A DNA stretch of 64,000 nucleotides, taken from Desulfuromonadales bacterium (lineage in GTDB: Bacteria; Desulfobacterota; Desulfuromonadia; Desulfuromonadales; BM103). Where the stretch lies: NCBI GenBank assembly GCA_030145205.1, contig JAQYVZ010000013.1:1-64000 (forward strand), written 5' to 3'. Each line of letters begins with the position of its first letter. Positions within the stretch are counted from its first letter, which is position 1. Shown here one piece after another: positions 1 to 64,000 of the stretch. The notes beneath the pieces are model-generated. The model ran no database searches. It saw only the letters and a program-made list of their open reading frames with translations, and was not told the origin of the DNA. Position numbers and translations under genes: made by a program.

Positions 1-626
1 CCAAATGTATCTCTGAGATTAAGGTCACCTGAAGACTTTTCTTCGCTTGTCAAATTTGCATCAGTTCCGTTGTGGTAAACGGGTATGTATTCATGTCCTT
101 TGCGAAGTGCAGTCTTTTGTTTTCCGCCACTAGGTTCAGCAAGCCAAGGGATACAAGCTAATCTATTCTTTGGTCCAAACATGCTGTCCAGCAACACACC
201 AAGCCAGTTGACTTCATTATCGTCGATTGAAACAGCGATTATTCCGTCTTGGCTTAAGAACTCTTTCAAGATGGCAAGACGTGGATACATCATGCACAGC
301 CATTTATCATGACGTGATAGGTCTTCAGCTTCCTTCCCCACGGCTTCGCCAAGCCACGCCTGCATTTCTGGGCTATTAACATTGTCGTTATAAACCCATC
401 CTTCATTACCAGTATTGTATGGCGGGTCTATGTAGATGCATTTCACCTCTCCAGCATAATAGGGGAGTAGTGCCTTTAGGGCTAAAAGGTTGTCCCCCTG
501 GACAATAAGGTTCCCGCTTCCAGGCTCCCCCACCGAAAGGTCATCATTGCACTTGAGCAAATGAAACGGTACTTGCTTGTGATGCTCTACGACAGCCTTT
601 TTCCCAATCCAATCAAGTGACGGCAT
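1..626 (-). CDS. Type III-like Mod DNA methyltransferase, N-terminal part (runs off window)
   Basis: This is a site-specific adenine (or N4-cytosine) DNA methyltransferase of the type III Mod family; only the first 208 residues lie in the window. The SAM-pocket segment NLIVQGDNLLALKALL (residues 39-54) is followed by the catalytic DPPYNTG motif (67-73), then the family-typical SIDDNEVNWL stretch and HEYIPVY. The ATG at 626 has a good ribosome site (AAAGGGGA) just upstream. It is transcribed away from the recombinase, and its predicted promoter overlaps the recombinase -35 box. A type III restriction (Res) gene could follow to the left, outside the window; a stand-alone methylase is the alternative. 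Its DNA is more AT-rich than the chromosome to the right. Confidence 0.9.
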   Translation of the reverse strand, partial: MPSLDWIGKKAVVEHHKQVPFHLLKCNDDLSVGEPGSGNLIVQGDNLLALKALLPYYAGEVKCIYIDPPYNTGNEGWVYNDNVNSPEMQAWLGEAVGKEAEDLSRHDKWLCMMYPRLAILKEFLSQDGIIAVSIDDNEVNWLGVLLDSMFGPKNRLACIPWLAEPSGGKQKTALRKGHEYIPVYHNGTDANLTSEEKSSGDLNLRDTF

Positions 627-672
627 CTTGTCCCCTTTAAATAGATAATCGACGGAAGATGTTACGTTTTAT

Positions 673-689
673 TGAAATTAATTGCAAAC
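673..689 (+). repeat. 17-bp direct repeat, left copy
   Basis: TGAAATTAATTGCAAAC occurs here and again, exactly, at 3427-3443. The two copies bracket the serine recombinase and the darT-darG pair and little else, so they are candidate attachment or duplication sites for that cassette. Confidence 0.75.
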
Positions 690-696
690 AATCCTA

Positions 697-726
697 TTGA
701 CAAACCTAAAACCTATGCTGTATAAA
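697..726 (+). promoter_or_regulatory. Sigma70 promoter of the recombinase gene
   Basis: A consensus -35 TTGACA (697-702) is separated by 18 bp from TATAAA (721-726). On the opposite strand TTGTCA (rc of 698-703) can serve as -35 for the methyltransferase gene, with TAATTT 17 bp further, so two divergent promoters would share the same -35 bases. Confidence 0.65.
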
Positions 727-731
727 TACAG
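718..731. promoter_or_regulatory. Perfect palindrome over the recombinase -10 box (operator)
   Basis: CTGTATAAATACAG is a perfect inverted repeat (CTGTAT/ATACAG around AA) that contains the -10 hexamer. A protein bound here would block the recombinase promoter. It resembles a LexA box but with CTG-N8-CAG rather than the enterobacterial N10 spacing, so the cognate repressor is uncertain. Confidence 0.5.
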
Positions 732-773
732 TAAATGGACGTTCACAGTAATTACACACAGGGAGGTGAGGTC

Positions 774-1451
774 ATGAACGGATACATTGCAGACTACCGA
801 GTCAGCACAGACCGCCAAGGTAAAAGCGGCTTAGGCCGCGACGCTCAGAAGAAGCAAGTTCATGATTTCATCTCCAACAATAACGGAACCCTGGCCGCTG
901 AATATGTTGAGGTAGAGTCAGGCAAGAACAATGATAGGCCAGAGCTTGCAAAAGCTATCCGCCAATCACAACTCACAGGCAACAGGCTTGTCATTGCCAA
1001 GCTGGACCGCCTTAGCCGTTCCCTGCACTACATCACCTCTCTTGCTGAGAGCAAGGTTGACTTCATCGTTTGCGACCTTCCAGGCTGCGACCAGTTCACC
1101 ATCAACCTTTACGGCGCTCTGGCTCAGCGGGAGCGGGAGCTTATCTCCAACCGCACTAAGTCCGCCTTGCAAGCTGCTAAGGCCCGTGGGAAGGTCCTGG
1201 GTAGCCCTCAGAACCTCACCAAGGATGCAGCGGCGAAGGGGCGGGTCCTGGGTGTAGAATCACGCAAGAAGAAGGCTGATGCGTTCGCTGAGAACGTAGC
1301 ACCGATTATCAACAGCCATGTCTCTGACGGCTTGAGCCTGAATCAGGTTGCACGGAAGCTGAACGATGACAACATCCTGACCGCACGGGGCAAGGCTGGG
1401 AGTTGGACCCCTACAGCAGTTAAGAACGTGCTGAACCGCTTAGCAGCTTAA
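774..1451 (+). CDS. Small serine recombinase (resolvase/invertase family)
   Basis: This 225-residue site-specific recombinase catalyses DNA strand exchange through a serine nucleophile. The N-terminal motif YRVSTDRQ places the nucleophile at Ser11 beside Arg9, and KLDRLSRS (76-83) supplies the conserved Asp/Arg/Ser/Arg of the resolvase active site. A long E-helix with AQRERELISNRTKSAL follows (118-132), and the C-terminal 45 residues form a recombinase-type helix-turn-helix. The start at 774 is chosen for its GGAGGTGAGG ribosome site; an in-frame ATG at 735 lacks one and would add 13 unconserved residues. It lies upstream of darTG in the same direction, 146 bp away, inside a pair of 17-bp repeats. 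It could be an invertase, a resolvase or the mobility enzyme of the cassette. Confidence 0.92.
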   Translation: MNGYIADYRVSTDRQGKSGLGRDAQKKQVHDFISNNNGTLAAEYVEVESGKNNDRPELAKAIRQSQLTGNRLVIAKLDRLSRSLHYITSLAESKVDFIVCDLPGCDQFTINLYGALAQRERELISNRTKSALQAAKARGKVLGSPQNLTKDAAAKGRVLGVESRKKKADAFAENVAPIINSHVSDGLSLNQVARKLNDDNILTARGKAGSWTPTAVKNVLNRLAA

Positions 1452-1523
1452 CGGCTGCAATCAATTGTAACGGCAAGAATCAGACTACTTTTTATTCAAA
1501 AGCAGCCCCTTTCAATTGGGAAA

Positions 1524-1552
1524 TTGACAAAACCTCTAACTCAAGTCAGAAT
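1524..1552 (+). promoter_or_regulatory. Promoter of darTG
   Basis: TTGACA (1524-1529) and CAGAAT (1547-1552) are 17 bp apart, upstream of darT. The -10 lies inside the inverted-repeat array at 1540-1585, which suggests autoregulated expression. Confidence 0.55.
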
Positions 1553-1585
1553 CAGTAAATTTCTGATATCTAATTCTGATTTGAG
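1540..1585. promoter_or_regulatory. Inverted-repeat operator array in front of darT
   Basis: CTCAAGTCAGAAT (1540-1552) and ATTCTGATTTGAG (1573-1585) are 13-bp arms with a single mismatch. Between them ATCAG (1551-1555) and CTGAT (1563-1567) form an inner palindrome, giving four TCAG/CTGA half-sites. It covers the -10 and start region of the darT promoter, just before the GGAGG ribosome site. Either protein-binding operator or leader hairpin would fit. Confidence 0.55.
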
Positions 1586-1597
1586 CTGGAGGGCTTG

Positions 1598-2188
1598 ATG
1601 CCTCAACGTGTGTCAGAGCTTCAAAACATACAGCCAATATCGAACATACCTTCGGTCCTGGCTAATGGGGGCATTCTGTCTTACGAAAGAGCAGCGGCCC
1701 TAAGACACGCCTCTGTTGCGATGCAAGAGGTTCAAGACCGTAGAGACAGGAAACAGGTTCCTGGAGGACGCCTACTACATCATTACGCCAACCTCTATTT
1801 TTGTGCCAGAAACCCAATGATGTATTCTAGGCGACATTTAAAAAATCAACTATGTGTTTTACAAATAGATAGACGTATTCTGACACAGCAGGGCGTTGTA
1901 ATTGCTGACAGAAACGCAGCAAGTGGCTATGTCAGATTTCTTAGGTCCCCTGATGGGCTACACCATCTTGAACTTGATATGATTTATGCAGACAGCTGGA
2001 CACACCCTGGAAATGAAATAGAATATTACAAACATAAATCCATAAAATGTGCAGAAGTCCTAGTCCCGGACGCCGTACCCAATGACCGCATTATTGGAGC
2101 TTATGTTGCCAACAGAACCGCCGAACAGTTATTATTGGAGCATGGCTTCAATAAGCCAATAACTGTTAACGCACACATGTTTTTCTAA
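1598..2188 (+). CDS. darT: DarT toxin, DNA ADP-ribosyltransferase (DUF4433)
   Basis: DarT family enzymes use NAD+ to ADP-ribosylate bases of single-stranded DNA, blocking replication; several systems abort phage infection. The 196-residue protein shows the family pattern: NIPSVLANGGILS near the N-terminus, Arg51 followed by the LHHYANLYFCARNPMMY block (60-76), a central LELDMIYADSW segment, and Glu153 in CAEVLVP, the position expected for the catalytic glutamate. The ATG at 1598 follows GGAGGG; a TTG one codon upstream is ignored. The gene for the macro-domain antitoxin starts 12 bp downstream, as expected for a co-transcribed pair. No essential motif appears lost, so the toxin looks intact. 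Assignment to the DarT1 or DarT2 subtype is not attempted. Confidence 0.9.
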   Translation: MPQRVSELQNIQPISNIPSVLANGGILSYERAAALRHASVAMQEVQDRRDRKQVPGGRLLHHYANLYFCARNPMMYSRRHLKNQLCVLQIDRRILTQQGVVIADRNAASGYVRFLRSPDGLHHLELDMIYADSWTHPGNEIEYYKHKSIKCAEVLVPDAVPNDRIIGAYVANRTAEQLLLEHGFNKPITVNAHMFF

Positions 2189-2200
2189 AGAGGTTTTCAA

Positions 2201-3325
2201 ATGGTCAAAGTGCTAATAGGTAATATGTTCGCAAGTGAGGCACAAACCATTGTTAACACTGTTAACTGTGTTGGCGTTATGGGTAAAGGTGTCGCTCAAG
2301 AGTTTAAGAAGCGTTTCCCAGACATGTTCAAGGAATATTCTGGTCGTTGCTCTGAGGGACGTGTCAAACCTGGGATACCATACCTATACTCAGACCTATT
2401 TGGGACTTCGATAATCAATTTCCCAACCAAAGACCATTGGCGTTCCCCATCGAAACTTGAAGACATTATTCAAGGGCTAGATGTCTTTGTTCAAAAATAT
2501 GCCGAATGGGGCATTCAATCTATTGCCTTCCCTCCCCTTGGGTGTGGCAACGGGGGCTTAGAATGGGCTGTTGTTGGTCCATTGATGTATCAAAAGCTCT
2601 CTAAACTTGATATTCCTGTTGAAGTATACGCACCTTACGGAACACCAAAGCACCATCTAACGACTGAGTTCTTACAGCAAGAGGCCTCGCTCGACAAAAG
2701 CCACGCAAAAGGTAAGGCACAAAACAAGTTAAAAAAGGAATGGATTCCCATTCTCGAAGTTTTGCATCAACTCGAAAGACAGCCTTACGCAAACCCTGTT
2801 GGGAGAACTATCTATCAAAAGATTTGCTACACCATCACTGAACAAGGAATTGATACTGGCTTTAAGTTTGTTCAAGGCAGCTACGGACCCTTCTCTAAAG
2901 AAGCTAAGTCTGCGCTGTCTAGTTTCTCTAATTCAAACTTAGTCTATGAAGAGCAACTAGGCTCCATGACAGCTTTAAAAATTGGCCCGGAGTATCAATC
3001 CTTCAGAGATAAGCACAAAGAAGACGTAGAAGCATTTACTAGCAAAATATACAAAGCTACTGACCTTTTCAGCAGGATAAAAAGCACTAAGCAAGCAGAA
3101 GAAGTGACTACGGTCTTCTATGCTATGAGGCAACTGAAGAAAGCCAAGAAAACCGAAGAAATCTCTGAAAGTGATGTTTATGACTTTGTATTAAATTGGA
3201 AAAAGCAATGGGCGACTGAAGACAAAAAAGAGGCTATTGCTTTAGCAATTAGAAACTTAGCAATGCTAAGCTGGGTCAAAGTTAAATTCAGTGAGTCCCT
3301 GCCTTTGAGTGAAATGGAGTTCTAA
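2201..3325 (+). CDS. darG: DarG antitoxin, macro-domain DNA ADP-ribosylglycohydrolase
   Basis: DarG removes the ADP-ribose added by DarT and also binds the toxin. Residues 1-155 are a macrodomain: VKVLIGNMF, NTVNCVGVMGKGVAQEFK (ADP-ribose-binding loop with the conserved Asn and Gly residues) and FPPLGCGNGGLEW are all present. A linker leads to a second domain (about 170-374), helical and lysine-rich, matching in place and length the DarG C-terminal domain that sequesters DarT. At 374 residues it has the usual length for two-domain DarG. It follows darT by 12 bp with an AGAGG ribosome site. No terminator is obvious after it. Confidence 0.9.
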   Translation: MVKVLIGNMFASEAQTIVNTVNCVGVMGKGVAQEFKKRFPDMFKEYSGRCSEGRVKPGIPYLYSDLFGTSIINFPTKDHWRSPSKLEDIIQGLDVFVQKYAEWGIQSIAFPPLGCGNGGLEWAVVGPLMYQKLSKLDIPVEVYAPYGTPKHHLTTEFLQQEASLDKSHAKGKAQNKLKKEWIPILEVLHQLERQPYANPVGRTIYQKICYTITEQGIDTGFKFVQGSYGPFSKEAKSALSSFSNSNLVYEEQLGSMTALKIGPEYQSFRDKHKEDVEAFTSKIYKATDLFSRIKSTKQAEEVTTVFYAMRQLKKAKKTEEISESDVYDFVLNWKKQWATEDKKEAIALAIRNLAMLSWVKVKFSESLPLSEMEF

Positions 3326-3387
3326 TAATATCAAAGGGTTGCAATTTGCATGTCGTGTGTAATTTTGGTGTAATCGTGCAAAGAAAA

Positions 3388-3400
3388 CACCAGAAAGTAA
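3388..3400 (+). repeat. 13-bp repeat CACCAGAAAGTAA, inner copy
   Basis: The same 13 bases occur at 3553-3565, where they comprise the CACCA end of the tRNA-Phe fragment plus eight flanking bases. This inner copy lies 165 bp inside the island and has no tRNA sequence before it. Confidence 0.65.
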
Positions 3401-3426
3401 TGGGACGACAGAGAACAAAGCAGAAC

Positions 3427-3443
3427 TGAAATTAATTGCAAAC
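3427..3443 (+). repeat. 17-bp direct repeat, right copy
   Basis: Exact copy of 673-689, located about 100 bp after the darG stop codon. Flanking bases differ between the copies, so the match is limited to these 17 positions. Confidence 0.75.
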
Positions 3444-3512
3444 CACTGATATTTAAACAAAAAGTGCGATTCATGGTCTCAATGAAGGATTCGACATGGC
3501 CATGTTCCTATT

Positions 3513-3565
<53 letters not shown>

Positions 3566-3567
3566 GA

Positions 3568-3602
3568 AGCCCCCGCGTTACCGACCGCGGGGGCTTTTTT
3601 GT
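3568..3602 (+). terminator. Rho-independent terminator after the tRNA-Phe fragment
   Basis: AGCCCCCGCG and CGCGGGGGCT form a perfect 10-bp stem with an 8-base loop, followed by a run of Ts. It is probably the original terminator of the chromosomal tRNA-Phe gene, left behind when the island inserted. Confidence 0.9.
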
Positions 3603-3640
3603 TGTACATGTCACGCCACACCTGCCGAAGTGCCACTCCC

Positions 3641-3668
3641 CTGAAATTCCTGATAGCCGTGTTATAAT
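3641..3668 (+). promoter_or_regulatory. Promoter of the CARDB protein gene
   Basis: A perfect -10 TATAAT (3663-3668) is preceded by CTGAAA 16 bp upstream. The implied leader is about 85 nt and contains a possible hairpin (ACGCTC...GAGCGT, 3678-3704). Confidence 0.6.
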
Positions 3669-3757
3669 TTGAGCACTCACGCTCGCCATTTTTGGGGAAG
3701 AGCGTCCGTTTGCCAAATATCTGTTTTTATCGAAACTTTGTACAAAAGGAGAAGACG

Positions 3758-4720
3758 ATGAAAGCTTTTACCGGAAAGAGATGGCCCCTGCTTCTGCTGT
3801 TGTGCAGTTTCGCCACTCCGGTCTTGGCAGAATTGCCAGATCTGACAATCAGTGATATCAGCCTGAACCAGAACTGTCAGATCCTGCTGACCATTCAGAA
3901 TTTGGGGCCGGGGTCGATGCCGGCATCAGCTAACGTTGCAGGGTCAAAGCCTGTTGTGACCGTGAAAATTGACGGTGTTCAGAAAATCGGAGGCCAATAT
4001 TATGACCCGACTTTTGCCCTCCAGAACCCTGGTGGCACATTGGTCACCAACATGGGCACAGGCACGCACGTCATCGGCCAGCATGTTCTCACTGCAGAAA
4101 TTGATACCCTCAATATCTTGGTCGAAGACAATGAAAACAACAACCAGTTGACGCGGACCGTAACCGGCAACTGCCCGCAACTGCAACCTGACCTGGCCCT
4201 GACACAGATCCAGTTTATGCCCGACTGCCGGGCCATCCTCAAACTGCACAACACCGGCGCGTCCCCTCTGCCGAATAACGCCTTCTTGGTCAGCGGGATC
4301 AAGGTGCACCGCACGATTGATGGCGTTCAGAAAGGCTATATCGCCCTGAAGGATATGGATCCGGGACGGGTCCTGCAGCCCCCAGGCGGCACACTCACCT
4401 GGCAGGAGTTCCCGGAGTTCATCGGCCAAACCAATGTTCGCTATGAAATTGACCCGCTTGCCAACGAGACCAACACGGCGAACAACCTGAAGGTCATGAC
4501 CATCCCGCCCAACTGCGGCACGAAAACCCTGCAGAAAATCGCACCGGTCGTGATCCCTGGTGCGCTACAGAAGCCCTTGCCGACGAAAACAACCACCTCA
4601 CCGGCGGCCCCGACGACACCGACAGCGCCGAGCAGTTTAAAGACACTGCAGCCGGTTGTGCCGACCAAACTGCCGGTTCCGCCGCCACAGCCTGTTGACA
4701 AGAAGAGACTCACAAAATAG
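3758..4720 (+). CDS. Secreted protein with two CARDB-like domains
   Basis: This 320-residue exported protein has a typical signal peptide (basic MKAFTGKRW, then a Leu-rich core, cleavage after PVLA at residue 24). Two similar beta-sandwich modules follow, each starting with PDL(T/A)x and ending in a DxNxxNN-type motif (VEDNENNNQL and ANETNTANNL), the hallmark of CARDB (cell adhesion related domain in bacteria). The last 60 residues are Pro/Thr-rich and end in KKRLTK, resembling a flexible wall- or surface-proximal tail. The ATG at 3758 follows AAAAGGAGAAG; an in-frame upstream start at 3692 would bury the signal peptide. It stands alone between two terminators. Binding partner unknown. Confidence 0.8.
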   Translation: MKAFTGKRWPLLLLLCSFATPVLAELPDLTISDISLNQNCQILLTIQNLGPGSMPASANVAGSKPVVTVKIDGVQKIGGQYYDPTFALQNPGGTLVTNMGTGTHVIGQHVLTAEIDTLNILVEDNENNNQLTRTVTGNCPQLQPDLALTQIQFMPDCRAILKLHNTGASPLPNNAFLVSGIKVHRTIDGVQKGYIALKDMDPGRVLQPPGGTLTWQEFPEFIGQTNVRYEIDPLANETNTANNLKVMTIPPNCGTKTLQKIAPVVIPGALQKPLPTKTTTSPAAPTTPTAPSSLKTLQPVVPTKLPVPPPQPVDKKRLTK

Positions 4721-4759
4721 ACGGACAACGTGTTGATCCAACAGACACTCCCAAACAAC

Positions 4760-4786
4760 AAAAGGGGCCCTTACGGACCCCTTTTT
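4760..4786 (+). terminator. Terminator of the CARDB protein gene
   Basis: AAAAGGGG and CCCCTTTTT pair around a short GC-rich loop and run into Ts, about 40 bp after the stop codon. Confidence 0.75.
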
Positions 4787-4819
4787 CATGACCACCGGAA
4801 CACCATTCGGAAAACGCAC

Positions 4820-5055
4820 AAAAAAGTCCCCGCTGTCAGGAGGCCGACAGCGGGGCAAGGGTTTCGTACTTGGGGGAGGGAAGGTAGAAGTTTATTTGTA
4901 TCGAGACTTGCCTGCCACAACAAGCCTTTTATGGTTCCTAAGATAATCGTTTCTTGAAAGAGATTCTACGTGGAGACTCGTATACTTTGCATCGGGGCAA
5001 CGCAACCATCGACTGTGCATTTGGACACTCTCTTGCACGAGAGAACTCACCCCAA
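4820..5055 (-). ncRNA. Putative structured small RNA, copy 1
   Basis: On the minus strand this region ends in a strong intrinsic terminator (10-bp stem CCCCGCTGTC/GACAGCGGGG, then a T-run at 4820-4825), with no coding frame that would explain it. The same element recurs at 8152-8370 on the same strand with long identical blocks. A hairpin with loop TTGTGGCAGG is kept in both copies although its stem bases changed (G-U to G-C, U-A to U-G), which points to a selected RNA structure. The 5' end is uncertain; the boundary given is where similarity fades. I recognise no known RNA family. It fills most of the 469-bp gap between the CARDB gene and mscS and is antisense to neither. Confidence 0.65.
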
Positions 5056-5189
5056 ACGCCGCTCAAAAATCACCCTGCTAAAAACATGACTTTTCTTGCC
5101 CCGTTTTCTGGTCACACACCAATAGTCTGTTAAGCTTTAGCGGATTAATCCTCTTAAACAATTGCATTTTCGCACTTAAGGAGGCAGAC

Positions 5190-6014
5190 ATGGGAGATCC
5201 ATTACAAGACGGAGGACAACACCTGGACACCTTGATCAACCTGTTCGTGGTCTGGGGGCCCAAACTGGTCGGGGCCATCGTCGTCCTGATCATCGGTTTC
5301 TGGTTGGCCGGCATGATCACCGGGCTGATCGGCAGGAGGATGGAAAAAAGCGACGTCGATCCATCGCTGGTACCCTTTTTTAAGAGCCTGACCGGCACCT
5401 TACTCAAAGTGCTGGTGGTGATCAGCGTTTTGGGTATGGCCGGCATCCAGATGACCTCGTTCATCGCGATTATTGGTGCCGCTGGCCTGGCGGTCGGCAT
5501 GGCGCTCTCCGGCACCCTGCAGAATTTCGCCGGCGGCGTCATGATCCTGATCTTCAAACCTTTCAAGGTCGGTGACGTTGTCGAGGCGCAAGGCTACACC
5601 GGTTCGGTCAATGCGATCCAGATCTTCAACACCATTCTCAAGACACCTGACAACAAGACCATCATCATCCCCAACGGCGGACTGTCGACGTCATCCATGG
5701 TCAACTACTCTACCGAACCGACCCGCCGGGTGGACTGGGTCTTTGGCATCGCCTATGGTGATGATGTCGATCTGGCCAAGAAGACCTTGAACGAACTTTT
5801 GGCCGCCAACGACAGCGTCTTTACCGATCCGGCCCCCTTTATCGAGGTTTCCGAACTGGCTGACAGCTCGGTCAATTTCGTCGTCCGAGCCTGGGTCAAC
5901 GCACCCGATTACTGGGCGGTGTACTTCTATATGCAGGAGAATGTTTACAAGAAGTTTGCCGAGGTCGGCCTGAATATCCCCTTCCCGCAAATGGATATCC
6001 ATCAGGACAAGTAG
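5190..6014 (+). CDS. mscS: Small-conductance mechanosensitive channel, MscS family
   Basis: MscS channels open under membrane tension and release solutes during hypo-osmotic shock. The 274-residue length is that of minimal MscS. Two transmembrane helices (about 20-46 and 66-90) are followed by the Gly/Ala-rich pore helix AAGLAVGMALSGTLQNFAGG (93-112) that lines the gate, then the beta domain FKPFKVGDVVEAQGYTG and the alpha/beta cytoplasmic cage. A strong ribosome site, TTAAGGAGG, precedes the ATG. It is a single gene ended by a stem-loop terminator. Confidence 0.96.
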   Translation: MGDPLQDGGQHLDTLINLFVVWGPKLVGAIVVLIIGFWLAGMITGLIGRRMEKSDVDPSLVPFFKSLTGTLLKVLVVISVLGMAGIQMTSFIAIIGAAGLAVGMALSGTLQNFAGGVMILIFKPFKVGDVVEAQGYTGSVNAIQIFNTILKTPDNKTIIIPNGGLSTSSMVNYSTEPTRRVDWVFGIAYGDDVDLAKKTLNELLAANDSVFTDPAPFIEVSELADSSVNFVVRAWVNAPDYWAVYFYMQENVYKKFAEVGLNIPFPQMDIHQDK

Positions 6015-6037
6015 ACGGAGATGTCTTTGTAGAAAAG

Positions 6038-6075
6038 AACGCGGGACCGGAAAATATCCGGCCCCGCGTTTTTGT
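6038..6075. terminator. Bidirectional terminator between mscS and the yegP-like gene
   Basis: ACGCGGG-CCGG and CCGG-CCCGCGT pair into a long stem with an internal mismatch, followed by TTTTT on the plus strand; the minus strand also has an A/T flank. It separates two convergent genes. Confidence 0.8.
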
Positions 6076-6103
6076 GTCTGGTTATTTGCGTCCTGCGCAA
6101 CAA

Positions 6104-6439
6104 TCAGGTAGTGATGTCATTCACCGCAGAATCGGGCGCGTTCTTCTGAACCGAAGCGATACCATTCTCCATCGCGCTGTTAGAGGAATAATACTCGCTG
6201 CGGCCGATCTCCTGACCATTGGTCGCCTTGAGAATAAAGTAGGGCTCGCCTCTGGAATTGGTGCGGGTTTCAAACGCCCCCTCACGATTGGCATTTTTAC
6301 GAACCGACTCAATGCCATTCTCGGCACTGGCCTTGGCCTTGTACAACTCGCTGGTTAGAATCACCTGGCCGTTGGCTGCTTTCAGATTGAACATGAACTG
6401 CCCATCTTTCGCTTGCTTCAACTCGAATTTCCCTGCCAT
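6104..6439 (-). CDS. YegP family protein (UPF0339/DUF1508)
   Basis: The 111-residue protein is two tandem copies of a ~50-residue DUF1508 repeat: MAGKFELKQAKDGQFMFNLKAANGQVI...SELY.....AENGIESVRKNA is repeated as FETRTNSRGEPYFILKATNGQ...SEYY.....MENGIASVQKNA. YegP-type proteins are small, soluble and of unknown molecular role. The ATG at 6439 follows AAAGGAGA; the longer frame up to 6628 has no ribosome site and encodes unrelated sequence. Monocistronic, convergent with mscS. Confidence 0.9.
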   Translation of the reverse strand: MAGKFELKQAKDGQFMFNLKAANGQVILTSELYKAKASAENGIESVRKNANREGAFETRTNSRGEPYFILKATNGQEIGRSEYYSSNSAMENGIASVQKNAPDSAVNDITT

Positions 6440-6545
6440 AAGTTCATCTCCTTTGCGGTCTGCCTTGATTGGCCTTTCTGGATAACTTCGCCTTTCGTTA
6501 TGGACGCGGGGTCCGTCAGTTTCGGCCCCGTTGTATATTCTGGAA

Positions 6546-7997
6546 TCAACGCCGTTTGCCAAAAAATGAGCCGAGAATACCGCGAATGAGCTGGCGACCG
6601 ACCTGCGTGCCGATTGAACGGGCGGCACTCTTGGCCGCAGCTCCGAAGATGTCCCCCGCCGAGTTACTTTTTTTCGTGCGACGCTTTTTCGGCGCGGGTG
6701 CGACTTCTTCCTGCCTTTCGGCCCGGGCCATCAGCTGCTCATACGCAGATTTCCGGTCAACCTCCTGATCGTAGTAGGTGCCGACCGTCGATGCGGCGCG
6801 CACTTTGGCACGCGCCTTATCATCCAGAAGACCCAACTGGCTTTCCGGTGGACAGATCAGGGCGCGCTCTACCGGGGACGGGATCCCCTTGCCATCAAGA
6901 AATGAGACCAGCGCCTCCCCCACACCGACCTGGGTGATCGCCTGTTCGACATCGAGCGGCGGATTGGGACGGAAGGTCTGCGCCGCCGCTTTGACCGCCT
7001 TCTGGTCGCGCGGCGTAAACGCCCGCAGCGCGTGCTGCACCCGGTTGCCGAGCTGGCCCAGAACTTCGTCCGGCACATCGAGTGGGTTCTGGGTGACGAA
7101 ATAGATGCCAACACCTTTGGAGCGAATCAACCGCACCACTTGTTCGATCTTGTCGAGCAGAGCGTCTGACGGATCGTCGAACAGCAGATGGGCTTCGTCG
7201 AAGAAGAAGACGATCCGCGGCTTGTCCGGATCACCCACTTCCGGCAGCTGCTCGAACAGCTCTGAAATCAACCACAGCAAGAAGGTGGCATACACCTTCG
7301 GCGACTGGATCAGCCGATCTGCGGCGAGGATATTAATGACACCGCGACCATCGGCATCGGTCTGCATCAAATCCTCAAGGTCCAGGGCGGGCTCACCGAA
7401 AAACATCTCGGCGCCTTGTTGTTCCAGCGCCAGCAACGAGCGCTGAATCGCCCCGATGCTAGCCGGTGAGATATTACCGTATGCTGTCCGGAATTCACGG
7501 GCGTTGTCACCCACAAAACGGACCATGGCCTGCAGATCCTTGAGGTCAAGCAGCAGCATCCCCTGGTCATCGGCGACCTTGAACACCAGGGTCAGGATAC
7601 CGCTCTGGGTTGCATTGAGATCGAGCAGGCGGGAAAGCAGCAACGGCCCCATCTCCGAAACAGTCGTCCGGACCGGATGTCCCTGTTCACCGAACATGTC
7701 CCAGAACACAACCGGGAACCCTTGCGGTTCAAAATCGGTCAGGCCCAGCAGGTCGACCCGCTCCAGAACTTTCGGATGATCACCGCCCGCCTTGGCCATC
7801 CCGGACAGGTCGCCCTTGACGTCAGCCATAAACACCGGCACGCCGATCCGGCTGAAATTCTCCGCGAGAACCCGCAGGGAAACCGTTTTCCCCGTTCCGG
7901 TCGCCCCCGCAATCAACCCGTGACGATTGGCCATGCGCGGCAGTAAACCAAGGAAGTCGTCCACCTTGGCAATGGGCATTGCGGCAAGTTTGGTCAT
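6546..7997 (-). CDS. yjgR: HerA/YjgR-like P-loop ATPase (DUF853)
   Basis: This 483-residue protein belongs to the DUF853 branch of the HerA-FtsK superfamily. The Walker A motif is GATGTGKT (31-38), the Walker B segment is [10 protein letters not shown], followed by a sensor-type [26 protein letters not shown] stretch that couples hydrolysis. The lysine-rich C-terminal tail (KKRRTKKS) suggests nucleic-acid contact. Molecular function is not established for the family. The ATG at 7997 is preceded by GGGGGGTG; a GTG two codons upstream is also possible. No nurA-like partner is adjacent. Confidence 0.9.
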
Positions 7998-8151
7998 GGT
8001 CACCCCCCAGCTTGGTTGTCTGTCAGAATATTAATCTTACCAGTTGAATCCAAAGAAGAAAGAGCATGCAACCTTTTTGGCCGCATTTTAGAATAGAGAA
8101 GCGGTTTTTTCATACAAGGGGAAAAGTCAAAAAGGGTCTTTGGCTTTCCAC

Positions 8152-8370
8152 AAAAAAAATCCCCGCTGTCAGGAGGCCGACAGCGGGGTAAGGGTTTCGT
8201 ACTTGGGGGAGGGAAGGTAGAAGTTTGTTTGTTTTTTCGGCTCGCCTGCCACAACAAGCCCTTGATGGTTCCTAAGATAATCGTTTCTTTAAAGAGATTC
8301 TACGTGGGGACCCGTAAAGTTTGAATCCGAACGGCACAACCCCTGACTGTGCAAAAGCACACTCCGCGCC
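8152..8370 (-). ncRNA. Putative structured small RNA, copy 2
   Basis: Second copy of the element at 4820-5055. It has the identical terminator stem (CCCCGCTGTC/GACAGCGGGG) followed by an A and eight Ts, a near-identical 65-nt block upstream of it, the conserved TTAGGAACCAT segment and the TTGTGGCAGG-loop hairpin. Near the 5' end a TGTGC-TTTT-GCACA hairpin is perfect here but not in copy 1. It lies in the 405-bp gap between the hemolysin III gene and the HerA-like ATPase, both on the same strand, so it may also be transcribed by read-through. Nothing else is seen in 8004-8150. Confidence 0.65.
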
Positions 8371-8402
8371 ATATCGCTCCAATGCCCTTTCCCTCACGAA
8401 CT

Positions 8403-9062
8403 TCATCCCGCTGACGGAATCACGTAGAAAAGAACGGCAAAGAAATGCAGCGCACTGCCTGCCAGCACGAAGCCGTGCCAGATGGCGTGATGGTAGCGCA
8501 TAGAGCGTTTGACGTAAAAGCCGATCCCGGACGTATAGGCCACCCCGCCCAGCACCAGCAGAGCCAATCCTCCCGGCGCGATGGCCGCCAGCATCGGCTT
8601 GATTGCCGCCACGACCACCCAGCCCATGCCAACATAGAGCAGAACCGACGCGACCACCCAGCGCTGCAGCAAGGCGACCTGGAACAGGATGCCGACGGCC
8701 GCCAGTCCCCAGACGATCCCGAACAGGGTCCAGCCCCAAGGCCCGCGCAAAGTCACCAGGGTAAAGGGTGTATAGGTGCCGGCAATCAACAGGAAGATGG
8801 CCGAATGATCGAGCACCCGCATGACATTCTTGACGCGGGGCGTCTGGATGCTGTGATACAGGGTCGACGCCGTATAGAGCAGGATCAGTGTGGTCCCGAA
8901 AATGACACAGCTGACAATATGCCAGACCGTTCCGAACAGACTCGCATAAGCGGTCAGGACTGCCAGGCCGGCAATCGACAGGATCACGCCGATGCCGTGG
9001 GTGATGCTGTTGGCGATCTCTTCACCAGGTGTGTAACGGGCCGTATGGGTCTCAGGCGCCAT
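8403..9062 (-). CDS. trhA: Hemolysin III / TrhA family membrane protein (PAQR)
   Basis: The 219-residue integral membrane protein has seven predicted transmembrane helices and the conserved zinc-site residues of the PAQR/hemolysin III family: NSITHGIG near the N-terminus, the SxLYHS motif after the second helix, an invariant Asp in LDHSAIFLLIAGTYTPF, and HHAIWHGFVLAGSALHF at the end. Bacterial members influence membrane energetics and fluidity; haemolytic activity is not implied. The start ATG at 9062 follows GGGAGGAGACC. It is divergent from the Na/Pi cotransporter gene. Confidence 0.93.
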   Translation of the reverse strand: MAPETHTARYTPGEEIANSITHGIGVILSIAGLAVLTAYASLFGTVWHIVSCVIFGTTLILLYTASTLYHSIQTPRVKNVMRVLDHSAIFLLIAGTYTPFTLVTLRGPWGWTLFGIVWGLAAVGILFQVALLQRWVVASVLLYVGMGWVVVAAIKPMLAAIAPGGLALLVLGGVAYTSGIGFYVKRSMRYHHAIWHGFVLAGSALHFFAVLFYVIPSAG

Positions 9063-9147
9063 GGTCTCCTCCCGATTTTTCGATGTGATTCGATCTCTTG
9101 CACGTCGATTCCATTATGCCGGCTTCGGCCCCTTCGAAGCGTAAAAG

Positions 9148-9175
9148 TTGTGTAAATATTCTGGGCACCTATAAT
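9148..9175 (+). promoter_or_regulatory. Promoter of the Na/Pi cotransporter gene
   Basis: A perfect TATAAT (9170-9175) stands 16 bp after TTGTGT (9148-9153). The start site would lie about 10 bp before the ATG, leaving a very short leader. Confidence 0.5.
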
Positions 9176-9191
9176 TTACCGAGAGGCTGCC

Positions 9192-10871
9192 ATGATCACG
9201 ATCCCACCCCTCGACTGGACACAGATGCTAATCGGCCTATTTGGCGGACTGGCGCTGTTTCTGTTCGGCATGGACCAGCTCGGCGAAGCGCTCAAGGCAG
9301 CGGCCGGCAGCAGCATGAAGCGAATTCTTGCCCGACTGACCACCAACCGCTTCAGCAGTGCGATGACCGGCGCCGGCGTCACGGCCGTGATCCAATCCTC
9401 CTCAGTCACCACGGTTCTGGTAGTCGGTTTCGTCTCCGCCGGCGTCATGTCGCTCAGTCAGGCCGTTGGCGTGATCCTGGGGGCCAACGTCGGCACCACG
9501 ATCACCGCCCAGGTGATCGCCTTCAAAGTCACGAAATGGGCCCTGCTGTTGGTGGCTGTCGGTTTCGGTGCCCTCTTCTTCGGCCGTTCCGACAAGCTGC
9601 GTCGCTACGGCAACATCCTGTTCGGCTTGGGCCTGATCTTTTTCGGTATGAACCTGATGGGCGAAGCGATGGCGCCGCTGCGCAGCGACCCCTCCTTCCT
9701 CAACCTGATGCTCAACATGGAACAACCGCTGACCGGCATTCTCTGCGGCGCCCTGTTCACAGCCCTGATCCAATCCTCGTCGGCCACCACCGGCATCGTC
9801 GTTGCCATGGCCAGTCAGGGGTTTCTCACTTTGCCGGCCGGCATCGCTTTGGCGCTCGGTGCCAACATCGGCACCTGTGTCACCGCCCTGCTCGCCACCA
9901 TCGGCAAAAGCCGGCCAGCGCTGCGTACGGCGGTTATTCACGTCTTGTTCAACGTGATGGGAGTCCTGCTCTGGCTCGGCTTTATCGACGAACTGGCCGC
10001 CCTGGCCATTGTCATATCCCCACTTCACCCTGAGTTGACCGGCATAGAGCGTTTGACGGCGGATGTCCCCAGGCAGATCGCCAATGCCAACACCCTGTTC
10101 AACCTGATCAACACCTTGCTGTTCATCGGCTTTACCGGCCCACTGGCTCTGCTGGCCACCCGCCTGCTGCCTGACAAGCCCGCGGCCATGGAACGACTGA
10201 TCATCACCCCGAAGTTTCTCGATGAGGCCTTGCTCGACACACCCGCCATGGCCCTTGATCTGGCGCGGCTTGAAGTCGGCCACCTGGGCGACCAGGTTTT
10301 GCTGATGATGCTACAGGCTCAGGATGCGATCCAAAAACGCAATGCTGTGATGTTGAGAGAACTGGAAAAACAGGATGATGCTGTGGACATTCTATATGCG
10401 GCGATCAACACCTACCTCAGTCGAGTTGGTAAACACACCCTGAGCGAAGAGGAGAGTCGGGAATATTTCCGGATCAGTCAGGCAAATGCCAACCTGGAAG
10501 GGATCGGCGATGTGCTGGAAACCGACCTCGCCAGCCTCGGGCAGAAAACTATCACGGAAGGCCTGGTTCCAAGCGATGCCATGATGATGCTACTCAACGA
10601 CCTGTTTGAGGGGGTCTACCAAGCCCTGGAGCACGCCATCGACGCGGTTAAAAAAAATGACCAGAAGGCGGCCCAGGCCGTGATTGCTATGAAACCGGAA
10701 ATCTACCGTCGCACCCAAGCCGCCCTGGAACGACAGGCACAGAGTCTGGCGGAGAGTGGCGAGACCCGCCTCGAAACATTAAACGCCGAATTCGAGTTGA
10801 CCGACAAATTAAAGCGGATCTTCAGCTTGAGTAAGCGAATCGCCCGCCTCTGGGCACCGAAGGAAGTTTGA
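9192..10871 (+). CDS. Na+/phosphate cotransporter family protein with PhoU-like C-terminus
   Basis: The NptA/YjbB-type transporter moves phosphate with sodium across the inner membrane. Two inverted-repeat transport modules each carry the diagnostic QSSS motif (QSSSVTTV at about 68 and QSSSATTG at about 194). After roughly eight to nine transmembrane helices the last 210 residues are soluble and helical with the PhoU pattern of long amphipathic helices. Length 559 is typical. No phoB box or pho genes are visible nearby, so phosphate control is unproven. Ribosome site GAGAGG. Confidence 0.93.
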   Translation: MITIPPLDWTQMLIGLFGGLALFLFGMDQLGEALKAAAGSSMKRILARLTTNRFSSAMTGAGVTAVIQSSSVTTVLVVGFVSAGVMSLSQAVGVILGANVGTTITAQVIAFKVTKWALLLVAVGFGALFFGRSDKLRRYGNILFGLGLIFFGMNLMGEAMAPLRSDPSFLNLMLNMEQPLTGILCGALFTALIQSSSATTGIVVAMASQGFLTLPAGIALALGANIGTCVTALLATIGKSRPALRTAVIHVLFNVMGVLLWLGFIDELAALAIVISPLHPELTGIERLTADVPRQIANANTLFNLINTLLFIGFTGPLALLATRLLPDKPAAMERLIITPKFLDEALLDTPAMALDLARLEVGHLGDQVLLMMLQAQDAIQKRNAVMLRELEKQDDAVDILYAAINTYLSRVGKHTLSEEESREYFRISQANANLEGIGDVLETDLASLGQKTITEGLVPSDAMMMLLNDLFEGVYQALEHAIDAVKKNDQKAAQAVIAMKPEIYRRTQAALERQAQSLAESGETRLETLNAEFELTDKLKRIFSLSKRIARLWAPKEV

Positions 10872-11011
10872 CCACAAACCACCGGTTTTCTGCCAAAATG
10901 AGGTTCGTTTCCCTTCCATCCCTTGCAAGTTCCGTATTCTATGCTACGGTTCAAATAAGTTAATGAGTAATCGTCATTTCACCACACCCTTGATGAATAA
11001 GGAGGCTTGTC

Positions 11012-11158
11012 ATGAAAAAACTGCTGGCTTTGCTCACAATCGTTCTGTTGACCGTTTCCCTTTCGGCCTGCGCCACCGGTTCCAATGGCGCCAAGGTCAA
11101 GTGCCCGGCTTGTGGCTATGAGTTTAACGCTGGTGCCGGCTCGGCTGGCAGCGAGTAA
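11012..11158 (+). CDS. Small 48-aa lipoprotein with a CPxCG knuckle
   Basis: A strong AAGGAGG ribosome site precedes this short frame. The product has a lipoprotein signal with lipobox LSAC (lipid-modified Cys20), leaving a mature peptide of only 29 residues. It contains CPACGYEF, half of a zinc ribbon or rubredoxin-like knuckle, and ends in a Gly/Ala/Ser tail. A good terminator follows. Membrane-anchored mini-proteins of this type have no established function; dimeric metal binding is possible because one knuckle supplies only two cysteines. Confidence 0.8.
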   Translation: MKKLLALLTIVLLTVSLSACATGSNGAKVKCPACGYEFNAGAGSAGSE

Positions 11159-11182
11159 TCACGATTACCGCTCCAAAATGAC

Positions 11183-11215
11183 AGAAGGGCCGGCTTTACG
11201 CCGGCCCTTCTTCTT
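11183..11215. terminator. Bidirectional terminator between the lipoprotein gene and livJ
   Basis: AGAAGGGCCGGC and GCCGGCCCTTCT form a perfect 12-bp stem with a short loop, followed by T-rich sequence. It serves the convergent lipoprotein and liv transcripts. Confidence 0.9.
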
Positions 11216-11249
11216 CGTGGTGTAATCAGGCAGTTCTCCTACCCCGGCG

Positions 11250-12407
11250 TTAGTGCGCCAGCACGAACTTGCCATCCTTGACTTCAACAATCACCATGGA
11301 GTCAACCCCGAGACCGTTATGGTCTTCGGCCGTCAGGTTGTAAATTCCGGAAATTCCGACATACCCCTTGGTCTCTTCAATCGCTTTGCGCAGAGCCTCC
11401 GGCTCGGTGCCAACCTGCTTCATGGCGTTGGCGACAATGTTGATCGCATCCCAAGCATAACCGGAGTGGGTGTTGATCGGGAACTCCTTGTCGTAATTGT
11501 ACTGCTCAGTATAGAGCCGGATGAATTCCTTGATGACCGCTTTCTGCGGATCGGCGTCGGACAGTTCATCGGCCACCATCAGCTTGGTGGCGGGCATGCG
11601 GTCCCCTTCGGACGCCTTGCCGGCCAGCTCAACATATTTCGGATCGGGCAGGCCATGACACTGGAACAGGGGCAGGTCGATACCGAGCTGCGCCTTGTTC
11701 TTGGCAATGATCGAACCGGCCGGACCGATGGTCCAGGCGATCAGTGCCTGCGGGTTGGCATTCTTGGCGTTGGTCAGCTGGGCGGTCATATCGGTGTCAC
11801 GGGTGCCGAACGATTCCTCGATGAGGATTTCGATGCCGTATTCAGGAGCCAGCTTTTTCATCCAGCGGGCGCCGTCCTTGCCAAAACCGTCAGCGGCGGA
11901 CAGCAGGGCGACCTTGGTCAGGCCCTTCTCCTTCAGGAACATGAACAGGCGCTCCACGGCGATACTCGAGCGTTGCGGTGATTTGAAGATATAGTTGAAC
12001 GAGCCAAATTTCTCGCCGCCCATGATGACCGGATCGCCACCGACCGTCATAAAGATCGGCATGCCGGCGTCTTCAGCCACCTTCTTGACGGCCATGCCGG
12101 TATCGGTCAGGGTCGGACCGATAATCGCCACGACCTTGTCCTTATAGATGAATTTTTTTGCCAAGCTGACTGTTTTGGCAGGATTCGCTTCGGTGTCGCC
12201 GACCACCAGCTCCAGTTGCTTGCCGTTGACACCACCCTCGGCATTGATCTGATCGACCACCATCTCTGCCACCAGTTTGGTCGGCGTGCCGATGAAAGCG
12301 GCCCGACCAGACAGGTCGAAGAAGGCACCGATCTTTATGGTGTCGGCCGCCAATGTCGGAGTTGCCAGCAGCAGGGACAAGGTCAACATCGCCAGAAGTT
12401 TTCTCAT
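11250..12407 (-). CDS. livJ: Branched-chain amino acid ABC transporter substrate-binding protein (LivJ-like)
   Basis: The periplasmic binding protein delivers a substrate to the LivHMGF permease. The 385-residue precursor has a signal peptide (MRKLLAMLTLSLLLATPTLA, cleaved before ADTIKIG) and a type I periplasmic-binding fold: KIGAFFDLSGRAAFIG, then GGVNGKQLELVVGDTEANPAKTV, the classic LivJ N-lobe signature. It ends the liv-ior-paaK gene run, 157 bp after paaK; that gap holds a small hairpin (ACGCCT/AGGCGT, 12450-12465) which may favour separate, higher expression. With aromatic-acid genes beside it, the ligand could be aromatic as well as branched-chain. Confidence 0.95.
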   Translation of the reverse strand: MRKLLAMLTLSLLLATPTLAADTIKIGAFFDLSGRAAFIGTPTKLVAEMVVDQINAEGGVNGKQLELVVGDTEANPAKTVSLAKKFIYKDKVVAIIGPTLTDTGMAVKKVAEDAGMPIFMTVGGDPVIMGGEKFGSFNYIFKSPQRSSIAVERLFMFLKEKGLTKVALLSAADGFGKDGARWMKKLAPEYGIEILIEESFGTRDTDMTAQLTNAKNANPQALIAWTIGPAGSIIAKNKAQLGIDLPLFQCHGLPDPKYVELAGKASEGDRMPATKLMVADELSDADPQKAVIKEFIRLYTEQYNYDKEFPINTHSGYAWDAINIVANAMKQVGTEPEALRKAIEETKGYVGISGIYNLTAEDHNGLGVDSMVIVEVKDGKFVLAH

Positions 12408-12564
12408 CGTGTCACTCCCTTCATCAAATAGAGTCAAAAAAATCCCGGTACGCCTTCGCAGGCGTTTTCCCTCGTAACCTTCAATTTTATATCCGGATTG
12501 TTCCGCATCTTACGCGAAAGCCCTTGTAAATCACAAGTTTTTCCCTGTTTCAGTCACTTTCGGT

Positions 12565-13881
12565 CTAACTTTCGACGATATCTCCCTCCAGACGCGTATC
12601 GAAGACCCGCTGACTTTTGCGTTCCGATCGCGGCAGAGTGCCGTAGTCAATCAGCTCAAGGTCTGCCGAAACCAGGAGCTGTTTTTTGATCTGATGAGTG
12701 CTCTCGTGAATCAACTCAGCATTGCGTGCCGTGGCCACACCTTCAGCCCGCTCCACAACAAGGCGCAGGTGATCACGCCCGGAGCTCTCTTCCCGGGTCA
12801 GGTGAATCTGGTATTCGGAACCGAGGCCGGGCACCTGCGACAAAATTGTATCGATGCTGGAGGGATAGATGTTGACGCCACGGAACTTGATGGTATCGTC
12901 GCTGCGACCCTTAATCCGGGAATGGCGCGGCAGCACGCTGCCGCAGTTGCAGCGCCCCGGCATGAGGCGGGTAATATCGCGGGTGCGGTAGCGGATCAGA
13001 GGCGATCCCTCCTTGCAAAGGGTGGTAACGACCATCTCGCCCCACTCACCATCCGGCACAGGCTGCAGAGTCTCCGGGTCGACAATTTCCAGGATATAAT
13101 AGTCGCCCCAGTAGTGGATGCAGTCATGCTCTGGACATTCAATGCCGGTTCCAGGGCCGTAAAGTTCAGTCAGGCCGGTGATGTCGAAGAGCTCAGCGCC
13201 GCCGAACAGTTCGGAAATTTTCTGGCGCATCGACACCGAGGAACGCTCCGAACCGTAGATGATCTTGTTGATGGCGATCTTGTCGGCGATGCCGCGTTTG
13301 TGGATTTCCTCCGCCATCAGCAGGGCCATCGACGCAGTCGAACAGAACACGGTCGATTGAAAATCGAGCAGGAACTGGATCTGCATGTCGATGTTGCCCG
13401 GTCCGACCGGCACCGCCATGGCGCCCAGCTTCTCGCAACCCAGTTGGAAACCGGCACCGGCTGTCCAGACCCCGTAGCCGACCGCGACCTGTACCCGGTC
13501 GAGCGGTGTAACACCCGCCATCTGGTAGCAGCGCGCGAAGAAGTCGGTCCAATCATCCAGGTCTTTCTGGGTGTAGCTCAGCACTTTGCGCTTGCCCGTG
13601 GTGCCGGAGGAGGCGTGAATCCGGGCGACCTGCTCAAACGGCACCGAGCGCAGCGGAAAGGGGTAACCTTCGCGCAGATCGTCGGCCGTGGTAAACGGCA
13701 GCTTCTGCAGATCGTCCAGCGAGGTGATGGTCTCCGGGGTGATGCCAGCGTCCTCGAAGTGCTGGCGATAGAAGCTCGAGCCCTCCCAGACATGGCGCAT
13801 GGTCCACTGCAGACCTTTGAGCTGATGCGCTTGCAATTCTTCTTCACTCTGGAAGGACGGCATGAAATTCTGTTCCTGCAT
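12565..13881 (-). CDS. paaK: Phenylacetate-CoA ligase (internal start within the livF frame)
   Basis: This ligase activates phenylacetate or a related aryl-acid with ATP and CoA through an acyl-AMP intermediate. From the ATG at 13881 it is 438 residues, the normal PaaK length. The AMP-binding loop ASSGTTGKRK, the segments YGSE and TGLTELYGPG, the hinge region RSRIKGRSDD and the C-terminal NIYPSSIDTILSQ block are all present. The context with IorAB, which makes aryl-acetyl-CoA from aryl-pyruvates, suggests the ligase works on the same acids, either reclaiming free acids or, in reverse, conserving energy. The upstream livF frame runs into it without a stop. Confidence 0.9.
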   Translation of the reverse strand: MQEQNFMPSFQSEEELQAHQLKGLQWTMRHVWEGSSFYRQHFEDAGITPETITSLDDLQKLPFTTADDLREGYPFPLRSVPFEQVARIHASSGTTGKRKVLSYTQKDLDDWTDFFARCYQMAGVTPLDRVQVAVGYGVWTAGAGFQLGCEKLGAMAVPVGPGNIDMQIQFLLDFQSTVFCSTASMALLMAEEIHKRGIADKIAINKIIYGSERSSVSMRQKISELFGGAELFDITGLTELYGPGTGIECPEHDCIHYWGDYYILEIVDPETLQPVPDGEWGEMVVTTLCKEGSPLIRYRTRDITRLMPGRCNCGSVLPRHSRIKGRSDDTIKFRGVNIYPSSIDTILSQVPGLGSEYQIHLTREESSGRDHLRLVVERAEGVATARNAELIHESTHQIKKQLLVSADLELIDYGTLPRSERKSQRVFDTRLEGDIVES

Positions 13882-14661
13882 GGCGGGTTTCTCCAGACGA
13901 ATGTTGGTCAAGCCGGCGGCACCAAGGCGACTGGCGGCCGGGCTGTTGTGACTGGCTGAGCCAAGAAAAGCGGCGCGCAGCGCCGGATCGTTGAGCAGAT
14001 CACTGCTCCGGCCCTGCTCGACAACCTGGCCGTTGGCCAGAAGGTAAGCATGGTCGGAAGCGGACAGGGCACGGGCGGCATTCTGCTCCACCAGCAGAAT
14101 CGTCGTGCCCGCTCTGGCCAGCTGTTGAATAATGGCGAAAATCTCATCGGTAATCAGCGGTGCCAGACCGAGACTTGGTTCATCGAGCAGCAACAGACGC
14201 GGCTTGGCCATCAGTGCCCGGCCCATGGCCAGCATCTGCTGTTCCCCCCCCGACAGGGTGCCTGCCAGTTGCTGACTGCGTTCGCGCAGTTTCGGGAAGC
14301 GCTCGAAAACCTCTTCGATCCGCTCAGTCTCATCCTGCCTGGAAAGGCGCAGCGGAATCCCGCCGAGCCGCAGGTTCTCCTGCACCGACAGGTGACCAAA
14401 CACCTCGCGCCCCTCGGGTGACAGGGAAAGACCGGCCCGGACCATACGAACCGGCGAACGACCGGTCACATTGTCACCATCGAGAAAAATCCGGCCACCG
14501 CTCGGCTTGACCAGGCCCATCACCGATTTGAGCAAAGTGCTCTTGCCCGCACCGTTGGCGCCGACCAATGCCACCGTGGCTCCAGCGGCAACCTCAAGAT
14601 CGACACCGAACAGGGCCTGGGCGGCGCCGTAATGAGCAGTGAGTCCTTCGATCTTCAACAT
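12565..14661 (-). CDS. LivF ATPase and phenylacetate-CoA ligase in one uninterrupted reading frame
   Basis: Residues 1 to about 237 are a complete LivF-type ABC ATPase: Walker A GANGAGKS, signature LSGGEQQM, Walker B LLLLDEPSLGLAP, and the family ending NDPALRAAFLG. Instead of a stop, about 23 extra residues (SASHNSPAASRLGAAGLTNI and on) lead straight into a full PaaK-type AMP-forming ligase. The 699-codon frame would give a 698-residue fusion. An internal ATG at 13881 with a GGAGA ribosome site 8 bp upstream matches the normal PaaK start, so a separate ligase can also be made. The ATG at 14661 overlaps the livG stop by one base (TGATG). Whether the product is a fusion, or LivF carries an unusual tail, cannot be told from sequence; a stop lost by mutation is the simplest origin. 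Confidence 0.8.
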   Translation of the reverse strand: MLKIEGLTAHYGAAQALFGVDLEVAAGATVALVGANGAGKSTLLKSVMGLVKPSGGRIFLDGDNVTGRSPVRMVRAGLSLSPEGREVFGHLSVQENLRLGGIPLRLSRQDETERIEEVFERFPKLRERSQQLAGTLSGGEQQMLAMGRALMAKPRLLLLDEPSLGLAPLITDEIFAIIQQLARAGTTILLVEQNAARALSASDHAYLLANGQVVEQGRSSDLLNDPALRAAFLGSASHNSPAASRLGAAGLTNIRLEKPAMQEQNFMPSFQSEEELQAHQLKGLQWTMRHVWEGSSFYRQHFEDAGITPETITSLDDLQKLPFTTADDLREGYPFPLRSVPFEQVARIHASSGTTGKRKVLSYTQKDLDDWTDFFARCYQMAGVTPLDRVQVAVGYGVWTAGAGFQLGCEKLGAMAVPVGPGNIDMQIQFLLDFQSTVFCSTASMALLMAEEIHKRGIADKIAINKIIYGSERSSVSMRQKISELFGGAELFDITGLTELYGPGTGIECPEHDCIHYWGDYYILEIVDPETLQPVPDGEWGEMVVTTLCKEGSPLIRYRTRDITRLMPGRCNCGSVLPRHSRIKGRSDDTIKFRGVNIYPSSIDTILSQVPGLGSEYQIHLTREESSGRDHLRLVVERAEGVATARNAELIHESTHQIKKQLLVSADLELIDYGTLPRSERKSQRVFDTRLEGDIVES

Positions 14662-15425
14662 CAGGCGGTGGCCTCCATCCGTCCCAGGTAGGCTTCGAGC
14701 ACCAGCGGATTGCGACAAACTTCGTCGGGTGTGCCGGCGGCAATACAGCGGCCGCTGTCGAGCACGACCACCTGGTCGGCGATCTCCATCACCAACTCCA
14801 TGTCGTGCTCCACCAGCAACAGAGTTTGTCCGGCCCGACGCAGACGCTTGAGCTGCTCGCCAACGGCAAAGGTCTCCTCGGCATTCAGGCCAGCGACCGG
14901 TTCGTCGAGCAGGATCAGTTCGGGGCGGCCGACCGTGGCCCGGGCCAGCTCCACCCGCTTCTTGTCGCCGTAAGCCAGAATAGCCGCTGGCCAACCAGCT
15001 TTGTCCGCCAATCCGTAATGATCGAGCGCCTCGAGAGCGCGCAGCTTGAGTTGACGCTCGCGGTGGCGCAGGTAAGGCAGGCGCAGCATCGCCATCACCA
15101 TCGAGCCACCCCCTTCGCAGGTCAGGCCGGTCAACACATTGTCAAGAACTGACAGGCGCGGGAAGAGCTTCAAATTCTGAAACGTGCGGGCGATGCCGCG
15201 CCGGGCGATCTCATGGGCCGGGCTGCCGACCAGTTCCTCGTCGAGAAACCGGATCGAGCCGCTGGTCGCAGTCAACACCCCGGTGATGCAGTTGATCATC
15301 GTGCTCTTACCGGCACCGTTCGGACCGATCAGCGCCGTAATCTGTCCGCGCGGCACCGTGAAGCCAACATCATCCAGAGCGGGCAGACCGCCAAACTGTT
15401 TGCACAGAGATTCAAGCTGCAGCAT
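14661..15425 (-). CDS. livG: Branched-chain amino acid ABC transporter ATPase LivG
   Basis: One of the two nucleotide-binding subunits of the Liv importer. The 254-residue protein has Walker [10 protein letters not shown], the LivG-specific [14 protein letters not shown] segment, and Walker [12 protein letters not shown] followed by the family's N-A-E sequence. In the signature region [14 protein letters not shown] replaces the usual LSYGQQRRLEIARA, still consistent with LivG. The ATG at 15425 has GGAGGCG before it and lies 14 bp inside the 3' end of livM, indicating translational coupling. Confidence 0.95.
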
Positions 15426-16410
15426 TTTTTCGCCTCCGCAGCGCCAGCCGGGTCCGTACCGTCTCAACCAGGCCAGTGATCAGTCCCTGAGGCAGGAACA
15501 TCAGCACCAGAATCAGGATACCGCCATGCACGAAATCCTTGTAGGTTTCAAAGATATCGACCCACTCCGGCAGCAGGGTAATCAGACCCGCCCCCACCAG
15601 AGAACCCCAGATCGATCCCATGCCGCCGATCACCACCATGATCGCCAAGTCGGTCGAGGCGAAGATATCGAAGGTGTCGGGGCTGATGAACTGGTAGCAG
15701 TGCGCGTAGAGGCTACCGGCCAGCGAGGCCAGCACCGCCGACAACACGAAGACCTTGATCTTGGCGCGACGCGTATTGACCCCGAGTGCGGCGGCGGCGA
15801 CTTCATCCCCGGCCAGCGCGGCCAGCCCACGCCCGACGCCGCTGCGTACCAGGTTCAGGCAGAGCAGCAGGCAGGCCAGGGCCGCCGTCCAGACCAGGTA
15901 ATGGAAACGGACTTCATTGTCAAAGGCGAACCCGCCGATCGACAGGGGGTCAATCCCGGCGAATCCGCTCGGGCCACCGGTCACATCGTCCCACTGCAGC
16001 AGGATCGTGTGAACGACGAAGCTGAAACCAAGAGTCGCCATCGCCAGGTAGTGGCCGGCCAGACGCAGGATCGGCAGGCCGACCGCGAGGGCAACCAGGC
16101 CAACCAACAGCGCCACCCCGACCATGGTCGGCCAGGCCGGCAGGCCGAAGTTGACCGTACCGATCGCCGAACCGTAAGCTCCAAGGGCGAAAAACGCGGC
16201 ATGGCCCAAAGAGATCTGCCCGGCAAAACCGATAAACAGGTTCAGACCGAGCACGATGATCACGTAGATGGCAATCAGGTTTGACAAGCCGAGAGTGTAG
16301 GGATTGTCCTGCAACAGCGGATAGACAGCGATCGCCAGGGTCAGGACCGTCACGGTCAGACCGGTGCGATGCAGAGAGATGAAATAAGCGATTTTCTCTT
16401 TAGCCGTCAT
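15412..16410 (-). CDS. livM: Branched-chain amino acid ABC transporter permease LivM
   Basis: This is an inner-membrane permease subunit of the Liv importer. Its 332 residues include about nine transmembrane helices and the conserved [12 protein letters not shown] motif, the [19 protein letters not shown] segment, and the cytoplasmic loop [26 protein letters not shown] that contacts the ATPases. It overlaps livG by 14 bp. A GC-rich hairpin repeat lies between it and iorB upstream. Confidence 0.95.
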
Positions 16411-16433
16411 TTATCTCAATAAACCTGAAGGGT

Positions 16434-16473
16434 TTCCCCCTCACCCTAACCCTCTCCCGCCAGGGGAGAGGGG
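16434..16473. repeat. GC-rich intergenic hairpin repeat
   Basis: CCCTCACCCTAACCCTCTCCC followed by GGGGAGAGGGG folds into a stem of eight or more base pairs. Sequences of this kind recur in intergenic regions of many proteobacteria. It sits in the 64-bp gap between iorB and livM, where it could protect or partly terminate the transcript. Confidence 0.6.
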
Positions 16474-16474
16474 A

Positions 16475-16975
16475 TTACCCGTTCATCCCCAGCTGGAAGG
16501 CTTCCAGATTTTGAGCGACGAACTTTTCTGGTGCCAAGGTGCGGATGGCGGCTTCACAGTCGGCCGCACTGCAGAACAAGGCGCCCTCTTTGATCGCCAG
16601 ACCAAGCAGAACGAGGTTGGCCAGCACCGGGTTGCCGAGGCGACGTGCCAGAGTCGACGCGTTGATGCGCACCCCCTTGCCCTTTTCCTTGGCATTGACC
16701 AGCAGGCTACCGTCATATTTCATCAGGTGCTTGTGCGCTGCCAGGTTCTTCTCCCAGAGCAGCAGGCCGACATCGGCCTGACCGGAGCGAATCATGGGAC
16801 TGGCAAAGTCACCCACCTTGATGGTCGACAGCACCGACCCACCGCGCTGGGCCATGCCGTGGGTTTCCGAGGTCAGCACCGGCAGGTCGCGGGCCACCGC
16901 CGTCTGGGCAATCACCCGGGTCAGGAAGAGCACACCCTGCCCACCGATACCGCTGACAATGATCTGTTGCTTCAT
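16475..16975 (-). CDS. iorB: Indolepyruvate:ferredoxin oxidoreductase, beta subunit
   Basis: Together with IorA it oxidatively decarboxylates aryl-pyruvates to aryl-acetyl-CoA with reduction of ferredoxin. The 166-residue protein is the gamma-domain of the 2-oxoacid oxidoreductase superfamily: IIVSGIGGQGVLFLTRVIAQ at the N-terminus, then TSETHGMAQRGGSVLSTIKVG, both diagnostic for the CoA-contacting subunit. The start overlaps the iorA stop by 4 bp, fixing the pair as a unit. It is slightly shorter than many IorB proteins. Confidence 0.93.
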   Translation of the reverse strand: MKQQIIVSGIGGQGVLFLTRVIAQTAVARDLPVLTSETHGMAQRGGSVLSTIKVGDFASPMIRSGQADVGLLLWEKNLAAHKHLMKYDGSLLVNAKEKGKGVRINASTLARRLGNPVLANLVLLGLAIKEGALFCSAADCEAAIRTLAPEKFVAQNLEAFQLGMNG

Positions 16976-18789
16976 GAGCGGGGCTCCTTGATGATGGCGT
17001 CAACCGGGCAGACCGGCACACAGGTGCCGCAGCCGACACAGCGATCCTGATTAACCGCCGCTTTACCGGTCCCCTCGTCCATAAACAGGGCCGGGCATTC
17101 AAATGCGTTGACACACTTACGGCAACTGATACAGCTCGCCTCGATGCTGACCCGGTACATCGTCTGCTGCTTGAGGACGCCCTTCTCCATCAGGCAGCCG
17201 TGCCGGGAGATCAGCACGGCGACGCCCCCCTCGGGGCCGCGGATGTGCTGGTCGGCCTGCTGCAGCAAGGCCTCGAAACCCTCTTTATCGTACGGATCGC
17301 AGACCTCCAGGAAATCAACACCGCTGGCCTTCACCAAAGGCTCAATCGCCACAGCCTTCGTCGGCATACCGCCGGCGGCGACGCCCATGTGCGGCACCGG
17401 CTGCCCGCCGGTCATGGCGGTGGTCGCATTATCCAGAATGACGACAATGATCCGCGCCTGCTGGATCACGGCGTTGACCAGGGCGGGAAGGCCGGAATGG
17501 AAGAAGGTGGAATCGCCGATGGTCACCACCACGGTCGGGAAGTCCTCACCTTGCGCATACGCCTGGTAGAAGCCGACGCCCTGGCTGATGCAGGCTCCCA
17601 TGCAATGCACCGTGTGCACAGCGCCCAGGTTCATGCCGAGGGTGTAACAACCGATGTCGGAGGGGAAAATCCCTTTCGGGAAACAACTCTTAATACTGTA
17701 GAAGGCCGCCCGGTGCGGACAACCCGGACAAAGTGACGGCCGTTGGCCACGCTGTTCCGCCGCCGGCTCGCCCGGCGCTTCCAGATCAAGGAAGGTCGCC
17801 AGAACCTGGTGAATAACATCCGGGGTCAGCTCTCCTTCGCGCGGCACAGCACCGCCCTGTTTGCCGACCGCACCGGGATGCGCCAGCTGCAGCTCGATTA
17901 CCGGGTAGGTCTCTTCCAGCACCAGAACCTGGTCGTAGTCGGCATGCAGCTGTTCAATCCATTCCGGGCTGAGCGGGTAAGGCATCACCACCTGGAACAG
18001 GTCGCACTGGCCGCTCAGGCCGAGCTCATCAAGCAAGTCGACCAGGTGGCCGTAGACAATGCCGGAGGCGACCAGCGCCACTTTTGGCTGGCTGCCGTTA
18101 CCGGACTGGAGGCGCGGCTGCACGGCCTCTTCCCGGGCTAGCTGCTCCAGTTTTTCATTGAGTTTGCGATGCAGGCCCGGCAGGAAGGGCGGCGTCGCTG
18201 CCCAGCGGGTCGGATCCTTTTCGAATTGGGCCTCCCGCTCCAGCGCGACCGGCGCACCAACCTCGACATTTTGCCGCGAATGACAAATGCGAGTGGTCGG
18301 CCGCAGCACGATATTCATCTCATACTGCTCGGAGAGCGCGTAAGCGGTCGCCACCATCTCGCCAGCTTCAGCTGGACTGGCCGGATCGAGCACCGGCACC
18401 CGTCCCTGCAGACAGAACAAGCGGGTGTCCTGTTCGTTCTGAGAACTGTGCGGGCCGGGATCATCAGCGACCACCGTCACCATGCCGCCCTTGACACCAA
18501 GATAGGCGGTCCGCATGAAGGGGTCGGCAGCAACGTTCAGACCGACCTGTTTCATGACTGCGACAGAACGCTTGCCAGTATAGCTGGCCGCCAGGGCCAC
18601 TTCGAAAGCGATCTTCTCATTGACCGACCATTCGATGTGCAACGGCTCGACCGCCTGGTCACGCCGGTCGATCATCGCCTGCAGCACCTCGGTGGAGGGC
18701 GTTCCCGGATAGGCGGCCGCGACCTGGCAGCCGGCCTCAATCAGCGCTTGGCCGATCGCTTCATTTCCCATCAACAACTGTTTGCTCAT
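16972..18789 (-). CDS. iorA: Indolepyruvate:ferredoxin oxidoreductase, alpha subunit
   Basis: The large IorA subunit holds thiamine diphosphate and two [4Fe-4S] clusters. Its N-terminal pyrimidine-binding domain begins GNEAIGQALIEAGCQVAAAYPGTPSTE. The thiamine-diphosphate site is TIGDSTFFHSGLPAL with downstream LDNATTAMTGGQP, as in IorA proteins. The last 60 residues are a ferredoxin domain with CISCRKC...CP and CVGCGTCVPVCP. Length 605 is normal. Its position between livH and livM in a transport operon suggests oxidation of imported aromatic (or branched) amino acids after transamination, or the reverse, reductive synthesis from aryl acids. Confidence 0.96.
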   Translation of the reverse strand: MSKQLLMGNEAIGQALIEAGCQVAAAYPGTPSTEVLQAMIDRRDQAVEPLHIEWSVNEKIAFEVALAASYTGKRSVAVMKQVGLNVAADPFMRTAYLGVKGGMVTVVADDPGPHSSQNEQDTRLFCLQGRVPVLDPASPAEAGEMVATAYALSEQYEMNIVLRPTTRICHSRQNVEVGAPVALEREAQFEKDPTRWAATPPFLPGLHRKLNEKLEQLAREEAVQPRLQSGNGSQPKVALVASGIVYGHLVDLLDELGLSGQCDLFQVVMPYPLSPEWIEQLHADYDQVLVLEETYPVIELQLAHPGAVGKQGGAVPREGELTPDVIHQVLATFLDLEAPGEPAAEQRGQRPSLCPGCPHRAAFYSIKSCFPKGIFPSDIGCYTLGMNLGAVHTVHCMGACISQGVGFYQAYAQGEDFPTVVVTIGDSTFFHSGLPALVNAVIQQARIIVVILDNATTAMTGGQPVPHMGVAAGGMPTKAVAIEPLVKASGVDFLEVCDPYDKEGFEALLQQADQHIRGPEGGVAVLISRHGCLMEKGVLKQQTMYRVSIEASCISCRKCVNAFECPALFMDEGTGKAAVNQDRCVGCGTCVPVCPVDAIIKEPRS

Positions 18790-18853
18790 AATCCCATTTC
18801 TATCGTGTTGTCACGCTGTTTCGCCGTCGCCTGCGGCAACAGCGTGCGTGCGC

Positions 18854-19717
18854 TTATTTCCCCAACAACCCTTTCGGACGAATGCATAGCACCAGCAACA
18901 AGACCACGAATGCCAGCACATCTTTGTAGGCACTCGACAGGTAACCGGCTGACAGCGACTCCAGCAAACCCAAACCGACTCCCCCGAGAATCGCCCCCGG
19001 GAAAGACCCGAAGCCACCGAGAATCGCAGCGGCAAAACCCTTCAACCCGAGCAACACGCCGACATCGTAGCTCAGGGTGGTAATCGGCGTCACCAACACA
19101 CCGGCCAAGCCGCCCAAGGCACCGGCCAAAGCGAAGCTGGTCAGCCGAACCCGCCCGGCCGGAATGCCGACCACATTGGCCGCAGTCGGATTGCTCGCGA
19201 CTGCCCGCATCGACAATCCGAGAGAGGTCCGATAAAAGAACCAGTTCAGCAGACCGATCGCAATAATCGACAAAGCCATGATCCAGAGCGCCTGCGGCAG
19301 CAGCGAAGCCCCGAAAATTCTGACCGGCTCGTCAGGCGTCAAGGGCGGCAGCGCCATGCGGTTCTTGCCCCACACCAGCTTCATCACGCCGCGGAGAACA
19401 ATTGACAGGCCCACGGTCATGAAAATCAGGACCAGTTCGTGATTGGACCGTGCCGGTCGCAGACCGAAGCGCTCGATCAGCATCGCCGCCAGAGCAACAC
19501 CGGCCACGGCCAGCAGCAGTCCGGGCACCATCGGCAGACCGATGGCGAACAGAGCCGAGAACATCAGCATTCCGCCCAGCGAGACAAAATCAACCTGGAC
19601 GAAGTTGACGATTCCCATGGTGTTGTGCACCACGCAGAAGCCGAGCGCAATCAGAGCGTAGATGGCACCGTTGGTCAGACCAGCGAAGATGAATTGGAGG
19701 ATATCCTGGGTTGCCAT
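18854..19717 (-). CDS. livH: Branched-chain amino acid ABC transporter permease LivH
   Basis: First gene of the liv-ior-paaK run and second permease subunit of the importer. The 287-residue protein starts MATQDILQFIFAGLTNGAIYALIALGF, typical of LivH, and contains NFVQVDFVSLGGM and the ATPase-contacting loop MRAVASNPTAANVVGIPAGRVRLTSFA. The ATG at 19717 is preferred because homology begins there; the frame extends to 19813 without conserved sequence. A 64-bp gap separates it from iorA. Confidence 0.94.
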   Translation of the reverse strand: MATQDILQFIFAGLTNGAIYALIALGFCVVHNTMGIVNFVQVDFVSLGGMLMFSALFAIGLPMVPGLLLAVAGVALAAMLIERFGLRPARSNHELVLIFMTVGLSIVLRGVMKLVWGKNRMALPPLTPDEPVRIFGASLLPQALWIMALSIIAIGLLNWFFYRTSLGLSMRAVASNPTAANVVGIPAGRVRLTSFALAGALGGLAGVLVTPITTLSYDVGVLLGLKGFAAAILGGFGSFPGAILGGVGLGLLESLSAGYLSSAYKDVLAFVVLLLVLCIRPKGLLGK

Positions 19718-19785
19718 TCTGCTGTCCTGAAAGTCCAGACCAACACCCGCAAAGCGGGATGCAGACCGGATGAGGTCAAACCGTG

Positions 19786-19813
19786 AGATTAACCCATCAT
19801 TCCGTCTTTGCAA
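19786..19813 (-). promoter_or_regulatory. Possible promoter of the liv-ior-paaK operon
   Basis: On the minus strand TTGCAA and TAATCT are 16 bp apart, about 70 bp before livH. A small hairpin (CCCGC-TTT-GCGGG) lies in the leader. Match to consensus is moderate. Confidence 0.35.
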
Positions 19814-19817
19814 AGTC

Positions 19818-20123
19818 TTAATTCGGCGTGATTTTGTGAGATATCGGGAGACAATGAAAAGTTACGGGAGGTGGTGCGTCCCCTCCAGCACCCGGCCGCC
19901 GGCAACCTTGGCGAGGCCTGAACTGATGATCATCGCCGCCCGAAAAATCATCGCCAACCACTTCGACCTGCGGGTCATAGCTCCAGCGGCGATCTTGCAG
20001 TTTGTCGGGGTTACGGCCAATGACCCTGACCCGCCAGCCAGCCTCAACCAGTCGCGGCACCAGGCGCGCCCCGATATAGCCGGTTGCCCCGAGAACAGCT
20101 ATTGGACGATCATCTCGTGACAT
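19818..20123 (-). pseudogene. Truncated NAD(P)-binding (SDR/epimerase-like) gene fragment
   Basis: The first 56 residues read as a Rossmann-fold N-terminus: a Gly-rich GATGYIGARLVPRLVEAGW nucleotide loop, then VRVIGRNPDKL and VEVVGDD. After that the frame turns into low-quality sequence (repeated Arg/Pro/Gly) and stops at 101 codons, far short of the 300-500 residues of such proteins. Only the 5' end of a gene therefore remains, ended by deletion or frameshift. Confidence 0.65.
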
Positions 20124-20301
20124 GATTTTCTTTCAAGCTGAACACCTGTTTTCAATCTCTACGTGAGCAGTCTAGCAGAAATCACGCAGCTTTGTCTGTT
20201 GGCTCAAAGCGAACACCCCGCATTGCATGGAGTTGCCATTGCCCGCAGACAGCTCCCTTGCTAGAATGGGAAAGATACTTATCTTCATGAAAAGGAACAC
20301 T

Positions 20302-23300
20302 ATGGCTTTCAACCCAGATATCTGGTCCCGATACGAATACGAAGGAATCCCCATCTATATCCGCAGTGACCACCCGGTATGGTTTGTCCCGAACCAAGCG
20401 GGCGACCAACTGCTTCAGGAAATGTCGAACGGCAAATCGGCACCGGACGGGCGCCGCAGCAGCTACTTTCTGGAGCGCCTGCCCGACCCGCCGCCGGGCC
20501 GGTTTCCCGGACGGGGGCAACTGCTCGACAACACCCGGCTGGAGGAGCTCTGGTTTCACATCACCAACCGCTGCAATCTGACCTGTCGCCATTGCCTGTT
20601 TGCCTCATCACCGGAAGATGCGGCTGAGCTCGAGGCTTCGGTGATCCTGCAACGAGCGGCCGAAGCCCATGAACATGGCTGCCGGATTTTCTCCCTGACC
20701 GGTGGCGAGCCGCTGGTGCATCGTCAGTTTGACGAAATCATGTCAGGCTTACTGGCCCTGCCGGACAGTCGGGTCGTGATTCTGACCAACGGCCTGCGGC
20801 TTGAACAGGTTTTCAGTCACAAACAATGGGACTGGAGCCGCATCCACCTGCAGGTCAGCGTCGATGGTCTGGAGAAACGCCACGACCAGATTCGTGGACC
20901 GGGGTCCTTCCGCAAGCTACGGGAGCAGTTGCTCTGGCTACAACAACTGCAGATGCCGTTCACCGTGTCAATGTGTGTGGAGCGCAGCAACCTCGGTGAG
21001 ATGAGCGGGGTCGTCGATTTTGCCGCCGACTGCGGCGCGAGCGGCCTGCATTTCATGTGGTATTTCATCCGCGGCCGGGGCGACGCCGATCATTTCGCAA
21101 CCCCCGACGAGATTTTCGAGCAGCTCAAGCTGGCCAGCCAGCGCGCCGAATCACGCGACATCGGCATTGACAACCTCGACAGTCTGCGCACCCAAATTTT
21201 CGCCCCGAGCGGCACCTATCATGACGGCAGCACCAGCGGCTGGGAAGCCCTGGCAATCGGCCCGGACGGCCAACTCTACCCCTCTGCCGCGCTGGTCGGC
21301 ATGAAGCAACTCGCCACCCCGCTCGACCAGGGGCTCTACCAGGCCTGGCAGGAAAGCACCGTTCTCCAAAACCTCCGCTCCTCCTCGGTGGTGCACAGCA
21401 ATTCACCACTGCGCTTCTACCTCGGCGGCGGCGACTCCGATCACAGCTTCACACACTGCGGCGAGTTTGTCGGCTGCGACCCCTACCTGCCGCTTTACGA
21501 AAAGTCGATGCTCTGGCTGATCAGCCGCGAAGCACTTCAGCAGCAGGCGGACGGACCGCCGCGGTTGCGCCTGAAGATGGGTGACATCCTCGAATCGTGT
21601 GGAAGCCATGGCAATGTCGCCCTGGTGCACAGCAACTGCCTGCTCTCCCTCGCTGATCGCGACAGCCGCAAGGTGGTCAAGGATTTTTACTCCGACGCCG
21701 CCACCCGCCAGAATGACGATATTCTCAACCCGGTCTGCTACGACGAAGCGATGATCAGCCACATCCCGCAGGAGTTCCGCTTCCGTGGCTACGGCTGTGG
21801 CAGCCCAGTGCTGGACGCAGCCATCCAGCCAGGGGAAACAGTGATCGATCTGGGCAGCGGCCGCGGCATCGAATGTTTCATCGCGGCCAAACAGACGGGA
21901 CGGGACGGCCTGGTTTTCGGTATCGACATGCTCGATGACATGCTGACAATTGCCCGCTCCGGAAGCCAGGCGGTCAGCCGCAACCTCGGCTACGACAACC
22001 TTGCCTTTCGCAAGGGCTACCTGGAAGAGCTGCCGATGGAGGATGACTCTGCCGATCTGATTTTATCGAATTGCGTCATGAACCTGTCGATGCACAAGCG
22101 CCGAGCCTTTGCCGAAATTTTTCGATCGCTCAAACAGGGTGGCCGCCTGGTCATGTCGGACGTCGTCTGTGAGACGGAGTCTCCCGCCGGCATCAAGAAT
22201 GACGAAACCCTGCGGGGTGAGTGCATCGGCGGCGCCCTGACCCAGAAAGATCTGATCGGCATTCTGGATGAAACCGGCTTCACCGCGATCCGTCTGTTGA
22301 AACGCTTTCCCTACCGCACCGTGCAGGGGCATCCCTTTTACTCTCTCACCTTTGAAGCCCGCAAGCCGACCCTGTCGGAAATGACCCAGGTAGTCTACCG
22401 GGGACCAGGCATGGCGATCATTCTGCCAGACGGTAGCAGCTTACACCGCGGCATGGTTCAATCCCTGCCGCGCCAGTTGGCCGAGAGTCTTGGCGAGCAG
22501 GTCTTCCTGCTGGATGAAGCCGGTGCGGTCACCAACCTGGAACTGCAGGATGGCTGCGCCTGCGCCCTGCCCCCCGAAGCACCACCGACTGAGAATGCAC
22601 TGTCGGAGAGCGCGGAACCGGCCCGTCATGCCAGCGGCTGCATGGTTTGCGGAGCATCTCTGGTCTATGCAACCCAGGAGCAGGTAGCTGCCTGCACCTA
22701 CTGCGACGAGACGCACCACACCGCTGCACTCTGTGAGCAGGGGCATTTTGTCTGCGACCGCTGCCATGCCCAGGACGCACTGCAGGTCATTGAACATCTC
22801 TGCCTGGTCACCCGGGAGACCGACATGCTGGTCCTGCTCGAGCAGATCCGCCAGCATCCGCTGGTGCCGACCAACGGCCCTGAGCATCACGGTCTGGTGC
22901 CGGGCATCATCCTGGCAACCTACCGGAACCTGGGAGGGGGAATTGACGAGGAGCTGATCCGCGCCGGCATTCGCCGCGGTGCACAGGTCATCGGAGGGAG
23001 TTGTGCTTATGTGGGCATCTGCGGGGCCGCAACCGGTGTCGGCGTCGCCTTCAGCCTGCTGCTGGAAGCAAACCCGCTGAAACCGACCGAACGCCACCTG
23101 CTGCAATCGGCCATGCGGGACGCCATCGCGGAGATTGCTGACCAGGAAGCCGCACGCTGCTGCCAGCGCGATTGCCTGCTGGCCCTGCAGGCCGCCGCCC
23201 GTATCTCACCACGACTGCTGCCGATTCCTCTGCAAGCCGGCGCAGGAATCCGCTGTACGCAGCAGCACAAGAACCGCGAGTGCCAGGGACAGGCCTGTCC

Positions 23301-23313
23301 GCTCTGGCCCTGA
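20302..23313 (+). CDS. Radical SAM / ArsM-like methyltransferase / DUF5714-like triple-domain protein
   Basis: The 1003-residue protein joins three enzymes or modules. Residues 1-80 (W..YEYEGIPIYIRSDHPVWFVPN) resemble the small N-terminal domain of some peptide-modifying radical SAM proteins. A radical SAM barrel follows with the [4Fe-4S] motif CNLTCRHC (Cys91, 95, 98), then TGGEPLVH and VDGLEKRHDQIRG. Residues about 470-680 are a class I methyltransferase with DLGSGRGIECFIAAK, YGCGSPV before it and ECIGGAL after it, which recalls arsenite methyltransferase ArsM. From about 780 to the end is a Cys-rich domain (CMVCGASL, CTYC, HFVCDRCH, later GGSCAYVGICGAATG) matching DUF5714 as I know it. Start 20302 is chosen for AAAGGA 6 bp upstream. 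It stands alone between a dead gene and a convergent c-di-GMP gene. Substrate unknown. Confidence 0.85.
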   Translation: MAFNPDIWSRYEYEGIPIYIRSDHPVWFVPNQAGDQLLQEMSNGKSAPDGRRSSYFLERLPDPPPGRFPGRGQLLDNTRLEELWFHITNRCNLTCRHCLFASSPEDAAELEASVILQRAAEAHEHGCRIFSLTGGEPLVHRQFDEIMSGLLALPDSRVVILTNGLRLEQVFSHKQWDWSRIHLQVSVDGLEKRHDQIRGPGSFRKLREQLLWLQQLQMPFTVSMCVERSNLGEMSGVVDFAADCGASGLHFMWYFIRGRGDADHFATPDEIFEQLKLASQRAESRDIGIDNLDSLRTQIFAPSGTYHDGSTSGWEALAIGPDGQLYPSAALVGMKQLATPLDQGLYQAWQESTVLQNLRSSSVVHSNSPLRFYLGGGDSDHSFTHCGEFVGCDPYLPLYEKSMLWLISREALQQQADGPPRLRLKMGDILESCGSHGNVALVHSNCLLSLADRDSRKVVKDFYSDAATRQNDDILNPVCYDEAMISHIPQEFRFRGYGCGSPVLDAAIQPGETVIDLGSGRGIECFIAAKQTGRDGLVFGIDMLDDMLTIARSGSQAVSRNLGYDNLAFRKGYLEELPMEDDSADLILSNCVMNLSMHKRRAFAEIFRSLKQGGRLVMSDVVCETESPAGIKNDETLRGECIGGALTQKDLIGILDETGFTAIRLLKRFPYRTVQGHPFYSLTFEARKPTLSEMTQVVYRGPGMAIILPDGSSLHRGMVQSLPRQLAESLGEQVFLLDEAGAVTNLELQDGCACALPPEAPPTENALSESAEPARHASGCMVCGASLVYATQEQVAACTYCDETHHTAALCEQGHFVCDRCHAQDALQVIEHLCLVTRETDMLVLLEQIRQHPLVPTNGPEHHGLVPGIILATYRNLGGGIDEELIRAGIRRGAQVIGGSCAYVGICGAATGVGVAFSLLLEANPLKPTERHLLQSAMRDAIAEIADQEAARCCQRDCLLALQAAARISPRLLPIPLQAGAGIRCTQQHKNRECQGQACPLWP

Positions 23314-23319
23314 CGCCCC

Positions 23320-25425
23320 TTATTCGCTTGACGGATTAATCCGGTTCGAGAGAGGGATGACCGGTAAGGGTTCCGTGTGCGCCGCACCGAGGTCCGTGTG
23401 CGCCTGCTGCAAAAAGGTTTCAAACTGATCGACCGGCAACGGCACCTGATAAAGGAACCCCTGTGCCCACTCCATACCGAGACCGATCAGGGCCTCTTCC
23501 TGGGCCTTGGTTTCGACCCCCTCCGCCAGCGCAGCCAGCCCCATCACCTCCGCAAGAGAGGCCACCGATGCAGCAATGGCAAGGTCGTGTCGATCCTGAT
23601 GCAGATCCCTGATGAAGCTGCGGTCGATTTTCAGTTTGGTGATCGGGAAATGCTTAAGATAACTGAGTGAGGAGTACCCTGAGCCGAAGTCATCAATGGC
23701 AAGTAACACACCGAGTTGTCTCAACTCGGTCATTTTCATGATCGCATCTTCGACATCCCCCATCAATAAGGTTTCCGTTACTTCCAGTTCCAGCAGATGC
23801 GCCGGCAAGCCCGTCTCTTCCAGGACAAGCTGAACCATTTCAACCAGGTTCGACTGCCGAAATTGCCGTGGCGAAACATTGACACTGAACCGGATCGGGC
23901 CGAGCCCCCTATTCAGCCAGGTACGTGCACGCCGACAGGTTTCTCGCAGAACCCACTCCCCTAACGGCACAATCAGGCCGGTTTCCTCCGCCAGGGGGAT
24001 AAACTCTCCTGGCAGAACCAATCCTCGCTGTGGATGCTGCCAGCGCAACAACGCCTCCGCACCACAGACGCTGCCGCTCCTCATGGAAACCTGCGGCTGG
24101 AAGAAAATTCGCATCTGATTCTTATCGAGGGCGCTGCGCAGGTCACTTTCCAGGGCCAGCATCTTTCTGGCGCCATCCCCCATGCCGGGCAGATAGAACT
24201 GGTAGTTGTTGCGACCGCTATCCTTGGCCCGGAACATGGCAATATCGGCACAGCGTTTCAGGGAGGTCAGATCAGTACCATTATCCGGATAAAAGCTGAT
24301 CCCCAGGCTGGCAGTGACATACAGGCTGTGATCCATGATCTGACATTCCAGGGAGAGCTCGTCAATGATCTTACGCGAGATCTGGGCAACACTTTGCTGC
24401 GATTCGAACTCCTCGAGAATAACCACGAATTCATCGCCGCCCAAGCGGGCCACCGTATCACTTTTGCGTAAAGACGCTTCCAGCCGGCAGGCCGCCTCCA
24501 CCAGAACCAGGTCGCCGACATCATGTCCCAGGGTGTCATTGATAATCTTGAAACGATCGAGATCAATAAAAATCAGGGCGAGCGGCCGCTTCGAACGCTC
24601 GGCACGCTGGATCGCCTGCTTGAGTCGATCGTTGAACAGGAGGCGGTTCGGCAGTCCGGTCAGAGAATCGTGATGCGCCAAATGCTCCAGCCGGTCACGA
24701 TGCAGAGTCAATTCACTGTCGCGCAGCTCAATCTGCTCAAGCATTTCATTGAAGCCGGCCGTCAACTGGCCCAGTTCATCTTCACCGGTACCATCAATTC
24801 GCAGCGTATAGGCCTTCTCTTCGGTCACGGTGTGCATCGCCAATGCGAGCCGCTCAAGCGGCCCGGAAATCATCTCACGGAACTTGCGGCTGAGCATGAA
24901 GGAGAGTAACCAGGCAACCAGAACGATGAATCCCCAGATCATGACAAAACGGCTCATTGCCGCCTGTAAATCAATCAAGCTGGCCTGCACCACCAGGAGT
25001 CCGAGCTCTTTATTTTGGTGGAACAGCGGACGATGCATGCAGATCTGGCCGAGAGAGAAACGAGAGGAGGAATTAGTTACATGCTGCAGGGAAAGGTGGA
25101 CGTCTGAGCTCAGATTTGGGCCGTAGGAGGCAAACAGCTTGCCATCAGAAGTAAAAATCTGGCAGCTCAGGATTTTCGGGCTGGTGCCAAAATCCTGCAA
25201 CAGGAATTTGGCTTCAAGCGAGTTGTTCGTCACCAGCGTCCAGATGGTATTATCACCGACACGAACCAACTGGAGGCGCAGCTCTTCCAGGGCGGAATGC
25301 CGCAACTCCATATACTGCAGAACTGCCTGGAACATAAAGAGCAGCAACAGTGCGACCGTGGTCGTCACCAGGATGACGATCTGCACCTTGACGCGCAATG
25401 TCTGGCGCTGAAACCAGGCCTTCAC
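23320..25425 (-). CDS. Membrane sensor with HAMP, GGDEF and EAL domains
   Basis: A c-di-GMP turnover protein of 701 residues. A transmembrane helix (about 13-35) and a second (about 162-180) enclose a ~125-residue periplasmic sensor; a HAMP domain follows. The diguanylate cyclase domain keeps the exact GGDEF active site and an RxxD inhibitory site five residues before it (RKSD). The C-terminal phosphodiesterase domain has EALLRWQHP, the ETLLMGD region, [18 protein letters not shown] and AEGVETKAQ, so catalytic residues are present. Both domains look active, and the net direction cannot be predicted. GTG start with GAGGAGG before it. It converges with the radical SAM gene with only 6 bp between stops. 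Confidence 0.95.
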
Positions 25426-25611
25426 GCAACCTCCTCAACGGCTTAACCGCAGAGACCGCGGTATCAGCCAAAACACCCCTATTTAACTGTTATTAGATGA
25501 CAATTCTTTGTACATCAGGGTACGTGGATAGTCAACCTGATTGAGGAAAACACGCTGCCGGGCCGACAACTCGGACGAGTCATGCAGGAGGGCAAGCCGG
25601 CACTGATCAAA

Positions 25612-26478
25612 TTATGCGTCTGGCAGAATCTGCTGATAGACCTCTTCGACCACCGATCGGTAGTCTTTCATATCCAGCAGCGTCTCCTTGCGTGACAGAC
25701 ATTTCGGAATCTCCGCGTCGAAGGGAATGCTGGCCACCTGTCTGCCACCGTGCGTGACGATGGCCAATTCTACTTCCGCGGCCAGAGCCGGGTTCAGACC
25801 ACCCTTGTTGATGACAACCCGATGGGGTAACCGGAACTTTTCAAGCAACTTGGCCAGCCGCCGATAATCAGACAGGCCACTCAGGCTTTCCTCTAGCACA
25901 ACCAGGACCAGTTGCACCCCGGTCAGGCTGGAAATGGCCTGGCAGCTGGTACCGGGCGGGCCGTCAATCACCAGAGTCGCAATCTGTTTTTCTGCCGCCA
26001 GCGTTCTGGCATCTTCCCGGATATTGGCAATCAGCTTGCCGCTGTTGTCCTCCCCCGGGATCAGGTCGGCATGCACCATGTAGCCATTCCTGATTTGACT
26101 GACATATTTGCGTCCGGACATGTGCGGCACCATGCTGACCGCCTGGTTGGGGCACACCCAGGCACAGGCGGCACAGCCTTCACATTCGTCATTAACCGCA
26201 TACACCCCTGTGGCTTGCTGATCAACAGCACTGAAGGCACAGATCTCCTTGCATTGGCCGCACGCGGCACAGCTCTCCGCCGCAATTGTTGCGACATCCA
26301 TCCCGTAATAGTCGGCCTCGGTCAACCGTTGCGGCGACAGGAGAATCGGCAGATTGGAGGCGTTGACATCAGCATCAACGGCAATCACCTCCGGAAACAA
26401 TTTCAGCAAGGCTGCAGTCAACGAGGTCTTGCCTGCGCCGCCCTTGCCACTCATCACCGCCACCTGATGGAGTTTCAT
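25612..26478 (-). CDS. MinD-family ATPase with inserted ferredoxin domain, second of a pair
   Basis: A 288-residue P-loop ATPase of the MinD/Mrp group with a bacterial ferredoxin domain inside. The deviant Walker A is GKGGAGKTS (residues 12-20), the second motif DADVNASN, and the switch DGPPGTSCQAI. Between residues 65 and 120 lie CAACGQCKEIC and CEGCAACAWVCP, ligands for two [4Fe-4S] clusters. Such ATPases come in pairs and act in iron-sulphur handling or in the Orp complex described in Desulfovibrio. It overlaps its twin upstream by 4 bp. After its stop the same frame stays open for about 43 protein-like codons without a start. Confidence 0.92.
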   Translation of the reverse strand: MKLHQVAVMSGKGGAGKTSLTAALLKLFPEVIAVDADVNASNLPILLSPQRLTEADYYGMDVATIAAESCAACGQCKEICAFSAVDQQATGVYAVNDECEGCAACAWVCPNQAVSMVPHMSGRKYVSQIRNGYMVHADLIPGEDNSGKLIANIREDARTLAAEKQIATLVIDGPPGTSCQAISSLTGVQLVLVVLEESLSGLSDYRRLAKLLEKFRLPHRVVINKGGLNPALAAEVELAIVTHGGRQVASIPFDAEIPKCLSRKETLLDMKDYRSVVEEVYQQILPDA

Positions 26479-27305
26479 GACTGCACCTCCGCGGCCAGCG
26501 CCTGCTGCAGGAGCGTGTAGACCACTGGACTGCTTTTACTGAGAATTTCGCCATCCAGCAGGATGCGGTGGTAATCGCTGTCCAGAGGAAGCGTCGCTGC
26601 AAGGGCGTAGCCCCGTTTTGCCAGGATTTTTTTCAATGGAGCATTCTCCTGCGACTTGTTGGCGACAACCACGATCGGTTTCTGCATCCCCTCAACAATC
26701 TCCAGGGTCTGCAACATGTCATGCAGACCGAAGGGGGTCGGCTCAACCACCAGCACCACCAGGTCCGCCGGCTTGATCGCCGCCACGGCAGCACAGGAAT
26801 TTCCCGGCGGTCCATCGATGACCTGATGACCGCCGTTCTGCTCCAGGTGCCGGACGATATCCTGAATCAACGCCGTACCACGGGTTGAGCCGATCTTGAG
26901 ATCACCGATAACGGCGCGCGCCCCGGTCTGCGTCGAAAAACCGGTGCGCACCTCTCCAATGGCAACCGGCTGATAGCTGATCGCTCCTTCCGGACAAACT
27001 TCGCAGCAGAGATTGCAGCTGTGGCACAGCGTATCGGTCAGGTAAACTGTGTCGATAATTTTGTAGAGAGCATGAAAACGGCATTCGCGCGTGCAGAGCC
27101 CACAGCCGCTACAAACACTGGCATCGATAACCGGCTGCTTCTGAAAGACCTGGCGGACATGCCAATCCTCTGGCTGGAGAAAATATTCGCCATTGGGTGC
27201 ATCCACATCCAGATCGTAGTAGTCGGCCTCAAAAATGTGCGCCAGGCAGGTGGCAATCGTGGTCTTGCCCGCACCGCCCTTGCCGCTGACAACGGAAATA
27301 ATCAT
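26475..27305 (-). CDS. MinD-family ATPase with inserted ferredoxin domain, first of a pair
   Basis: The 276-residue partner of the following ATPase, with the same plan: Walker A GKGGAGKTT (9-17), DLDVDAPNGEYFL, then CSGCGLCTREC and CHSCNLCCEVCP for two [4Fe-4S] clusters, and DGPPGNSCAAVAAI. Sequence identity to its twin is clear but moderate, an old duplication retained as a heterodimer in this family. It follows the NifX-like gene by 84 bp and overlaps the next ATPase by 4 bp (ATGA), so the three form an operon. Confidence 0.93.
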   Translation of the reverse strand: MIISVVSGKGGAGKTTIATCLAHIFEADYYDLDVDAPNGEYFLQPEDWHVRQVFQKQPVIDASVCSGCGLCTRECRFHALYKIIDTVYLTDTLCHSCNLCCEVCPEGAISYQPVAIGEVRTGFSTQTGARAVIGDLKIGSTRGTALIQDIVRHLEQNGGHQVIDGPPGNSCAAVAAIKPADLVVLVVEPTPFGLHDMLQTLEIVEGMQKPIVVVANKSQENAPLKKILAKRGYALAATLPLDSDYHRILLDGEILSKSSPVVYTLLQQALAAEVQS

Positions 27306-27389
27306 GATTCTCTTTACTGACCTCGTAATCAGGCCGGGGGAACAGACAGTCCACCCCGGCCTTGAATGTGTAACGACACCCTGCGGTTA

Positions 27390-28172
27390 TCAGACTGCTG
27401 GGCCACCGCCACAGACTTGGTCCTGCCGAATCGGGCCAATCTGCCCCAACAGGTAGGCATCAACCGTTTCCTGCACCGTACTACCGACCCCGGCATAGAC
27501 ATCGATGCCCTCATCTCGGAAGCCCATCAGGGGACGACCGCCGATACCGCCCACCACAACCTTGTCGACGTCCCACCCTTTCAGGAGCATGACCGGTACA
27601 GAACAGCCGCCGGCAATATGACCGCCATTCACCATCGACTGCACAGCAACGACCTTGTCGCCAGCCACATCGACCAATGTGTACCAGGCACATTTACCGA
27701 AATGACCGGAGCGGGGCGCTGCCAGCCCCTCCATGTTGTCAGCGGGGACAGCAATTCGCACGGCACCGTCGATAACCGGTTCTGCCGGCTGCACCTCAAA
27801 ATCATCTGGGACCTCCGCTGCTCCAGCTCCAGCGCCAGCACCGAATGCGGGCAGGTTTTCCTGCAGTACCCGGACCAGCACTTCCTCAACAGTCCCTTCG
27901 ACATCTTCAACCACACGGATCTCGGCCTTTTCCAGGGCATCACTCGCTTTCGGACCGACCTTGCCAGTATAGATAACTTCGACCTTGTGTTCAGACATCA
28001 ACTGGGCAGCACCCGTCCCGGCACCGTTACTGGCACCGACACCGATGGCGTTATCGTAGGGGTAGACCTCCATGGTTTCGGTGTTGGCAATCATGAAAAA
28101 GGCCGCGCGACCGAAACGCGGATCAACCTGGGCATCCATTCGACCCTGTTGTGCAGTTACTGCGATAATCAT
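27390..28172 (-). CDS. Tandem NifX/NifB-type (Orp-like) cluster-binding protein
   Basis: This 260-residue protein consists of two dinitrogenase iron-molybdenum cofactor domains (the NifX/NifY/NifB C-terminal fold), residues 1-105 and 140-245, joined by an Ala/Gly-rich linker. Each begins I(I/R)IAV and carries the DPRFGRAAFF or RSGHFGKCAWY surface motif. Single-domain relatives include the orange protein Orp, which binds a Mo-Cu-S cluster and works with MinD-type ATPases, exactly the neighbours here. No nitrogenase genes are present, so a nitrogenase role is unlikely. The start ATG has GGAGGAC before it. The promoter carries a perfect palindrome. Confidence 0.85.
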   Translation of the reverse strand: MIIAVTAQQGRMDAQVDPRFGRAAFFMIANTETMEVYPYDNAIGVGASNGAGTGAAQLMSEHKVEVIYTGKVGPKASDALEKAEIRVVEDVEGTVEEVLVRVLQENLPAFGAGAGAGAAEVPDDFEVQPAEPVIDGAVRIAVPADNMEGLAAPRSGHFGKCAWYTLVDVAGDKVVAVQSMVNGGHIAGGCSVPVMLLKGWDVDKVVVGGIGGRPLMGFRDEGIDVYAGVGSTVQETVDAYLLGQIGPIRQDQVCGGGPAV

Positions 28173-28226
28173 ATTCTGTCCTCCTCAGCCTCATGGCCGG
28201 ATCTCTTCAATACAGGACCCGATCTG

Positions 28227-28246
28227 TTTTGTGTATATGCACAAAA
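28227..28246. promoter_or_regulatory. Perfect palindrome at the orp-like promoter
   Basis: TTTTGTG-N6-CACAAAA, seven-base arms around six bases, overlaps the predicted -10 and start site. The TTGTG-N6-CACAA layout is that of Crp/Fnr-family operators; the position fits repression. Confidence 0.65.
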
Positions 28247-28272
28247 CTACGCCCAAGCAAGACCGCTGTCAA
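28244..28272 (-). promoter_or_regulatory. Promoter of the orp-like operon
   Basis: On the minus strand a consensus TTGACA (28267-28272) is 17 bp from a poor -10, TAGTTT (28244-28249). A weak -10 under a palindrome suggests tight regulation. Confidence 0.5.
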
Positions 28273-28309
28273 GCAGAAAAATTTTCATTTCAAGGAGGGG
28301 AAGAGACCG

Positions 28310-30352
28310 CTAGCCGGCATTCGAAGGGGCCAGGGTCTGTGACAGGTCAGACTGGTAGAGAACCAGCCGATTACGGCCGTTATGTTTGGCTCGATAGAGA
28401 GCCAGGTCGGCTGCGTGCAACAGCATGTCGGGAAGGTTACCATCTTCCGGAAACGCCGAGATGCCCAGACTGATCGTCAGCCGTCCCTGCGGCAGATGGT
28501 TTTCTCCGGGGAAGCTTGCGGCCTCAATCGCCCGCCGCAGGCGCTCAGCGACAAACAGGCTCTCCTGCTTGCCAGCCCCGGGCAGGACCAGGCAGAACTC
28601 CTCGCCGCCGTAGCGGGTGACCACGTCCATCTCCCGTGCCGTGCTGCGCATTAGTTCGGCCACCTTCTTCAAAGCCTTGTCTCCGGACAGGTGACCGAGA
28701 ACATCATTGTAAATCTTGAAATGATCAAGGTCCGCCATAATCACGCTGAACTTCTGATCCTGACGCTGGCTGCGGCTGATCTCCTCTTCCAAACGGCTCT
28801 CAAGAAGACGCCGATTGTAAAGACCCGTCAAGGGATCTGTAATGGAGAGTTTTTCCAGGTGCCCTGCCCGCTCCAAAGCTGCAGTGCGATCGATCATCTG
28901 GGCCGCATGGTCGATCAGCGCGTTGAGTTGCTGCATATCCGCCACGGTGAAACTGGTTCGGTCCGCCTTGTCGGCCAGGTTGAGGACACCAACAAACTGC
29001 TCACCACTTTTCAACGGCAGGCATAAAAACGACTTGGTTTTGAAGCGGGGGCGGTTCTTGGCAGCAACCCGTTCATCCTTCTCGATGTCATTGACCAGCA
29101 GCGCCTCTCCCGCCTGGAGCACCCGACCGGCGATGCCCTTGCCAACCGGAATAGCCACCCCCTGGGCAACCGGAGCACTCATTCCGCGGGACGCGACAAT
29201 CGACAGCGCTGCAGCCGCCTCGTCGAGCAGCATCAGGGAGCCGCTTTCCGCATCGCACAGTACGGCAGCCATCTCCAGCAAATTTTCGAAAAGGGCGTCC
29301 TGGGTATCAACCAGGCTCAACGTGCTGACCATCCCGACCAACCGTGTCGACAGGTCACGTTCCCGCCGATGCTTTTCAGAGGAATCCAGCTGCTGCAAAT
29401 GTGCCGTCAGACGATCGAGAATCAGATCACACAACAGCTGATCGCGCACGGGCAGGTCAGCATCGAAGAGAAGCGCGAAGCCAAAACTTTGTCCGCTCTC
29501 CACAAGCGGGGCAATGCAGACAGGGCTCTGTAATTCCTGCGGTAAAATCCGGCTGACAAGCTCTGCCGGCAGACAACCGGTTTCCGTACCCGCGCCCTTG
29601 TGGATCTCGGGCAAAGCGGCTTCGATCAGGTCGACCTGTCCGGGAGCAAAACCGAGCGCGGTTCGCGTGCATCCGGACTGCCCGGGCCATTGCAAGCGGA
29701 TCAGAACCCGCGACGCTTCGAACAGAACCGCCAAGGTTTCCGCAGTCATGCCGACAGCATCCTCAACCGAAGCACACCGGGCAATCTCACGGGCCAGACG
29801 GCGCGCCGTCTCCAGATTTTTCGTGACACGCTCCAAGCCAATTGAGCCCGCCTGGCTTCCAAGTAAACAAGACAGTTGCCGGGAGAGCCCCTGAGCAATC
29901 TCTACCGTTTCGTCAAAGGTTGCCGTGGCTGGCAGTTCGGTGTCTTTACAGGAGAGGGTTTGGTTCTTTTTAGATGACGCCGTCGTGAGGTGTTGACATG
30001 AGGAGGTTTCCTGCAGCCCCCCACCCAGGAGGAACCCGGCAAAGTCTTTGCCGTCGAACAACGGGATCACGAAACCAAGATAACATTCCTGGCAGAGATG
30101 AACCTGGGGAGAGGCAGAATCGTGCGCCTTTTGCAGAGAAGCGTACCAAACCTTCTGGCACGTTTCCGACCAACAGCTGTCACCATGACGCTGGCAACAG
30201 ACCTCCCGCACAGCCCGCCGCAAGGATTCTGGGGGGTGTTTTTCACTCACAAAGGCGAGCTTGAACGGCAAGGCCAACGGCTGCTGGTGGAGCAGCCGCA
30301 ACAACTCTTGCGCATCAAACCGCTTGGGGATTGGTTGGTATGTTGGCTCCAT
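28310..30352 (-). CDS. PocR-like / GAF / GGDEF diguanylate cyclase
   Basis: A soluble 680-residue c-di-GMP synthase. The first 130 residues are Cys-rich (CCQRHGDSCWSETC, then HLCQECYLGFVIPL) and end in a FAGFLLGG strand, the pattern of PocR sensory domains. A helical/GAF-like region follows, then a clear GAF domain around residues 340-480 (SLMLLDEAAAALSIVASRGM, IPVGKGIAGRVLQAGEALLVND). The GGDEF domain is catalytic-type GGEEF with an RxxD inhibitory site (REMD) five residues upstream, so feedback control by c-di-GMP is likely. Ribosome site AGGGAGA. It lies divergent-free upstream of the orp-like operon on the same strand and may sense a metal, haem or redox signal through the cysteines. Confidence 0.9.
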   Translation of the reverse strand: MEPTYQPIPKRFDAQELLRLLHQQPLALPFKLAFVSEKHPPESLRRAVREVCCQRHGDSCWSETCQKVWYASLQKAHDSASPQVHLCQECYLGFVIPLFDGKDFAGFLLGGGLQETSSCQHLTTASSKKNQTLSCKDTELPATATFDETVEIAQGLSRQLSCLLGSQAGSIGLERVTKNLETARRLAREIARCASVEDAVGMTAETLAVLFEASRVLIRLQWPGQSGCTRTALGFAPGQVDLIEAALPEIHKGAGTETGCLPAELVSRILPQELQSPVCIAPLVESGQSFGFALLFDADLPVRDQLLCDLILDRLTAHLQQLDSSEKHRRERDLSTRLVGMVSTLSLVDTQDALFENLLEMAAVLCDAESGSLMLLDEAAAALSIVASRGMSAPVAQGVAIPVGKGIAGRVLQAGEALLVNDIEKDERVAAKNRPRFKTKSFLCLPLKSGEQFVGVLNLADKADRTSFTVADMQQLNALIDHAAQMIDRTAALERAGHLEKLSITDPLTGLYNRRLLESRLEEEISRSQRQDQKFSVIMADLDHFKIYNDVLGHLSGDKALKKVAELMRSTAREMDVVTRYGGEEFCLVLPGAGKQESLFVAERLRRAIEAASFPGENHLPQGRLTISLGISAFPEDGNLPDMLLHAADLALYRAKHNGRNRLVLYQSDLSQTLAPSNAG

Positions 30353-30425
30353 GTCTCCCTCTCGAAGGTCACCGGCAATCCGACGAACCCTCCAAGCCTC
30401 CCGGAGAACAAAATCAAATCAGATG

Positions 30426-30454
30426 ATAGTACCAAACTAAAAAATCAAATACAA
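30426..30454 (-). promoter_or_regulatory. Promoter of the GAF-GGDEF gene
   Basis: On the minus strand TTGTAT and TACTAT are 17 bp apart. Three copies of AAAATCAAA (plus strand 30410-30418, 30441-30449, 30468-30476) lie in and around it at about three-helical-turn spacing. Confidence 0.5.
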
Positions 30455-30499
30455 CCAACAACCTTGCAAAATCAAACAGATGCAAAGGTTATGGCACCA

Positions 30500-31069
30500 T
30501 CAGGCATGCTGGAAAGACACCTCGACATCCTTGCGATGTTCCGGATCGATCTGCCAGAGCTCACGCCGGTTGAAGTTGAACAGGCGGGCAACCAGCACGT
30601 CGGGGAACTGATCAATACGGATATTGTAAATATTGACCGACTCGTTCAGGAACTCACGGCGGTCCGCGATCTGATCTTCCAGCTCGGTAATCCGGTAGCC
30701 GAGCTGCTGGAAAGACTTATCCGCCTTCAGATCCGGGTACTTCTCAACCACCATGAACAGTGACTTCAAAGTGTCGGTCAGCATATTCTGTGCCTGCATT
30801 TTCTGTTCATCGGTGCGGGCCTGGCCGGCCATGGAGCGCGCCTTGATCACCGCTTCGAGGGTTTTCTGCTCATGCTGCATGTAGCCTTCGCACACTTTGA
30901 TCAGCTTCGGCAGCTCGTCGTAGCGCTGTTTGAGCAGCACATCAATGTTGCTCCAGTTCCGCTCAATGTTGTTCTTGAGGGCCACGAACCCATTGTAAAT
31001 GGTAATTACATAGATCACCAAGGCAACCAGGATAAGGACCAGAACTCCCAGAACAATCCAACCTGTCAT
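30500..31069 (-). CDS. lemA: LemA family protein
   Basis: A 189-residue membrane-anchored protein with one N-terminal helix (WIVLGVLVLILVALVIYVITIYNGFVALKNN) and a long helical soluble domain. NNIERNWSNIDVLLKQRYDELPKLI and ENLPDLKADKSFQQL-like sequences (YPDLKADKSFQQLGYRITELEDQIA) are the LemA signature; it ends with YNIRIDQFPDVLVA. LemA proteins have no settled role and often neighbour GIDE/DUF proteins, as here: the GIDE/EF-hand gene is 27 bp upstream on the same transcript. Confidence 0.95.
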   Translation of the reverse strand: MTGWIVLGVLVLILVALVIYVITIYNGFVALKNNIERNWSNIDVLLKQRYDELPKLIKVCEGYMQHEQKTLEAVIKARSMAGQARTDEQKMQAQNMLTDTLKSLFMVVEKYPDLKADKSFQQLGYRITELEDQIADRREFLNESVNIYNIRIDQFPDVLVARLFNFNRRELWQIDPEHRKDVEVSFQHA

Positions 31070-31096
31070 AATGACGCCTCCTTGTCAGTCAACCGG

Positions 31097-33157
31097 TTAT
31101 TTTCCGAAAAACAGTAACATTTCGTAGATTGCGAAACCGGCGGCCACCAGGCCGGCAATCAGCAGAGGAACGCTAAGCAACCCGTATTTTCGCGTCAGAT
31201 CTGCTTCAGAGAGGGTTTCCGCAATCACAAACGGCAGCCCACGCTGATGCGGCCGGGTAATCACGGCATGTTCCTCCTGACGCAAACGCCCCTGCTTGGC
31301 CGCCAGATGATCACCCAAAGCTTGTTGTTCCGCGGCGCTGCGCGCCTCGTCCCATTCTGCTTCACTGATCCGCCCATCCCCATCCGTATCGTAACGATGC
31401 AGCGCCTTGGGGTCAAGCTTGAGGTCCCGCAGGCGCGACTGCACCCGCTCCCCAAGGGTCTGCTCTTGGTTGCGAAGCGGCCGGGCATAGCCGATGACGT
31501 AGAGCGAGGTGTCTTCGTAGATAACATCCTCCACCCACTTCTCATCATCGTCGACCATGCTGACCCCGCTGAACGCCATGGTCATTTCCCCCGGTGTACC
31601 GGTGCGGCTGTTCCTGGCGCGAACCAGCGCCCCCATAGGGTCAATCGTGACACTGCCCGTGCCGTCATCCACTAGGAAAGGCACATGGCTGCTGTCCACG
31701 TTACTCATCAGTTTCCATTTGTCGCCCCGCTCCCGCCGATACTTGCGTAGCCGGTAGTAGACACAGGCCAACTGTCCCATGGGTGAGACCAGAGCATACT
31801 TACGTTGCGTCCGGCCATGCACCTCGACCAACCCCATGGCGATGGAACGGACCCGGCTGGTCGGCGTATTCTCAATCCGCCGCTTGAGACGGATAAAATG
31901 GAAACTCCCCCACAACAACAGCAATGACAACAGGCCTGCAAAGGCCCCGAGGACCACCTCCTCCTGGAACCCGCCACTGAACGAGCGTAGCCAGCGACCA
32001 TTACTTGATGTCAGGGCGATCATGATTCCCACGATCAGGAAAAAACCTAACTGGCTGAGAATCATCCGTAAAGAATATTTCTGGCGGCCCAGTCGCTCTG
32101 GTGGAGGCGGTAGGCCCGGGTCTGTCACCGCTTTTTGGGGTTCCTCCTGTGGCTCGGACATCGCCGCGGCCACCTCTGAAGAAACCTCTTTTAACCCCGG
32201 CATTACGTCAAGATTGCCCCTCGCAACCGCTGCCGCCAAAGCCGGCTGACCTGTCGCCAGCGCCGCCGCCAGCAGAGCGGGGTTCACCCCTTCCTGGGGA
32301 GCAGGGAATTCCGGCGCAGACTGATCCTGGAACAGGTCGCACATCAGCCAGCCGTACCGGATGAGATTGCGCAGAATCAAGTCGCGTTCTTCCATTTGTC
32401 CGTCGAGGGTTTTGATCTCGCAACCCGGCAGTCGGCTCAAGCCGAAATCGGCATGCAGTGCGAACGTGCCAGCATATTCCCCCGCCAGATGCCGTAACGT
32501 GTCCAGATTGCGAACCGCGCTCACGGTTTTGCGCTCGGCCAGGCCATCCGGGTTGAAACGCCCGGCATAGATCCGGAACATTGACTCCGGGCGACCTTGC
32601 GGGTTCAGCAGATAGAGATCGAGAACCGGGTCCCCCTTGAGGACGACCTGACACATTTCCTCCAGATCCATTGCCGCCATCTGCGCAACACCCCGGTAAT
32701 TTTTCTGCGTCATGTGCCGCCGCACGAACCGTTCCGGCAGCTGTCCGGAGACATCCGCCAATACGGCAACCACATGTTGACCGCGGTTCAAATGGATCGT
32801 TTTGTTGTGTGAGCAGTGGAAAATGATACGATCATCGTGCAGCTCAAGACTGCGCAGACGTACGGGTGGGAAAGCAATGCTGCTGCGCCTGATTTTCCAA
32901 CATTCGAAACCATGCTGGCGCAGCAGCGTGGCCAGCACTGTGGTTTTCTCCGCACCACCTTTGCCGAACTGGACCAGACCGGGGCCGATCAGACGATGTT
33001 TGGCCGTATACATATCCAGGCCGTAATCGTCCCGTAAAATCTGCAGCAACACCTGCAATTCGGGCGGCTCAGCCGCTTGCTGCTTCAGGATCAGTTGATA
33101 TTTGATTTCGGATTCGGCCAAACCCTCGCCCTCGCCAGGCAACCGTTGTTCCGTCAC
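31097..33157 (-). CDS. Membrane protein with GIDE-like domain and EF-hand
   Basis: I do not know a function for this 686-residue protein. The N-terminal third is soluble and includes a segment DDYGLDMYTAKHRL followed by LATLLRQHGF. Two hydrophobic helices lie around residues 365-420. Between about 440 and 570 is a GIDE-type domain (GLVEVHGRTQ, YYRLRKYRRERG, FLVDDGTGSVTIDP, EDTSLYVIGYARP), known from MUL1-like E3 ligases but here without a RING finger. Then comes a canonical EF-hand loop DTDGDGRISEAEW, and a final membrane helix. GTG start with GGAGC upstream. It lies between mutY (12 bp) and lemA (27 bp). Confidence 0.75.
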   Translation of the reverse strand: MTEQRLPGEGEGLAESEIKYQLILKQQAAEPPELQVLLQILRDDYGLDMYTAKHRLIGPGLVQFGKGGAEKTTVLATLLRQHGFECWKIRRSSIAFPPVRLRSLELHDDRIIFHCSHNKTIHLNRGQHVVAVLADVSGQLPERFVRRHMTQKNYRGVAQMAAMDLEEMCQVVLKGDPVLDLYLLNPQGRPESMFRIYAGRFNPDGLAERKTVSAVRNLDTLRHLAGEYAGTFALHADFGLSRLPGCEIKTLDGQMEERDLILRNLIRYGWLMCDLFQDQSAPEFPAPQEGVNPALLAAALATGQPALAAAVARGNLDVMPGLKEVSSEVAAAMSEPQEEPQKAVTDPGLPPPPERLGRQKYSLRMILSQLGFFLIVGIMIALTSSNGRWLRSFSGGFQEEVVLGAFAGLLSLLLLWGSFHFIRLKRRIENTPTSRVRSIAMGLVEVHGRTQRKYALVSPMGQLACVYYRLRKYRRERGDKWKLMSNVDSSHVPFLVDDGTGSVTIDPMGALVRARNSRTGTPGEMTMAFSGVSMVDDDEKWVEDVIYEDTSLYVIGYARPLRNQEQTLGERVQSRLRDLKLDPKALHRYDTDGDGRISEAEWDEARSAAEQQALGDHLAAKQGRLRQEEHAVITRPHQRGLPFVIAETLSEADLTRKYGLLSVPLLIAGLVAAGFAIYEMLLFFGK

Positions 33158-33169
33158 CAGTGCTCCGGG

Positions 33170-34306
33170 TTAATCGTCAGCGTGCTGGCGTTGCCGGTAA
33201 AGGTGCAGCGCCTTGAGATGTGCGCCATGCAACGGCAGTGCCGGTGCATCCTCTGCAGAACACCACTCGCCCGGTAATCCGTCTGGGGTGTTGTCCCCCG
33301 TCAGTGACACGGCACATACCGCCAATTTTAATCTGAAGTGACTGTAAATATGACGAATTTCCCCTACAAATTCAACTTTTTGTTGAAATCGTGCCTGCTC
33401 TAACCAAGGAAGGAGAGCCTGTTCGGGCGGCTGCTCATCGGGCACATCCACCACCGGAAATTCCCAGAGCCCACCCAGCAACCCCGCAGGCGGACGCTGC
33501 ATCACCAACAGTTTGTCACCTGCAGAGACCAGCACCGCAGCCTGACATCGAACCGGCACCGTTTTCTTCGGGCGTTTGACCGGCAGTGCGGCGCTGAGAC
33601 CGAGCTGCCGGGCCCGGCAGAGATCGCTGAGCGGACAACGGCGGCAGTCCGGGTTGCGAGGCAGGCACACCGTCGCCCCAAGATCCATAATCGCCTGGGC
33701 ATAACCATGCGGCTGTGCATCGGGCGTCAATCGCTCAGCCCAATACCACAGGTGTTTCTCCGCCCGACTGCTGCGTGGGTCCTCCTGCCAAGCGAACAGA
33801 CGAATCAGGACACGCCGCACATTGCCGTCGAGAATCGGCGCCGGCCGATCATAGGCAATCGACATGATGGCTCCGGCCGTGGAACGTCCGATACCGGGCA
33901 AGGCCATCAGGTCTTCGAGTTGGTCAGGGAAGCTCCCGTCACCATCGCGAACAATCTGCCGGGCCGCCTGATGCAAATTGCGGGCGCGGGAATAATAACC
34001 CAGTCCCGCCCACAGCTGGATGACATCATCCAGCGACGCTTCGGCAAGGATCTGTAAGGAAGGAAAGTGTTGCAGAAACCGCTCGTAGTAAGGGACCACT
34101 GCCGCAACTGTGGTCTGCTGCAGCATGATTTCGGATAGCCAGATACGGTAAGGGTCACGCGTCCTGCGCCAGGGCAGGTCGCGGCCGCGTTCACCATACC
34201 AGAAAAGCAGCCGCCGGGAGACGTCCTCTGGCGCAAACGGCAGGGACGATGAGAAAGCTTCGCCCCCGGAGGTGGGGGCCGCTGGCTTGGTCGTGTCACG
34301 CGCCAT
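33170..34306 (-). CDS. mutY: A/G-specific adenine glycosylase MutY
   Basis: MutY removes adenine mispaired with 8-oxoguanine. The 378-residue protein has the catalytic-site segment SEIMLQQTTVAAVVPYYERF, the helix-hairpin-helix LPGIGRSTAGAIMSIAY with catalytic Asp downstream in ILDGNVRRVLIR, and a perfect CX6CX2CX5C cluster motif (CLPRNPDCRRCPLSDLC). A C-terminal NUDIX-like 8-oxoG recognition domain follows (LLGGLWEFPV). It lies 19 bp after hisC in a tight minus-strand gene run. Confidence 0.96.
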   Translation of the reverse strand: MARDTTKPAAPTSGGEAFSSSLPFAPEDVSRRLLFWYGERGRDLPWRRTRDPYRIWLSEIMLQQTTVAAVVPYYERFLQHFPSLQILAEASLDDVIQLWAGLGYYSRARNLHQAARQIVRDGDGSFPDQLEDLMALPGIGRSTAGAIMSIAYDRPAPILDGNVRRVLIRLFAWQEDPRSSRAEKHLWYWAERLTPDAQPHGYAQAIMDLGATVCLPRNPDCRRCPLSDLCRARQLGLSAALPVKRPKKTVPVRCQAAVLVSAGDKLLVMQRPPAGLLGGLWEFPVVDVPDEQPPEQALLPWLEQARFQQKVEFVGEIRHIYSHFRLKLAVCAVSLTGDNTPDGLPGEWCSAEDAPALPLHGAHLKALHLYRQRQHADD

Positions 34307-34325
34307 GCGCTTCGCGCCCCAGCCT

Positions 34326-35369
34326 TTAACCGACCTCCGCCATGGCAGACAGCGTCCGGGTCATCTCTTCGTCCGTCCCGATGGAGATTCTCAGACCATG
34401 GGCCAGTGCTGGATCGCTGAAGTAGCGAACCAGAATCTGGCGCGAGAACAAGGCATCATAGACCCGCTTGCCGTTACGATCCGGCGGGCTGGCAAACAGG
34501 TAGTTGCCGCCAGACGGCAGGACCTTGTAGCCCAGGTCGGTCAGGCCGGCAGCGAACCGCTCACGCGTGGCACAGATGCGGGCGACGCACTCCTGGAAAT
34601 AGGCCTGGTCTTCGAGCGCTGCGACCAGCGCCACCTGAGCGAGACGATCCAGGTTGTAGTGATCGCGGATCTTGTCGAGCGCGGCAACGATCTCCGGTCG
34701 GGCAATCGCAAAGCCGAGGCGCATGCCGGCTAGGCTGTAACTCTTCGACAGGGTACGGGTGATCACCACATTCGGTTTCTGTCGCACCAGCTCGAGACAG
34801 TTCTGCCCGGCAAAATCGGCATAAGCTTCATCCACCACCAGCAGGCCGCTACAACGATCCGCCAGGGCAGCGACCTCGTCCAGGGACCAGTTCAGGCCGA
34901 GCGGCGCGTTCGGGCTGGTCAGAAAGAACAAGCGCCCTTCGTAACGCTCGGGGAAGTCGAGGATCTCGCCCTCCTCGGTCAAGGGGAAGGTCCGAATTTT
35001 GGCCCCCTGCACTTCAGCCAGGGTGGCATAGTAGGAGTAGGACGGGTGCAGATAAGCGACCTCTTCACCTTCAGCGACACAGGCGCGGATCAGGTTGTTG
35101 AGCAGTTCATCCGAACCGTTCGCCATGATGGTCCATTCCACCGGGTAACCGAACAGGTTGGCCGCCGCGACGCGCCCCGCCTGGCAGGCGGCGTCGGGAT
35201 AGGTGCGCAGGTCGCTGCCGGTTGCTTCACGGATGGCAGCCAGCACAGCAGGCGACGGCGGATACGGATTCTCATTGGTATTCAGTTTGATCCACTGGTC
35301 GGGATTCTCTGGCTGAAAGCCGGGCACGTATCCGGCCATCCCGGCGATATCGTCACGTAAATACTCCAT
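34326..35369 (-). CDS. hisC: Histidinol-phosphate aminotransferase
   Basis: A 347-residue class I/II PLP aminotransferase that converts imidazole acetol-phosphate and glutamate to histidinol phosphate. [14 protein letters not shown] at the N-terminus is the HisC signature; [18 protein letters not shown] (Pro and Asn of the PLP site), VVDEAYADF and [16 protein letters not shown] (Schiff-base lysine) follow. Start 35369 is chosen for the GGAGATGG ribosome site. It is separated from the other his genes and sits with menaquinone genes, so a paralogue acting on aromatic substrates is possible. Confidence 0.93.
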
Positions 35370-35413
35370 CTTCCATCTCCTGCCGCACAACGTGCCGCGA
35401 TGCTGCACTGGCG

Positions 35414-36478
35414 TTAATACTCTTCCAGAGTCTCATAAGTTGTGGTCCGGCGGACCGGCACAAAACCGGCGTCGCGCACCAGGGCGATGATCTCCTCCTG
35501 GCTCATCCGGAACTTGACCCCGGCGGCAGCGACCACGTTTTCTTCGAGCATGGTTCCACCCAGATCATTGGCACCGAATGAAAGAGCGACCTGGGCCAAA
35601 CCGGCCCCCTGGGTCACCCAGCTGGCCTGGATATTCGGGATATTATCCAGAACCAGTCTCGACAGGGCGAGTACTTTCAGATATTCCACACCGCTGGCCG
35701 TTTCACCGCCCAACTCAGTGTTCGCCGGCTGATAAGACCAGGGGATAAAAGCGGTGAAGCCGCCCGTCTCTGCCTGAATCTCACGAATCCGGAACAGGTG
35801 TTCGACCACATCCTCCGCCTTTTCGCCGACGCCGAACATCATGGTTGCTGTCGTCGGCATGCCGAGACGATGCGCCGCCTGCATGACATCCGCCCAGGCA
35901 CGCCAGCCGATCTTGTTTGGCGAGATCCCCTGGCGGACTTCGTCGACCAGGATTTCCGCACCACCGCCCGGCAGCGAATCCAGTCCGGCCTGATGCAGGC
36001 GAAGCAGCGCCTCTTGCATACTCAACCCGGACAAACGCCCGATCTGGACGATTTCCGCCGGCGAAAGGGAATGAACCTGTACCGTGGGAAAGCGCTGCTT
36101 GATCTGCCGGAACAGGTCTTCAAACCAATCAACCTGCAGGTCGGGATGAATCCCGCCCTGCATCAGCAATTGTGTACCGCCATGGTCAACCAGTTCCTCG
36201 ATTTTCCCGAAGATCTCCTCATAACTGAGCAGATAGGCGTCAGTATCCTCCGAATCCCGGTAAAAAGCGCAGAAACGACACTTGCTGGTACAGATGTTGG
36301 TGTAGTTGACATTCCGGTCGACGACGAAGGAGACACTCCGTTCCGGGTGAAACCGCTGCCGGACAGCGGCAGCCATCTGACCGACCGGAATCAGCTCTGC
36401 CTCCGTCAGCAAAAACAGCGCGTCTTCCCGAGTCAAACCCTCTCCCCGACCGATTTTCAGGGTAATCTCTGTCAACAT
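35414..36478 (-). CDS. mqnC: Cyclic dehypoxanthinyl futalosine synthase MqnC
   Basis: A radical SAM enzyme of the futalosine route to menaquinone. The 354-residue protein carries CTSKCRFC (CX3CX2C), the preceding NVNYTNI strand and the family motifs [28 protein letters not shown] and [15 protein letters not shown] that separate MqnC from MqnE. It follows mqnE by 3 bp, so the two are co-translated. Confidence 0.95.
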
Positions 36479-36481
36479 CTC

Positions 36482-37561
36482 TCAGTAGCTCCGCACGACC
36501 TGATAGAGCGTGTCCCGCTCCACCGGCACCCGACCTGCCTTGCGAATCTGTTCGATCAGCTGTGTCTTGCTGAGCGCCTGCGGCGAATCGGCTCCGGCCT
36601 CGTGGCCGATCTTCTCTTCGACCACAGTCCCGTCCAGGTCGTTGACACCGAAGCAGAGCGAGACCTGCGCTACTTTCAGTCCAAGCATGATCCAGTACGC
36701 CTTGATGTGCTGGAAGTTGTCCAGGTAGAGGCGACTGATTGCCAGGGTCTTCAGGGCATCGACCCCGCCGACGCCCCTCGCTTCCGGCACCCGCGTGTTG
36801 TCCGGCTGAAAAGCGAGCGGAATAAACGCCTGGAAGCCACCAGTCCGATCCTGCAGGGCCCGCAGCTGGGCCAGGTGGTCCACCCGGTCGGCAGCACGTT
36901 CGACATGCCCGAACAACATGGTGGCGTTAGTTTTGACTCCGGCCCGGTGAACCGTCTCGATCACCTCCAACCAGCGCTGGCCGGAGATCTTTTCCGGACA
37001 GATGCGGTTGCGGACTTCCGGGTTGAGAATCTCCGCACCGCCACCCGGCATGGAATCGAGTCCCGCCTCCTTCATGGCTTCGATCACATCAGCATCCGAC
37101 AGCCCTGCCAGCCCAGCGAAATAGTCGATTTCGACGGCGGTAAATGCCTTAATGTGCAACTCCGGGCAGGCGGCCTTGATCGCAGCCAGCATCTCCAGAT
37201 AAAAGTCGAATGGCAGGTCGGGATGCAGGCCGCCCACCATGTGAATCTCGGTGGCCCCTGCGTCACGGGCCTCGGTTGCTTTTGTCAGGATCTCATTGAG
37301 CGCCATGGTGTAGACGCCATCTTCGCCCCGATCGCGGCTGAACGCGCAAAAGGTACAGCGGTTCACGCAGAGGTTCGTGTAGTTGATGTGTCGATTGACG
37401 TTGAAGTAGACCGTGTCGCCATTCTTGCGGTGGTTTGCCAGGGCAGCCAGTTCACCAATACCGAGCAGGTCGTTGCTGGCAAACATCTCCAGGGCGTCGT
37501 CATCACTCAGACGCATGTCGTCAAGGACCTTGCGTCGTATTCTGTTCATTAAGGATGTCAT
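36482..37561 (-). CDS. mqnE: Aminofutalosine synthase MqnE
   Basis: This radical SAM enzyme joins 3-[(1-carboxyvinyl)oxy]benzoate to the SAM-derived radical, the first radical step of the futalosine pathway. It contains NRHINYTNLCVNRCTFC with the CX3CX2C cluster site, HMVGGLHPDLPFDFYLEML and [14 protein letters not shown]. The start is uncertain: 37561 and 37549 (ATG) and 37594 (GTG) are in frame and none has a strong ribosome site; 37561 lies 17 bp after the ubiX stop. Length 359 fits the family. Confidence 0.93.
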   Translation of the reverse strand: MTSLMNRIRRKVLDDMRLSDDDALEMFASNDLLGIGELAALANHRKNGDTVYFNVNRHINYTNLCVNRCTFCAFSRDRGEDGVYTMALNEILTKATEARDAGATEIHMVGGLHPDLPFDFYLEMLAAIKAACPELHIKAFTAVEIDYFAGLAGLSDADVIEAMKEAGLDSMPGGGAEILNPEVRNRICPEKISGQRWLEVIETVHRAGVKTNATMLFGHVERAADRVDHLAQLRALQDRTGGFQAFIPLAFQPDNTRVPEARGVGGVDALKTLAISRLYLDNFQHIKAYWIMLGLKVAQVSLCFGVNDLDGTVVEEKIGHEAGADSPQALSKTQLIEQIRKAGRVPVERDTLYQVVRSY

Positions 37562-37578
37562 CGTTTGAATGTCTGTGT

Positions 37579-38205
37579 TTACTTGCCTTCCCACGGCTTG
37601 AATAACCGGTGGGAGACATCAAGTTGGTCGAGAATCTTACCGACCACGAAATCAGTAAGCGCGTCAAGGCTGTCCGGCTTATGGTAGAAACCGGGCATGG
37701 CCGGCAGAATGGTCGCCCCGGCGTTCGCCAGGCGCAGCAGGTTTTCAAGATGTATCACGCTCAGCGGCGTTTCGCGCGGCACCAGCAGTAATGGCCGTTT
37801 TTCCTTGAGCATGACATCGGCGGCACGCTCCAGCAGATTCCCACTTAAACCGGCAGCAATCCGCCCGACGGTTCCCATTGAGCACGGGGCAATCACAACG
37901 GCCTGCGGCGCCGCCGAACCACTGGCGATAGAGGCTTCGATATCGTCAATATCCAGACTGGCGATCGCCGTACTGGAAAAGTGTTTCTGCAACAGCAGCG
38001 TCTCATCCTGCGAACCAGCGGGCCAGTCCAGTTCCAGTTCATGCCGCAGGACACGTCGGCCGGCAGCCGTCAAGATCAGGCTGACCTGGCTGCCGCTTTC
38101 CAGCAAGGCATGCACCAGTCTGACCCCATAGACGCTGCCGGAGGCCCCGGTGATCCCGACAGCAATTCTGTCAGGCTGACGTTCGCTCATCATAGCCCCA
38201 CTCAT
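37579..38205 (-). CDS. ubiX: Flavin prenyltransferase UbiX
   Basis: UbiX makes prenylated FMN for UbiD-type decarboxylases. The 208-residue protein shows VGITGASGSVYGVRLVHAL, the phosphate-site VIAPCSMGTVGRIAAGLSGNLLERAADV and the C-terminal LVPRETPLSVIHLENLLRLANAGATILPAMPGFY, all diagnostic. Its ATG overlaps the ubiA stop (ATGA). Two further in-frame ATGs at 38193 and 38190 have a better GTGGGG ribosome site. Placement between ubiA and mqnE links it to the decarboxylation step of menaquinone synthesis by the futalosine route. Confidence 0.95.
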   Translation of the reverse strand: MSGAMMSERQPDRIAVGITGASGSVYGVRLVHALLESGSQVSLILTAAGRRVLRHELELDWPAGSQDETLLLQKHFSSTAIASLDIDDIEASIASGSAAPQAVVIAPCSMGTVGRIAAGLSGNLLERAADVMLKEKRPLLLVPRETPLSVIHLENLLRLANAGATILPAMPGFYHKPDSLDALTDFVVGKILDQLDVSHRLFKPWEGK

Positions 38206-39089
38206 ATCAGCGCATCGGCAAGAGTGAACAGAAAGATGGTTACACTGATGTAGCCGTTCATATTAAAAAACGCTGCATCCAGCTTTGACAGGTCGTCAGC
38301 ACGAACCAGCATATGTTCATAGACCAGCATGGCGCTAACAACCAGCAACCCGACCAGATAAATCCAGCCAAGTCCTGGCATGAACAACAGGTTAAACAGC
38401 AGCACCATCATCCCGACATGGAAGAAACGGACCATAACGATCGCTTTTTCGACACCCACACGCACCGGGATCGAGTGCAACCCTTGCGACCGGTCAAATT
38501 CAACATCCTGCAGGGAATAAAAGATATCAAATCCTGACACCCACAGCAGCACAGCCACCGCCAGGCCGATGGCCGGCCAGCCGATGTTACCGCGCAGCGC
38601 AATCCAGGCCCCCAGCGGCGCAGCCGCCAGGCAGAGGCCCAACACAATATGCGCCAATGAGGTAAACCGCTTGCAGAAACTGTACAGAACAAGAAAACCT
38701 ACCGCAATCGGTGAAAGGCTCAGACAAAGCGGATTCAACATCCACGCGGAGAAGAGCAGCATGGCCAACGCGCCGCCGACCAACCCCCAGGCTTCCACAT
38801 AGCTGACTTTGCCCGCCGGAATATGCCGTTCGGCGGTTCGCGGATTCTGCGCATCAATCCGCGCGTCAATGATCCGGTTCAGACCCATGGCAACGGTTCT
38901 CGCACCGGCCATCGCCATACAGATCCAGAAGACCTGTCCGAACGTTGGCGGTCGATTGTTTGCGAGCGATGCCAACACGGCACCCATCAATGCAAACGGG
39001 AGCGCGAACACCGTATGGGAGAATTTGATCATCTCCAACAGGGTGGCGAACTTGGTCCAGTAGACGTTATCAAACTGCTTAATCACCAT
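38202..39089 (-). CDS. UbiA-family prenyltransferase (MqnP-like)
   Basis: A 295-residue polytopic enzyme that prenylates an aromatic acid. The two Asp-rich, Mg-diphosphate-binding motifs are NRIIDARIDAQNPRTAERHIPAG and DIFYSLQDVEFDRSQGL; about eight membrane helices are predicted. Beside mqnE, mqnC and ubiX it most likely attaches the polyprenyl chain to 1,4-dihydroxy-6-naphthoate (the MqnP role) rather than 4-hydroxybenzoate. Start 39089 has AGGTGA 5 bp upstream; the frame could begin with a GTG at 39098. Confidence 0.93.
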   Translation of the reverse strand: MVIKQFDNVYWTKFATLLEMIKFSHTVFALPFALMGAVLASLANNRPPTFGQVFWICMAMAGARTVAMGLNRIIDARIDAQNPRTAERHIPAGKVSYVEAWGLVGGALAMLLFSAWMLNPLCLSLSPIAVGFLVLYSFCKRFTSLAHIVLGLCLAAAPLGAWIALRGNIGWPAIGLAVAVLLWVSGFDIFYSLQDVEFDRSQGLHSIPVRVGVEKAIVMVRFFHVGMMVLLFNLLFMPGLGWIYLVGLLVVSAMLVYEHMLVRADDLSKLDAAFFNMNGYISVTIFLFTLADALI

Positions 39090-39208
39090 CTGCGTCACCT
39101 GTATCAGCCGTCAGAATGGAACGTTATCTTGATCTGAAGTTCAGCATCATACTATGTCGGCACTTCTGCGACAACCGGCCTATGTCCATCACCCGGTTGA
39201 TCTTGCCT

Positions 39209-40027
39209 TCAGCCCAGGTCAAATGAAGCCCAGACCGGAGCATGGTCTGACGGTTTTTCCATCGCGCGCACGTCGTAGTCAATACCCGATCCAGTGCAGC
39301 GCAGCGCGAGCGGCAACGAACCAAGAATCAGATCAATCCGCAAGCCCCGCTTCGGATCACGATCAAAGCCGCGGCTCCGATAATCAAACCAGCTAAAGTG
39401 GTCATCAGCGTCTGGATTAACCTGGCGGTAGCAGTCGACGAGCAGCTTATTCATCAAGGCGTCAAGCCATTCGCGCTCTTCCGGTAAAAAACTGCACTTG
39501 CCAGAGCGCAACCAGCGTCGGGCATTGTCGGCTCCAATACCAATGTCATTCTCTGCAGGAGCGACATTCATATCACCGACCACAGCGACCCAGTCATAGG
39601 CCTGTACCTCACACGCGAGATAATCGGTAAGGTCTGCATAAAACTTTTCTTTATTCGGGAACTTGACTGGATGGCTTCGGCTCTCTCCCTGCGGGAAATA
39701 TCCGTTGACCAGGTGAAGCTGTTTTCCATCCGTCAGCTCATAGGTCGTCATCAACATGCGCCGTTGTGCATCCGCAGGCTCACCGACAAAACCCTTCTGC
39801 ACCTTGCAGGCCGGCAGGCGACTCAAAGTGGCCACACCATAATGCGTCTTCTGACCGTGCCAAACAGCATGATAACCCAGAGCTTCAATGGCAGCCTCGG
39901 GAAATTCAACATCCGCCACTTTGGTTTCCTGCAAAGCAATGAAGTCTGGTGCATGCCGCTCAATCACGGCCTCAAGCTGATGCAGACGCGCCCGGACGCT
40001 GTTGACATTGAATGTCATAATTTTCAT
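39209..40027 (-). CDS. xthA: Exodeoxyribonuclease III
   Basis: An AP endonuclease and 3'-5' exonuclease of 272 residues. Conserved motifs are MKIMTFNVNSVRARL, FIALQETKV (catalytic Glu), GYFPQGE, VGDMNVAPAENDIG and the C-terminal SDHAPV with catalytic His; DYRSRGFDRDPKRGLRIDLIL is typical of XthA. The ATG at 40027 follows GGAGGT at 12 bp; the longer frame to 40102 overlaps the nuo terminator. Single gene between nuo and the menaquinone genes. Confidence 0.95.
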   Translation of the reverse strand: MKIMTFNVNSVRARLHQLEAVIERHAPDFIALQETKVADVEFPEAAIEALGYHAVWHGQKTHYGVATLSRLPACKVQKGFVGEPADAQRRMLMTTYELTDGKQLHLVNGYFPQGESRSHPVKFPNKEKFYADLTDYLACEVQAYDWVAVVGDMNVAPAENDIGIGADNARRWLRSGKCSFLPEEREWLDALMNKLLVDCYRQVNPDADDHFSWFDYRSRGFDRDPKRGLRIDLILGSLPLALRCTGSGIDYDVRAMEKPSDHAPVWASFDLG

Positions 40028-40104
40028 GCTGACAGCACCTCCGGTCGACCTAACAAGATGTCGTTCAAGGCAAATCATACGTCGACTTTTTCCAGCCGCC
40101 AAAC

Positions 40105-40135
40105 AAAAAAGCCCCCGGACAATGCCGGGGGCTTG
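40105..40135 (-). terminator. Terminator of the nuo operon
   Basis: On the minus strand AAGCCCCCGG and CCGGGGGCTT form a 10-bp stem with a six-base loop followed by TTTTTTG, 19 bp after the nuoN stop codon. Confidence 0.9.
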
Positions 40136-40153
40136 AAGTTCAACAGAGGACGC

Positions 40154-41614
40154 TTAGAAAATCGCTAACCGCGCCAGGTCCATGACTGCCCCGGGGATGA
40201 TGCCGAGATAGAAAATGCCGACCAGGGCGATAACAATCGAAACGACCACGCTCACCGGAACCTTGACCCAGGAGTAATCCTCTTCCGCCTCACGGAAGTA
40301 CATGTAGACCATCACGCGCAGGTAGTAGTAGAGGGAGACTGCAGAGTTCAGCACACCGATGATGGCCAACCAGATGTAGCCCGCCTTAACGGCGCCGGCG
40401 AAGATGTAGAACTTACCGGCGAAACCGGCTGTCGGCGGGATACCCATCAATGAGAAGAGACAGATGGTAAATGCCACACCGAGCAGAGGCCGCTTGTATC
40501 CGAAGCCAGATAGGCCTTCAAGGGTCAGGTTCTCTTCACCCTTCTTGCCGGCAAGCACAAGAATGGCAAAAGCACCGATATTCATGAAGGTGTAGGCCAG
40601 CATGTAGAACAGAATGGCAGAGTAGCCAATCTCATTCGCGGCAACCATACCGACCAGGGCGTAACCGGCGTGGGCGATCGAGGAGTAAGCGAGCATCCGC
40701 TTGACATTGGTCTGGGAGATCGCGATCACGTTACCGATGATCATGGTCAAAACTGCCAGAGCCCACAGGACAGCCGTCCACTCCGGCTTCAAGCTGAAGA
40801 AGCAGTATTCCATGATCCGCAGGAATGCAGCAAAAGCAGCTGCCTTGGGACCGGCGCTCATGAACGCAGTAATCGGCGTCGGAGCCCCTTCGTAGACGTC
40901 AGGTGTCCACATGTGGAAAGGTGCGGCAGCAATCTTGAAGAGGAAACCGATGCTAAGCAGCATGATACCGGCCAGCGTCATTGGGTTGCTGAGCAGCGAC
41001 GGGTGAGCATTCAGGAAGACCCCGATTTCGCTGAGGCGGGTCGAACCGGTCACACCGTAGATAAGAGCGATACCGTAGAGCAGGAAGCCGGTGGAGAAGG
41101 CGCCGAGCAGGAAGTACTTGAGACCCGCCTCGTTAGAGCGCACATCGCCGCGGAAGAAGCCCGCCAACACGTAGAGACTGATCGACATCACCTCGAGGCC
41201 GAGGAAAATCGTCATCATGTCCGTGCCGGAAGCCATCCACATGGCACCTGCTGTCGTGAACAGAATCAGCGGGTAATATTCACCAATCGGGTAGCCCTCG
41301 CGGCGAATGTAATCATCCGACATCAGGATGGTCATCGCAGCAGCGATCAGGAAGGTGACATTAAAGAAGGTGGCAAAATTATCCAGAGCCACGGCATCAG
41401 AGAAGCCGTACTGCGGACTGCCCCAGCCGGAAATCACCGAGAAGGCCGTGACAGCCAAACCGATCAGGCTGATCCACATAGCAGGCTTAGTCGCTCCGCG
41501 TGGCAGGAAGGCATTGATCAGCAATAGGCCCATGGCAAAGCAGACCAGGATGATCGACGGCATAATGGCCCACATGTTGACATTATTTAGGGCAGTTTGA
41601 ACCAGGTTTTCCAT
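40154..41614 (-). CDS. nuoN: NADH-quinone oxidoreductase subunit N
   Basis: Antiporter-like membrane subunit of complex I and last gene of the operon. The 486-residue protein has about 14 helices, the helix-interrupting region PFHMWTPDVYEGAPTPITAFMSAGPKAAAFA, a proton-channel Glu in LGLEVMSISLYVLAGFFR, and lysines of the channel. It lies 33 bp after nuoM and is followed by a strong terminator. Confidence 0.97.
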   Translation of the reverse strand: MENLVQTALNNVNMWAIMPSIILVCFAMGLLLINAFLPRGATKPAMWISLIGLAVTAFSVISGWGSPQYGFSDAVALDNFATFFNVTFLIAAAMTILMSDDYIRREGYPIGEYYPLILFTTAGAMWMASGTDMMTIFLGLEVMSISLYVLAGFFRGDVRSNEAGLKYFLLGAFSTGFLLYGIALIYGVTGSTRLSEIGVFLNAHPSLLSNPMTLAGIMLLSIGFLFKIAAAPFHMWTPDVYEGAPTPITAFMSAGPKAAAFAAFLRIMEYCFFSLKPEWTAVLWALAVLTMIIGNVIAISQTNVKRMLAYSSIAHAGYALVGMVAANEIGYSAILFYMLAYTFMNIGAFAILVLAGKKGEENLTLEGLSGFGYKRPLLGVAFTICLFSLMGIPPTAGFAGKFYIFAGAVKAGYIWLAIIGVLNSAVSLYYYLRVMVYMYFREAEEDYSWVKVPVSVVVSIVIALVGIFYLGIIPGAVMDLARLAIF

Positions 41615-41647
41615 TTAATGGCTCCTCAGACGCGATGAAATCTATGT

Positions 41648-43216
41648 TTAATCGTTGACCACAATCTTAATAGGGGCTTGCTCAACCTCTTCAACCATCA
41701 TGGCCACCTGCTGCTTGGCCTTGACCTGATCGATCAGGTTCTCAAGCGAGGGGTTCATCTTCTCGAAGAAGGTGTTCGGGTAAATACCGATCCAGAAGAC
41801 GAACAGCAGCAGCGGCAGCATAATCACGATTTCCCTGGCGTTCAGGTCTTTCAGGGTTTCGTTCGCCGGGTTCTTCAGTTTACCGACCATCACGCGCTGG
41901 TACATCCAGAGCATGTAGACTGCCGCAAAGATAACGCCGGTGGTGGCGATAACCGCGAACCAGCGCAGCTCACTCTCAAAGGCGCCAACCAGGATCAGGA
42001 ATTCGCCGACGAAACCGTTGGTGCCGGGCAGGCCGATCGAAGAAAGGGTAATAATCAGGAAGATGGTTGCAAAGATCGGCATCTTCTTGGCGATACCGCC
42101 GAACTCAACGATCAAGCGCGTATGACGGCGCTCGTAAATGAAACCGACGATAAGGAAGAGTGCGCCAGTTGAAATACCGTGGTTGATCATCTGCAGCATA
42201 CCGCCGGAGAGGCCCTGCAGGTTCATGGCAAACACACCAAGCATAACAAAGCCAAGGTGCGAAACCGATGAGTAGGCGACCAGCTTCTTGACGTCCTCCT
42301 GCATCATGGCAACCAAAGCACCGTAGATGATACCAATCACGCACAGGGTCGCGAGGAACGGCGTATAAGTCTGGGTTGCTTCCGGGAAGAGCGGGATAGC
42401 AAAACGGACATAACCGTAAGTACCCATCTTCAAGAGGATTGCGGCCAAGATAACGGAACCGGCCGTCGGCGCCTCGGTATGTGCATCCGGCAACCAGGTG
42501 TGCACCGGGAACATCGGAACCTTGATCGCGAAGCTGAAAGCGAATGCGAGGAACAACCAGTTCTGCAAGTTACCCGGAATATCCAGGTTGTAAAAGTGCG
42601 CGACGCTAAAACCGTTCTCAAACGGTACGCCCACCTTCACCGAGAAGTAATAGACATAAATGATGGCCACCAGCATCAGCAGGGAGCCGACAGCCGTAAA
42701 GAGGAAAAACTTGACCGATGCGTAGATACGGTTCTTGCCACCCCAGATACCGATCATGAAGTACATCGGGATCAGCATCAGTTCCCAGAAGATGTAGAAC
42801 AGGAAGAGGTCGAGGGAGATAAAAGCACCAAGCATTGCGGTTTCGAGCAGCAGAGCAAGCGCCATGAAGGCCTTGGTATACTTATCGATAGCTTGCCAGG
42901 TGGACAGGATCGCGATCGGCATGATGAACGTGGTCAGCAGGACCAGCCAGAGGCTGATGCCGTCTACACCAACATTGTAGTTCATCTGGAAGTAATCGCC
43001 GATACTGATCCAGCGGGCAAACTCAGTGTATTGCATAGCCGCCGACGTCTTGAAGACATCGTCGAATGCAAGCGGCAGACTGATGAAAAAGGTGATGATC
43101 GTAACGACCAGAGTCACCGACTTGATCAGGCGATCCGCTTCCCTGGGCAGGAAAAGTACGACTATCATCCCTACCAGCGGGAAAAACGTCATCAGGCTAA
43201 GAAGATTGTCACTCAT
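41648..43216 (-). CDS. nuoM: NADH-quinone oxidoreductase subunit M
   Basis: Antiporter-like proton-pumping subunit of complex I, 522 residues. It contains FYIFWELMLIPMYFMIGIWGGKNRIYA with the essential Glu, KVPMFPVHTWLPDAHTEAPTAGSVILA, and KLVAYSSVSHLGFVMLG. Homologous to nuoL and nuoN on either side in the same transcript. Confidence 0.97.
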   Translation of the reverse strand: MSDNLLSLMTFFPLVGMIVVLFLPREADRLIKSVTLVVTIITFFISLPLAFDDVFKTSAAMQYTEFARWISIGDYFQMNYNVGVDGISLWLVLLTTFIMPIAILSTWQAIDKYTKAFMALALLLETAMLGAFISLDLFLFYIFWELMLIPMYFMIGIWGGKNRIYASVKFFLFTAVGSLLMLVAIIYVYYFSVKVGVPFENGFSVAHFYNLDIPGNLQNWLFLAFAFSFAIKVPMFPVHTWLPDAHTEAPTAGSVILAAILLKMGTYGYVRFAIPLFPEATQTYTPFLATLCVIGIIYGALVAMMQEDVKKLVAYSSVSHLGFVMLGVFAMNLQGLSGGMLQMINHGISTGALFLIVGFIYERRHTRLIVEFGGIAKKMPIFATIFLIITLSSIGLPGTNGFVGEFLILVGAFESELRWFAVIATTGVIFAAVYMLWMYQRVMVGKLKNPANETLKDLNAREIVIMLPLLLFVFWIGIYPNTFFEKMNPSLENLIDQVKAKQQVAMMVEEVEQAPIKIVVND

Positions 43217-43256
43217 GAGGCTGTGCTCCTTATATCAACTCTAAAACGATCTACAT

Positions 43257-45239
43257 TTACCGGAGGACGAATACCGCGACCATAACCACCATGCCAAGCA
43301 CCATTGCCAGAGCATAGTTGTGGAACAGGCCCGTTTGGGTGTGTCTCAGGCCGGCCGAGCAGAGGCCTACCAGTTTGGCCACACCATTGACGACACCATC
43401 GATCACCTTCACGTCAAATCCACGCCAGCAGAAGGTCCCGAAAGCTTTGACAGGGTTCACAACGATGGCATCGTAAAGTTCGTCGATGTACCACTTGTTG
43501 AACACCAGGCGATGAAACTTCGGAAACATCTTGGTGAACTTGGCAGGCAGCTCCGGTTTCATCAGGTACATAACAGAGGCTACTGCGATACCGAGGAAAG
43601 CAATCGCGATCGACAGGGCCATCAGACCATACTCAAGAGCATGATTGTGATGCATCGCTTCCTTGATACCAATGTGATAAATCTCAGAAGCATGGCCGAA
43701 GACCGGCTCCAGGAAGTGATGAATGTGATTGGAACCACCCAGAATTGCGGGGACACCGATATAACCGCCGACAACAGCGAGCAGGCCGAGAACCATCAGC
43801 GGGATGGTAATAACCAGCGGCGACTCATGGATGTGATCCTTGGCACGCGCGTCTGTCTTCTCTTTGCCGTAGAAGGTCATGTAGAGGCAACGGAACATGT
43901 AGAAGGCGGTCATACCGGCAGCAACAGCGCCGATCGCCCAGACGTACCACATCCCGCGGGTCGAACCGAAGGTCCACCAGAGGATCTCGTCCTTGGAGAA
44001 GAACGCGGACAGACCAGGGACACCAGAGATGGCCAAACAGGACACAGCAAAGGTAATAAAGGTAATCGGCATCTTCTTACGCAAACCGCCCATGTTACGC
44101 ATATCCTGCGCATCATCGTCCAGGTGTGCGTGATGCAAAGCGTGATGCATCGAGTGGATTACCGAGCCGGAACCGAGGAACAGGCAGGCCTTGAAGAATG
44201 CATGTGTCATCAGGTGGAAGATACCAGCGGTGAAGGCACCAACGCCCATCGCCATAAACATGTAACCAAGCTGCGACACCGTGGAGTATGCCAAAACGCG
44301 TTTGATGTCGTTCTGAGCAAAGCCGATGCTGGCAGCGAAAATAGCAGTCATCGCACCAACAATAGCAACCGTCATCATAGTGGTCGGCGACATGGCGAAC
44401 AGCACATTCATCCGGCCGATCATGTAAACGCCTGCGGTAACCATGGTGGCCGCATGGATCAGAGCGGAAACCGGGGTCGGGCCCTCCATGGCGTCCGGAA
44501 GCCATGTATAGAGAGGGATCTGAGCCGATTTACCAGTTGCACCGAGGAAAAAGCAGAGGGTCACAATGGTGACGACCGTCCCGCCGAAGCCGAGGACGTG
44601 ACCATGATGGGCCAGGTCAACGAAGTTCAGCGTCCAGACGCCATGCTCGGAACCAAGCGTCCAGAACAGCAGGAATACGCCGAGCAGGAAGCCGAAGTCA
44701 CCAATCCGGTTAACCACAAACGCCTTCTTGGCAGCATCACCAGCACTCTTCTTGTCAATGTAGAAGCCAATCAGCAGATAGGAGCAGAGGCCCACACCTT
44801 CCCAACCGACAAACATGACCATAGCGTTGTTGCCGGTGACCAGCATCAGCATCGCGAACACGAACAGGTTCAGGTAGCTGAAGAAGCGGTAGTAGCCGGG
44901 ATCGCCGTGCATGTAGCCGATGGAATAAAGGTGGATCAGCGAACCGACACCCGTAACCACCAGCAGCATGATCGCGGTCAAAGGATCGAACAGGAAGCCC
45001 CAGTCGATCTGCAGGTCGCCGACCGACATCCAGGAGAAGACCACCTGCTGGTGGGTCTTGACCGGGTCGCCAAGCAACTGGAAGAAATACTTCACAGACA
45101 ACAGGAACGAGCTGAACACTGCGAGCGTCGCAATCGCGCCGATCGCTTTCTCATTCTTGATGAACTTTTTCCCAAGCAACCCGTTAACGATGCAGCCGAT
45201 CAGCGGCATGATGGGTATGAGCCACAAGTAGTTGTACAT
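43257..45239 (-). CDS. nuoL: NADH-quinone oxidoreductase subunit L
   Basis: Largest membrane subunit of complex I at 660 residues. The antiporter core carries MFVGWEGVGLCSYLLIGFY (key Glu), KSAQIPLYTWLPDAMEGPTPVSALIHAATMV and KRVLAYSTVSQLGYMFMAMG. The C-terminal part forms the long lateral helix that ties the pumping subunits together. Several His-rich stretches (HHALHHAHLDDDAQD) are a local peculiarity seen in many NuoL proteins. Confidence 0.97.
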   Translation of the reverse strand: MYNYLWLIPIMPLIGCIVNGLLGKKFIKNEKAIGAIATLAVFSSFLLSVKYFFQLLGDPVKTHQQVVFSWMSVGDLQIDWGFLFDPLTAIMLLVVTGVGSLIHLYSIGYMHGDPGYYRFFSYLNLFVFAMLMLVTGNNAMVMFVGWEGVGLCSYLLIGFYIDKKSAGDAAKKAFVVNRIGDFGFLLGVFLLFWTLGSEHGVWTLNFVDLAHHGHVLGFGGTVVTIVTLCFFLGATGKSAQIPLYTWLPDAMEGPTPVSALIHAATMVTAGVYMIGRMNVLFAMSPTTMMTVAIVGAMTAIFAASIGFAQNDIKRVLAYSTVSQLGYMFMAMGVGAFTAGIFHLMTHAFFKACLFLGSGSVIHSMHHALHHAHLDDDAQDMRNMGGLRKKMPITFITFAVSCLAISGVPGLSAFFSKDEILWWTFGSTRGMWYVWAIGAVAAGMTAFYMFRCLYMTFYGKEKTDARAKDHIHESPLVITIPLMVLGLLAVVGGYIGVPAILGGSNHIHHFLEPVFGHASEIYHIGIKEAMHHNHALEYGLMALSIAIAFLGIAVASVMYLMKPELPAKFTKMFPKFHRLVFNKWYIDELYDAIVVNPVKAFGTFCWRGFDVKVIDGVVNGVAKLVGLCSAGLRHTQTGLFHNYALAMVLGMVVMVAVFVLR

Positions 45240-45301
45240 CTATCTCTCCTCCGGACGAAGTCTCTTCTTAGTTCCTACGTAACCCGTGCAGCTGGGATTG
45301 C

Positions 45302-45604
45302 TCACCATTTAAGCAGGTCAATTTCCTCAACATCAATCGACTCGCGGTTCCTGAAGAAACTGATCATCAGGGCCAAGCCAACAGCAGCCTCGGCAGCGGC
45401 GACCGTCATGACGAAGAAAACGAAAATCTGGCCGTCCATGTTGTTGAGATGCCGCGACAGTGCGATAAAAGTCAGATTGACCGAGTTGAGCATCAATTCA
45501 ATACACATGAAGATTACAATCGCGTTCTTGCGGGTCAGCACCCCGTAGGTCCCCATGGCAAAGAGGATCGCTGCGATTGTCATGTAGTGGTAAACGCTAA
45601 TCAT
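45302..45604 (-). CDS. nuoK: NADH-quinone oxidoreductase subunit K
   Basis: Exactly 100 residues with three membrane helices, as in NuoK generally. The conserved membrane glutamate is in [16 protein letters not shown], and a second in [13 protein letters not shown]. The start at 45604 (MISVYHY) gives the family length; the longer frame to 45739 overlaps nuoJ out of frame. Confidence 0.96.
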
Positions 45605-45632
45605 CGTGTTTCTCCCGTTGTCCGGTATGGAT

Positions 45633-46136
45633 TCAAACTTCCTTCTTGGCCAGGACCACCGCGCCGACAATCGCCACCAGAAGCAAGATGGAGGCAATCT
45701 CAAAAGGCAGCAGGAACTCGGTAAACATCGTCTTGCCAATCAGTTCGGTATGGCCGACGCTCATCACGACGTCTTTCGTGATGTCGCCAGCTGCGCCGGT
45801 AATCTGACCCTTTTTGATAAAGACCAAGAAGGTGACCAGTGACAGCAGACTCGCTAAAGCTGCCCACACAACCCCGTGGGTGTAACGCTTGCGCGCCTCA
45901 GTCCCCAGGTTGAGCAGCATGATGACAAATAGAATCAACACCATAATGGCACCGGCATAAACCATGATCTGAACCGCCGCCATAAACGGGGCATAGAGCA
46001 TGACATAGAAAACCGCCAAGCAGAAGAAGGTGTTCACTAGGCCGAGGGCACTGTTCACCGGACTTTTGCACAGGACGACAATCAAGCCGGACCCCAGTGC
46101 AACCAGTGCAATAATATAGAAAAAGATGGTCTCCAT
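45633..46136 (-). CDS. nuoJ: NADH-quinone oxidoreductase subunit J
   Basis: A 167-residue complex I membrane subunit with five helices. The conserved [20 protein letters not shown] and [24 protein letters not shown] segments, including the pi-bulge helix, identify NuoJ. It lies 20 bp after nuoI and 28 bp before nuoK. Confidence 0.96.
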
Positions 46137-46156
46137 GGTTCTTCGCTCCTCCTGGC

Positions 46157-46552
46157 TTACTTGAGCAGCCGCTCCTTGGTAAATTCAAAATCTTCACGAT
46201 TGAAGTTGGCCAGTTCATAGGCGTCAGTCATCTCGATCGCCTCAACAGGACAGGCCTCCACGCAGTATCCACAGAAGATACAGCGCAACAGATCAATCGT
46301 ATAAACTTTCGGGTACTTCTCACCCTTCTCGTTCTCTGCTGACTCGACCGTAATGCATTTAGCCGGGCACACTGTCGGGCAGAGATAGCAGGCGACACAC
46401 TTTTCACGATCCTGCTCGGGCACCAGACGGTGCAGACCACGAAACCGGTCTGAGGGTGTTAACTTCACCGCCGGATACTGAACCGTGGTTGAATTACCCG
46501 GGAACACATGCTTGAAGGTGATGCTTAAACCTTTAGCGATAGCTAGAAACAT
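46157..46552 (-). CDS. nuoI: NADH-quinone oxidoreductase subunit I
   Basis: The 131-residue peripheral-arm subunit holds clusters N6a and N6b. Two ferredoxin motifs are intact: CVACYLCPTVCP and CIFCGYCVEACP. RFRGLHRLVPEQDREKCVAC is the expected quinone-side approach sequence. Located between nuoH and nuoJ as usual. Confidence 0.97.
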   Translation of the reverse strand: MFLAIAKGLSITFKHVFPGNSTTVQYPAVKLTPSDRFRGLHRLVPEQDREKCVACYLCPTVCPAKCITVESAENEKGEKYPKVYTIDLLRCIFCGYCVEACPVEAIEMTDAYELANFNREDFEFTKERLLK

Positions 46553-46586
46553 GGATCTATCCTTTTATCTTCAAGGTATGGGGTTA

Positions 46587-47633
46587 TTAAGTAAGAACAA
46601 CCACAATAGCAGTCACGGCCACGTTAATCAGAGCCAGCGGGATCAACACTTTCCATCCCATTCGCATCAGCTGGTCGTAGCGTACACGCGGCAGAGTGGC
46701 CCGCAACCAGATGCAGAAGAACATGATCGCGAAGATCTTCATCAGGATATTCGCAAAGCCGAGGCTGCTCGGCAGCGGGCCGTACCAGCCGCCCAGGAAC
46801 AAAGTCGCTGCGATGGCAGCGATGACAACCATGTTGGCGTATTCCGCCATGAAGAACAGGGCGTACTTCATGGACGAATATTCCGTACAGAAACCGGAAA
46901 CCAGCTCACTCTCAGCTTCGGGCATATCAAACGGGGTCCGGTTGATTTCAGCAAGGCCCGTGATAATGAACAGGCAGAAAGCGAGAGGCTGGGTGAACAC
47001 ATACCAGTTCGGCAGAAACGGGATGCTGCCCCAGAGCGGACCGGACTGGATGGCGACGATCTCACGCAGGCTCAAAGTCTCGGAGAGCATGAACACTGCA
47101 ATGATGGTCAGACCGGCAGCCAGTTCGTACGAAATCATCTGAGCTGTTGCACGCACACCACCAAGCAGGGAGTACTTGCTGTTGGAACTCCAACCCGCCA
47201 GCACGATCCCGTAGACCCCAAGTCCGGCGAAGGCCAGGACATAGAGGATCCCGATATTCAGGTCAGTGATCTGCTGCGGCACCGCAAGCCCGGCAATCGT
47301 CACATCCGGCCCGAAGGGCACGACGGCGATGGTGATAAACGCCGGGACCAGGATCATCATCGGAGCCAGAAGGAATGGAATCACATTGGCTTTGGCCGGG
47401 ATGATGTCTTCTTTGAAGAACAGCTTCACGCCGTCTGCGATCGGCTGCAACAAACCATGCCAGCCGGTGCGCATCGGACCAAGTCGGGTCTGCATGTGGC
47501 CAATGATCTTACGCTCGCACCAGGTGGCATAAGCGACGATCAAGATAACCACAACAAAGACGACGACCAGCTTCAGCAGCATCATCCCGAGAAAAAGTGG
47601 CATATTGTTAGATAAGCTCAGCATTTCCGTCAT
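46587..47633 (-). CDS. nuoH: NADH-quinone oxidoreductase subunit H
   Basis: The 348-residue membrane subunit builds the quinone chamber roof. TWCERKIIGHMQTRLGPMRTGWHGLLQPIADGVKLFFKEDIIP and EINRTPFDMPEAESELVSGFCTEYSSMKYALFFMAEY are the invariant NuoH loops lining the chamber. Eight helices are expected. Confidence 0.97.
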   Translation of the reverse strand: MTEMLSLSNNMPLFLGMMLLKLVVVFVVVILIVAYATWCERKIIGHMQTRLGPMRTGWHGLLQPIADGVKLFFKEDIIPAKANVIPFLLAPMMILVPAFITIAVVPFGPDVTIAGLAVPQQITDLNIGILYVLAFAGLGVYGIVLAGWSSNSKYSLLGGVRATAQMISYELAAGLTIIAVFMLSETLSLREIVAIQSGPLWGSIPFLPNWYVFTQPLAFCLFIITGLAEINRTPFDMPEAESELVSGFCTEYSSMKYALFFMAEYANMVVIAAIAATLFLGGWYGPLPSSLGFANILMKIFAIMFFCIWLRATLPRVRYDQLMRMGWKVLIPLALINVAVTAIVVVLT

Positions 47634-47713
47634 GACAATCCTCTTCCTCGTTCCTTATTGTCTGTTAAGCCCTGTAAGTCGGGCCAAAATTCAGTTCCGT
47701 GAGTTACGCAATG

Positions 47714-50191
47714 CTACTTGCTGATCGTGACAGAGATAACCGACTCCGTCTTGAACATGCGGTTGACCCCGGACTCTTTGAAGTGGTAAGGCGCAAACAG
47801 AACCCCTTGGGGCATCCGCAAGTCCACCTTCGCCTTGAGCTTCAACTCAACGCCATTGCCGGCAACCTTCACCAGATCACCTTCTTTGACTCCGAGCGTA
47901 GCAGCATCAGCGCGGCTCATCTCGACGAAAGGCTCCGGTACAACCGCCAGCGGGCCCTTGGCATGAGTCGAGGTCGTACCGCTGTGATGCAGGGCACTGC
48001 CGGTGACCAGGCGGTACGCACCTTCAACCATCGGTGCCGCGACAGCTTCGCCCAGTTTACGTGCAACCGGCTGCAGGATTTCACCACCCCAAACAACGCC
48101 CTGGGGGCCGATCTCTGTGTAATTGACTGCATACGCCGGGACGTCTTTGCCGATTTCAGCGAAAATCGCCTCGGGACCGGTAAAGGCCAGGCTGCCACCC
48201 AGTTGCGCATCCAAGGCGGCGATGATCTCGCCGTCGGTTTTTGCTTCGCCCGGGCTGGGGACACCCGCACGAACCCGCTGAATACGGCGTTCTGCGTTGG
48301 TAAAGGTGCCGTCCTTTTCCGCAAAGCTCGCTGCGGGCAGAACGACATTCGCTTTGGCCGCCGTACTCGACAGGAAAAGATCCTGTACGACCAGGAAAGG
48401 AACCTGCTCCAGCGCCTTTTCAACCTTGTCACGGTCAGGGAAGGACGCCACCGGATCTTCGCCGACCACATAAAGAGCGTCCAGCTTGCCGCCAGCAGCA
48501 GCATCCAGCATTGCCTGGGCACCCAGACCATCTGCAGCAGGCAGAAGACCCAAGTCAATTGCACCCTGGCTGTTCGCCTTCTCGCCGCAGAGGTAAATCC
48601 CACTCCCTTCGCGGCCAGCAATACCCGTCAGCAGAGACAGGTTGGCGGCGGCCACAGCAAGTTCCTTGCTGAGCGGTGTGTAGGGCAGACCGTACGCCAG
48701 CATGATCGCAGCGTTGCCCGCACCGGCCAACTGACGAGCAGCCTCACGCAGTGCGTCGGCATCGACGCCAGTCTTGGTCGCGACCTTGTCCGCAGTAAAT
48801 TCGGCAAGAGACTGTTTCAGCGCGACGAGACCTTCCAAACCATCGGTCTTGGCCAAGCCCTCTTCCAACAGAACCTGACAGAGGCCGTTGAGCACATCCA
48901 GTTCAAGACCGGGGCCCGACAGAAGCGTCTTGGCACGCGGCAACTTGCTGAGTTTGCCGCCTTTGCCGGAGACAACCAGCAGTTGAGCATTATTGCGACG
49001 CACCGCCTGGTTGATCACCATACCCACGACCGGATGGGTATCATAAAAATCGTTGCGGATAGCGAGAACAACATCCGTGTTCTCGATCTGCGGGAAAGTG
49101 CCCGTCGAGGCTTGGACACCGAGGGTCTCAAGCAAACCTTCAGTCACGCCCTTGTAGCACTCACCGCCAGAGTGATCGAGGTTGCCGGTGCCGAGAGTCT
49201 TGGCAAGGTTCTTGAGCAGGAACATCTCTTCGTTGGTTAAGCGTGCACCACTGAGAATGCCAGCGCCCTTGCCGTCCTGGGCCTTCTTCAGACCGTCGGC
49301 GACAACCTGCAGGGCTTCGTCCCACTCGGTCTCAACCAGCTGATTGCCCTTGCGCACCAGCGGTTTGGTCAGGCGATCATCGCTGTTGACATAGGAGTAG
49401 CCGAACCGACCGCGGATGCAAAGATTGCCGTCATTGACGCCGATCTTGTCGTTAAAGCGGATGGTTTCAACCTTCTTATCAAGGATGCCCAGAGTCACTG
49501 TGCAGCCATTGCCGCAGTAACCACAGACCGTATCAACTTCATTAAGCTGCCAGGGGCGCGCCTTGAATTTGAACGGCCGCGGCAGCAGCGCACCAACCGG
49601 GCACATCGAAACGCACTGTCCACAGAATTCGCAGTGCAGGCCACGGTCAAACGCTGTAGCAATCTTGGTTTCGAAGCCGCGATTGATGAAAGAGTAGGAG
49701 CCATAACCCACTACTTCGTCACAGACCCGCACACACTTGCCGCACAGCACACAACGGTTCATGTTGCGCTCAATCAGCGGGTTGACCTCGTCGGTGGGTA
49801 AATCGAACTTCTCGCCTTCGAAGCGATTGGTAACGACCTCGTATTCGTAGGTGAGGTCCTGCAGGTCACACTCGCCGCCCTTGTCGCAAACCGGGCAGTC
49901 AATCACGTGGTTGACCAGAAGGAACTCGAGGACCGTCTTGCGAACTTTGACGATCTCTTCTGAAGTGGTTGTCACAACCATCCCCTCGGTAACAGGGGTG
50001 GTACAGGACGGGATCAGGCGGCCCTTCATCTGCTCGACTTCCACCAGGCAGATGCGGCAAGCGCCGTAGGGCAACAATTTCTTGGCATAGCAGAGCACCG
50101 GAATGTGAATACCGTTATCCCGGGCCGCCTCATAAATGGTGGCATTTTTCGGGACTGTAATCTGCTTGCCGTCGATCGTCAGGTTAACCAT
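47714..50191 (-). CDS. nuoG: NADH-quinone oxidoreductase subunit G
   Basis: Largest peripheral subunit, 825 residues. The N-terminus is a plant-type [2Fe-2S] ferredoxin (CYAKKLLPYGACRICLVEVE), followed by the His/Cys cluster site HVIDCPVCDKGGECDLQD and two [4Fe-4S] motifs CVLCGKCVRVCDE and CEFCGQCVSMCPVGAL. A molybdopterin-oxidoreductase-like domain fills the rest, beginning with its own CGYCGNGC motif and including GLLPAADGLGAQAMLD. In complex I this domain is structural and usually lacks the molybdenum cofactor. Confidence 0.96.
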   Translation of the reverse strand: MVNLTIDGKQITVPKNATIYEAARDNGIHIPVLCYAKKLLPYGACRICLVEVEQMKGRLIPSCTTPVTEGMVVTTTSEEIVKVRKTVLEFLLVNHVIDCPVCDKGGECDLQDLTYEYEVVTNRFEGEKFDLPTDEVNPLIERNMNRCVLCGKCVRVCDEVVGYGSYSFINRGFETKIATAFDRGLHCEFCGQCVSMCPVGALLPRPFKFKARPWQLNEVDTVCGYCGNGCTVTLGILDKKVETIRFNDKIGVNDGNLCIRGRFGYSYVNSDDRLTKPLVRKGNQLVETEWDEALQVVADGLKKAQDGKGAGILSGARLTNEEMFLLKNLAKTLGTGNLDHSGGECYKGVTEGLLETLGVQASTGTFPQIENTDVVLAIRNDFYDTHPVVGMVINQAVRRNNAQLLVVSGKGGKLSKLPRAKTLLSGPGLELDVLNGLCQVLLEEGLAKTDGLEGLVALKQSLAEFTADKVATKTGVDADALREAARQLAGAGNAAIMLAYGLPYTPLSKELAVAAANLSLLTGIAGREGSGIYLCGEKANSQGAIDLGLLPAADGLGAQAMLDAAAGGKLDALYVVGEDPVASFPDRDKVEKALEQVPFLVVQDLFLSSTAAKANVVLPAASFAEKDGTFTNAERRIQRVRAGVPSPGEAKTDGEIIAALDAQLGGSLAFTGPEAIFAEIGKDVPAYAVNYTEIGPQGVVWGGEILQPVARKLGEAVAAPMVEGAYRLVTGSALHHSGTTSTHAKGPLAVVPEPFVEMSRADAATLGVKEGDLVKVAGNGVELKLKAKVDLRMPQGVLFAPYHFKESGVNRMFKTESVISVTISK

Positions 50192-50229
50192 CGTGTCCTC
50201 GTTATTATCGTGTCAGCTGATAAAATCGT

Positions 50230-52011
50230 CTATTCAATCGCCATGAAGCGGCAGGCATCGTAACAGGAAGTACATTCCGTACATGTCTCGCGGTCAATGA
50301 CAGCCACCTGGCCTTTTTCCCAAGCAATGCAATCCACCGGGCAGACTTTCGGGCAGATACCGCACTTCTTGCACTTCTCTTCAATAACTTTGAATTTGAG
50401 CAGCGGCTTACAGGCATGAGAAGGACATTCCTTCTCCTTGATGTGCGCCTCGTACTCGTGCCGGAAGTAGCGGATGGTCGACAGGACCGGGTTGGGCGCC
50501 GTCTGACCGAGACCACAGAGAGAACTTTTCTTGATGTCGATCGCCATGTCTTCAAGCAGCTCGATATCACCTTCCTCGCCTTTACCGGAGCAGATCCGCT
50601 CAAGAATCTCGAGCATGATCTTCAGACCGATCCGGCAGGGGATACACTTGCCACAGGACTCAACGCGGGTGAAATTCAGGAAGAAGCGGGCGATGTCGAC
50701 CATGCAGGTCGTTTCGTCCATGACCACCAGACCACCGGAACCCATCATGGCGCCGGCCTTGATCAGGGAGTCGTAATCGACCTCGGCATCCAGTGCTTCT
50801 GCTGGCAGACAACCACCGGACGGGCCACCAGCCTGAACTGCTTTAAATTTGCGGTTGTTATGGATACCGCCACAAACGTCATAGATGACTTCCTTCATGG
50901 TGGTACCAGCAGGGACTTCAACCAGGCCGGTATGTTTGACCTTGCCGGTCAGGGCGAAAATCTTGGTACCCTTAGTGCCCTCGGTGCCGATCGAGCTGTA
51001 CCAGTCGGCGCCGTTGTAGAAGATATAGGCAACGTTGGCAAACGTCTCAACGTTGTTGATGTTGGTCGGCTTGGTCCAGAGACCACGTACCGCCGGGAAA
51101 GGCGGACGGGGACGAGACATGCCACGCTCACCCTCAATCGACGCCATCAGGGCTGTTTCTTCGCCGCAGACAAACGCGCCAGCGCCAGCCTTGATGCGCA
51201 TGTCGAATTTGAAGCCGAGGCCCATGCAGTCATCGCCGAGGATACCTTTTTCCTTACAGGTATCAATCGCAAGCTGCAGACGTTTGATGGCCAGAGGATA
51301 CTCAGCACGACAGTAAACGTAGCCAAAGTCACAGCCGATTGCGTAAGCCGCGATCATCATGCCCTCGATGACACCATAGGGGTCGCCTTCGAGAACCGAA
51401 CGGTCCATAAACGCGCCCGGGTCACCCTCGTCAGCGTTGCAGATCAGGTACTTGTGATCACCAGGAGTCGCTTTACAAAAAGACCATTTGACACCAGTCG
51501 GGAAGCCACCGCCGCCACGGCCACGCAGACCGGAGCGCTTAACTTCTTCAATGACCTCTTCCGGTTTCAGCTTTACGGCTGCCTTGATACCGCTGAAGCC
51601 TTTGTGAGCGACGAAATCATCCATGCTCTCAGCATCAATGGTGCCACAACGGGAGAAGATGATCCGCTGCTGTTTTTCAAGGAATTTGCCGTAATAAGGA
51701 CCCGCGACCTTCTTCGGTACCGGCTCATTGCCGAGCATATGCTGTTCGACAATATCCGGAACCAGTTCAGCCGTCACAAAGTCGTAAGTGACCGGATCCT
51801 GACCTGGCATAACAACGTCGACCAGCACGTCGTTAGCGCACAAACCACGGCAACCGGTTTTCTTGATATCGCAATGGCTACCAACTTTCGCCGCAACACC
51901 TTGCTTCTCAAATTCGGACTCGAACGCTTCAATAACACTTTGCGCACCCGAAGCGAAACCGCCGGTACCGGTACAGATCAATACTTGAATATTTTCTGCT
52001 GTTTCGGCCAT
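50230..52011 (-). CDS. nuoF: NADH-quinone oxidoreductase subunit F (long form with ferredoxin tail)
   Basis: The 593-residue subunit oxidises NADH on FMN. It is longer than the classic ~430-residue NuoF. An N-terminal thioredoxin-like [2Fe-2S]-type segment (CTGTGGFASG, SHCDIKKTGCRGLC) precedes the core, which has RGRGGGGFPTGVKWSF, DEGDPGAFMDRSVLEGDPYGVIEGM and ESCGKCIPCR for cluster N3. A C-terminal ferredoxin follows with CKKCGICPKVCP and CTECTSCYDACR. This layout is shared with HndC/HydB-type subunits of NAD(P)-linked hydrogenases and could add electron entry points. Confidence 0.95.
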   Translation of the reverse strand: MAETAENIQVLICTGTGGFASGAQSVIEAFESEFEKQGVAAKVGSHCDIKKTGCRGLCANDVLVDVVMPGQDPVTYDFVTAELVPDIVEQHMLGNEPVPKKVAGPYYGKFLEKQQRIIFSRCGTIDAESMDDFVAHKGFSGIKAAVKLKPEEVIEEVKRSGLRGRGGGGFPTGVKWSFCKATPGDHKYLICNADEGDPGAFMDRSVLEGDPYGVIEGMMIAAYAIGCDFGYVYCRAEYPLAIKRLQLAIDTCKEKGILGDDCMGLGFKFDMRIKAGAGAFVCGEETALMASIEGERGMSRPRPPFPAVRGLWTKPTNINNVETFANVAYIFYNGADWYSSIGTEGTKGTKIFALTGKVKHTGLVEVPAGTTMKEVIYDVCGGIHNNRKFKAVQAGGPSGGCLPAEALDAEVDYDSLIKAGAMMGSGGLVVMDETTCMVDIARFFLNFTRVESCGKCIPCRIGLKIMLEILERICSGKGEEGDIELLEDMAIDIKKSSLCGLGQTAPNPVLSTIRYFRHEYEAHIKEKECPSHACKPLLKFKVIEEKCKKCGICPKVCPVDCIAWEKGQVAVIDRETCTECTSCYDACRFMAIE

Positions 52012-52023
52012 AGGAACCCTCGA

Positions 52024-52521
52024 TCAATCCATCTTCTTGTATTTGTCAATGACTTCGTCAGTTTTCTGAACGGTCAGCGAGCCATAAGTACCATCATTAA
52101 CCATGATGACCGGCGCCATGCCGCAGGCGCCGATACAGGCCACGTGCTCAACGGTAAACTTGAGATCATCCGTGGTTTCCGCATGACCAATACCCAGACG
52201 GTCCTCAATGGTATCGCTGATACGACCGGCACCCTTAACGTGGCATGCTGTTCCCATGCAGATCCGGATGATGTATTTACCGCGCGGCTCCATGTGAAAC
52301 TGCGCGTAAAAGGTGAGCACACCATAAATCTGGCTGGAATAAACATTCAGCCGCTCGGCGGTCAGATGGACAGTCTCTTCAGGGATATATCCATAAAACT
52401 CCTGAATCCCTTGCAGAACTGGCATCAGAGAACCGGGCATATCGATATACTTATCGATGACCTCATTCGCTCCGGTCAGATCAATTTCTTCTTCAACTTT
52501 GGTTTCGACTGCCTCACTCAT
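52024..52521 (-). CDS. nuoE: NADH-quinone oxidoreductase subunit E
   Basis: The 165-residue thioredoxin-like subunit binds [2Fe-2S] cluster N1a. Cys ligands are in CMGTACHVKGA and VACIGACGMAPVIMV, and VYSSQIYGVLTFYAQFHMEPRGK is the family core. It precedes nuoF by 12 bp. Confidence 0.96.
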   Translation of the reverse strand: MSEAVETKVEEEIDLTGANEVIDKYIDMPGSLMPVLQGIQEFYGYIPEETVHLTAERLNVYSSQIYGVLTFYAQFHMEPRGKYIIRICMGTACHVKGAGRISDTIEDRLGIGHAETTDDLKFTVEHVACIGACGMAPVIMVNDGTYGSLTVQKTDEVIDKYKKMD

Positions 52522-52539
52522 AGCTGGCTCCTCAAAAAT

Positions 52540-53718
52540 TTAGCGGTCGATCTCGCCCAGAACGATATCGAGGGTTCCGATGACAGCCACAACATCAGCG
52601 ATCAGCGAGCCTTCACACATTTTAGGCAGGGCCTGCAGATTGACGAATGAAGCCGAACGAATCTTCATGCGTTTAGGACATGCCGAACCGTCGGAATTGA
52701 TATAGAAACCAACTTCACCCTTCGGGTTTTCAACTCCAACATAGATCTCACCCTCTTCCGGTTTGAAACCTTCGGTGATGATCTTGAATTGATGGATCAA
52801 ACCTTCAATGCTATTGACCACATCCTGCTTGGGAGGCAAGCAGACTTTCGGAGCATCCGCAAGGATCGGACCAGGCTTGAGCTTGTCGAGTGCCTGGTGG
52901 ACAATCTTGCAGGACTCACGCATTTCATTGAGGCGTGCATGGTAACGGGCCCAGGTATCACAGCCATCGTCAACAATAACTTTGAAATCGTAATTCTCGT
53001 AGCCACTGTAAGGCTGATCGCGACGCAGGTCCCAATCAACCCCGGAGCTACGCAGGCACGGCCCGGTCACGCCCAGGTCGATGGCGTCCTCGGCACTGAT
53101 CACGCCGACGTCCTTAATCCTCTTCTGCCAAATGATATTGCCGGTCAGCAGACCCTCATAAGTCTCGATATGCTTCGGCATATCGTTGACGAAATCACGC
53201 ATTTCCTGCTCGATACCCACCGGCAGGTCGGCAGACAGGCCACCGACGCGGAAGTAGTTCGAGGTCATGCGTGCGCCGGAGATCTTTTCGTACATGTCCA
53301 TGACATGCTCACGCTCACGGAAGCAGTAGATGAACACGGTCATTGCACCGATATCGAGCGCATGGCAGGCCAGCCAGACCAAGTGACTCTTGATACGGGT
53401 CAGCTCTGCCAGAAGAACACGAACAACCTGGGCTCTCTCGGGGATCGCGTCGGTCAGGCCGAGCAGCTTCTCAACCGCCAGCACGTAACCGAGGTTGTTG
53501 TGCATCGGCGCCAGATAATCGAGCCGGTCGGTCAGGGGCAGGATCTGGTGATAGGTGCGATGCTCCGACAGCTTCTCGATACCACGGTGGAGAAAGCCGA
53601 CGTGCGGTGTGGCCTTAACCACAGTCTCGCCGTCCAGTTCCAGAACCAGCTGCAACACCCCGTGAGTCGAGGGATGCTGGGGCCCCATGTTAATGGTCAT
53701 GGTTTCAACGTTTGCCAT
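52540..53718 (-). CDS. nuoD: NADH-quinone oxidoreductase subunit D
   Basis: The 392-residue subunit forms the quinone-binding cavity with NuoB. MGPQHPSTHGVLQL carries the quinone-loop His, and TYHQILPLTDRLDYLAPMHNN the adjacent Tyr region; the former hydrogenase cluster ligands are lost as in all NuoD. NuoC and NuoD are separate genes here. Confidence 0.97.
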   Translation of the reverse strand: MANVETMTINMGPQHPSTHGVLQLVLELDGETVVKATPHVGFLHRGIEKLSEHRTYHQILPLTDRLDYLAPMHNNLGYVLAVEKLLGLTDAIPERAQVVRVLLAELTRIKSHLVWLACHALDIGAMTVFIYCFREREHVMDMYEKISGARMTSNYFRVGGLSADLPVGIEQEMRDFVNDMPKHIETYEGLLTGNIIWQKRIKDVGVISAEDAIDLGVTGPCLRSSGVDWDLRRDQPYSGYENYDFKVIVDDGCDTWARYHARLNEMRESCKIVHQALDKLKPGPILADAPKVCLPPKQDVVNSIEGLIHQFKIITEGFKPEEGEIYVGVENPKGEVGFYINSDGSACPKRMKIRSASFVNLQALPKMCEGSLIADVVAVIGTLDIVLGEIDR

Positions 53719-53761
53719 TTGTCTGCCTCGTCTATGAAAAGGTAAACCTTACGTCCTGTAA

Positions 53762-54244
53762 TCAGCGAACACGGCCCTGGTAGGGTTCACGGTCGGGGCC
53801 CTGGACCGGATAGTCCTTGCGCAACGGGTGACCTTCCCAATCGGCGGGCATCAGGATGCGACGCGGATCAGGATGATTGTTGAAGGTGATGCCCATCAGG
53901 TCCCAGCACTCACGCTCGAGCCAGTTCGCCGTCGTCCAGACACAGCTGACGGTGTCAATCGTGGCATCAGCCTCTTCCACCGGAGCCTTGACGCGGAAGC
54001 GCAGGTGCTCCCCGATGTTGTACAGCTGGTAGACCACCATGAAGCGCGGCGATTCACCCAGGGAATCCACGGCGCAGATGTCGGTCAGAAAATTGAACCC
54101 CAGTTCGTCCCTGAGGAAGGTGCAGACGGCGACAATCTCTTCCTTCGTGACAGTCACGGTCATTTCGCCGCGGAACTCGCGCTCATCAAGCACTGAGCTG
54201 GCGAATTTGGCCTTAAGCTTGTCAACAACAGCCTGTAAAGTCAT
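53762..54244 (-). CDS. nuoC: NADH-quinone oxidoreductase subunit C
   Basis: A 160-residue peripheral subunit without cofactors. The signature [39 protein letters not shown] at the C-terminus identifies NuoC unambiguously (quoted in part: [10 protein letters not shown] and GHPLRKDYP). It lies between nuoB and nuoD. Confidence 0.97.
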
Positions 54245-54307
54245 AACGGTTGCTTCCTGTCTTGATAGAAATTCGTTGCTCGACCGAATGCCGGCCGGGT
54301 TTCAAAT

Positions 54308-54817
54308 TTAGATATCGCTGATGCGCTCGCCAATGCCGATGACGGAACCGAACGAATTGCGCTCTTGCATGATTTTTTCCTGCAGCTTCATGAGGCCGTA
54401 CAGCAGGCCTTCAGGACGCGGCGGGCAACCGGGGATGTAAACATCGACCGGCAGGATCTCGTCCACACCCTGCACCGTGCTGTAGGTATCAAAAATACCG
54501 CCGGAGCAGGCGCAAGCGCCCATGGCGATGACGTACCGCGGTTCAGGCATCTGCTCGTACACCGTCTGGATGACCGGAGCCATCTTCTTCGTGACCGTAC
54601 CGGCAATGACGATCAGGTCAGCCTGACGCGGCGAAGCACGGAACAGCACCCCAAAGCGGTCGAGGTCAAAACGCGCGGCGCCGGTGGCCATCATTTCGAT
54701 AGCACAGCAGGCCAGACCAAAGGTCATGGGCCAGAGCGAACGCGAACGCGACCAGTTGACAACCTTGTCCAGAGACGTAGTGATTACGTTATTGCCCAGG
54801 GTCTCTTCTACTCCCAT
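54308..54817 (-). CDS. nuoB: NADH-quinone oxidoreductase subunit B
   Basis: The 169-residue subunit holds terminal cluster N2 next to quinone. Ligands are in [11 protein letters not shown] (tandem Cys), [13 protein letters not shown] and [10 protein letters not shown]. Start 54817 (MGVEETLG) follows AAAAAAGGAG and overlaps the end of nuoA by 10 bp, so the two are translationally coupled. Confidence 0.97.
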
Positions 54818-55164
54818 TCCAGCGCTCCTTTTTTCCAAACGTAGATATAACCAACGAGAAGGATCAGAATGAACACGCCCATTTCAACGAAGCCGAACAT
54901 TCCGAGACGCTTGAACATGACTGCCCAAGGGTACATAAAGACCACCTCGATATCGAAAACGATGAACAGCATGGCGATGATATAGAACTTCACCGAGAAG
55001 CGTTCACGGGCCGTACCGACCAGCGGCATGCCACACTCGTAAGGAGCAAGCTTTACCTCGGATGGCTTCTTTTGACCGATCAGTCCGGAAAAGACAGTCG
55101 AGCCGATAGCGAAGCACACGGCGATGAGAATCAGCGTAAAAATCGGAAGGTAGTTGTCCAGCAT
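54808..55164 (-). CDS. nuoA: NADH-quinone oxidoreductase subunit A
   Basis: First gene of the nuo operon. The 118-residue membrane subunit has three helices and the conserved loop [30 protein letters not shown] with the active/deactive-state Cys, then [22 protein letters not shown] ribosome site precedes the ATG. Confidence 0.97.
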
Positions 55165-55243
55165 TTAAATGGTCCTCCTGCCAGAAAGAGCTTTGTCGAA
55201 ACTCGGCCACAATCATAGTGTGAGCGGCATTTTTGCCGACTGA

Positions 55244-55272
55244 AAGGTAGGACAAAACATACCCTTTGTCAA
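55244..55272 (-). promoter_or_regulatory. Promoter of the nuo operon
   Basis: On the minus strand TTGACA (55267-55272) and TACCTT (55244-55249) are 17 bp apart, about 80 bp before nuoA. Directly upstream of the -35 are an A/T tract and a tandem TACAGTA repeat (55281-55294), possible activator or UP sites. Confidence 0.6.
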
Positions 55273-55369
55273 GGAAAAAATACAGTATACAGTATGCAAT
55301 GTACAAACGAGCAAACCTCGTTGTAACGGGGCGTTAGGCCAAATAGGATTTCATCTTGTGTAGGACGAG

Positions 55370-55394
55370 AAAAGGGTGGAGAATACCACCCCTT
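55370..55394 (-). terminator. Possible terminator of the rnf operon
   Basis: On the minus strand AAGGGGTGG and CCACCCTT pair with one bulge around TATTCT and run into TTTTC, about 55 bp after the rnfE stop. Confidence 0.4.
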
Positions 55395-55447
55395 AGAGAC
55401 ATTTAATCCCCAATTCAGGGGGCTGCAGAAGAACTGTGACAACCCAT

Positions 55448-56041
55448 TTATTTCCGGAATTCTTCGATCCGATTCATGCCCGCAAGCAACAAACCCATAA
55501 CAATAAATGCACCGGGAGGCAGGATCAGGAGAATCAACGGCTGATAACCTGCACCGAAAACCGCAACACCAAACAGGGTACCAACGCCGAAAAGCTCACG
55601 CACTGAACCGAGCACGAACAGGGCCAGGGTAAAACCAAGCCCCATGCCGGCGCCATCGATTACCGAAGGCAGCAACGGATTGCGGGAAGCATAGGCTTCC
55701 GCTCGACCGAGAATCAGGCAGTTGACCACGATCAGCGGGATAAAGATACCGAGCGCCTTATGCAGATCGTAGAAATACGCTTCCATACAGAGTTGCACCA
55801 CGGTCACGAAGGAGGCGATGATCACAATAAAGGAGGGAATGCGAACCCGGGCCGGAATCACCTTGCGCAGGCTGGCCACCACGATATTGGAACAGACCAG
55901 CACGAAGGTCGTGGCAAACCCCATCCCCAAGCCGTTGACGGCACTGGTTGTGACCGCCAAGGCAGGGCAGAGGCCAAGCAGTAGCCTGAACACGGCATTT
56001 TCACGCCAGAGCCCCTTGGTGAACCCCTTGACTAAACTCAT
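55448..56041 (-). CDS. rnfE: Rnf complex subunit E
   Basis: A 197-residue integral membrane subunit of the ferredoxin:NAD+ oxidoreductase, paralogous to RnfA. NAVFRLLLGLCPALAVTTSAVNGLGMG at the start and NCLILGRAEAYASRNPLLPSVIDGAGMGLGFTLAL in the middle are the RnfE/NqrD signature; six helices. It overlaps rnfG by 4 bp and ends the operon. Confidence 0.95.
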   Translation of the reverse strand: MSLVKGFTKGLWRENAVFRLLLGLCPALAVTTSAVNGLGMGFATTFVLVCSNIVVASLRKVIPARVRIPSFIVIIASFVTVVQLCMEAYFYDLHKALGIFIPLIVVNCLILGRAEAYASRNPLLPSVIDGAGMGLGFTLALFVLGSVRELFGVGTLFGVAVFGAGYQPLILLILPPGAFIVMGLLLAGMNRIEEFRK

Positions 56042-56646
56042 GGCTGGTCACCTCCGGCGGGAACAAGGAGTTCGTCCCGATGTGCCTTATAAAACTCCAG
56101 GCCGTCATGAATCGCACCAACCACGGCACGGGGCGAGATGGTCGCGCCGGTAATCTGGTCAAACTCACCACCATCTTTTTTCACCCGCCAGTCGGCATTC
56201 TTCAGGGAGCGCCCCTTGAACATCTGCTTGAACCAGGGCTGGGTGATCTTGTCCCCCAGACCCGGGGTCTCCGCGTGATTCAGGATCTCCACCCCGACCA
56301 CCGTGCCCTGCGGATCAATACCAACCATAATGGCGATATTGCCACTGTAGCCGTCCGGTGCAACCACCGTGAAGGCCACACCGCTGAGCTCGCCCGCCTG
56401 TCGGCCACGGAAAAAGGTGCGCGTCAAGGTCCGCCCCCGCCGGTCCTTGCCGGTGATCAGGCTGACCGTATCTTCGTCAGGGCTGTTGTCAGTCGGCGGC
56501 AACACGGCACTCAGGGCGCGCAGGGTTTCCTGGCGACGCTGTTCGGCGATCGGCGCACGTGTGGCCCCTTCCACCAGGGAAAGAATCAGTCCGGCGCCGG
56601 CGGCAATCAGGGTCAGCACCAGCACAAGGCGCAGCATCTCTTTCAT
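56038..56646 (-). CDS. rnfG: Rnf complex subunit G
   Basis: A 202-residue subunit anchored by one N-terminal helix with a periplasmic FMN domain. The flavinylation motif TGATIS (166-171) provides Thr169 for covalent FMN, and NHAETPGLGDKITQPWFKQMFKG is characteristic. Overlaps both neighbours by 4 bp. Confidence 0.95.
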   Translation of the reverse strand: MKEMLRLVLVLTLIAAGAGLILSLVEGATRAPIAEQRRQETLRALSAVLPPTDNSPDEDTVSLITGKDRRGRTLTRTFFRGRQAGELSGVAFTVVAPDGYSGNIAIMVGIDPQGTVVGVEILNHAETPGLGDKITQPWFKQMFKGRSLKNADWRVKKDGGEFDQITGATISPRAVVGAIHDGLEFYKAHRDELLVPAGGDQP

Positions 56647-57635
56647 CTCGCCCCCCCTTGCCGTACGACACCAAAGGTGCGGGGCCGCATGTAGCGATCA
56701 ATCAGGGGCGTCGCGGCATTCATCAGCAGGATGGCGAAGGAGACCCCCTCGGGGTAACCGCCGAACAGGCGAATGATCACGGTCAACACGCCGCAACCAA
56801 CCCCGAACAGGATCATCCCGCCGGGAGAGACCGGCGTGGTCACCATGTCGGTTGCCATAAAGAAAGCACCGAGGATCAGGCCGCCGGTCAACAGGTGGAA
56901 CAGCGGGTCCGGGTACTTGCCGGGATCGACCAGCCAGAAGAGGCCGGAGAGAATCATCACGCTCGCCACGTAAGAGAGCGGGATATGCCAGGTCAGGATT
57001 TTGCGTCGAAACAGGTAGATGGCGCCACCCAGCAGGGCCAGCGCGGAGACTTCGCCCACACACCCTGGCATGTTGCCGACCAAGTAGCTGAAGGTGCCAC
57101 CCTGCAACCCTTCCGGCAGTCGACCGGTCAGCATCACGGCGGTCTTCCATTCGCCCAAGGGCGTGGCGGCCGTCACCGCGTCAACACCATAGCGAAGCGG
57201 GGTCGGCGCCGTCCAGCGGGTCATCTGCACCGGGAAAGAGATCAGCAGCACCACCCGGGCGACCAGCGCCGGATTGAACAGATTGTAGCCGAGACCGCCG
57301 AAGATCTGTTTGCCAATACCGATCGCGATCACCGCCCCGAGCAGGGTCATCCACCAGGGGCTGGTCGGCGGCAGATTCAGCCCCAAAAGAATCCCGGTCA
57401 CGACCGCGCTGCCGTCATTCAGAGTCACCGGCTGCTTCATGAGTCGCTGACAAACCACTTCGCATGCCATGCACCCCAGCACAGCAATCAACAGTACGGC
57501 CAGGGCCGGCACACCGAAGAAAAAGATGGCCGCCGCGCAGGCCGGCAACAAGCTGTAGATCACCGCCCGCATGATCTGCGGTGTCGACGCCCCCGAATGG
57601 ATATGGGGAGAAGAAGAGAGATAGACCTGTTCCAC
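56643..57635 (-). CDS. rnfD: Rnf complex subunit D
   Basis: A 330-residue membrane subunit homologous to NqrB with covalent FMN. The motif DAVTAATPLG contains the flavin threonine (Thr158). GILLGLNLPPTSPWWMTLLGAVIAIGIGKQ and GGYPEGVSFAILLMNAATPLID are strongly conserved. It begins one base before the rnfC stop region. Confidence 0.95.
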   Translation of the reverse strand: MEQVYLSSSPHIHSGASTPQIMRAVIYSLLPACAAAIFFFGVPALAVLLIAVLGCMACEVVCQRLMKQPVTLNDGSAVVTGILLGLNLPPTSPWWMTLLGAVIAIGIGKQIFGGLGYNLFNPALVARVVLLISFPVQMTRWTAPTPLRYGVDAVTAATPLGEWKTAVMLTGRLPEGLQGGTFSYLVGNMPGCVGEVSALALLGGAIYLFRRKILTWHIPLSYVASVMILSGLFWLVDPGKYPDPLFHLLTGGLILGAFFMATDMVTTPVSPGGMILFGVGCGVLTVIIRLFGGYPEGVSFAILLMNAATPLIDRYMRPRTFGVVRQGGAR

Positions 57636-58952
57636 TTATCCGCTCCTCTTGCGAGCCAGGATTGCCGCCTTGGCATAACGGATCGTCTGCACCAAGGGGA
57701 TGGCGGCCGGGCAACTGTAGCTGCAGCAGCCGCATTCAATACAGTCAAGCGCCCGGTACTGTTCTGCCTCATCCAGCCGATCCAGCCGACCGTAGGCGGC
57801 AATGGTCGTCGGCAGCAGGTTAGCTGGGCAAGCCTGCACGCAGCGGGCGCAGCGGATGCAGGGTTCCGTCTCGCGCAGGGCAAGATCAGTTTCAGTCAGC
57901 AACAGCAGCCCAGATGTGCCTCGCGTAGTTGGCACGTCCAAGCCAACTTGGGCCGCACCCATCATCGGGCCGCCGAGAATGATCTTGCCCGGCTCCGCAG
58001 TGAGCCCGCCGCACACGTCAACCAGGTGACTGAGCGGTATCCCGATCCGGATGCGCAGATTCTTTGCTTCTGTGATCGCCGAGCCGGTCACTGTGCAGAC
58101 CCGTTCGGTCAGGGGCAGGTTGCGCAGCACCGCATCAGCAATCGCCGCCACCGTGCCGACATTCTGTACCACCACACCGATATCCATCGGCAGACCACCG
58201 GAGGGGACTTCTCGTCCGGTCACAGCCTTGATCAGCTGTTTTTCCGCACCCTGCGGATATTTCACCTCGAGCGGCACCACCTCGACCGAGCTGTCAGCGC
58301 AGCGCTGCTGTAAATGCGCAATCGCGTCCGGCTTGTTCGCCTCGATGCCGATCACCACCCGGGCGTCCGGGAAAATTTTCTGCAGCACGCCGACCCCGTC
58401 GAGCAGACGGTCGGCTTCTTCCAGCATCAGGCGGTGGTCAGCGGTCAGGTATGGCTCGCACTCGACACCGTTGAGAATCACCGTGTCGATCGGCTTCTCC
58501 GCCGGCGGGGACAGTTTGACATGTGCCGGGAAGGTGGCCCCGCCCATGCCGACCACACCCGCCAGGCGGATCTGCTCGACGATATCCTCCGGCTCCAGAC
58601 CGGACAAGGGTTCCGGCTTCGGAAAGTCGCCCCAGCGGTCCTCGCCATCGGCCCGGATCACCACAGCTGGCAGCAAAGCTCCCGAAGGATGCGGCCGCGG
58701 CTCCACGACAACGACTTCACCGGAGGTCGGTGCATGCACCGGCACCGAGACGAAGCCGTGCGCCTCGCCGATGATCTGTCCGCGGGCGACCGAATCTCCG
58801 GCGGCCACACAAGGCGTGGCCGGGGCGCCGATATGCTGGGACAGAGGCACCACAAATTCCGCCGGCAGAGGACACGCCTCAATCGGTTTATCTGCGGACC
58901 ATTCTTTATTGTCCGGGGGATGAATCCCGCCGGCAAAGGTCAACTGTCTCAT
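57636..58952 (-). CDS. rnfC: Rnf complex subunit C
   Basis: A soluble 438-residue subunit binding NADH, FMN and two [4Fe-4S] clusters. Glycine-rich VVGMGGATFPAHVK is the NuoF-like FMN/NADH site; NGVECEPYLTADHRLM follows; CIRCARCVQACP and CIECGCCSYSCP bind the clusters. The N-terminal GGIHPPDNK is the usual start. The length is that of compact RnfC without the Ala/Lys-rich tail of enterics. Confidence 0.96.
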   Translation of the reverse strand: MRQLTFAGGIHPPDNKEWSADKPIEACPLPAEFVVPLSQHIGAPATPCVAAGDSVARGQIIGEAHGFVSVPVHAPTSGEVVVVEPRPHPSGALLPAVVIRADGEDRWGDFPKPEPLSGLEPEDIVEQIRLAGVVGMGGATFPAHVKLSPPAEKPIDTVILNGVECEPYLTADHRLMLEEADRLLDGVGVLQKIFPDARVVIGIEANKPDAIAHLQQRCADSSVEVVPLEVKYPQGAEKQLIKAVTGREVPSGGLPMDIGVVVQNVGTVAAIADAVLRNLPLTERVCTVTGSAITEAKNLRIRIGIPLSHLVDVCGGLTAEPGKIILGGPMMGAAQVGLDVPTTRGTSGLLLLTETDLALRETEPCIRCARCVQACPANLLPTTIAAYGRLDRLDEAEQYRALDCIECGCCSYSCPAAIPLVQTIRYAKAAILARKRSG

Positions 58953-58961
58953 AAGTTTCTA

Positions 58962-59807
58962 TCAGGCCGCATCTGACTTGACCGGCACGACCGCTGGTTC
59001 AAAGCTGCTACCGACAGGGTAGCCATCGACGAAGTCCCGGATGCAGTGGGTCGGACATTTCGCCACAGCCGCTTTCGCCTCATCGGCATCCTCGTAATTG
59101 ACCCTGGCCAAAAAGTTTTCGACCCGATACGCATCAGGGACGGTTTTCAAACAAATGTGGCAGCCGAGACAGCCGATCTGGCAATATTTGCGGACGACGG
59201 CGCCCTTATCGTGGCTGTTGCAGAGCACATGGACGCTGGTCTTGAGCGGTACCATGTGAATCACCTGGCGCGGGCAAACCGCCACGCACTTACGACAGCC
59301 GGTGCATTTCCCCCGGTTGATCACTGCCAGGCCCTCAGCGGTAATCTCGATGGCATCGAACGGACAAGCTCTGACGCAGGTTCCCAGACCAAGACAGCCC
59401 GCCGGACAGATTTTCGGTCCACCGGCCAGTTTCTGTGCCGCAATACAGTCAGTCAGCCCCAAATATCGATATCGATTGCTGGCCGTCGTATTGTCACCCT
59501 GGCACATCACAGCGGCAATTTCCGGCTCCTTGAACACGACCTCGACACCGAGGATGTTGGCCACTCTGGCCGCGACCTCCATCCCGCCTGGCGGACACTG
59601 GTTCGCCTCCGCTTTGCCGGCCACAAGAGCCTTGGCAAAGCCGGCACACCCCGGGTAGCCGCAGGCGCCGCAATTGACACTCGGCAGAACTTCCAGAATC
59701 GCGAGTTCGCGCGGGTCGACCTCCACGGCGAACTTCTTCGCCGCAAAGCCGAGGGCCACGGCGGCCGTCAAGCCGATCCCGCCCAGACTGAAAATGGCTG
59801 CCAACAT
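58962..59807 (-). CDS. rnfB: Rnf complex subunit B
   Basis: The 281-residue electron-entry subunit has an N-terminal membrane helix, an Fe-S domain with NCGACGYPGC and a downstream NQCPPGG cysteine, and a polyferredoxin region with CIAAQKL...CPAGCLGLGTCVRACP, CTGCRKCVAVCP and CQIGCLGCHICLK. It therefore carries several [4Fe-4S] clusters and takes electrons from ferredoxin. It lies between rnfA and rnfC. Confidence 0.96.
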   Translation of the reverse strand: MLAAIFSLGGIGLTAAVALGFAAKKFAVEVDPRELAILEVLPSVNCGACGYPGCAGFAKALVAGKAEANQCPPGGMEVAARVANILGVEVVFKEPEIAAVMCQGDNTTASNRYRYLGLTDCIAAQKLAGGPKICPAGCLGLGTCVRACPFDAIEITAEGLAVINRGKCTGCRKCVAVCPRQVIHMVPLKTSVHVLCNSHDKGAVVRKYCQIGCLGCHICLKTVPDAYRVENFLARVNYEDADEAKAAVAKCPTHCIRDFVDGYPVGSSFEPAVVPVKSDAA

Positions 59808-59831
59808 CGTCTTAAAGTTCCGTTTCCGGCC

Positions 59832-60413
59832 TTAACCTTTAACCAGGCCTGCAAACCCCATAAAGGCAAGGGACAACAGGCCAGCTGTGACCAGGGCGAT
59901 CGCCGTGCCGCGGAAACTTCTCGGCACCGGGCAGAGGTCGAGACGCTCGCGCAAGCCGGCAAACAGCACCAGGGCCAGGGTGAAGCCGAGTGCCGCGCCG
60001 ATCGCGAACACGACCCCTTCAAGGAAGGTGTATTCCTTCTGAATATTCAATACGGCAAGGCCGAGTACGGCGCAGTTGGTCGTAATCAGCGGAAGAAAAA
60101 TGCCGAGGGACTGATACAGTACGGGGCTGACCTTCTGGATCACCATCTCCACCAATTGCACCAGCGAAGCGATCACCAGGATAAAAGCGATGGTCTGCAG
60201 ATACTCGATCCCGAAGGGCACCAGCAGAAAATACTGGATAAACCAGGTGACCACGGTGGCCACGGTCATGACAAAGGTCACCGCCATTCCCATGCCGAGC
60301 GCGGTTTCGACCTTCTTGGACACCCCCATGAAAGGGCACAAGCCGAGAAAACGCGCCAGCACGAAGTTGTTGACGAAAATCGCGCTGACCATGATGAGAA
60401 GAAGCTCTGTCAT
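59832..60413 (-). CDS. rnfA: Rnf complex subunit A
   Basis: First gene of the rnfABCDGE operon. The 193-residue membrane protein has six helices and the conserved [28 protein letters not shown] and [13 protein letters not shown] segments, whose cysteines bind the intramembrane iron-sulphur centre shared with RnfE. The gene order A-B-C-D-G-E is the proteobacterial one. Confidence 0.96.
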
Positions 60414-60440
60414 CGATCCGATTCGAATGCAGGGGGCAAA

Positions 60441-60451
60441 TGGTCTGACCA
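60441..60451. promoter_or_regulatory. Palindromic operator at the rnf start site
   Basis: TGGTCTGACCA is a perfect palindrome (TGGTC/GACCA) immediately downstream of the -10 box. The TNGTNNNACNA pattern is that of GntR-family (FadR-type) operators. Confidence 0.55.
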
Positions 60452-60454
60452 GTG

Positions 60455-60483
60455 GTTATAAAACAGGTCACGTTCAGTGTCAA
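60455..60483 (-). promoter_or_regulatory. Promoter of the rnf operon
   Basis: On the minus strand TTGACA (60478-60483) and TATAAC (60455-60460) are exactly 17 bp apart, 42 bp before rnfA. It is the best sigma70 match in the window. The rest of the 248-bp gap to the RluA gene shows no gene. Confidence 0.75.
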
Positions 60484-60661
60484 ACGCTAATCCCTCCCGG
60501 CCACTGAAGTCCAGAAAAAACCACAGAAACACAGTATTTTATTGTTGTCTGACGAGGACACTCCAGCCAGGCGAATTGCACCCGATCTGCGTCTGTCGTG
60601 ATGCCCCTGCCGACGAACAAAACGTTTGAAGCTCACTCCATTCTTTCGAACCGGCGAAACG

Positions 60662-61543
60662 TCATGTTAGAGAGCCCTGAAACCCGAGTTCAGCGAGGGC
60701 CGGGTCAAGGTCGGCGGGGAGAGGACTGTCGATCACAACCGTAGTGTTGCTGAACGGGTCGACGAAGGACAGGTGTTTGCAGTGGAGAAAGGTCCGCGGC
60801 AACACAGCGGGGCAGGGCCCGCCGTAGCGCCGGTCGCCGAACAGGGGGTGGCCGAGAGTGGCGAACTGGCGGCGGATCTGATGTTGACGACCGCTGTGCA
60901 GGGTCAATTCAAGGAGAGAGGCCTCTTCCGTTCGGGCCAGGGCACGAAAAGAGGTGTGCGCCTCCTTCAACTTCCCTTTGGCGGGGATCGTGCTGTGCAG
61001 GATGCCACTGCCGGCGGTTTTCCCGGCAACCAAAGCGAGGTACTGTTTTTCCACCTCGTCGCGCATGAACAGTCGACCGAGTTCGCCGCAGGCGTGCTTG
61101 CCCTTGCCGAAGATCACCGGACCGGAGGTCTCGAAGTCGAGTCGATGAATCGGGGCGATGGTGAAGCGATCCCCTCGTTCGGCCAACAGAACTTTGAGCC
61201 GGTCAGTCAGGTTGTCCTGCTCATGACCGACGCTGGCGTGGATCGCCAGGCTGGCCGGCTTGTCGGCCACCAGGATCTCGCGACTTTCATACAAAATCCG
61301 CACCTGCACCGAGGCCGGCGGGGCAGCGCCGAGCAGTTCGCGCACCCGACCGCTATCGGGCAGACGCACGGTTGCACCAACCAGCAGCAGATCCTGTTCA
61401 GAGAACGGGCCTTTTTCGCCGAGGACGCGGCCCTTTTTCAGCAGCTGTCGTAAAAAAGCCCGGGGTGCGACAGGAATGCGTTGTTGCAGAAATTCAAGAA
61501 CAGTCAGCTGCTGTTCAGACGGTTCGACGGTCAGGATCGGCAT
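60662..61543 (-). CDS. RluA-family pseudouridine synthase
   Basis: A 293-residue enzyme that isomerises uridine in rRNA or tRNA. An S4-like N-terminal region (LRQLLKKGRVLGEKG) is followed by the catalytic domain with HRLDFETSG (catalytic Asp), ALVAGK, LHSGRQHQIRRQFATLGHPLFGDRRYGG and LHCKHLSFVDP. Target site cannot be assigned from sequence. It is transcribed just downstream of nothing obvious and faces away from the DUF2339 gene. Confidence 0.93.
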   Translation of the reverse strand: MPILTVEPSEQQLTVLEFLQQRIPVAPRAFLRQLLKKGRVLGEKGPFSEQDLLLVGATVRLPDSGRVRELLGAAPPASVQVRILYESREILVADKPASLAIHASVGHEQDNLTDRLKVLLAERGDRFTIAPIHRLDFETSGPVIFGKGKHACGELGRLFMRDEVEKQYLALVAGKTAGSGILHSTIPAKGKLKEAHTSFRALARTEEASLLELTLHSGRQHQIRRQFATLGHPLFGDRRYGGPCPAVLPRTFLHCKHLSFVDPFSNTTVVIDSPLPADLDPALAELGFQGSLT

Positions 61544-61838
61544 CGCGTTGCTTTCGGAAGGTTCGGGTTGACTGGTAGAGCCTTGCTACAAGTATCCAAC
61601 GATTTTCAATCTTACCACGGTCAATGAATTTGTTTATCTGGAAATGGGGAGTGAAAGGCAGGAACCGGGCCCCAAACGGAAGACCCGGTTCAAAAGAGGA
61701 AACAATCTGAGCGGGTTTCTCACTTTGAGTCCCCGCAGACATACGTTAATATCCTGTCTGAACACTGCCACACACTTGGGCCACGATGACCAGGAAAGAT
61801 CTGCCTGGTCCGGCATCTGCCAGAGGAGGGAAACTGCA

Positions 61839-63497
61839 ATGAGCCTGAACGAGCAGGAACTGCTTGCCCGCCTGGCCAAGCTGGAAGAGCGCGTCACACA
61901 ACTGGAAGGACAGACTCAGGCCACAAGCGGCGGCGACTTCACCTTTGAAGAGTTCCCGACGACGCAAGCGACTCCACCCTGGAAGCAGACGAAACGACCC
62001 CGCGAACCGCTCCCGATCACGCAGATCCTTGGCTGGGGTGGGATGATCGCGTTGGTTATGGCGGCGGCCTACCTGATCAAGCTCGGCATCGACCTCGGCT
62101 GGCTCACCCCGGTGCGCCAAATAATGCTCGCCTTTCTGAGTGGGGGCGGGCTGGTTGTTGCCGGCCTTGCTTTACGGCGGGCTGACCGGCAATACGCCAG
62201 CTTGTTGCCGGCCGGTGGTGTCGTCATTCTGTTCCTGACCAATTACGGCGCACACCTCTACTACCGACTGATCGAATTCCCGGCAGCGATTGGCGCGGTC
62301 GGCCTGACCTGCCTGCTCTCCCTCTGGCTCTGCCGGCACTTTACCAGCGAAATCTACGCTTTTTTCGCCATCATCGGCTCCTACAGCGCCCCGCTGATGT
62401 TAACAGGCCTGCGGGCAGAAGTCTCTGACCTGGCGATCTCCTATACGGCCTGGAGTCTGCTGTTCTGCGCGTTCAGCCTCTGGCTGAAACAGCGTCGCAT
62501 CTATCTGCTCGCCGCCTATCTTGCCCTGCTCGGCTTCGATCTGATCTGGTATCAGCAGTGGCACGACGCGGCACAGCCCCAGTGGCAGGCAGCGCTGGTG
62601 TTCCAGTTTGTCCAGTTTGCTATTTTTTCTGTCGGCACGGCGCTGTTTACCCTGCAACACAAAAAACCGCTCGACCGCCAGACAGCGCTGGCCCACCTGC
62701 CACCTCTACTGCTGTTCTACGCCCTGGAATACAGCCTGCTCGACCGCTACTTGCACCAGTGGGCCCCCTGGGTCGCCATCGGCAGCCTGCTGGTAGTGCT
62801 GGCGATTTACCTGGTCGCCCGTAGCGCCTTCAGTCACACGCTGGAGGGGGGGCGCCTGCTACTCAACGCTTACGCGGCAATCGTCCTGTTCCATGCGGGT
62901 TACCTGGAGCTGCTACCAAACGACCTGGCGCCTTGGGCGGGACTGGCAGTCGGCCTGCTTCTGGCGACTTGGGCTGTCAGACAAGGTGGTCTGAAGACCT
63001 CCAACTGGCCCTTGGCCGGCGCCCTGGCGCTGGTGTTCATTATCAACAGCCTGCGTACCCTGCTTCACTATGATGTGGATAACGTCTTTCTGGGAGACTT
63101 TCTAGCCCTGATCTATGCCATTGAACTCTACACCGGCTATGCCCTGCTCAAAAAAACCGGAGCTTCGGTCATCTTCCGGACAGCCTTACTCTATGCCGGC
63201 CACCTTGCGGCCATGGCCGCCCCCGTGCATATGTTTGATGGTCGGCTGCCCGCCTCCTTCTGTTGGGCGCTGCTGGCCGTTGTCGCCCTGCTTCTGGCGC
63301 TGAAGATCAAAGACAAGCTCCTGGCACAATCGTCACTGTTTGTCTTTACCGTCTCAGGAGCCAAAGTTCTATTGTACGACCTTGACCACGCCGCACCATT
63401 GATCCGGATCGCTTGTCTGGTCATTCTCGGTATCAGTTTTTATGTGGGCGGTTGGCTTTACCGTAAAGTCAGCGAGATTGACAACTTGGGCTCTTAA
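61839..63497 (+). CDS. DUF2339 polytopic membrane protein
   Basis: A 552-residue protein of unknown function. It begins with a short coiled coil (QELLARLAKLEERVTQLEGQ) and a charged linker, then about 15 hydrophobic helices starting at GWGGMIALVMAAAYLIKLGIDLGWLTP, as in the DUF2339 family. It is shorter than many family members (often 700-1000 residues) but shows no break. The ATG at 61839 has GAGGAGGG; the frame stays open to 61644 without a ribosome site. The 295-bp gap before it shows no gene. Confidence 0.85.
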   Translation: MSLNEQELLARLAKLEERVTQLEGQTQATSGGDFTFEEFPTTQATPPWKQTKRPREPLPITQILGWGGMIALVMAAAYLIKLGIDLGWLTPVRQIMLAFLSGGGLVVAGLALRRADRQYASLLPAGGVVILFLTNYGAHLYYRLIEFPAAIGAVGLTCLLSLWLCRHFTSEIYAFFAIIGSYSAPLMLTGLRAEVSDLAISYTAWSLLFCAFSLWLKQRRIYLLAAYLALLGFDLIWYQQWHDAAQPQWQAALVFQFVQFAIFSVGTALFTLQHKKPLDRQTALAHLPPLLLFYALEYSLLDRYLHQWAPWVAIGSLLVVLAIYLVARSAFSHTLEGGRLLLNAYAAIVLFHAGYLELLPNDLAPWAGLAVGLLLATWAVRQGGLKTSNWPLAGALALVFIINSLRTLLHYDVDNVFLGDFLALIYAIELYTGYALLKKTGASVIFRTALLYAGHLAAMAAPVHMFDGRLPASFCWALLAVVALLLALKIKDKLLAQSSLFVFTVSGAKVLLYDLDHAAPLIRIACLVILGISFYVGGWLYRKVSEIDNLGS

Positions 63498-63553
63498 CAG
63501 AAACTTTTCTCTTTTAAATCCTTCCAAATTCTTTTATGAGAACGAACGAAAAA

Positions 63554-64000
63554 ATGTTCAAAAAAATTATAACATTCATAAAACAAACCCTCCCCTTCCT
63601 CTCTGAGACGAAGACCACAGAACACATCTTTACGGAAATTTACGAAAAAAATGTGTGGCACGAAGATGAGACCCCATCGGGAACAGGCTCAGCGCTTCAA
63701 CAGACCCGGAAAATTATCAAAGAGTTGCCGGCCCTTTTGATCGACTTGAACATTTCGACCATGCTGGACATCCCGTGTGGCGACTTTCACTGGATGAAGA
63801 CTATTGACCTGAACGGCATCGGTTACACGGGAGCAGATATTGTCAAGGAAATCATTGAGAAGAACAATAAGACCCACGGAGGGGACAAGATTCATTTTCA
63901 AAACCTGAATCTGATTTCAGACAAGCTTCCCGAAGTTGACATGGTATTTTGTCGCGATTGCCTTGTCCATCTGTCGTTTGCCGATGTTACCTTGGCTCTC
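63554..64000 (+). CDS. Class I SAM-dependent methyltransferase, N-terminal part (cut by window end)
   Basis: 149 codons are visible. A class I methyltransferase motif I lies in MLDIPCGDFHWMK, followed by GIGYTGADIVKEIIEKNN and the acidic/Cys segment VDMVFCRDCLVHLS typical of a family found in surface-polysaccharide loci. The DNA is clearly more AT-rich than its neighbours, suggesting acquisition by transfer. No strong ribosome site is seen before the ATG; the true start could be nearby. Substrate unknown. Confidence 0.8.
   Translation, partial: MFKKIITFIKQTLPFLSETKTTEHIFTEIYEKNVWHEDETPSGTGSALQQTRKIIKELPALLIDLNISTMLDIPCGDFHWMKTIDLNGIGYTGADIVKEIIEKNNKTHGGDKIHFQNLNLISDKLPEVDMVFCRDCLVHLSFADVTLAL

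Follow-up and report, generated by a model that had tools for sequence, protein, structure and literature searches.

Described ArsM, ArsS, and DUF5714 systems

The first steps of arsenosugar synthesis in Synechocystis are carried out by ArsM and ArsS (PMC8552651), the latter of which adenosylates arsenic in oxo-arsenosugar synthesis according to PMC12159101, which cites Cheng 2021. In CmArsM, arsenic is bound by Cys72, Cys174, and Cys224 (PMC3877260). A further precedent for a radical SAM/ArsM pair is given by ArsL-ArsM of arsinothricin synthesis (PMC8552651). ArsM joined to a Cys-rich or redox domain is found in the selenoprotein families NF041536 (ArsM/DUF2284) and NF041537 (ArsM/AhpD), which, judged by family name and length, are devoid of a radical SAM domain. 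A Cys-rich ribbon combined with DUF5714 occurs in the MbdU double selenoprotein (NF045648) and in stand-alone DUF5714 proteins, in which no radical SAM or ArsM units were matched.

The window analyzed here, a stretch of 64,000 nucleotides from a Desulfuromonadales bacterium, contains a gene for a fusion protein that resembles each of these systems in part. With the SsArsM/SsArsS pair it has in common the ArsM motifs and a radical SAM enzyme, neighbors of the VTT, MerA-like, DUF3047, and TIGR04282/TIGR04283 types, and a distribution complementary to that of ArsS; in contrast to this pair, it is one polypeptide with an additional DUF5714, is solitary in the window organism, and has a radical SAM unit scoring far below the ArsS cut-off. 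Compared with ArsL and ArsM by gene layout, the combination of radical SAM and ArsM, which would form C-As bonds in series, is alike, but ArsL and ArsM are encoded by separate genes accompanied by the ArsQ permease, whereas glycosyltransferases and redox proteins are the neighbors of the fusion. Unlike the selenoproteins of NF041536 and NF041537, far below whose cut-offs it scores, the fusion has cysteine in place of selenocysteine. A literature search revealed neither a characterized protein of identical architecture nor a paper describing this architecture. The gene encodes a conserved fusion related to ArsM/ArsS that probably serves organoarsenical synthesis.

Gene and domain organization

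The open frame extends over 1003 codons without a stop. An alternative in-frame ATG is situated upstream at 20227, but the start at 20302 is favored due to the putative ribosome-binding site, the promoter-like site, and the N-termini of most orthologues.

20239..20267, + strand: promoter-like site TTGCCC-17-TAGAAT with extended -10 (sigma-70-like), from a consensus scan only
20291..20298, + strand: putative, purine-rich ribosome-binding site AAAGGAAC 5' of the ATG at 20302, predicted from the sequence
20302..23313, + strand: radical SAM/ArsM-type methyltransferase/DUF5714 fusion, 1003 aa (open frame, Pfam, and dozens of orthologues of the same architecture)

The initial annotation had proposed a three-part protein with radical SAM, ArsM-like, and DUF5714-like domains, and all three are found by Pfam above the curated cut-offs. 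An assembly artefact or chance fusion is ruled out by the occurrence of the same architecture as complete or nearly complete open frames in dozens of genomes, and a selenoprotein reading by the lack of an in-frame TGA in the window gene.

No local operon was found around the gene in the window; the flanking genes are located on the opposite strand, and thus the fusion gene is solitary in the window organism. Adjacent to it is a short frame (19818-20123, minus strand) whose start reads as an NAD(P)-binding epimerase and whose remainder looks unrelated, so that it resembles a gene remnant. It is followed by a cluster (12565-19813, minus strand) that reads as a LivH/LivM/LivG/LivF branched-chain-type ABC transporter, a phenylacetate-CoA ligase-like protein, and indolepyruvate oxidoreductase subunits, which suggests uptake and oxidation of aryl acids. 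On the other side, two adjacent MinD/Mrp-type ATPases (25612-27305, minus strand) each carry an inserted ferredoxin-like Cys motif.

Radical SAM unit and N-terminal module

20302..20529, + strand: N-terminal beta-beta-beta-alpha-alpha module, residues 1-76 (AlphaFold2 secondary structure)
20560..21006, + strand: radical SAM core, residues 87-235 (PF04055, E 2e-18; Foldseek matches SkfB, SuiB, PqqE, and anSMEcpe)
20572..20595, + strand: CxxxCxxC [4Fe-4S] motif C91-C95-C98, invariant in alignments of 22 and 53 sequences
21214..21651, + strand: C-terminal part of the radical SAM unit (alignment) with a presumably SPASM-like layout

Like the CxxxCxxC motif, the GGEP (GGE) motif is invariant in both alignments (22 and 53 members). 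GGGDxDHS and DPY are conserved in the C-terminal part of the unit, where C433 and C446, situated in the linker, are the only invariant cysteines. Auxiliary-cluster cysteines of the SPASM type were sought in the radical SAM unit and are absent, YPSAAL occurring where a YPC-type motif is expected. Direct membership in ArsS is ruled out, as the fusion reaches 48.7 bits with the ArsS model TIGR04167, far under the cut-off of 300 bits; it is the best match in its own genome, and its similarity to ArsS is confined to the core. Since the unit is not ArsS by score and is devoid of the SPASM cysteines, its radical chemistry may differ, and so may the transferred group, as in ArsL.

As the radical SAM unit has its best PDB fold matches in SkfB and SuiB and the beta3-alpha layout at the N-terminus is RRE-like, the protein might be read as a RiPP-type maturase that acts on a precursor peptide and subsequently methylates it. 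We consider this highly improbable. The N-terminal module may be likened to PqqD/RRE-type modules in layout only, a PqqD/RRE domain was not matched by Pfam, and the ArsM motifs would be left unexplained. Moreover, a search for precursor peptides within 1.2 kb of the fusion loci yielded no broadly conserved small ORF; those common to many loci are restricted to closely related groups and resemble shadow frames of neighboring genes. Due to the missing flanking ORF and the missing RRE/PqqD match, the peptide-maturase reading was set aside.

ArsM-type methyltransferase unit

21667..22572, + strand: full-length ArsM-type arsenite methyltransferase unit, residues 456-757 (phmmer 5evj 3.7e-34, CmArsM 2e-32; Foldseek)
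21736..21738, + strand: C479, aligned with the fourth (N-terminal) of the cysteines conserved in ArsM, present in most members and His in a divergent clade
21796..21798, + strand: C499, aligned with CmArsM Cys72 (As ligand; PMC3877260)
22072..22074, + strand: C591, aligned with CmArsM Cys174 (As ligand; PMC3877260)
22222..22224, + strand: C641, aligned with CmArsM Cys224 (As ligand; PMC3877260)

Methyltransf_31, a class I methyltransferase domain, was matched by Pfam at residues 509-659 (E 1.3e-28, above the curated cut-off). The ArsM-like motifs GCGSPV and ECIGGAL, pointed out in the initial annotation, are present, and in an exact alignment the cysteines of GCGSPV (C499), SNCV (C591), and GECIGGAL (C641) correspond to Cys72, Cys174, and Cys224 of CmArsM. 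All three are invariant in the alignments of 22 and 53 members. Over the middle of the fusion, arsenite methyltransferases are likewise the best-scoring NCBIfam models, under their curated cut-offs; in case of the family PRK11873/NF008823, 214.9 bits were obtained versus a cut-off of 263 bits. With the confident full-length AlphaFold2 model (pLDDT 86.5, pTM 0.72), the top 13 Foldseek matches in the PDB are As(III) methyltransferases (ArsM/AS3MT) with E-values down to 1e-19, followed by SkfB and, lower down, SuiB, PqqE, and anSMEcpe, which match the radical SAM unit.

Cys-rich ribbon and DUF5714

22639..23310, + strand: Cys-rich ribbon and DUF5714, residues 780-1003 (PF18978, alignments, AlphaFold2)

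DUF5714 (PF18978) was matched at residues 830-1002 (E 8e-54, 182.2 bits versus a gathering score of 26.2). Thirteen cysteines of the C-terminal domain are invariant in the alignments (C780, 783, 798, 801, 811, 818, 821, 901, 953, 954, 985, 994, and 999). Ribbon and DUF5714 modeled alone (22630-23310) gave a confident AlphaFold2 model (pLDDT 94, pTM 0.91) with no fold relatives in the PDB (best E 2.4), and profile searches revealed no convincing sequence relatives of DUF5714 in the PDB; the modeled domain possibly represents an unsolved fold. MbdU (NF045648) is the best NCBIfam model over the C-terminal end, with 119.4 bits versus a cut-off of 600 and no selenocysteine in the fusion. No paper on DUF5714 was found in the literature searched, and loci of stand-alone DUF5714 genes have no constant neighbor. 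In one of them (L061:7269-7991, minus strand), the gene lies beside genes that read as FeoB-like, FeoA/DtxR-like, and heavy-metal-associated domain proteins. Candidate roles of DUF5714 are arsenic or metal capture, thiol recycling, and cluster or metal supply.

Distribution and conservation of the fusion

The fusion was detected in 42 of the 136 genomes searched in the same order, mostly as full-length open frames, a count that includes genomes with the gene cut by contig ends or frame breaks. Within the order, most members are 52-62% identical to the query, with 80% in the genus and approximately 45% in a divergent clade; over all complete or nearly complete copies, in the order and beyond, identity ranges from 44 to 80%. 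Scanning 84,980 species genomes revealed 230 relatives of the query. Incomplete MAGs are among the genomes searched. The best 80 of these 230 were taken further and belong to the Desulfuromonadales, Desulfobacterales, Syntrophobacterales, Geobacter-like bacteria, Sulfurospirillum, and some MAGs labeled as Acidobacteria, Eisenbacteria, Myxococcales, and Chitinispirillum. None of the plasmid records covered 80% of the fusion protein.

In the divergent clade (loci L057, L058, L059, and L060), His stands at the position of C479 and Asp at that of C907. Both clades are present in three genomes (G026, G035, and G075). Neighbors in the divergent clade include an aquaporin, CobW, and a MoaA-like radical SAM protein (L057) and SsuA-type ABC genes (L058). 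In case of L075 and L076, the fusion is distributed over two or three frames, representing either a true split or frame errors of the MAGs.

Genomic context

A recurrent cassette surrounds the fusion in Sulfurospirillum and Geobacter-type bacteria, consisting of rhodanese, CCG/Fe-S, DUF3047, VTT (TVP38), MerA-like, MTR-kinase-like, and TIGR04282/TIGR04283 proteins. Two glycosyltransferases were found near the fusion in 23 of 79 loci, VTT/TVP38 in 19, rhodanese in 13, an MTR-kinase-like phosphotransferase in 10, and Fe-S/CCG and DUF3047 proteins, grouped together by loose clustering, in 23; in most loci, glycosyltransferases are absent nearby. The cassette glycosyltransferases tested score above the cut-offs of TIGR04283 (232.7 bits, cut-off 182) and TIGR04282 (183.2 bits, cut-off 134), for which "arsenosugar biosynthesis glycosyltransferase" is the NCBIfam family label and not functional proof for the cassette proteins. 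In the Sulfurospirillum loci L126-L136, a fused TIGR04282-TIGR04283 glycosyltransferase adjoins the MTR-kinase-like phosphotransferase near the fusion gene.

A scan of 102 operon-like neighbors revealed the cassette families again, together with MerA-like reductases, three CobW proteins, five NMT1/SsuA-type binding proteins, and four aquaglyceroporins (MIP), whose genes adjoin the fusion in four of the scanned loci. In several organisms, aquaglyceroporins serve as carriers of As(III).

In view of the MerA-like, CobW, and rhodanese neighbors, the similarity of DUF5714 to the MbdU "metal-binding" selenoprotein family, and the stand-alone DUF5714 gene beside FeoB-like and FeoA/DtxR-like genes, the ArsM-like and Cys-rich domains might act on a metal-bound cofactor or on a metal or metalloid other than arsenic (Sb, Se, Te, Hg). 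This is improbable, as the three As-binding cysteines coincide exactly with those of ArsM and the partners also occur in ArsS clusters.

In the window, no TIGR04282/TIGR04283 glycosyltransferases adjoin the fusion. The homologues of the window genome are located on two other contigs (C46 and C150) in unrelated surroundings. They may be generic, as most genomes of the order have comparable single copies. Elsewhere, this genome contains a VTT-MerA gene at the end of contig C28, a DUF3047 gene on contig C52, and, on a further contig, an Acr3 arsenite pump. The earlier statement that neither a precursor peptide nor ars genes are nearby holds for the window but not for the relatives, in which the gene is often situated among arsenosugar-type genes.

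The solitary gene, the complete ArsM unit, and the Acr3 pump on another contig would also suit arsenite methylation for detoxification, with radical SAM unit and DUF5714 providing redox support or reduced thiols or clusters and no C-As bond being formed by the radical SAM unit. Simple ArsM proteins, however, manage without such a partner, the catalytic motifs of the radical SAM unit are invariant, and the glycosyltransferase cassette and the exclusion of ArsS described below would remain unexplained; there is thus little likelihood of a mere detoxification enzyme.

Relation to ArsS

Among the 136 genomes of the order, 53 contain ArsS and 42 the fusion, but both occur together in 2 only (Fisher 8e-9; 7e-9 in genomes that are at least 90% complete). 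The exclusion persists upon permutation within families (p 0.001) and is non-significant upon stratification within genera (p 0.076). In fusion genomes of other groups, ArsS is present in 2 of 43. Furthermore, TIGR04282 occurs mainly where ArsS or the fusion is present (p 6e-6). Both observations, the exclusion and this co-occurrence, fit a functional replacement.

Sixteen loci were picked for ArsS (TIGR04167), and in 9 of them a partner of the fusion cassette is located in the ArsS neighborhood. Identities between partners in ArsS loci and in the fusion cassette amount to 47% for DUF3047, 47% for TIGR04282, and 40% for the fused TIGR04282-83. One ArsS locus contains both VTT and MerA-like partners, each 73% identical to the versions of the fusion cassette, and a long MerA-type gene occurs in five ArsS loci.

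An arsenic substrate combined with another radical SAM product, such as 3-amino-3-carboxypropyl transfer as in ArsL or a different organoarsenical, is less probable, though the most plausible of the alternatives. It would agree with the ArsL-ArsM precedent, with a radical SAM unit that is not ArsS by score, and with the absence of glycosyltransferases from most loci, but the common partners, glycosyltransferases among them, and the exclusion pattern point to ArsS, and no conserved ArsQ-type efflux permease was found among the recurrent neighbors.

Proposed function

Based on the domains, the conserved catalytic and As-binding residues, the common cassette, and the mutual exclusion with ArsS, we favor, with moderate confidence, the interpretation that the fusion is a one-polypeptide replacement for ArsM and ArsS at the entry to organoarsenical synthesis of the arsenosugar type. 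That arsenic is the substrate, in which order the steps proceed, and that adenosyl is the group moved is what we infer from these observations.

As(III) would be captured by the Cys-rich C-terminal domain and/or directly by C499, C591, and C641, and two SAM-dependent methylations in the ArsM unit would convert it to dimethylarsenite. Another SAM would then be cleaved by the radical SAM unit with its [4Fe-4S] cluster on C91/C95/C98, and the 5'-deoxyadenosyl radical would be added to the arsenic of dimethylarsenite. The third C-As bond formed in this way would yield 5'-deoxy-5'-dimethylarsinoyl-adenosine or its trivalent form, an arsenosugar precursor. In cassette-bearing genomes, TIGR04282/TIGR04283 and the MTR-kinase-like protein might produce sugar derivatives, action of an MTR kinase on dimethylarsinoyl-ribose being conceivable by chemical analogy to its known reaction, and MerA-like and Fe-S proteins might keep arsenic reduced.

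The domains assigned initially are confirmed, and the accompanying idea that a single substrate undergoes methylation and C-radical chemistry in succession agrees with the findings, the chemistry itself being deduced. Of the substrates considered at that stage (organometalloid, cofactor, or peptide), an organometalloid has gained strong support from the As-binding cysteines, the As(III) methyltransferase folds, the arsenosugar-type cassette, and the exclusion of ArsS, and a peptide has little, as no conserved small ORF was found next to the gene. It is tempting to speculate, though tentatively, that this one protein performs all C-As chemistry of an arsenosugar-type pathway of anaerobes, with a radical SAM unit that is not ArsS and with DUF5714 binding As(III) and passing it between the active sites, and thus represents a second, independent organoarsenic route.

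If our interpretation is right, the fusion would be an alternative, one-protein entry route to arsenosugar-type synthesis, common among anaerobic bacteria that reduce sulfur and metals and missed by arsS searches. It would add another radical SAM way to C-As bonds and give DUF5714 a first role, and it would become directly testable where the complex organoarsenicals of anoxic sediments originate.
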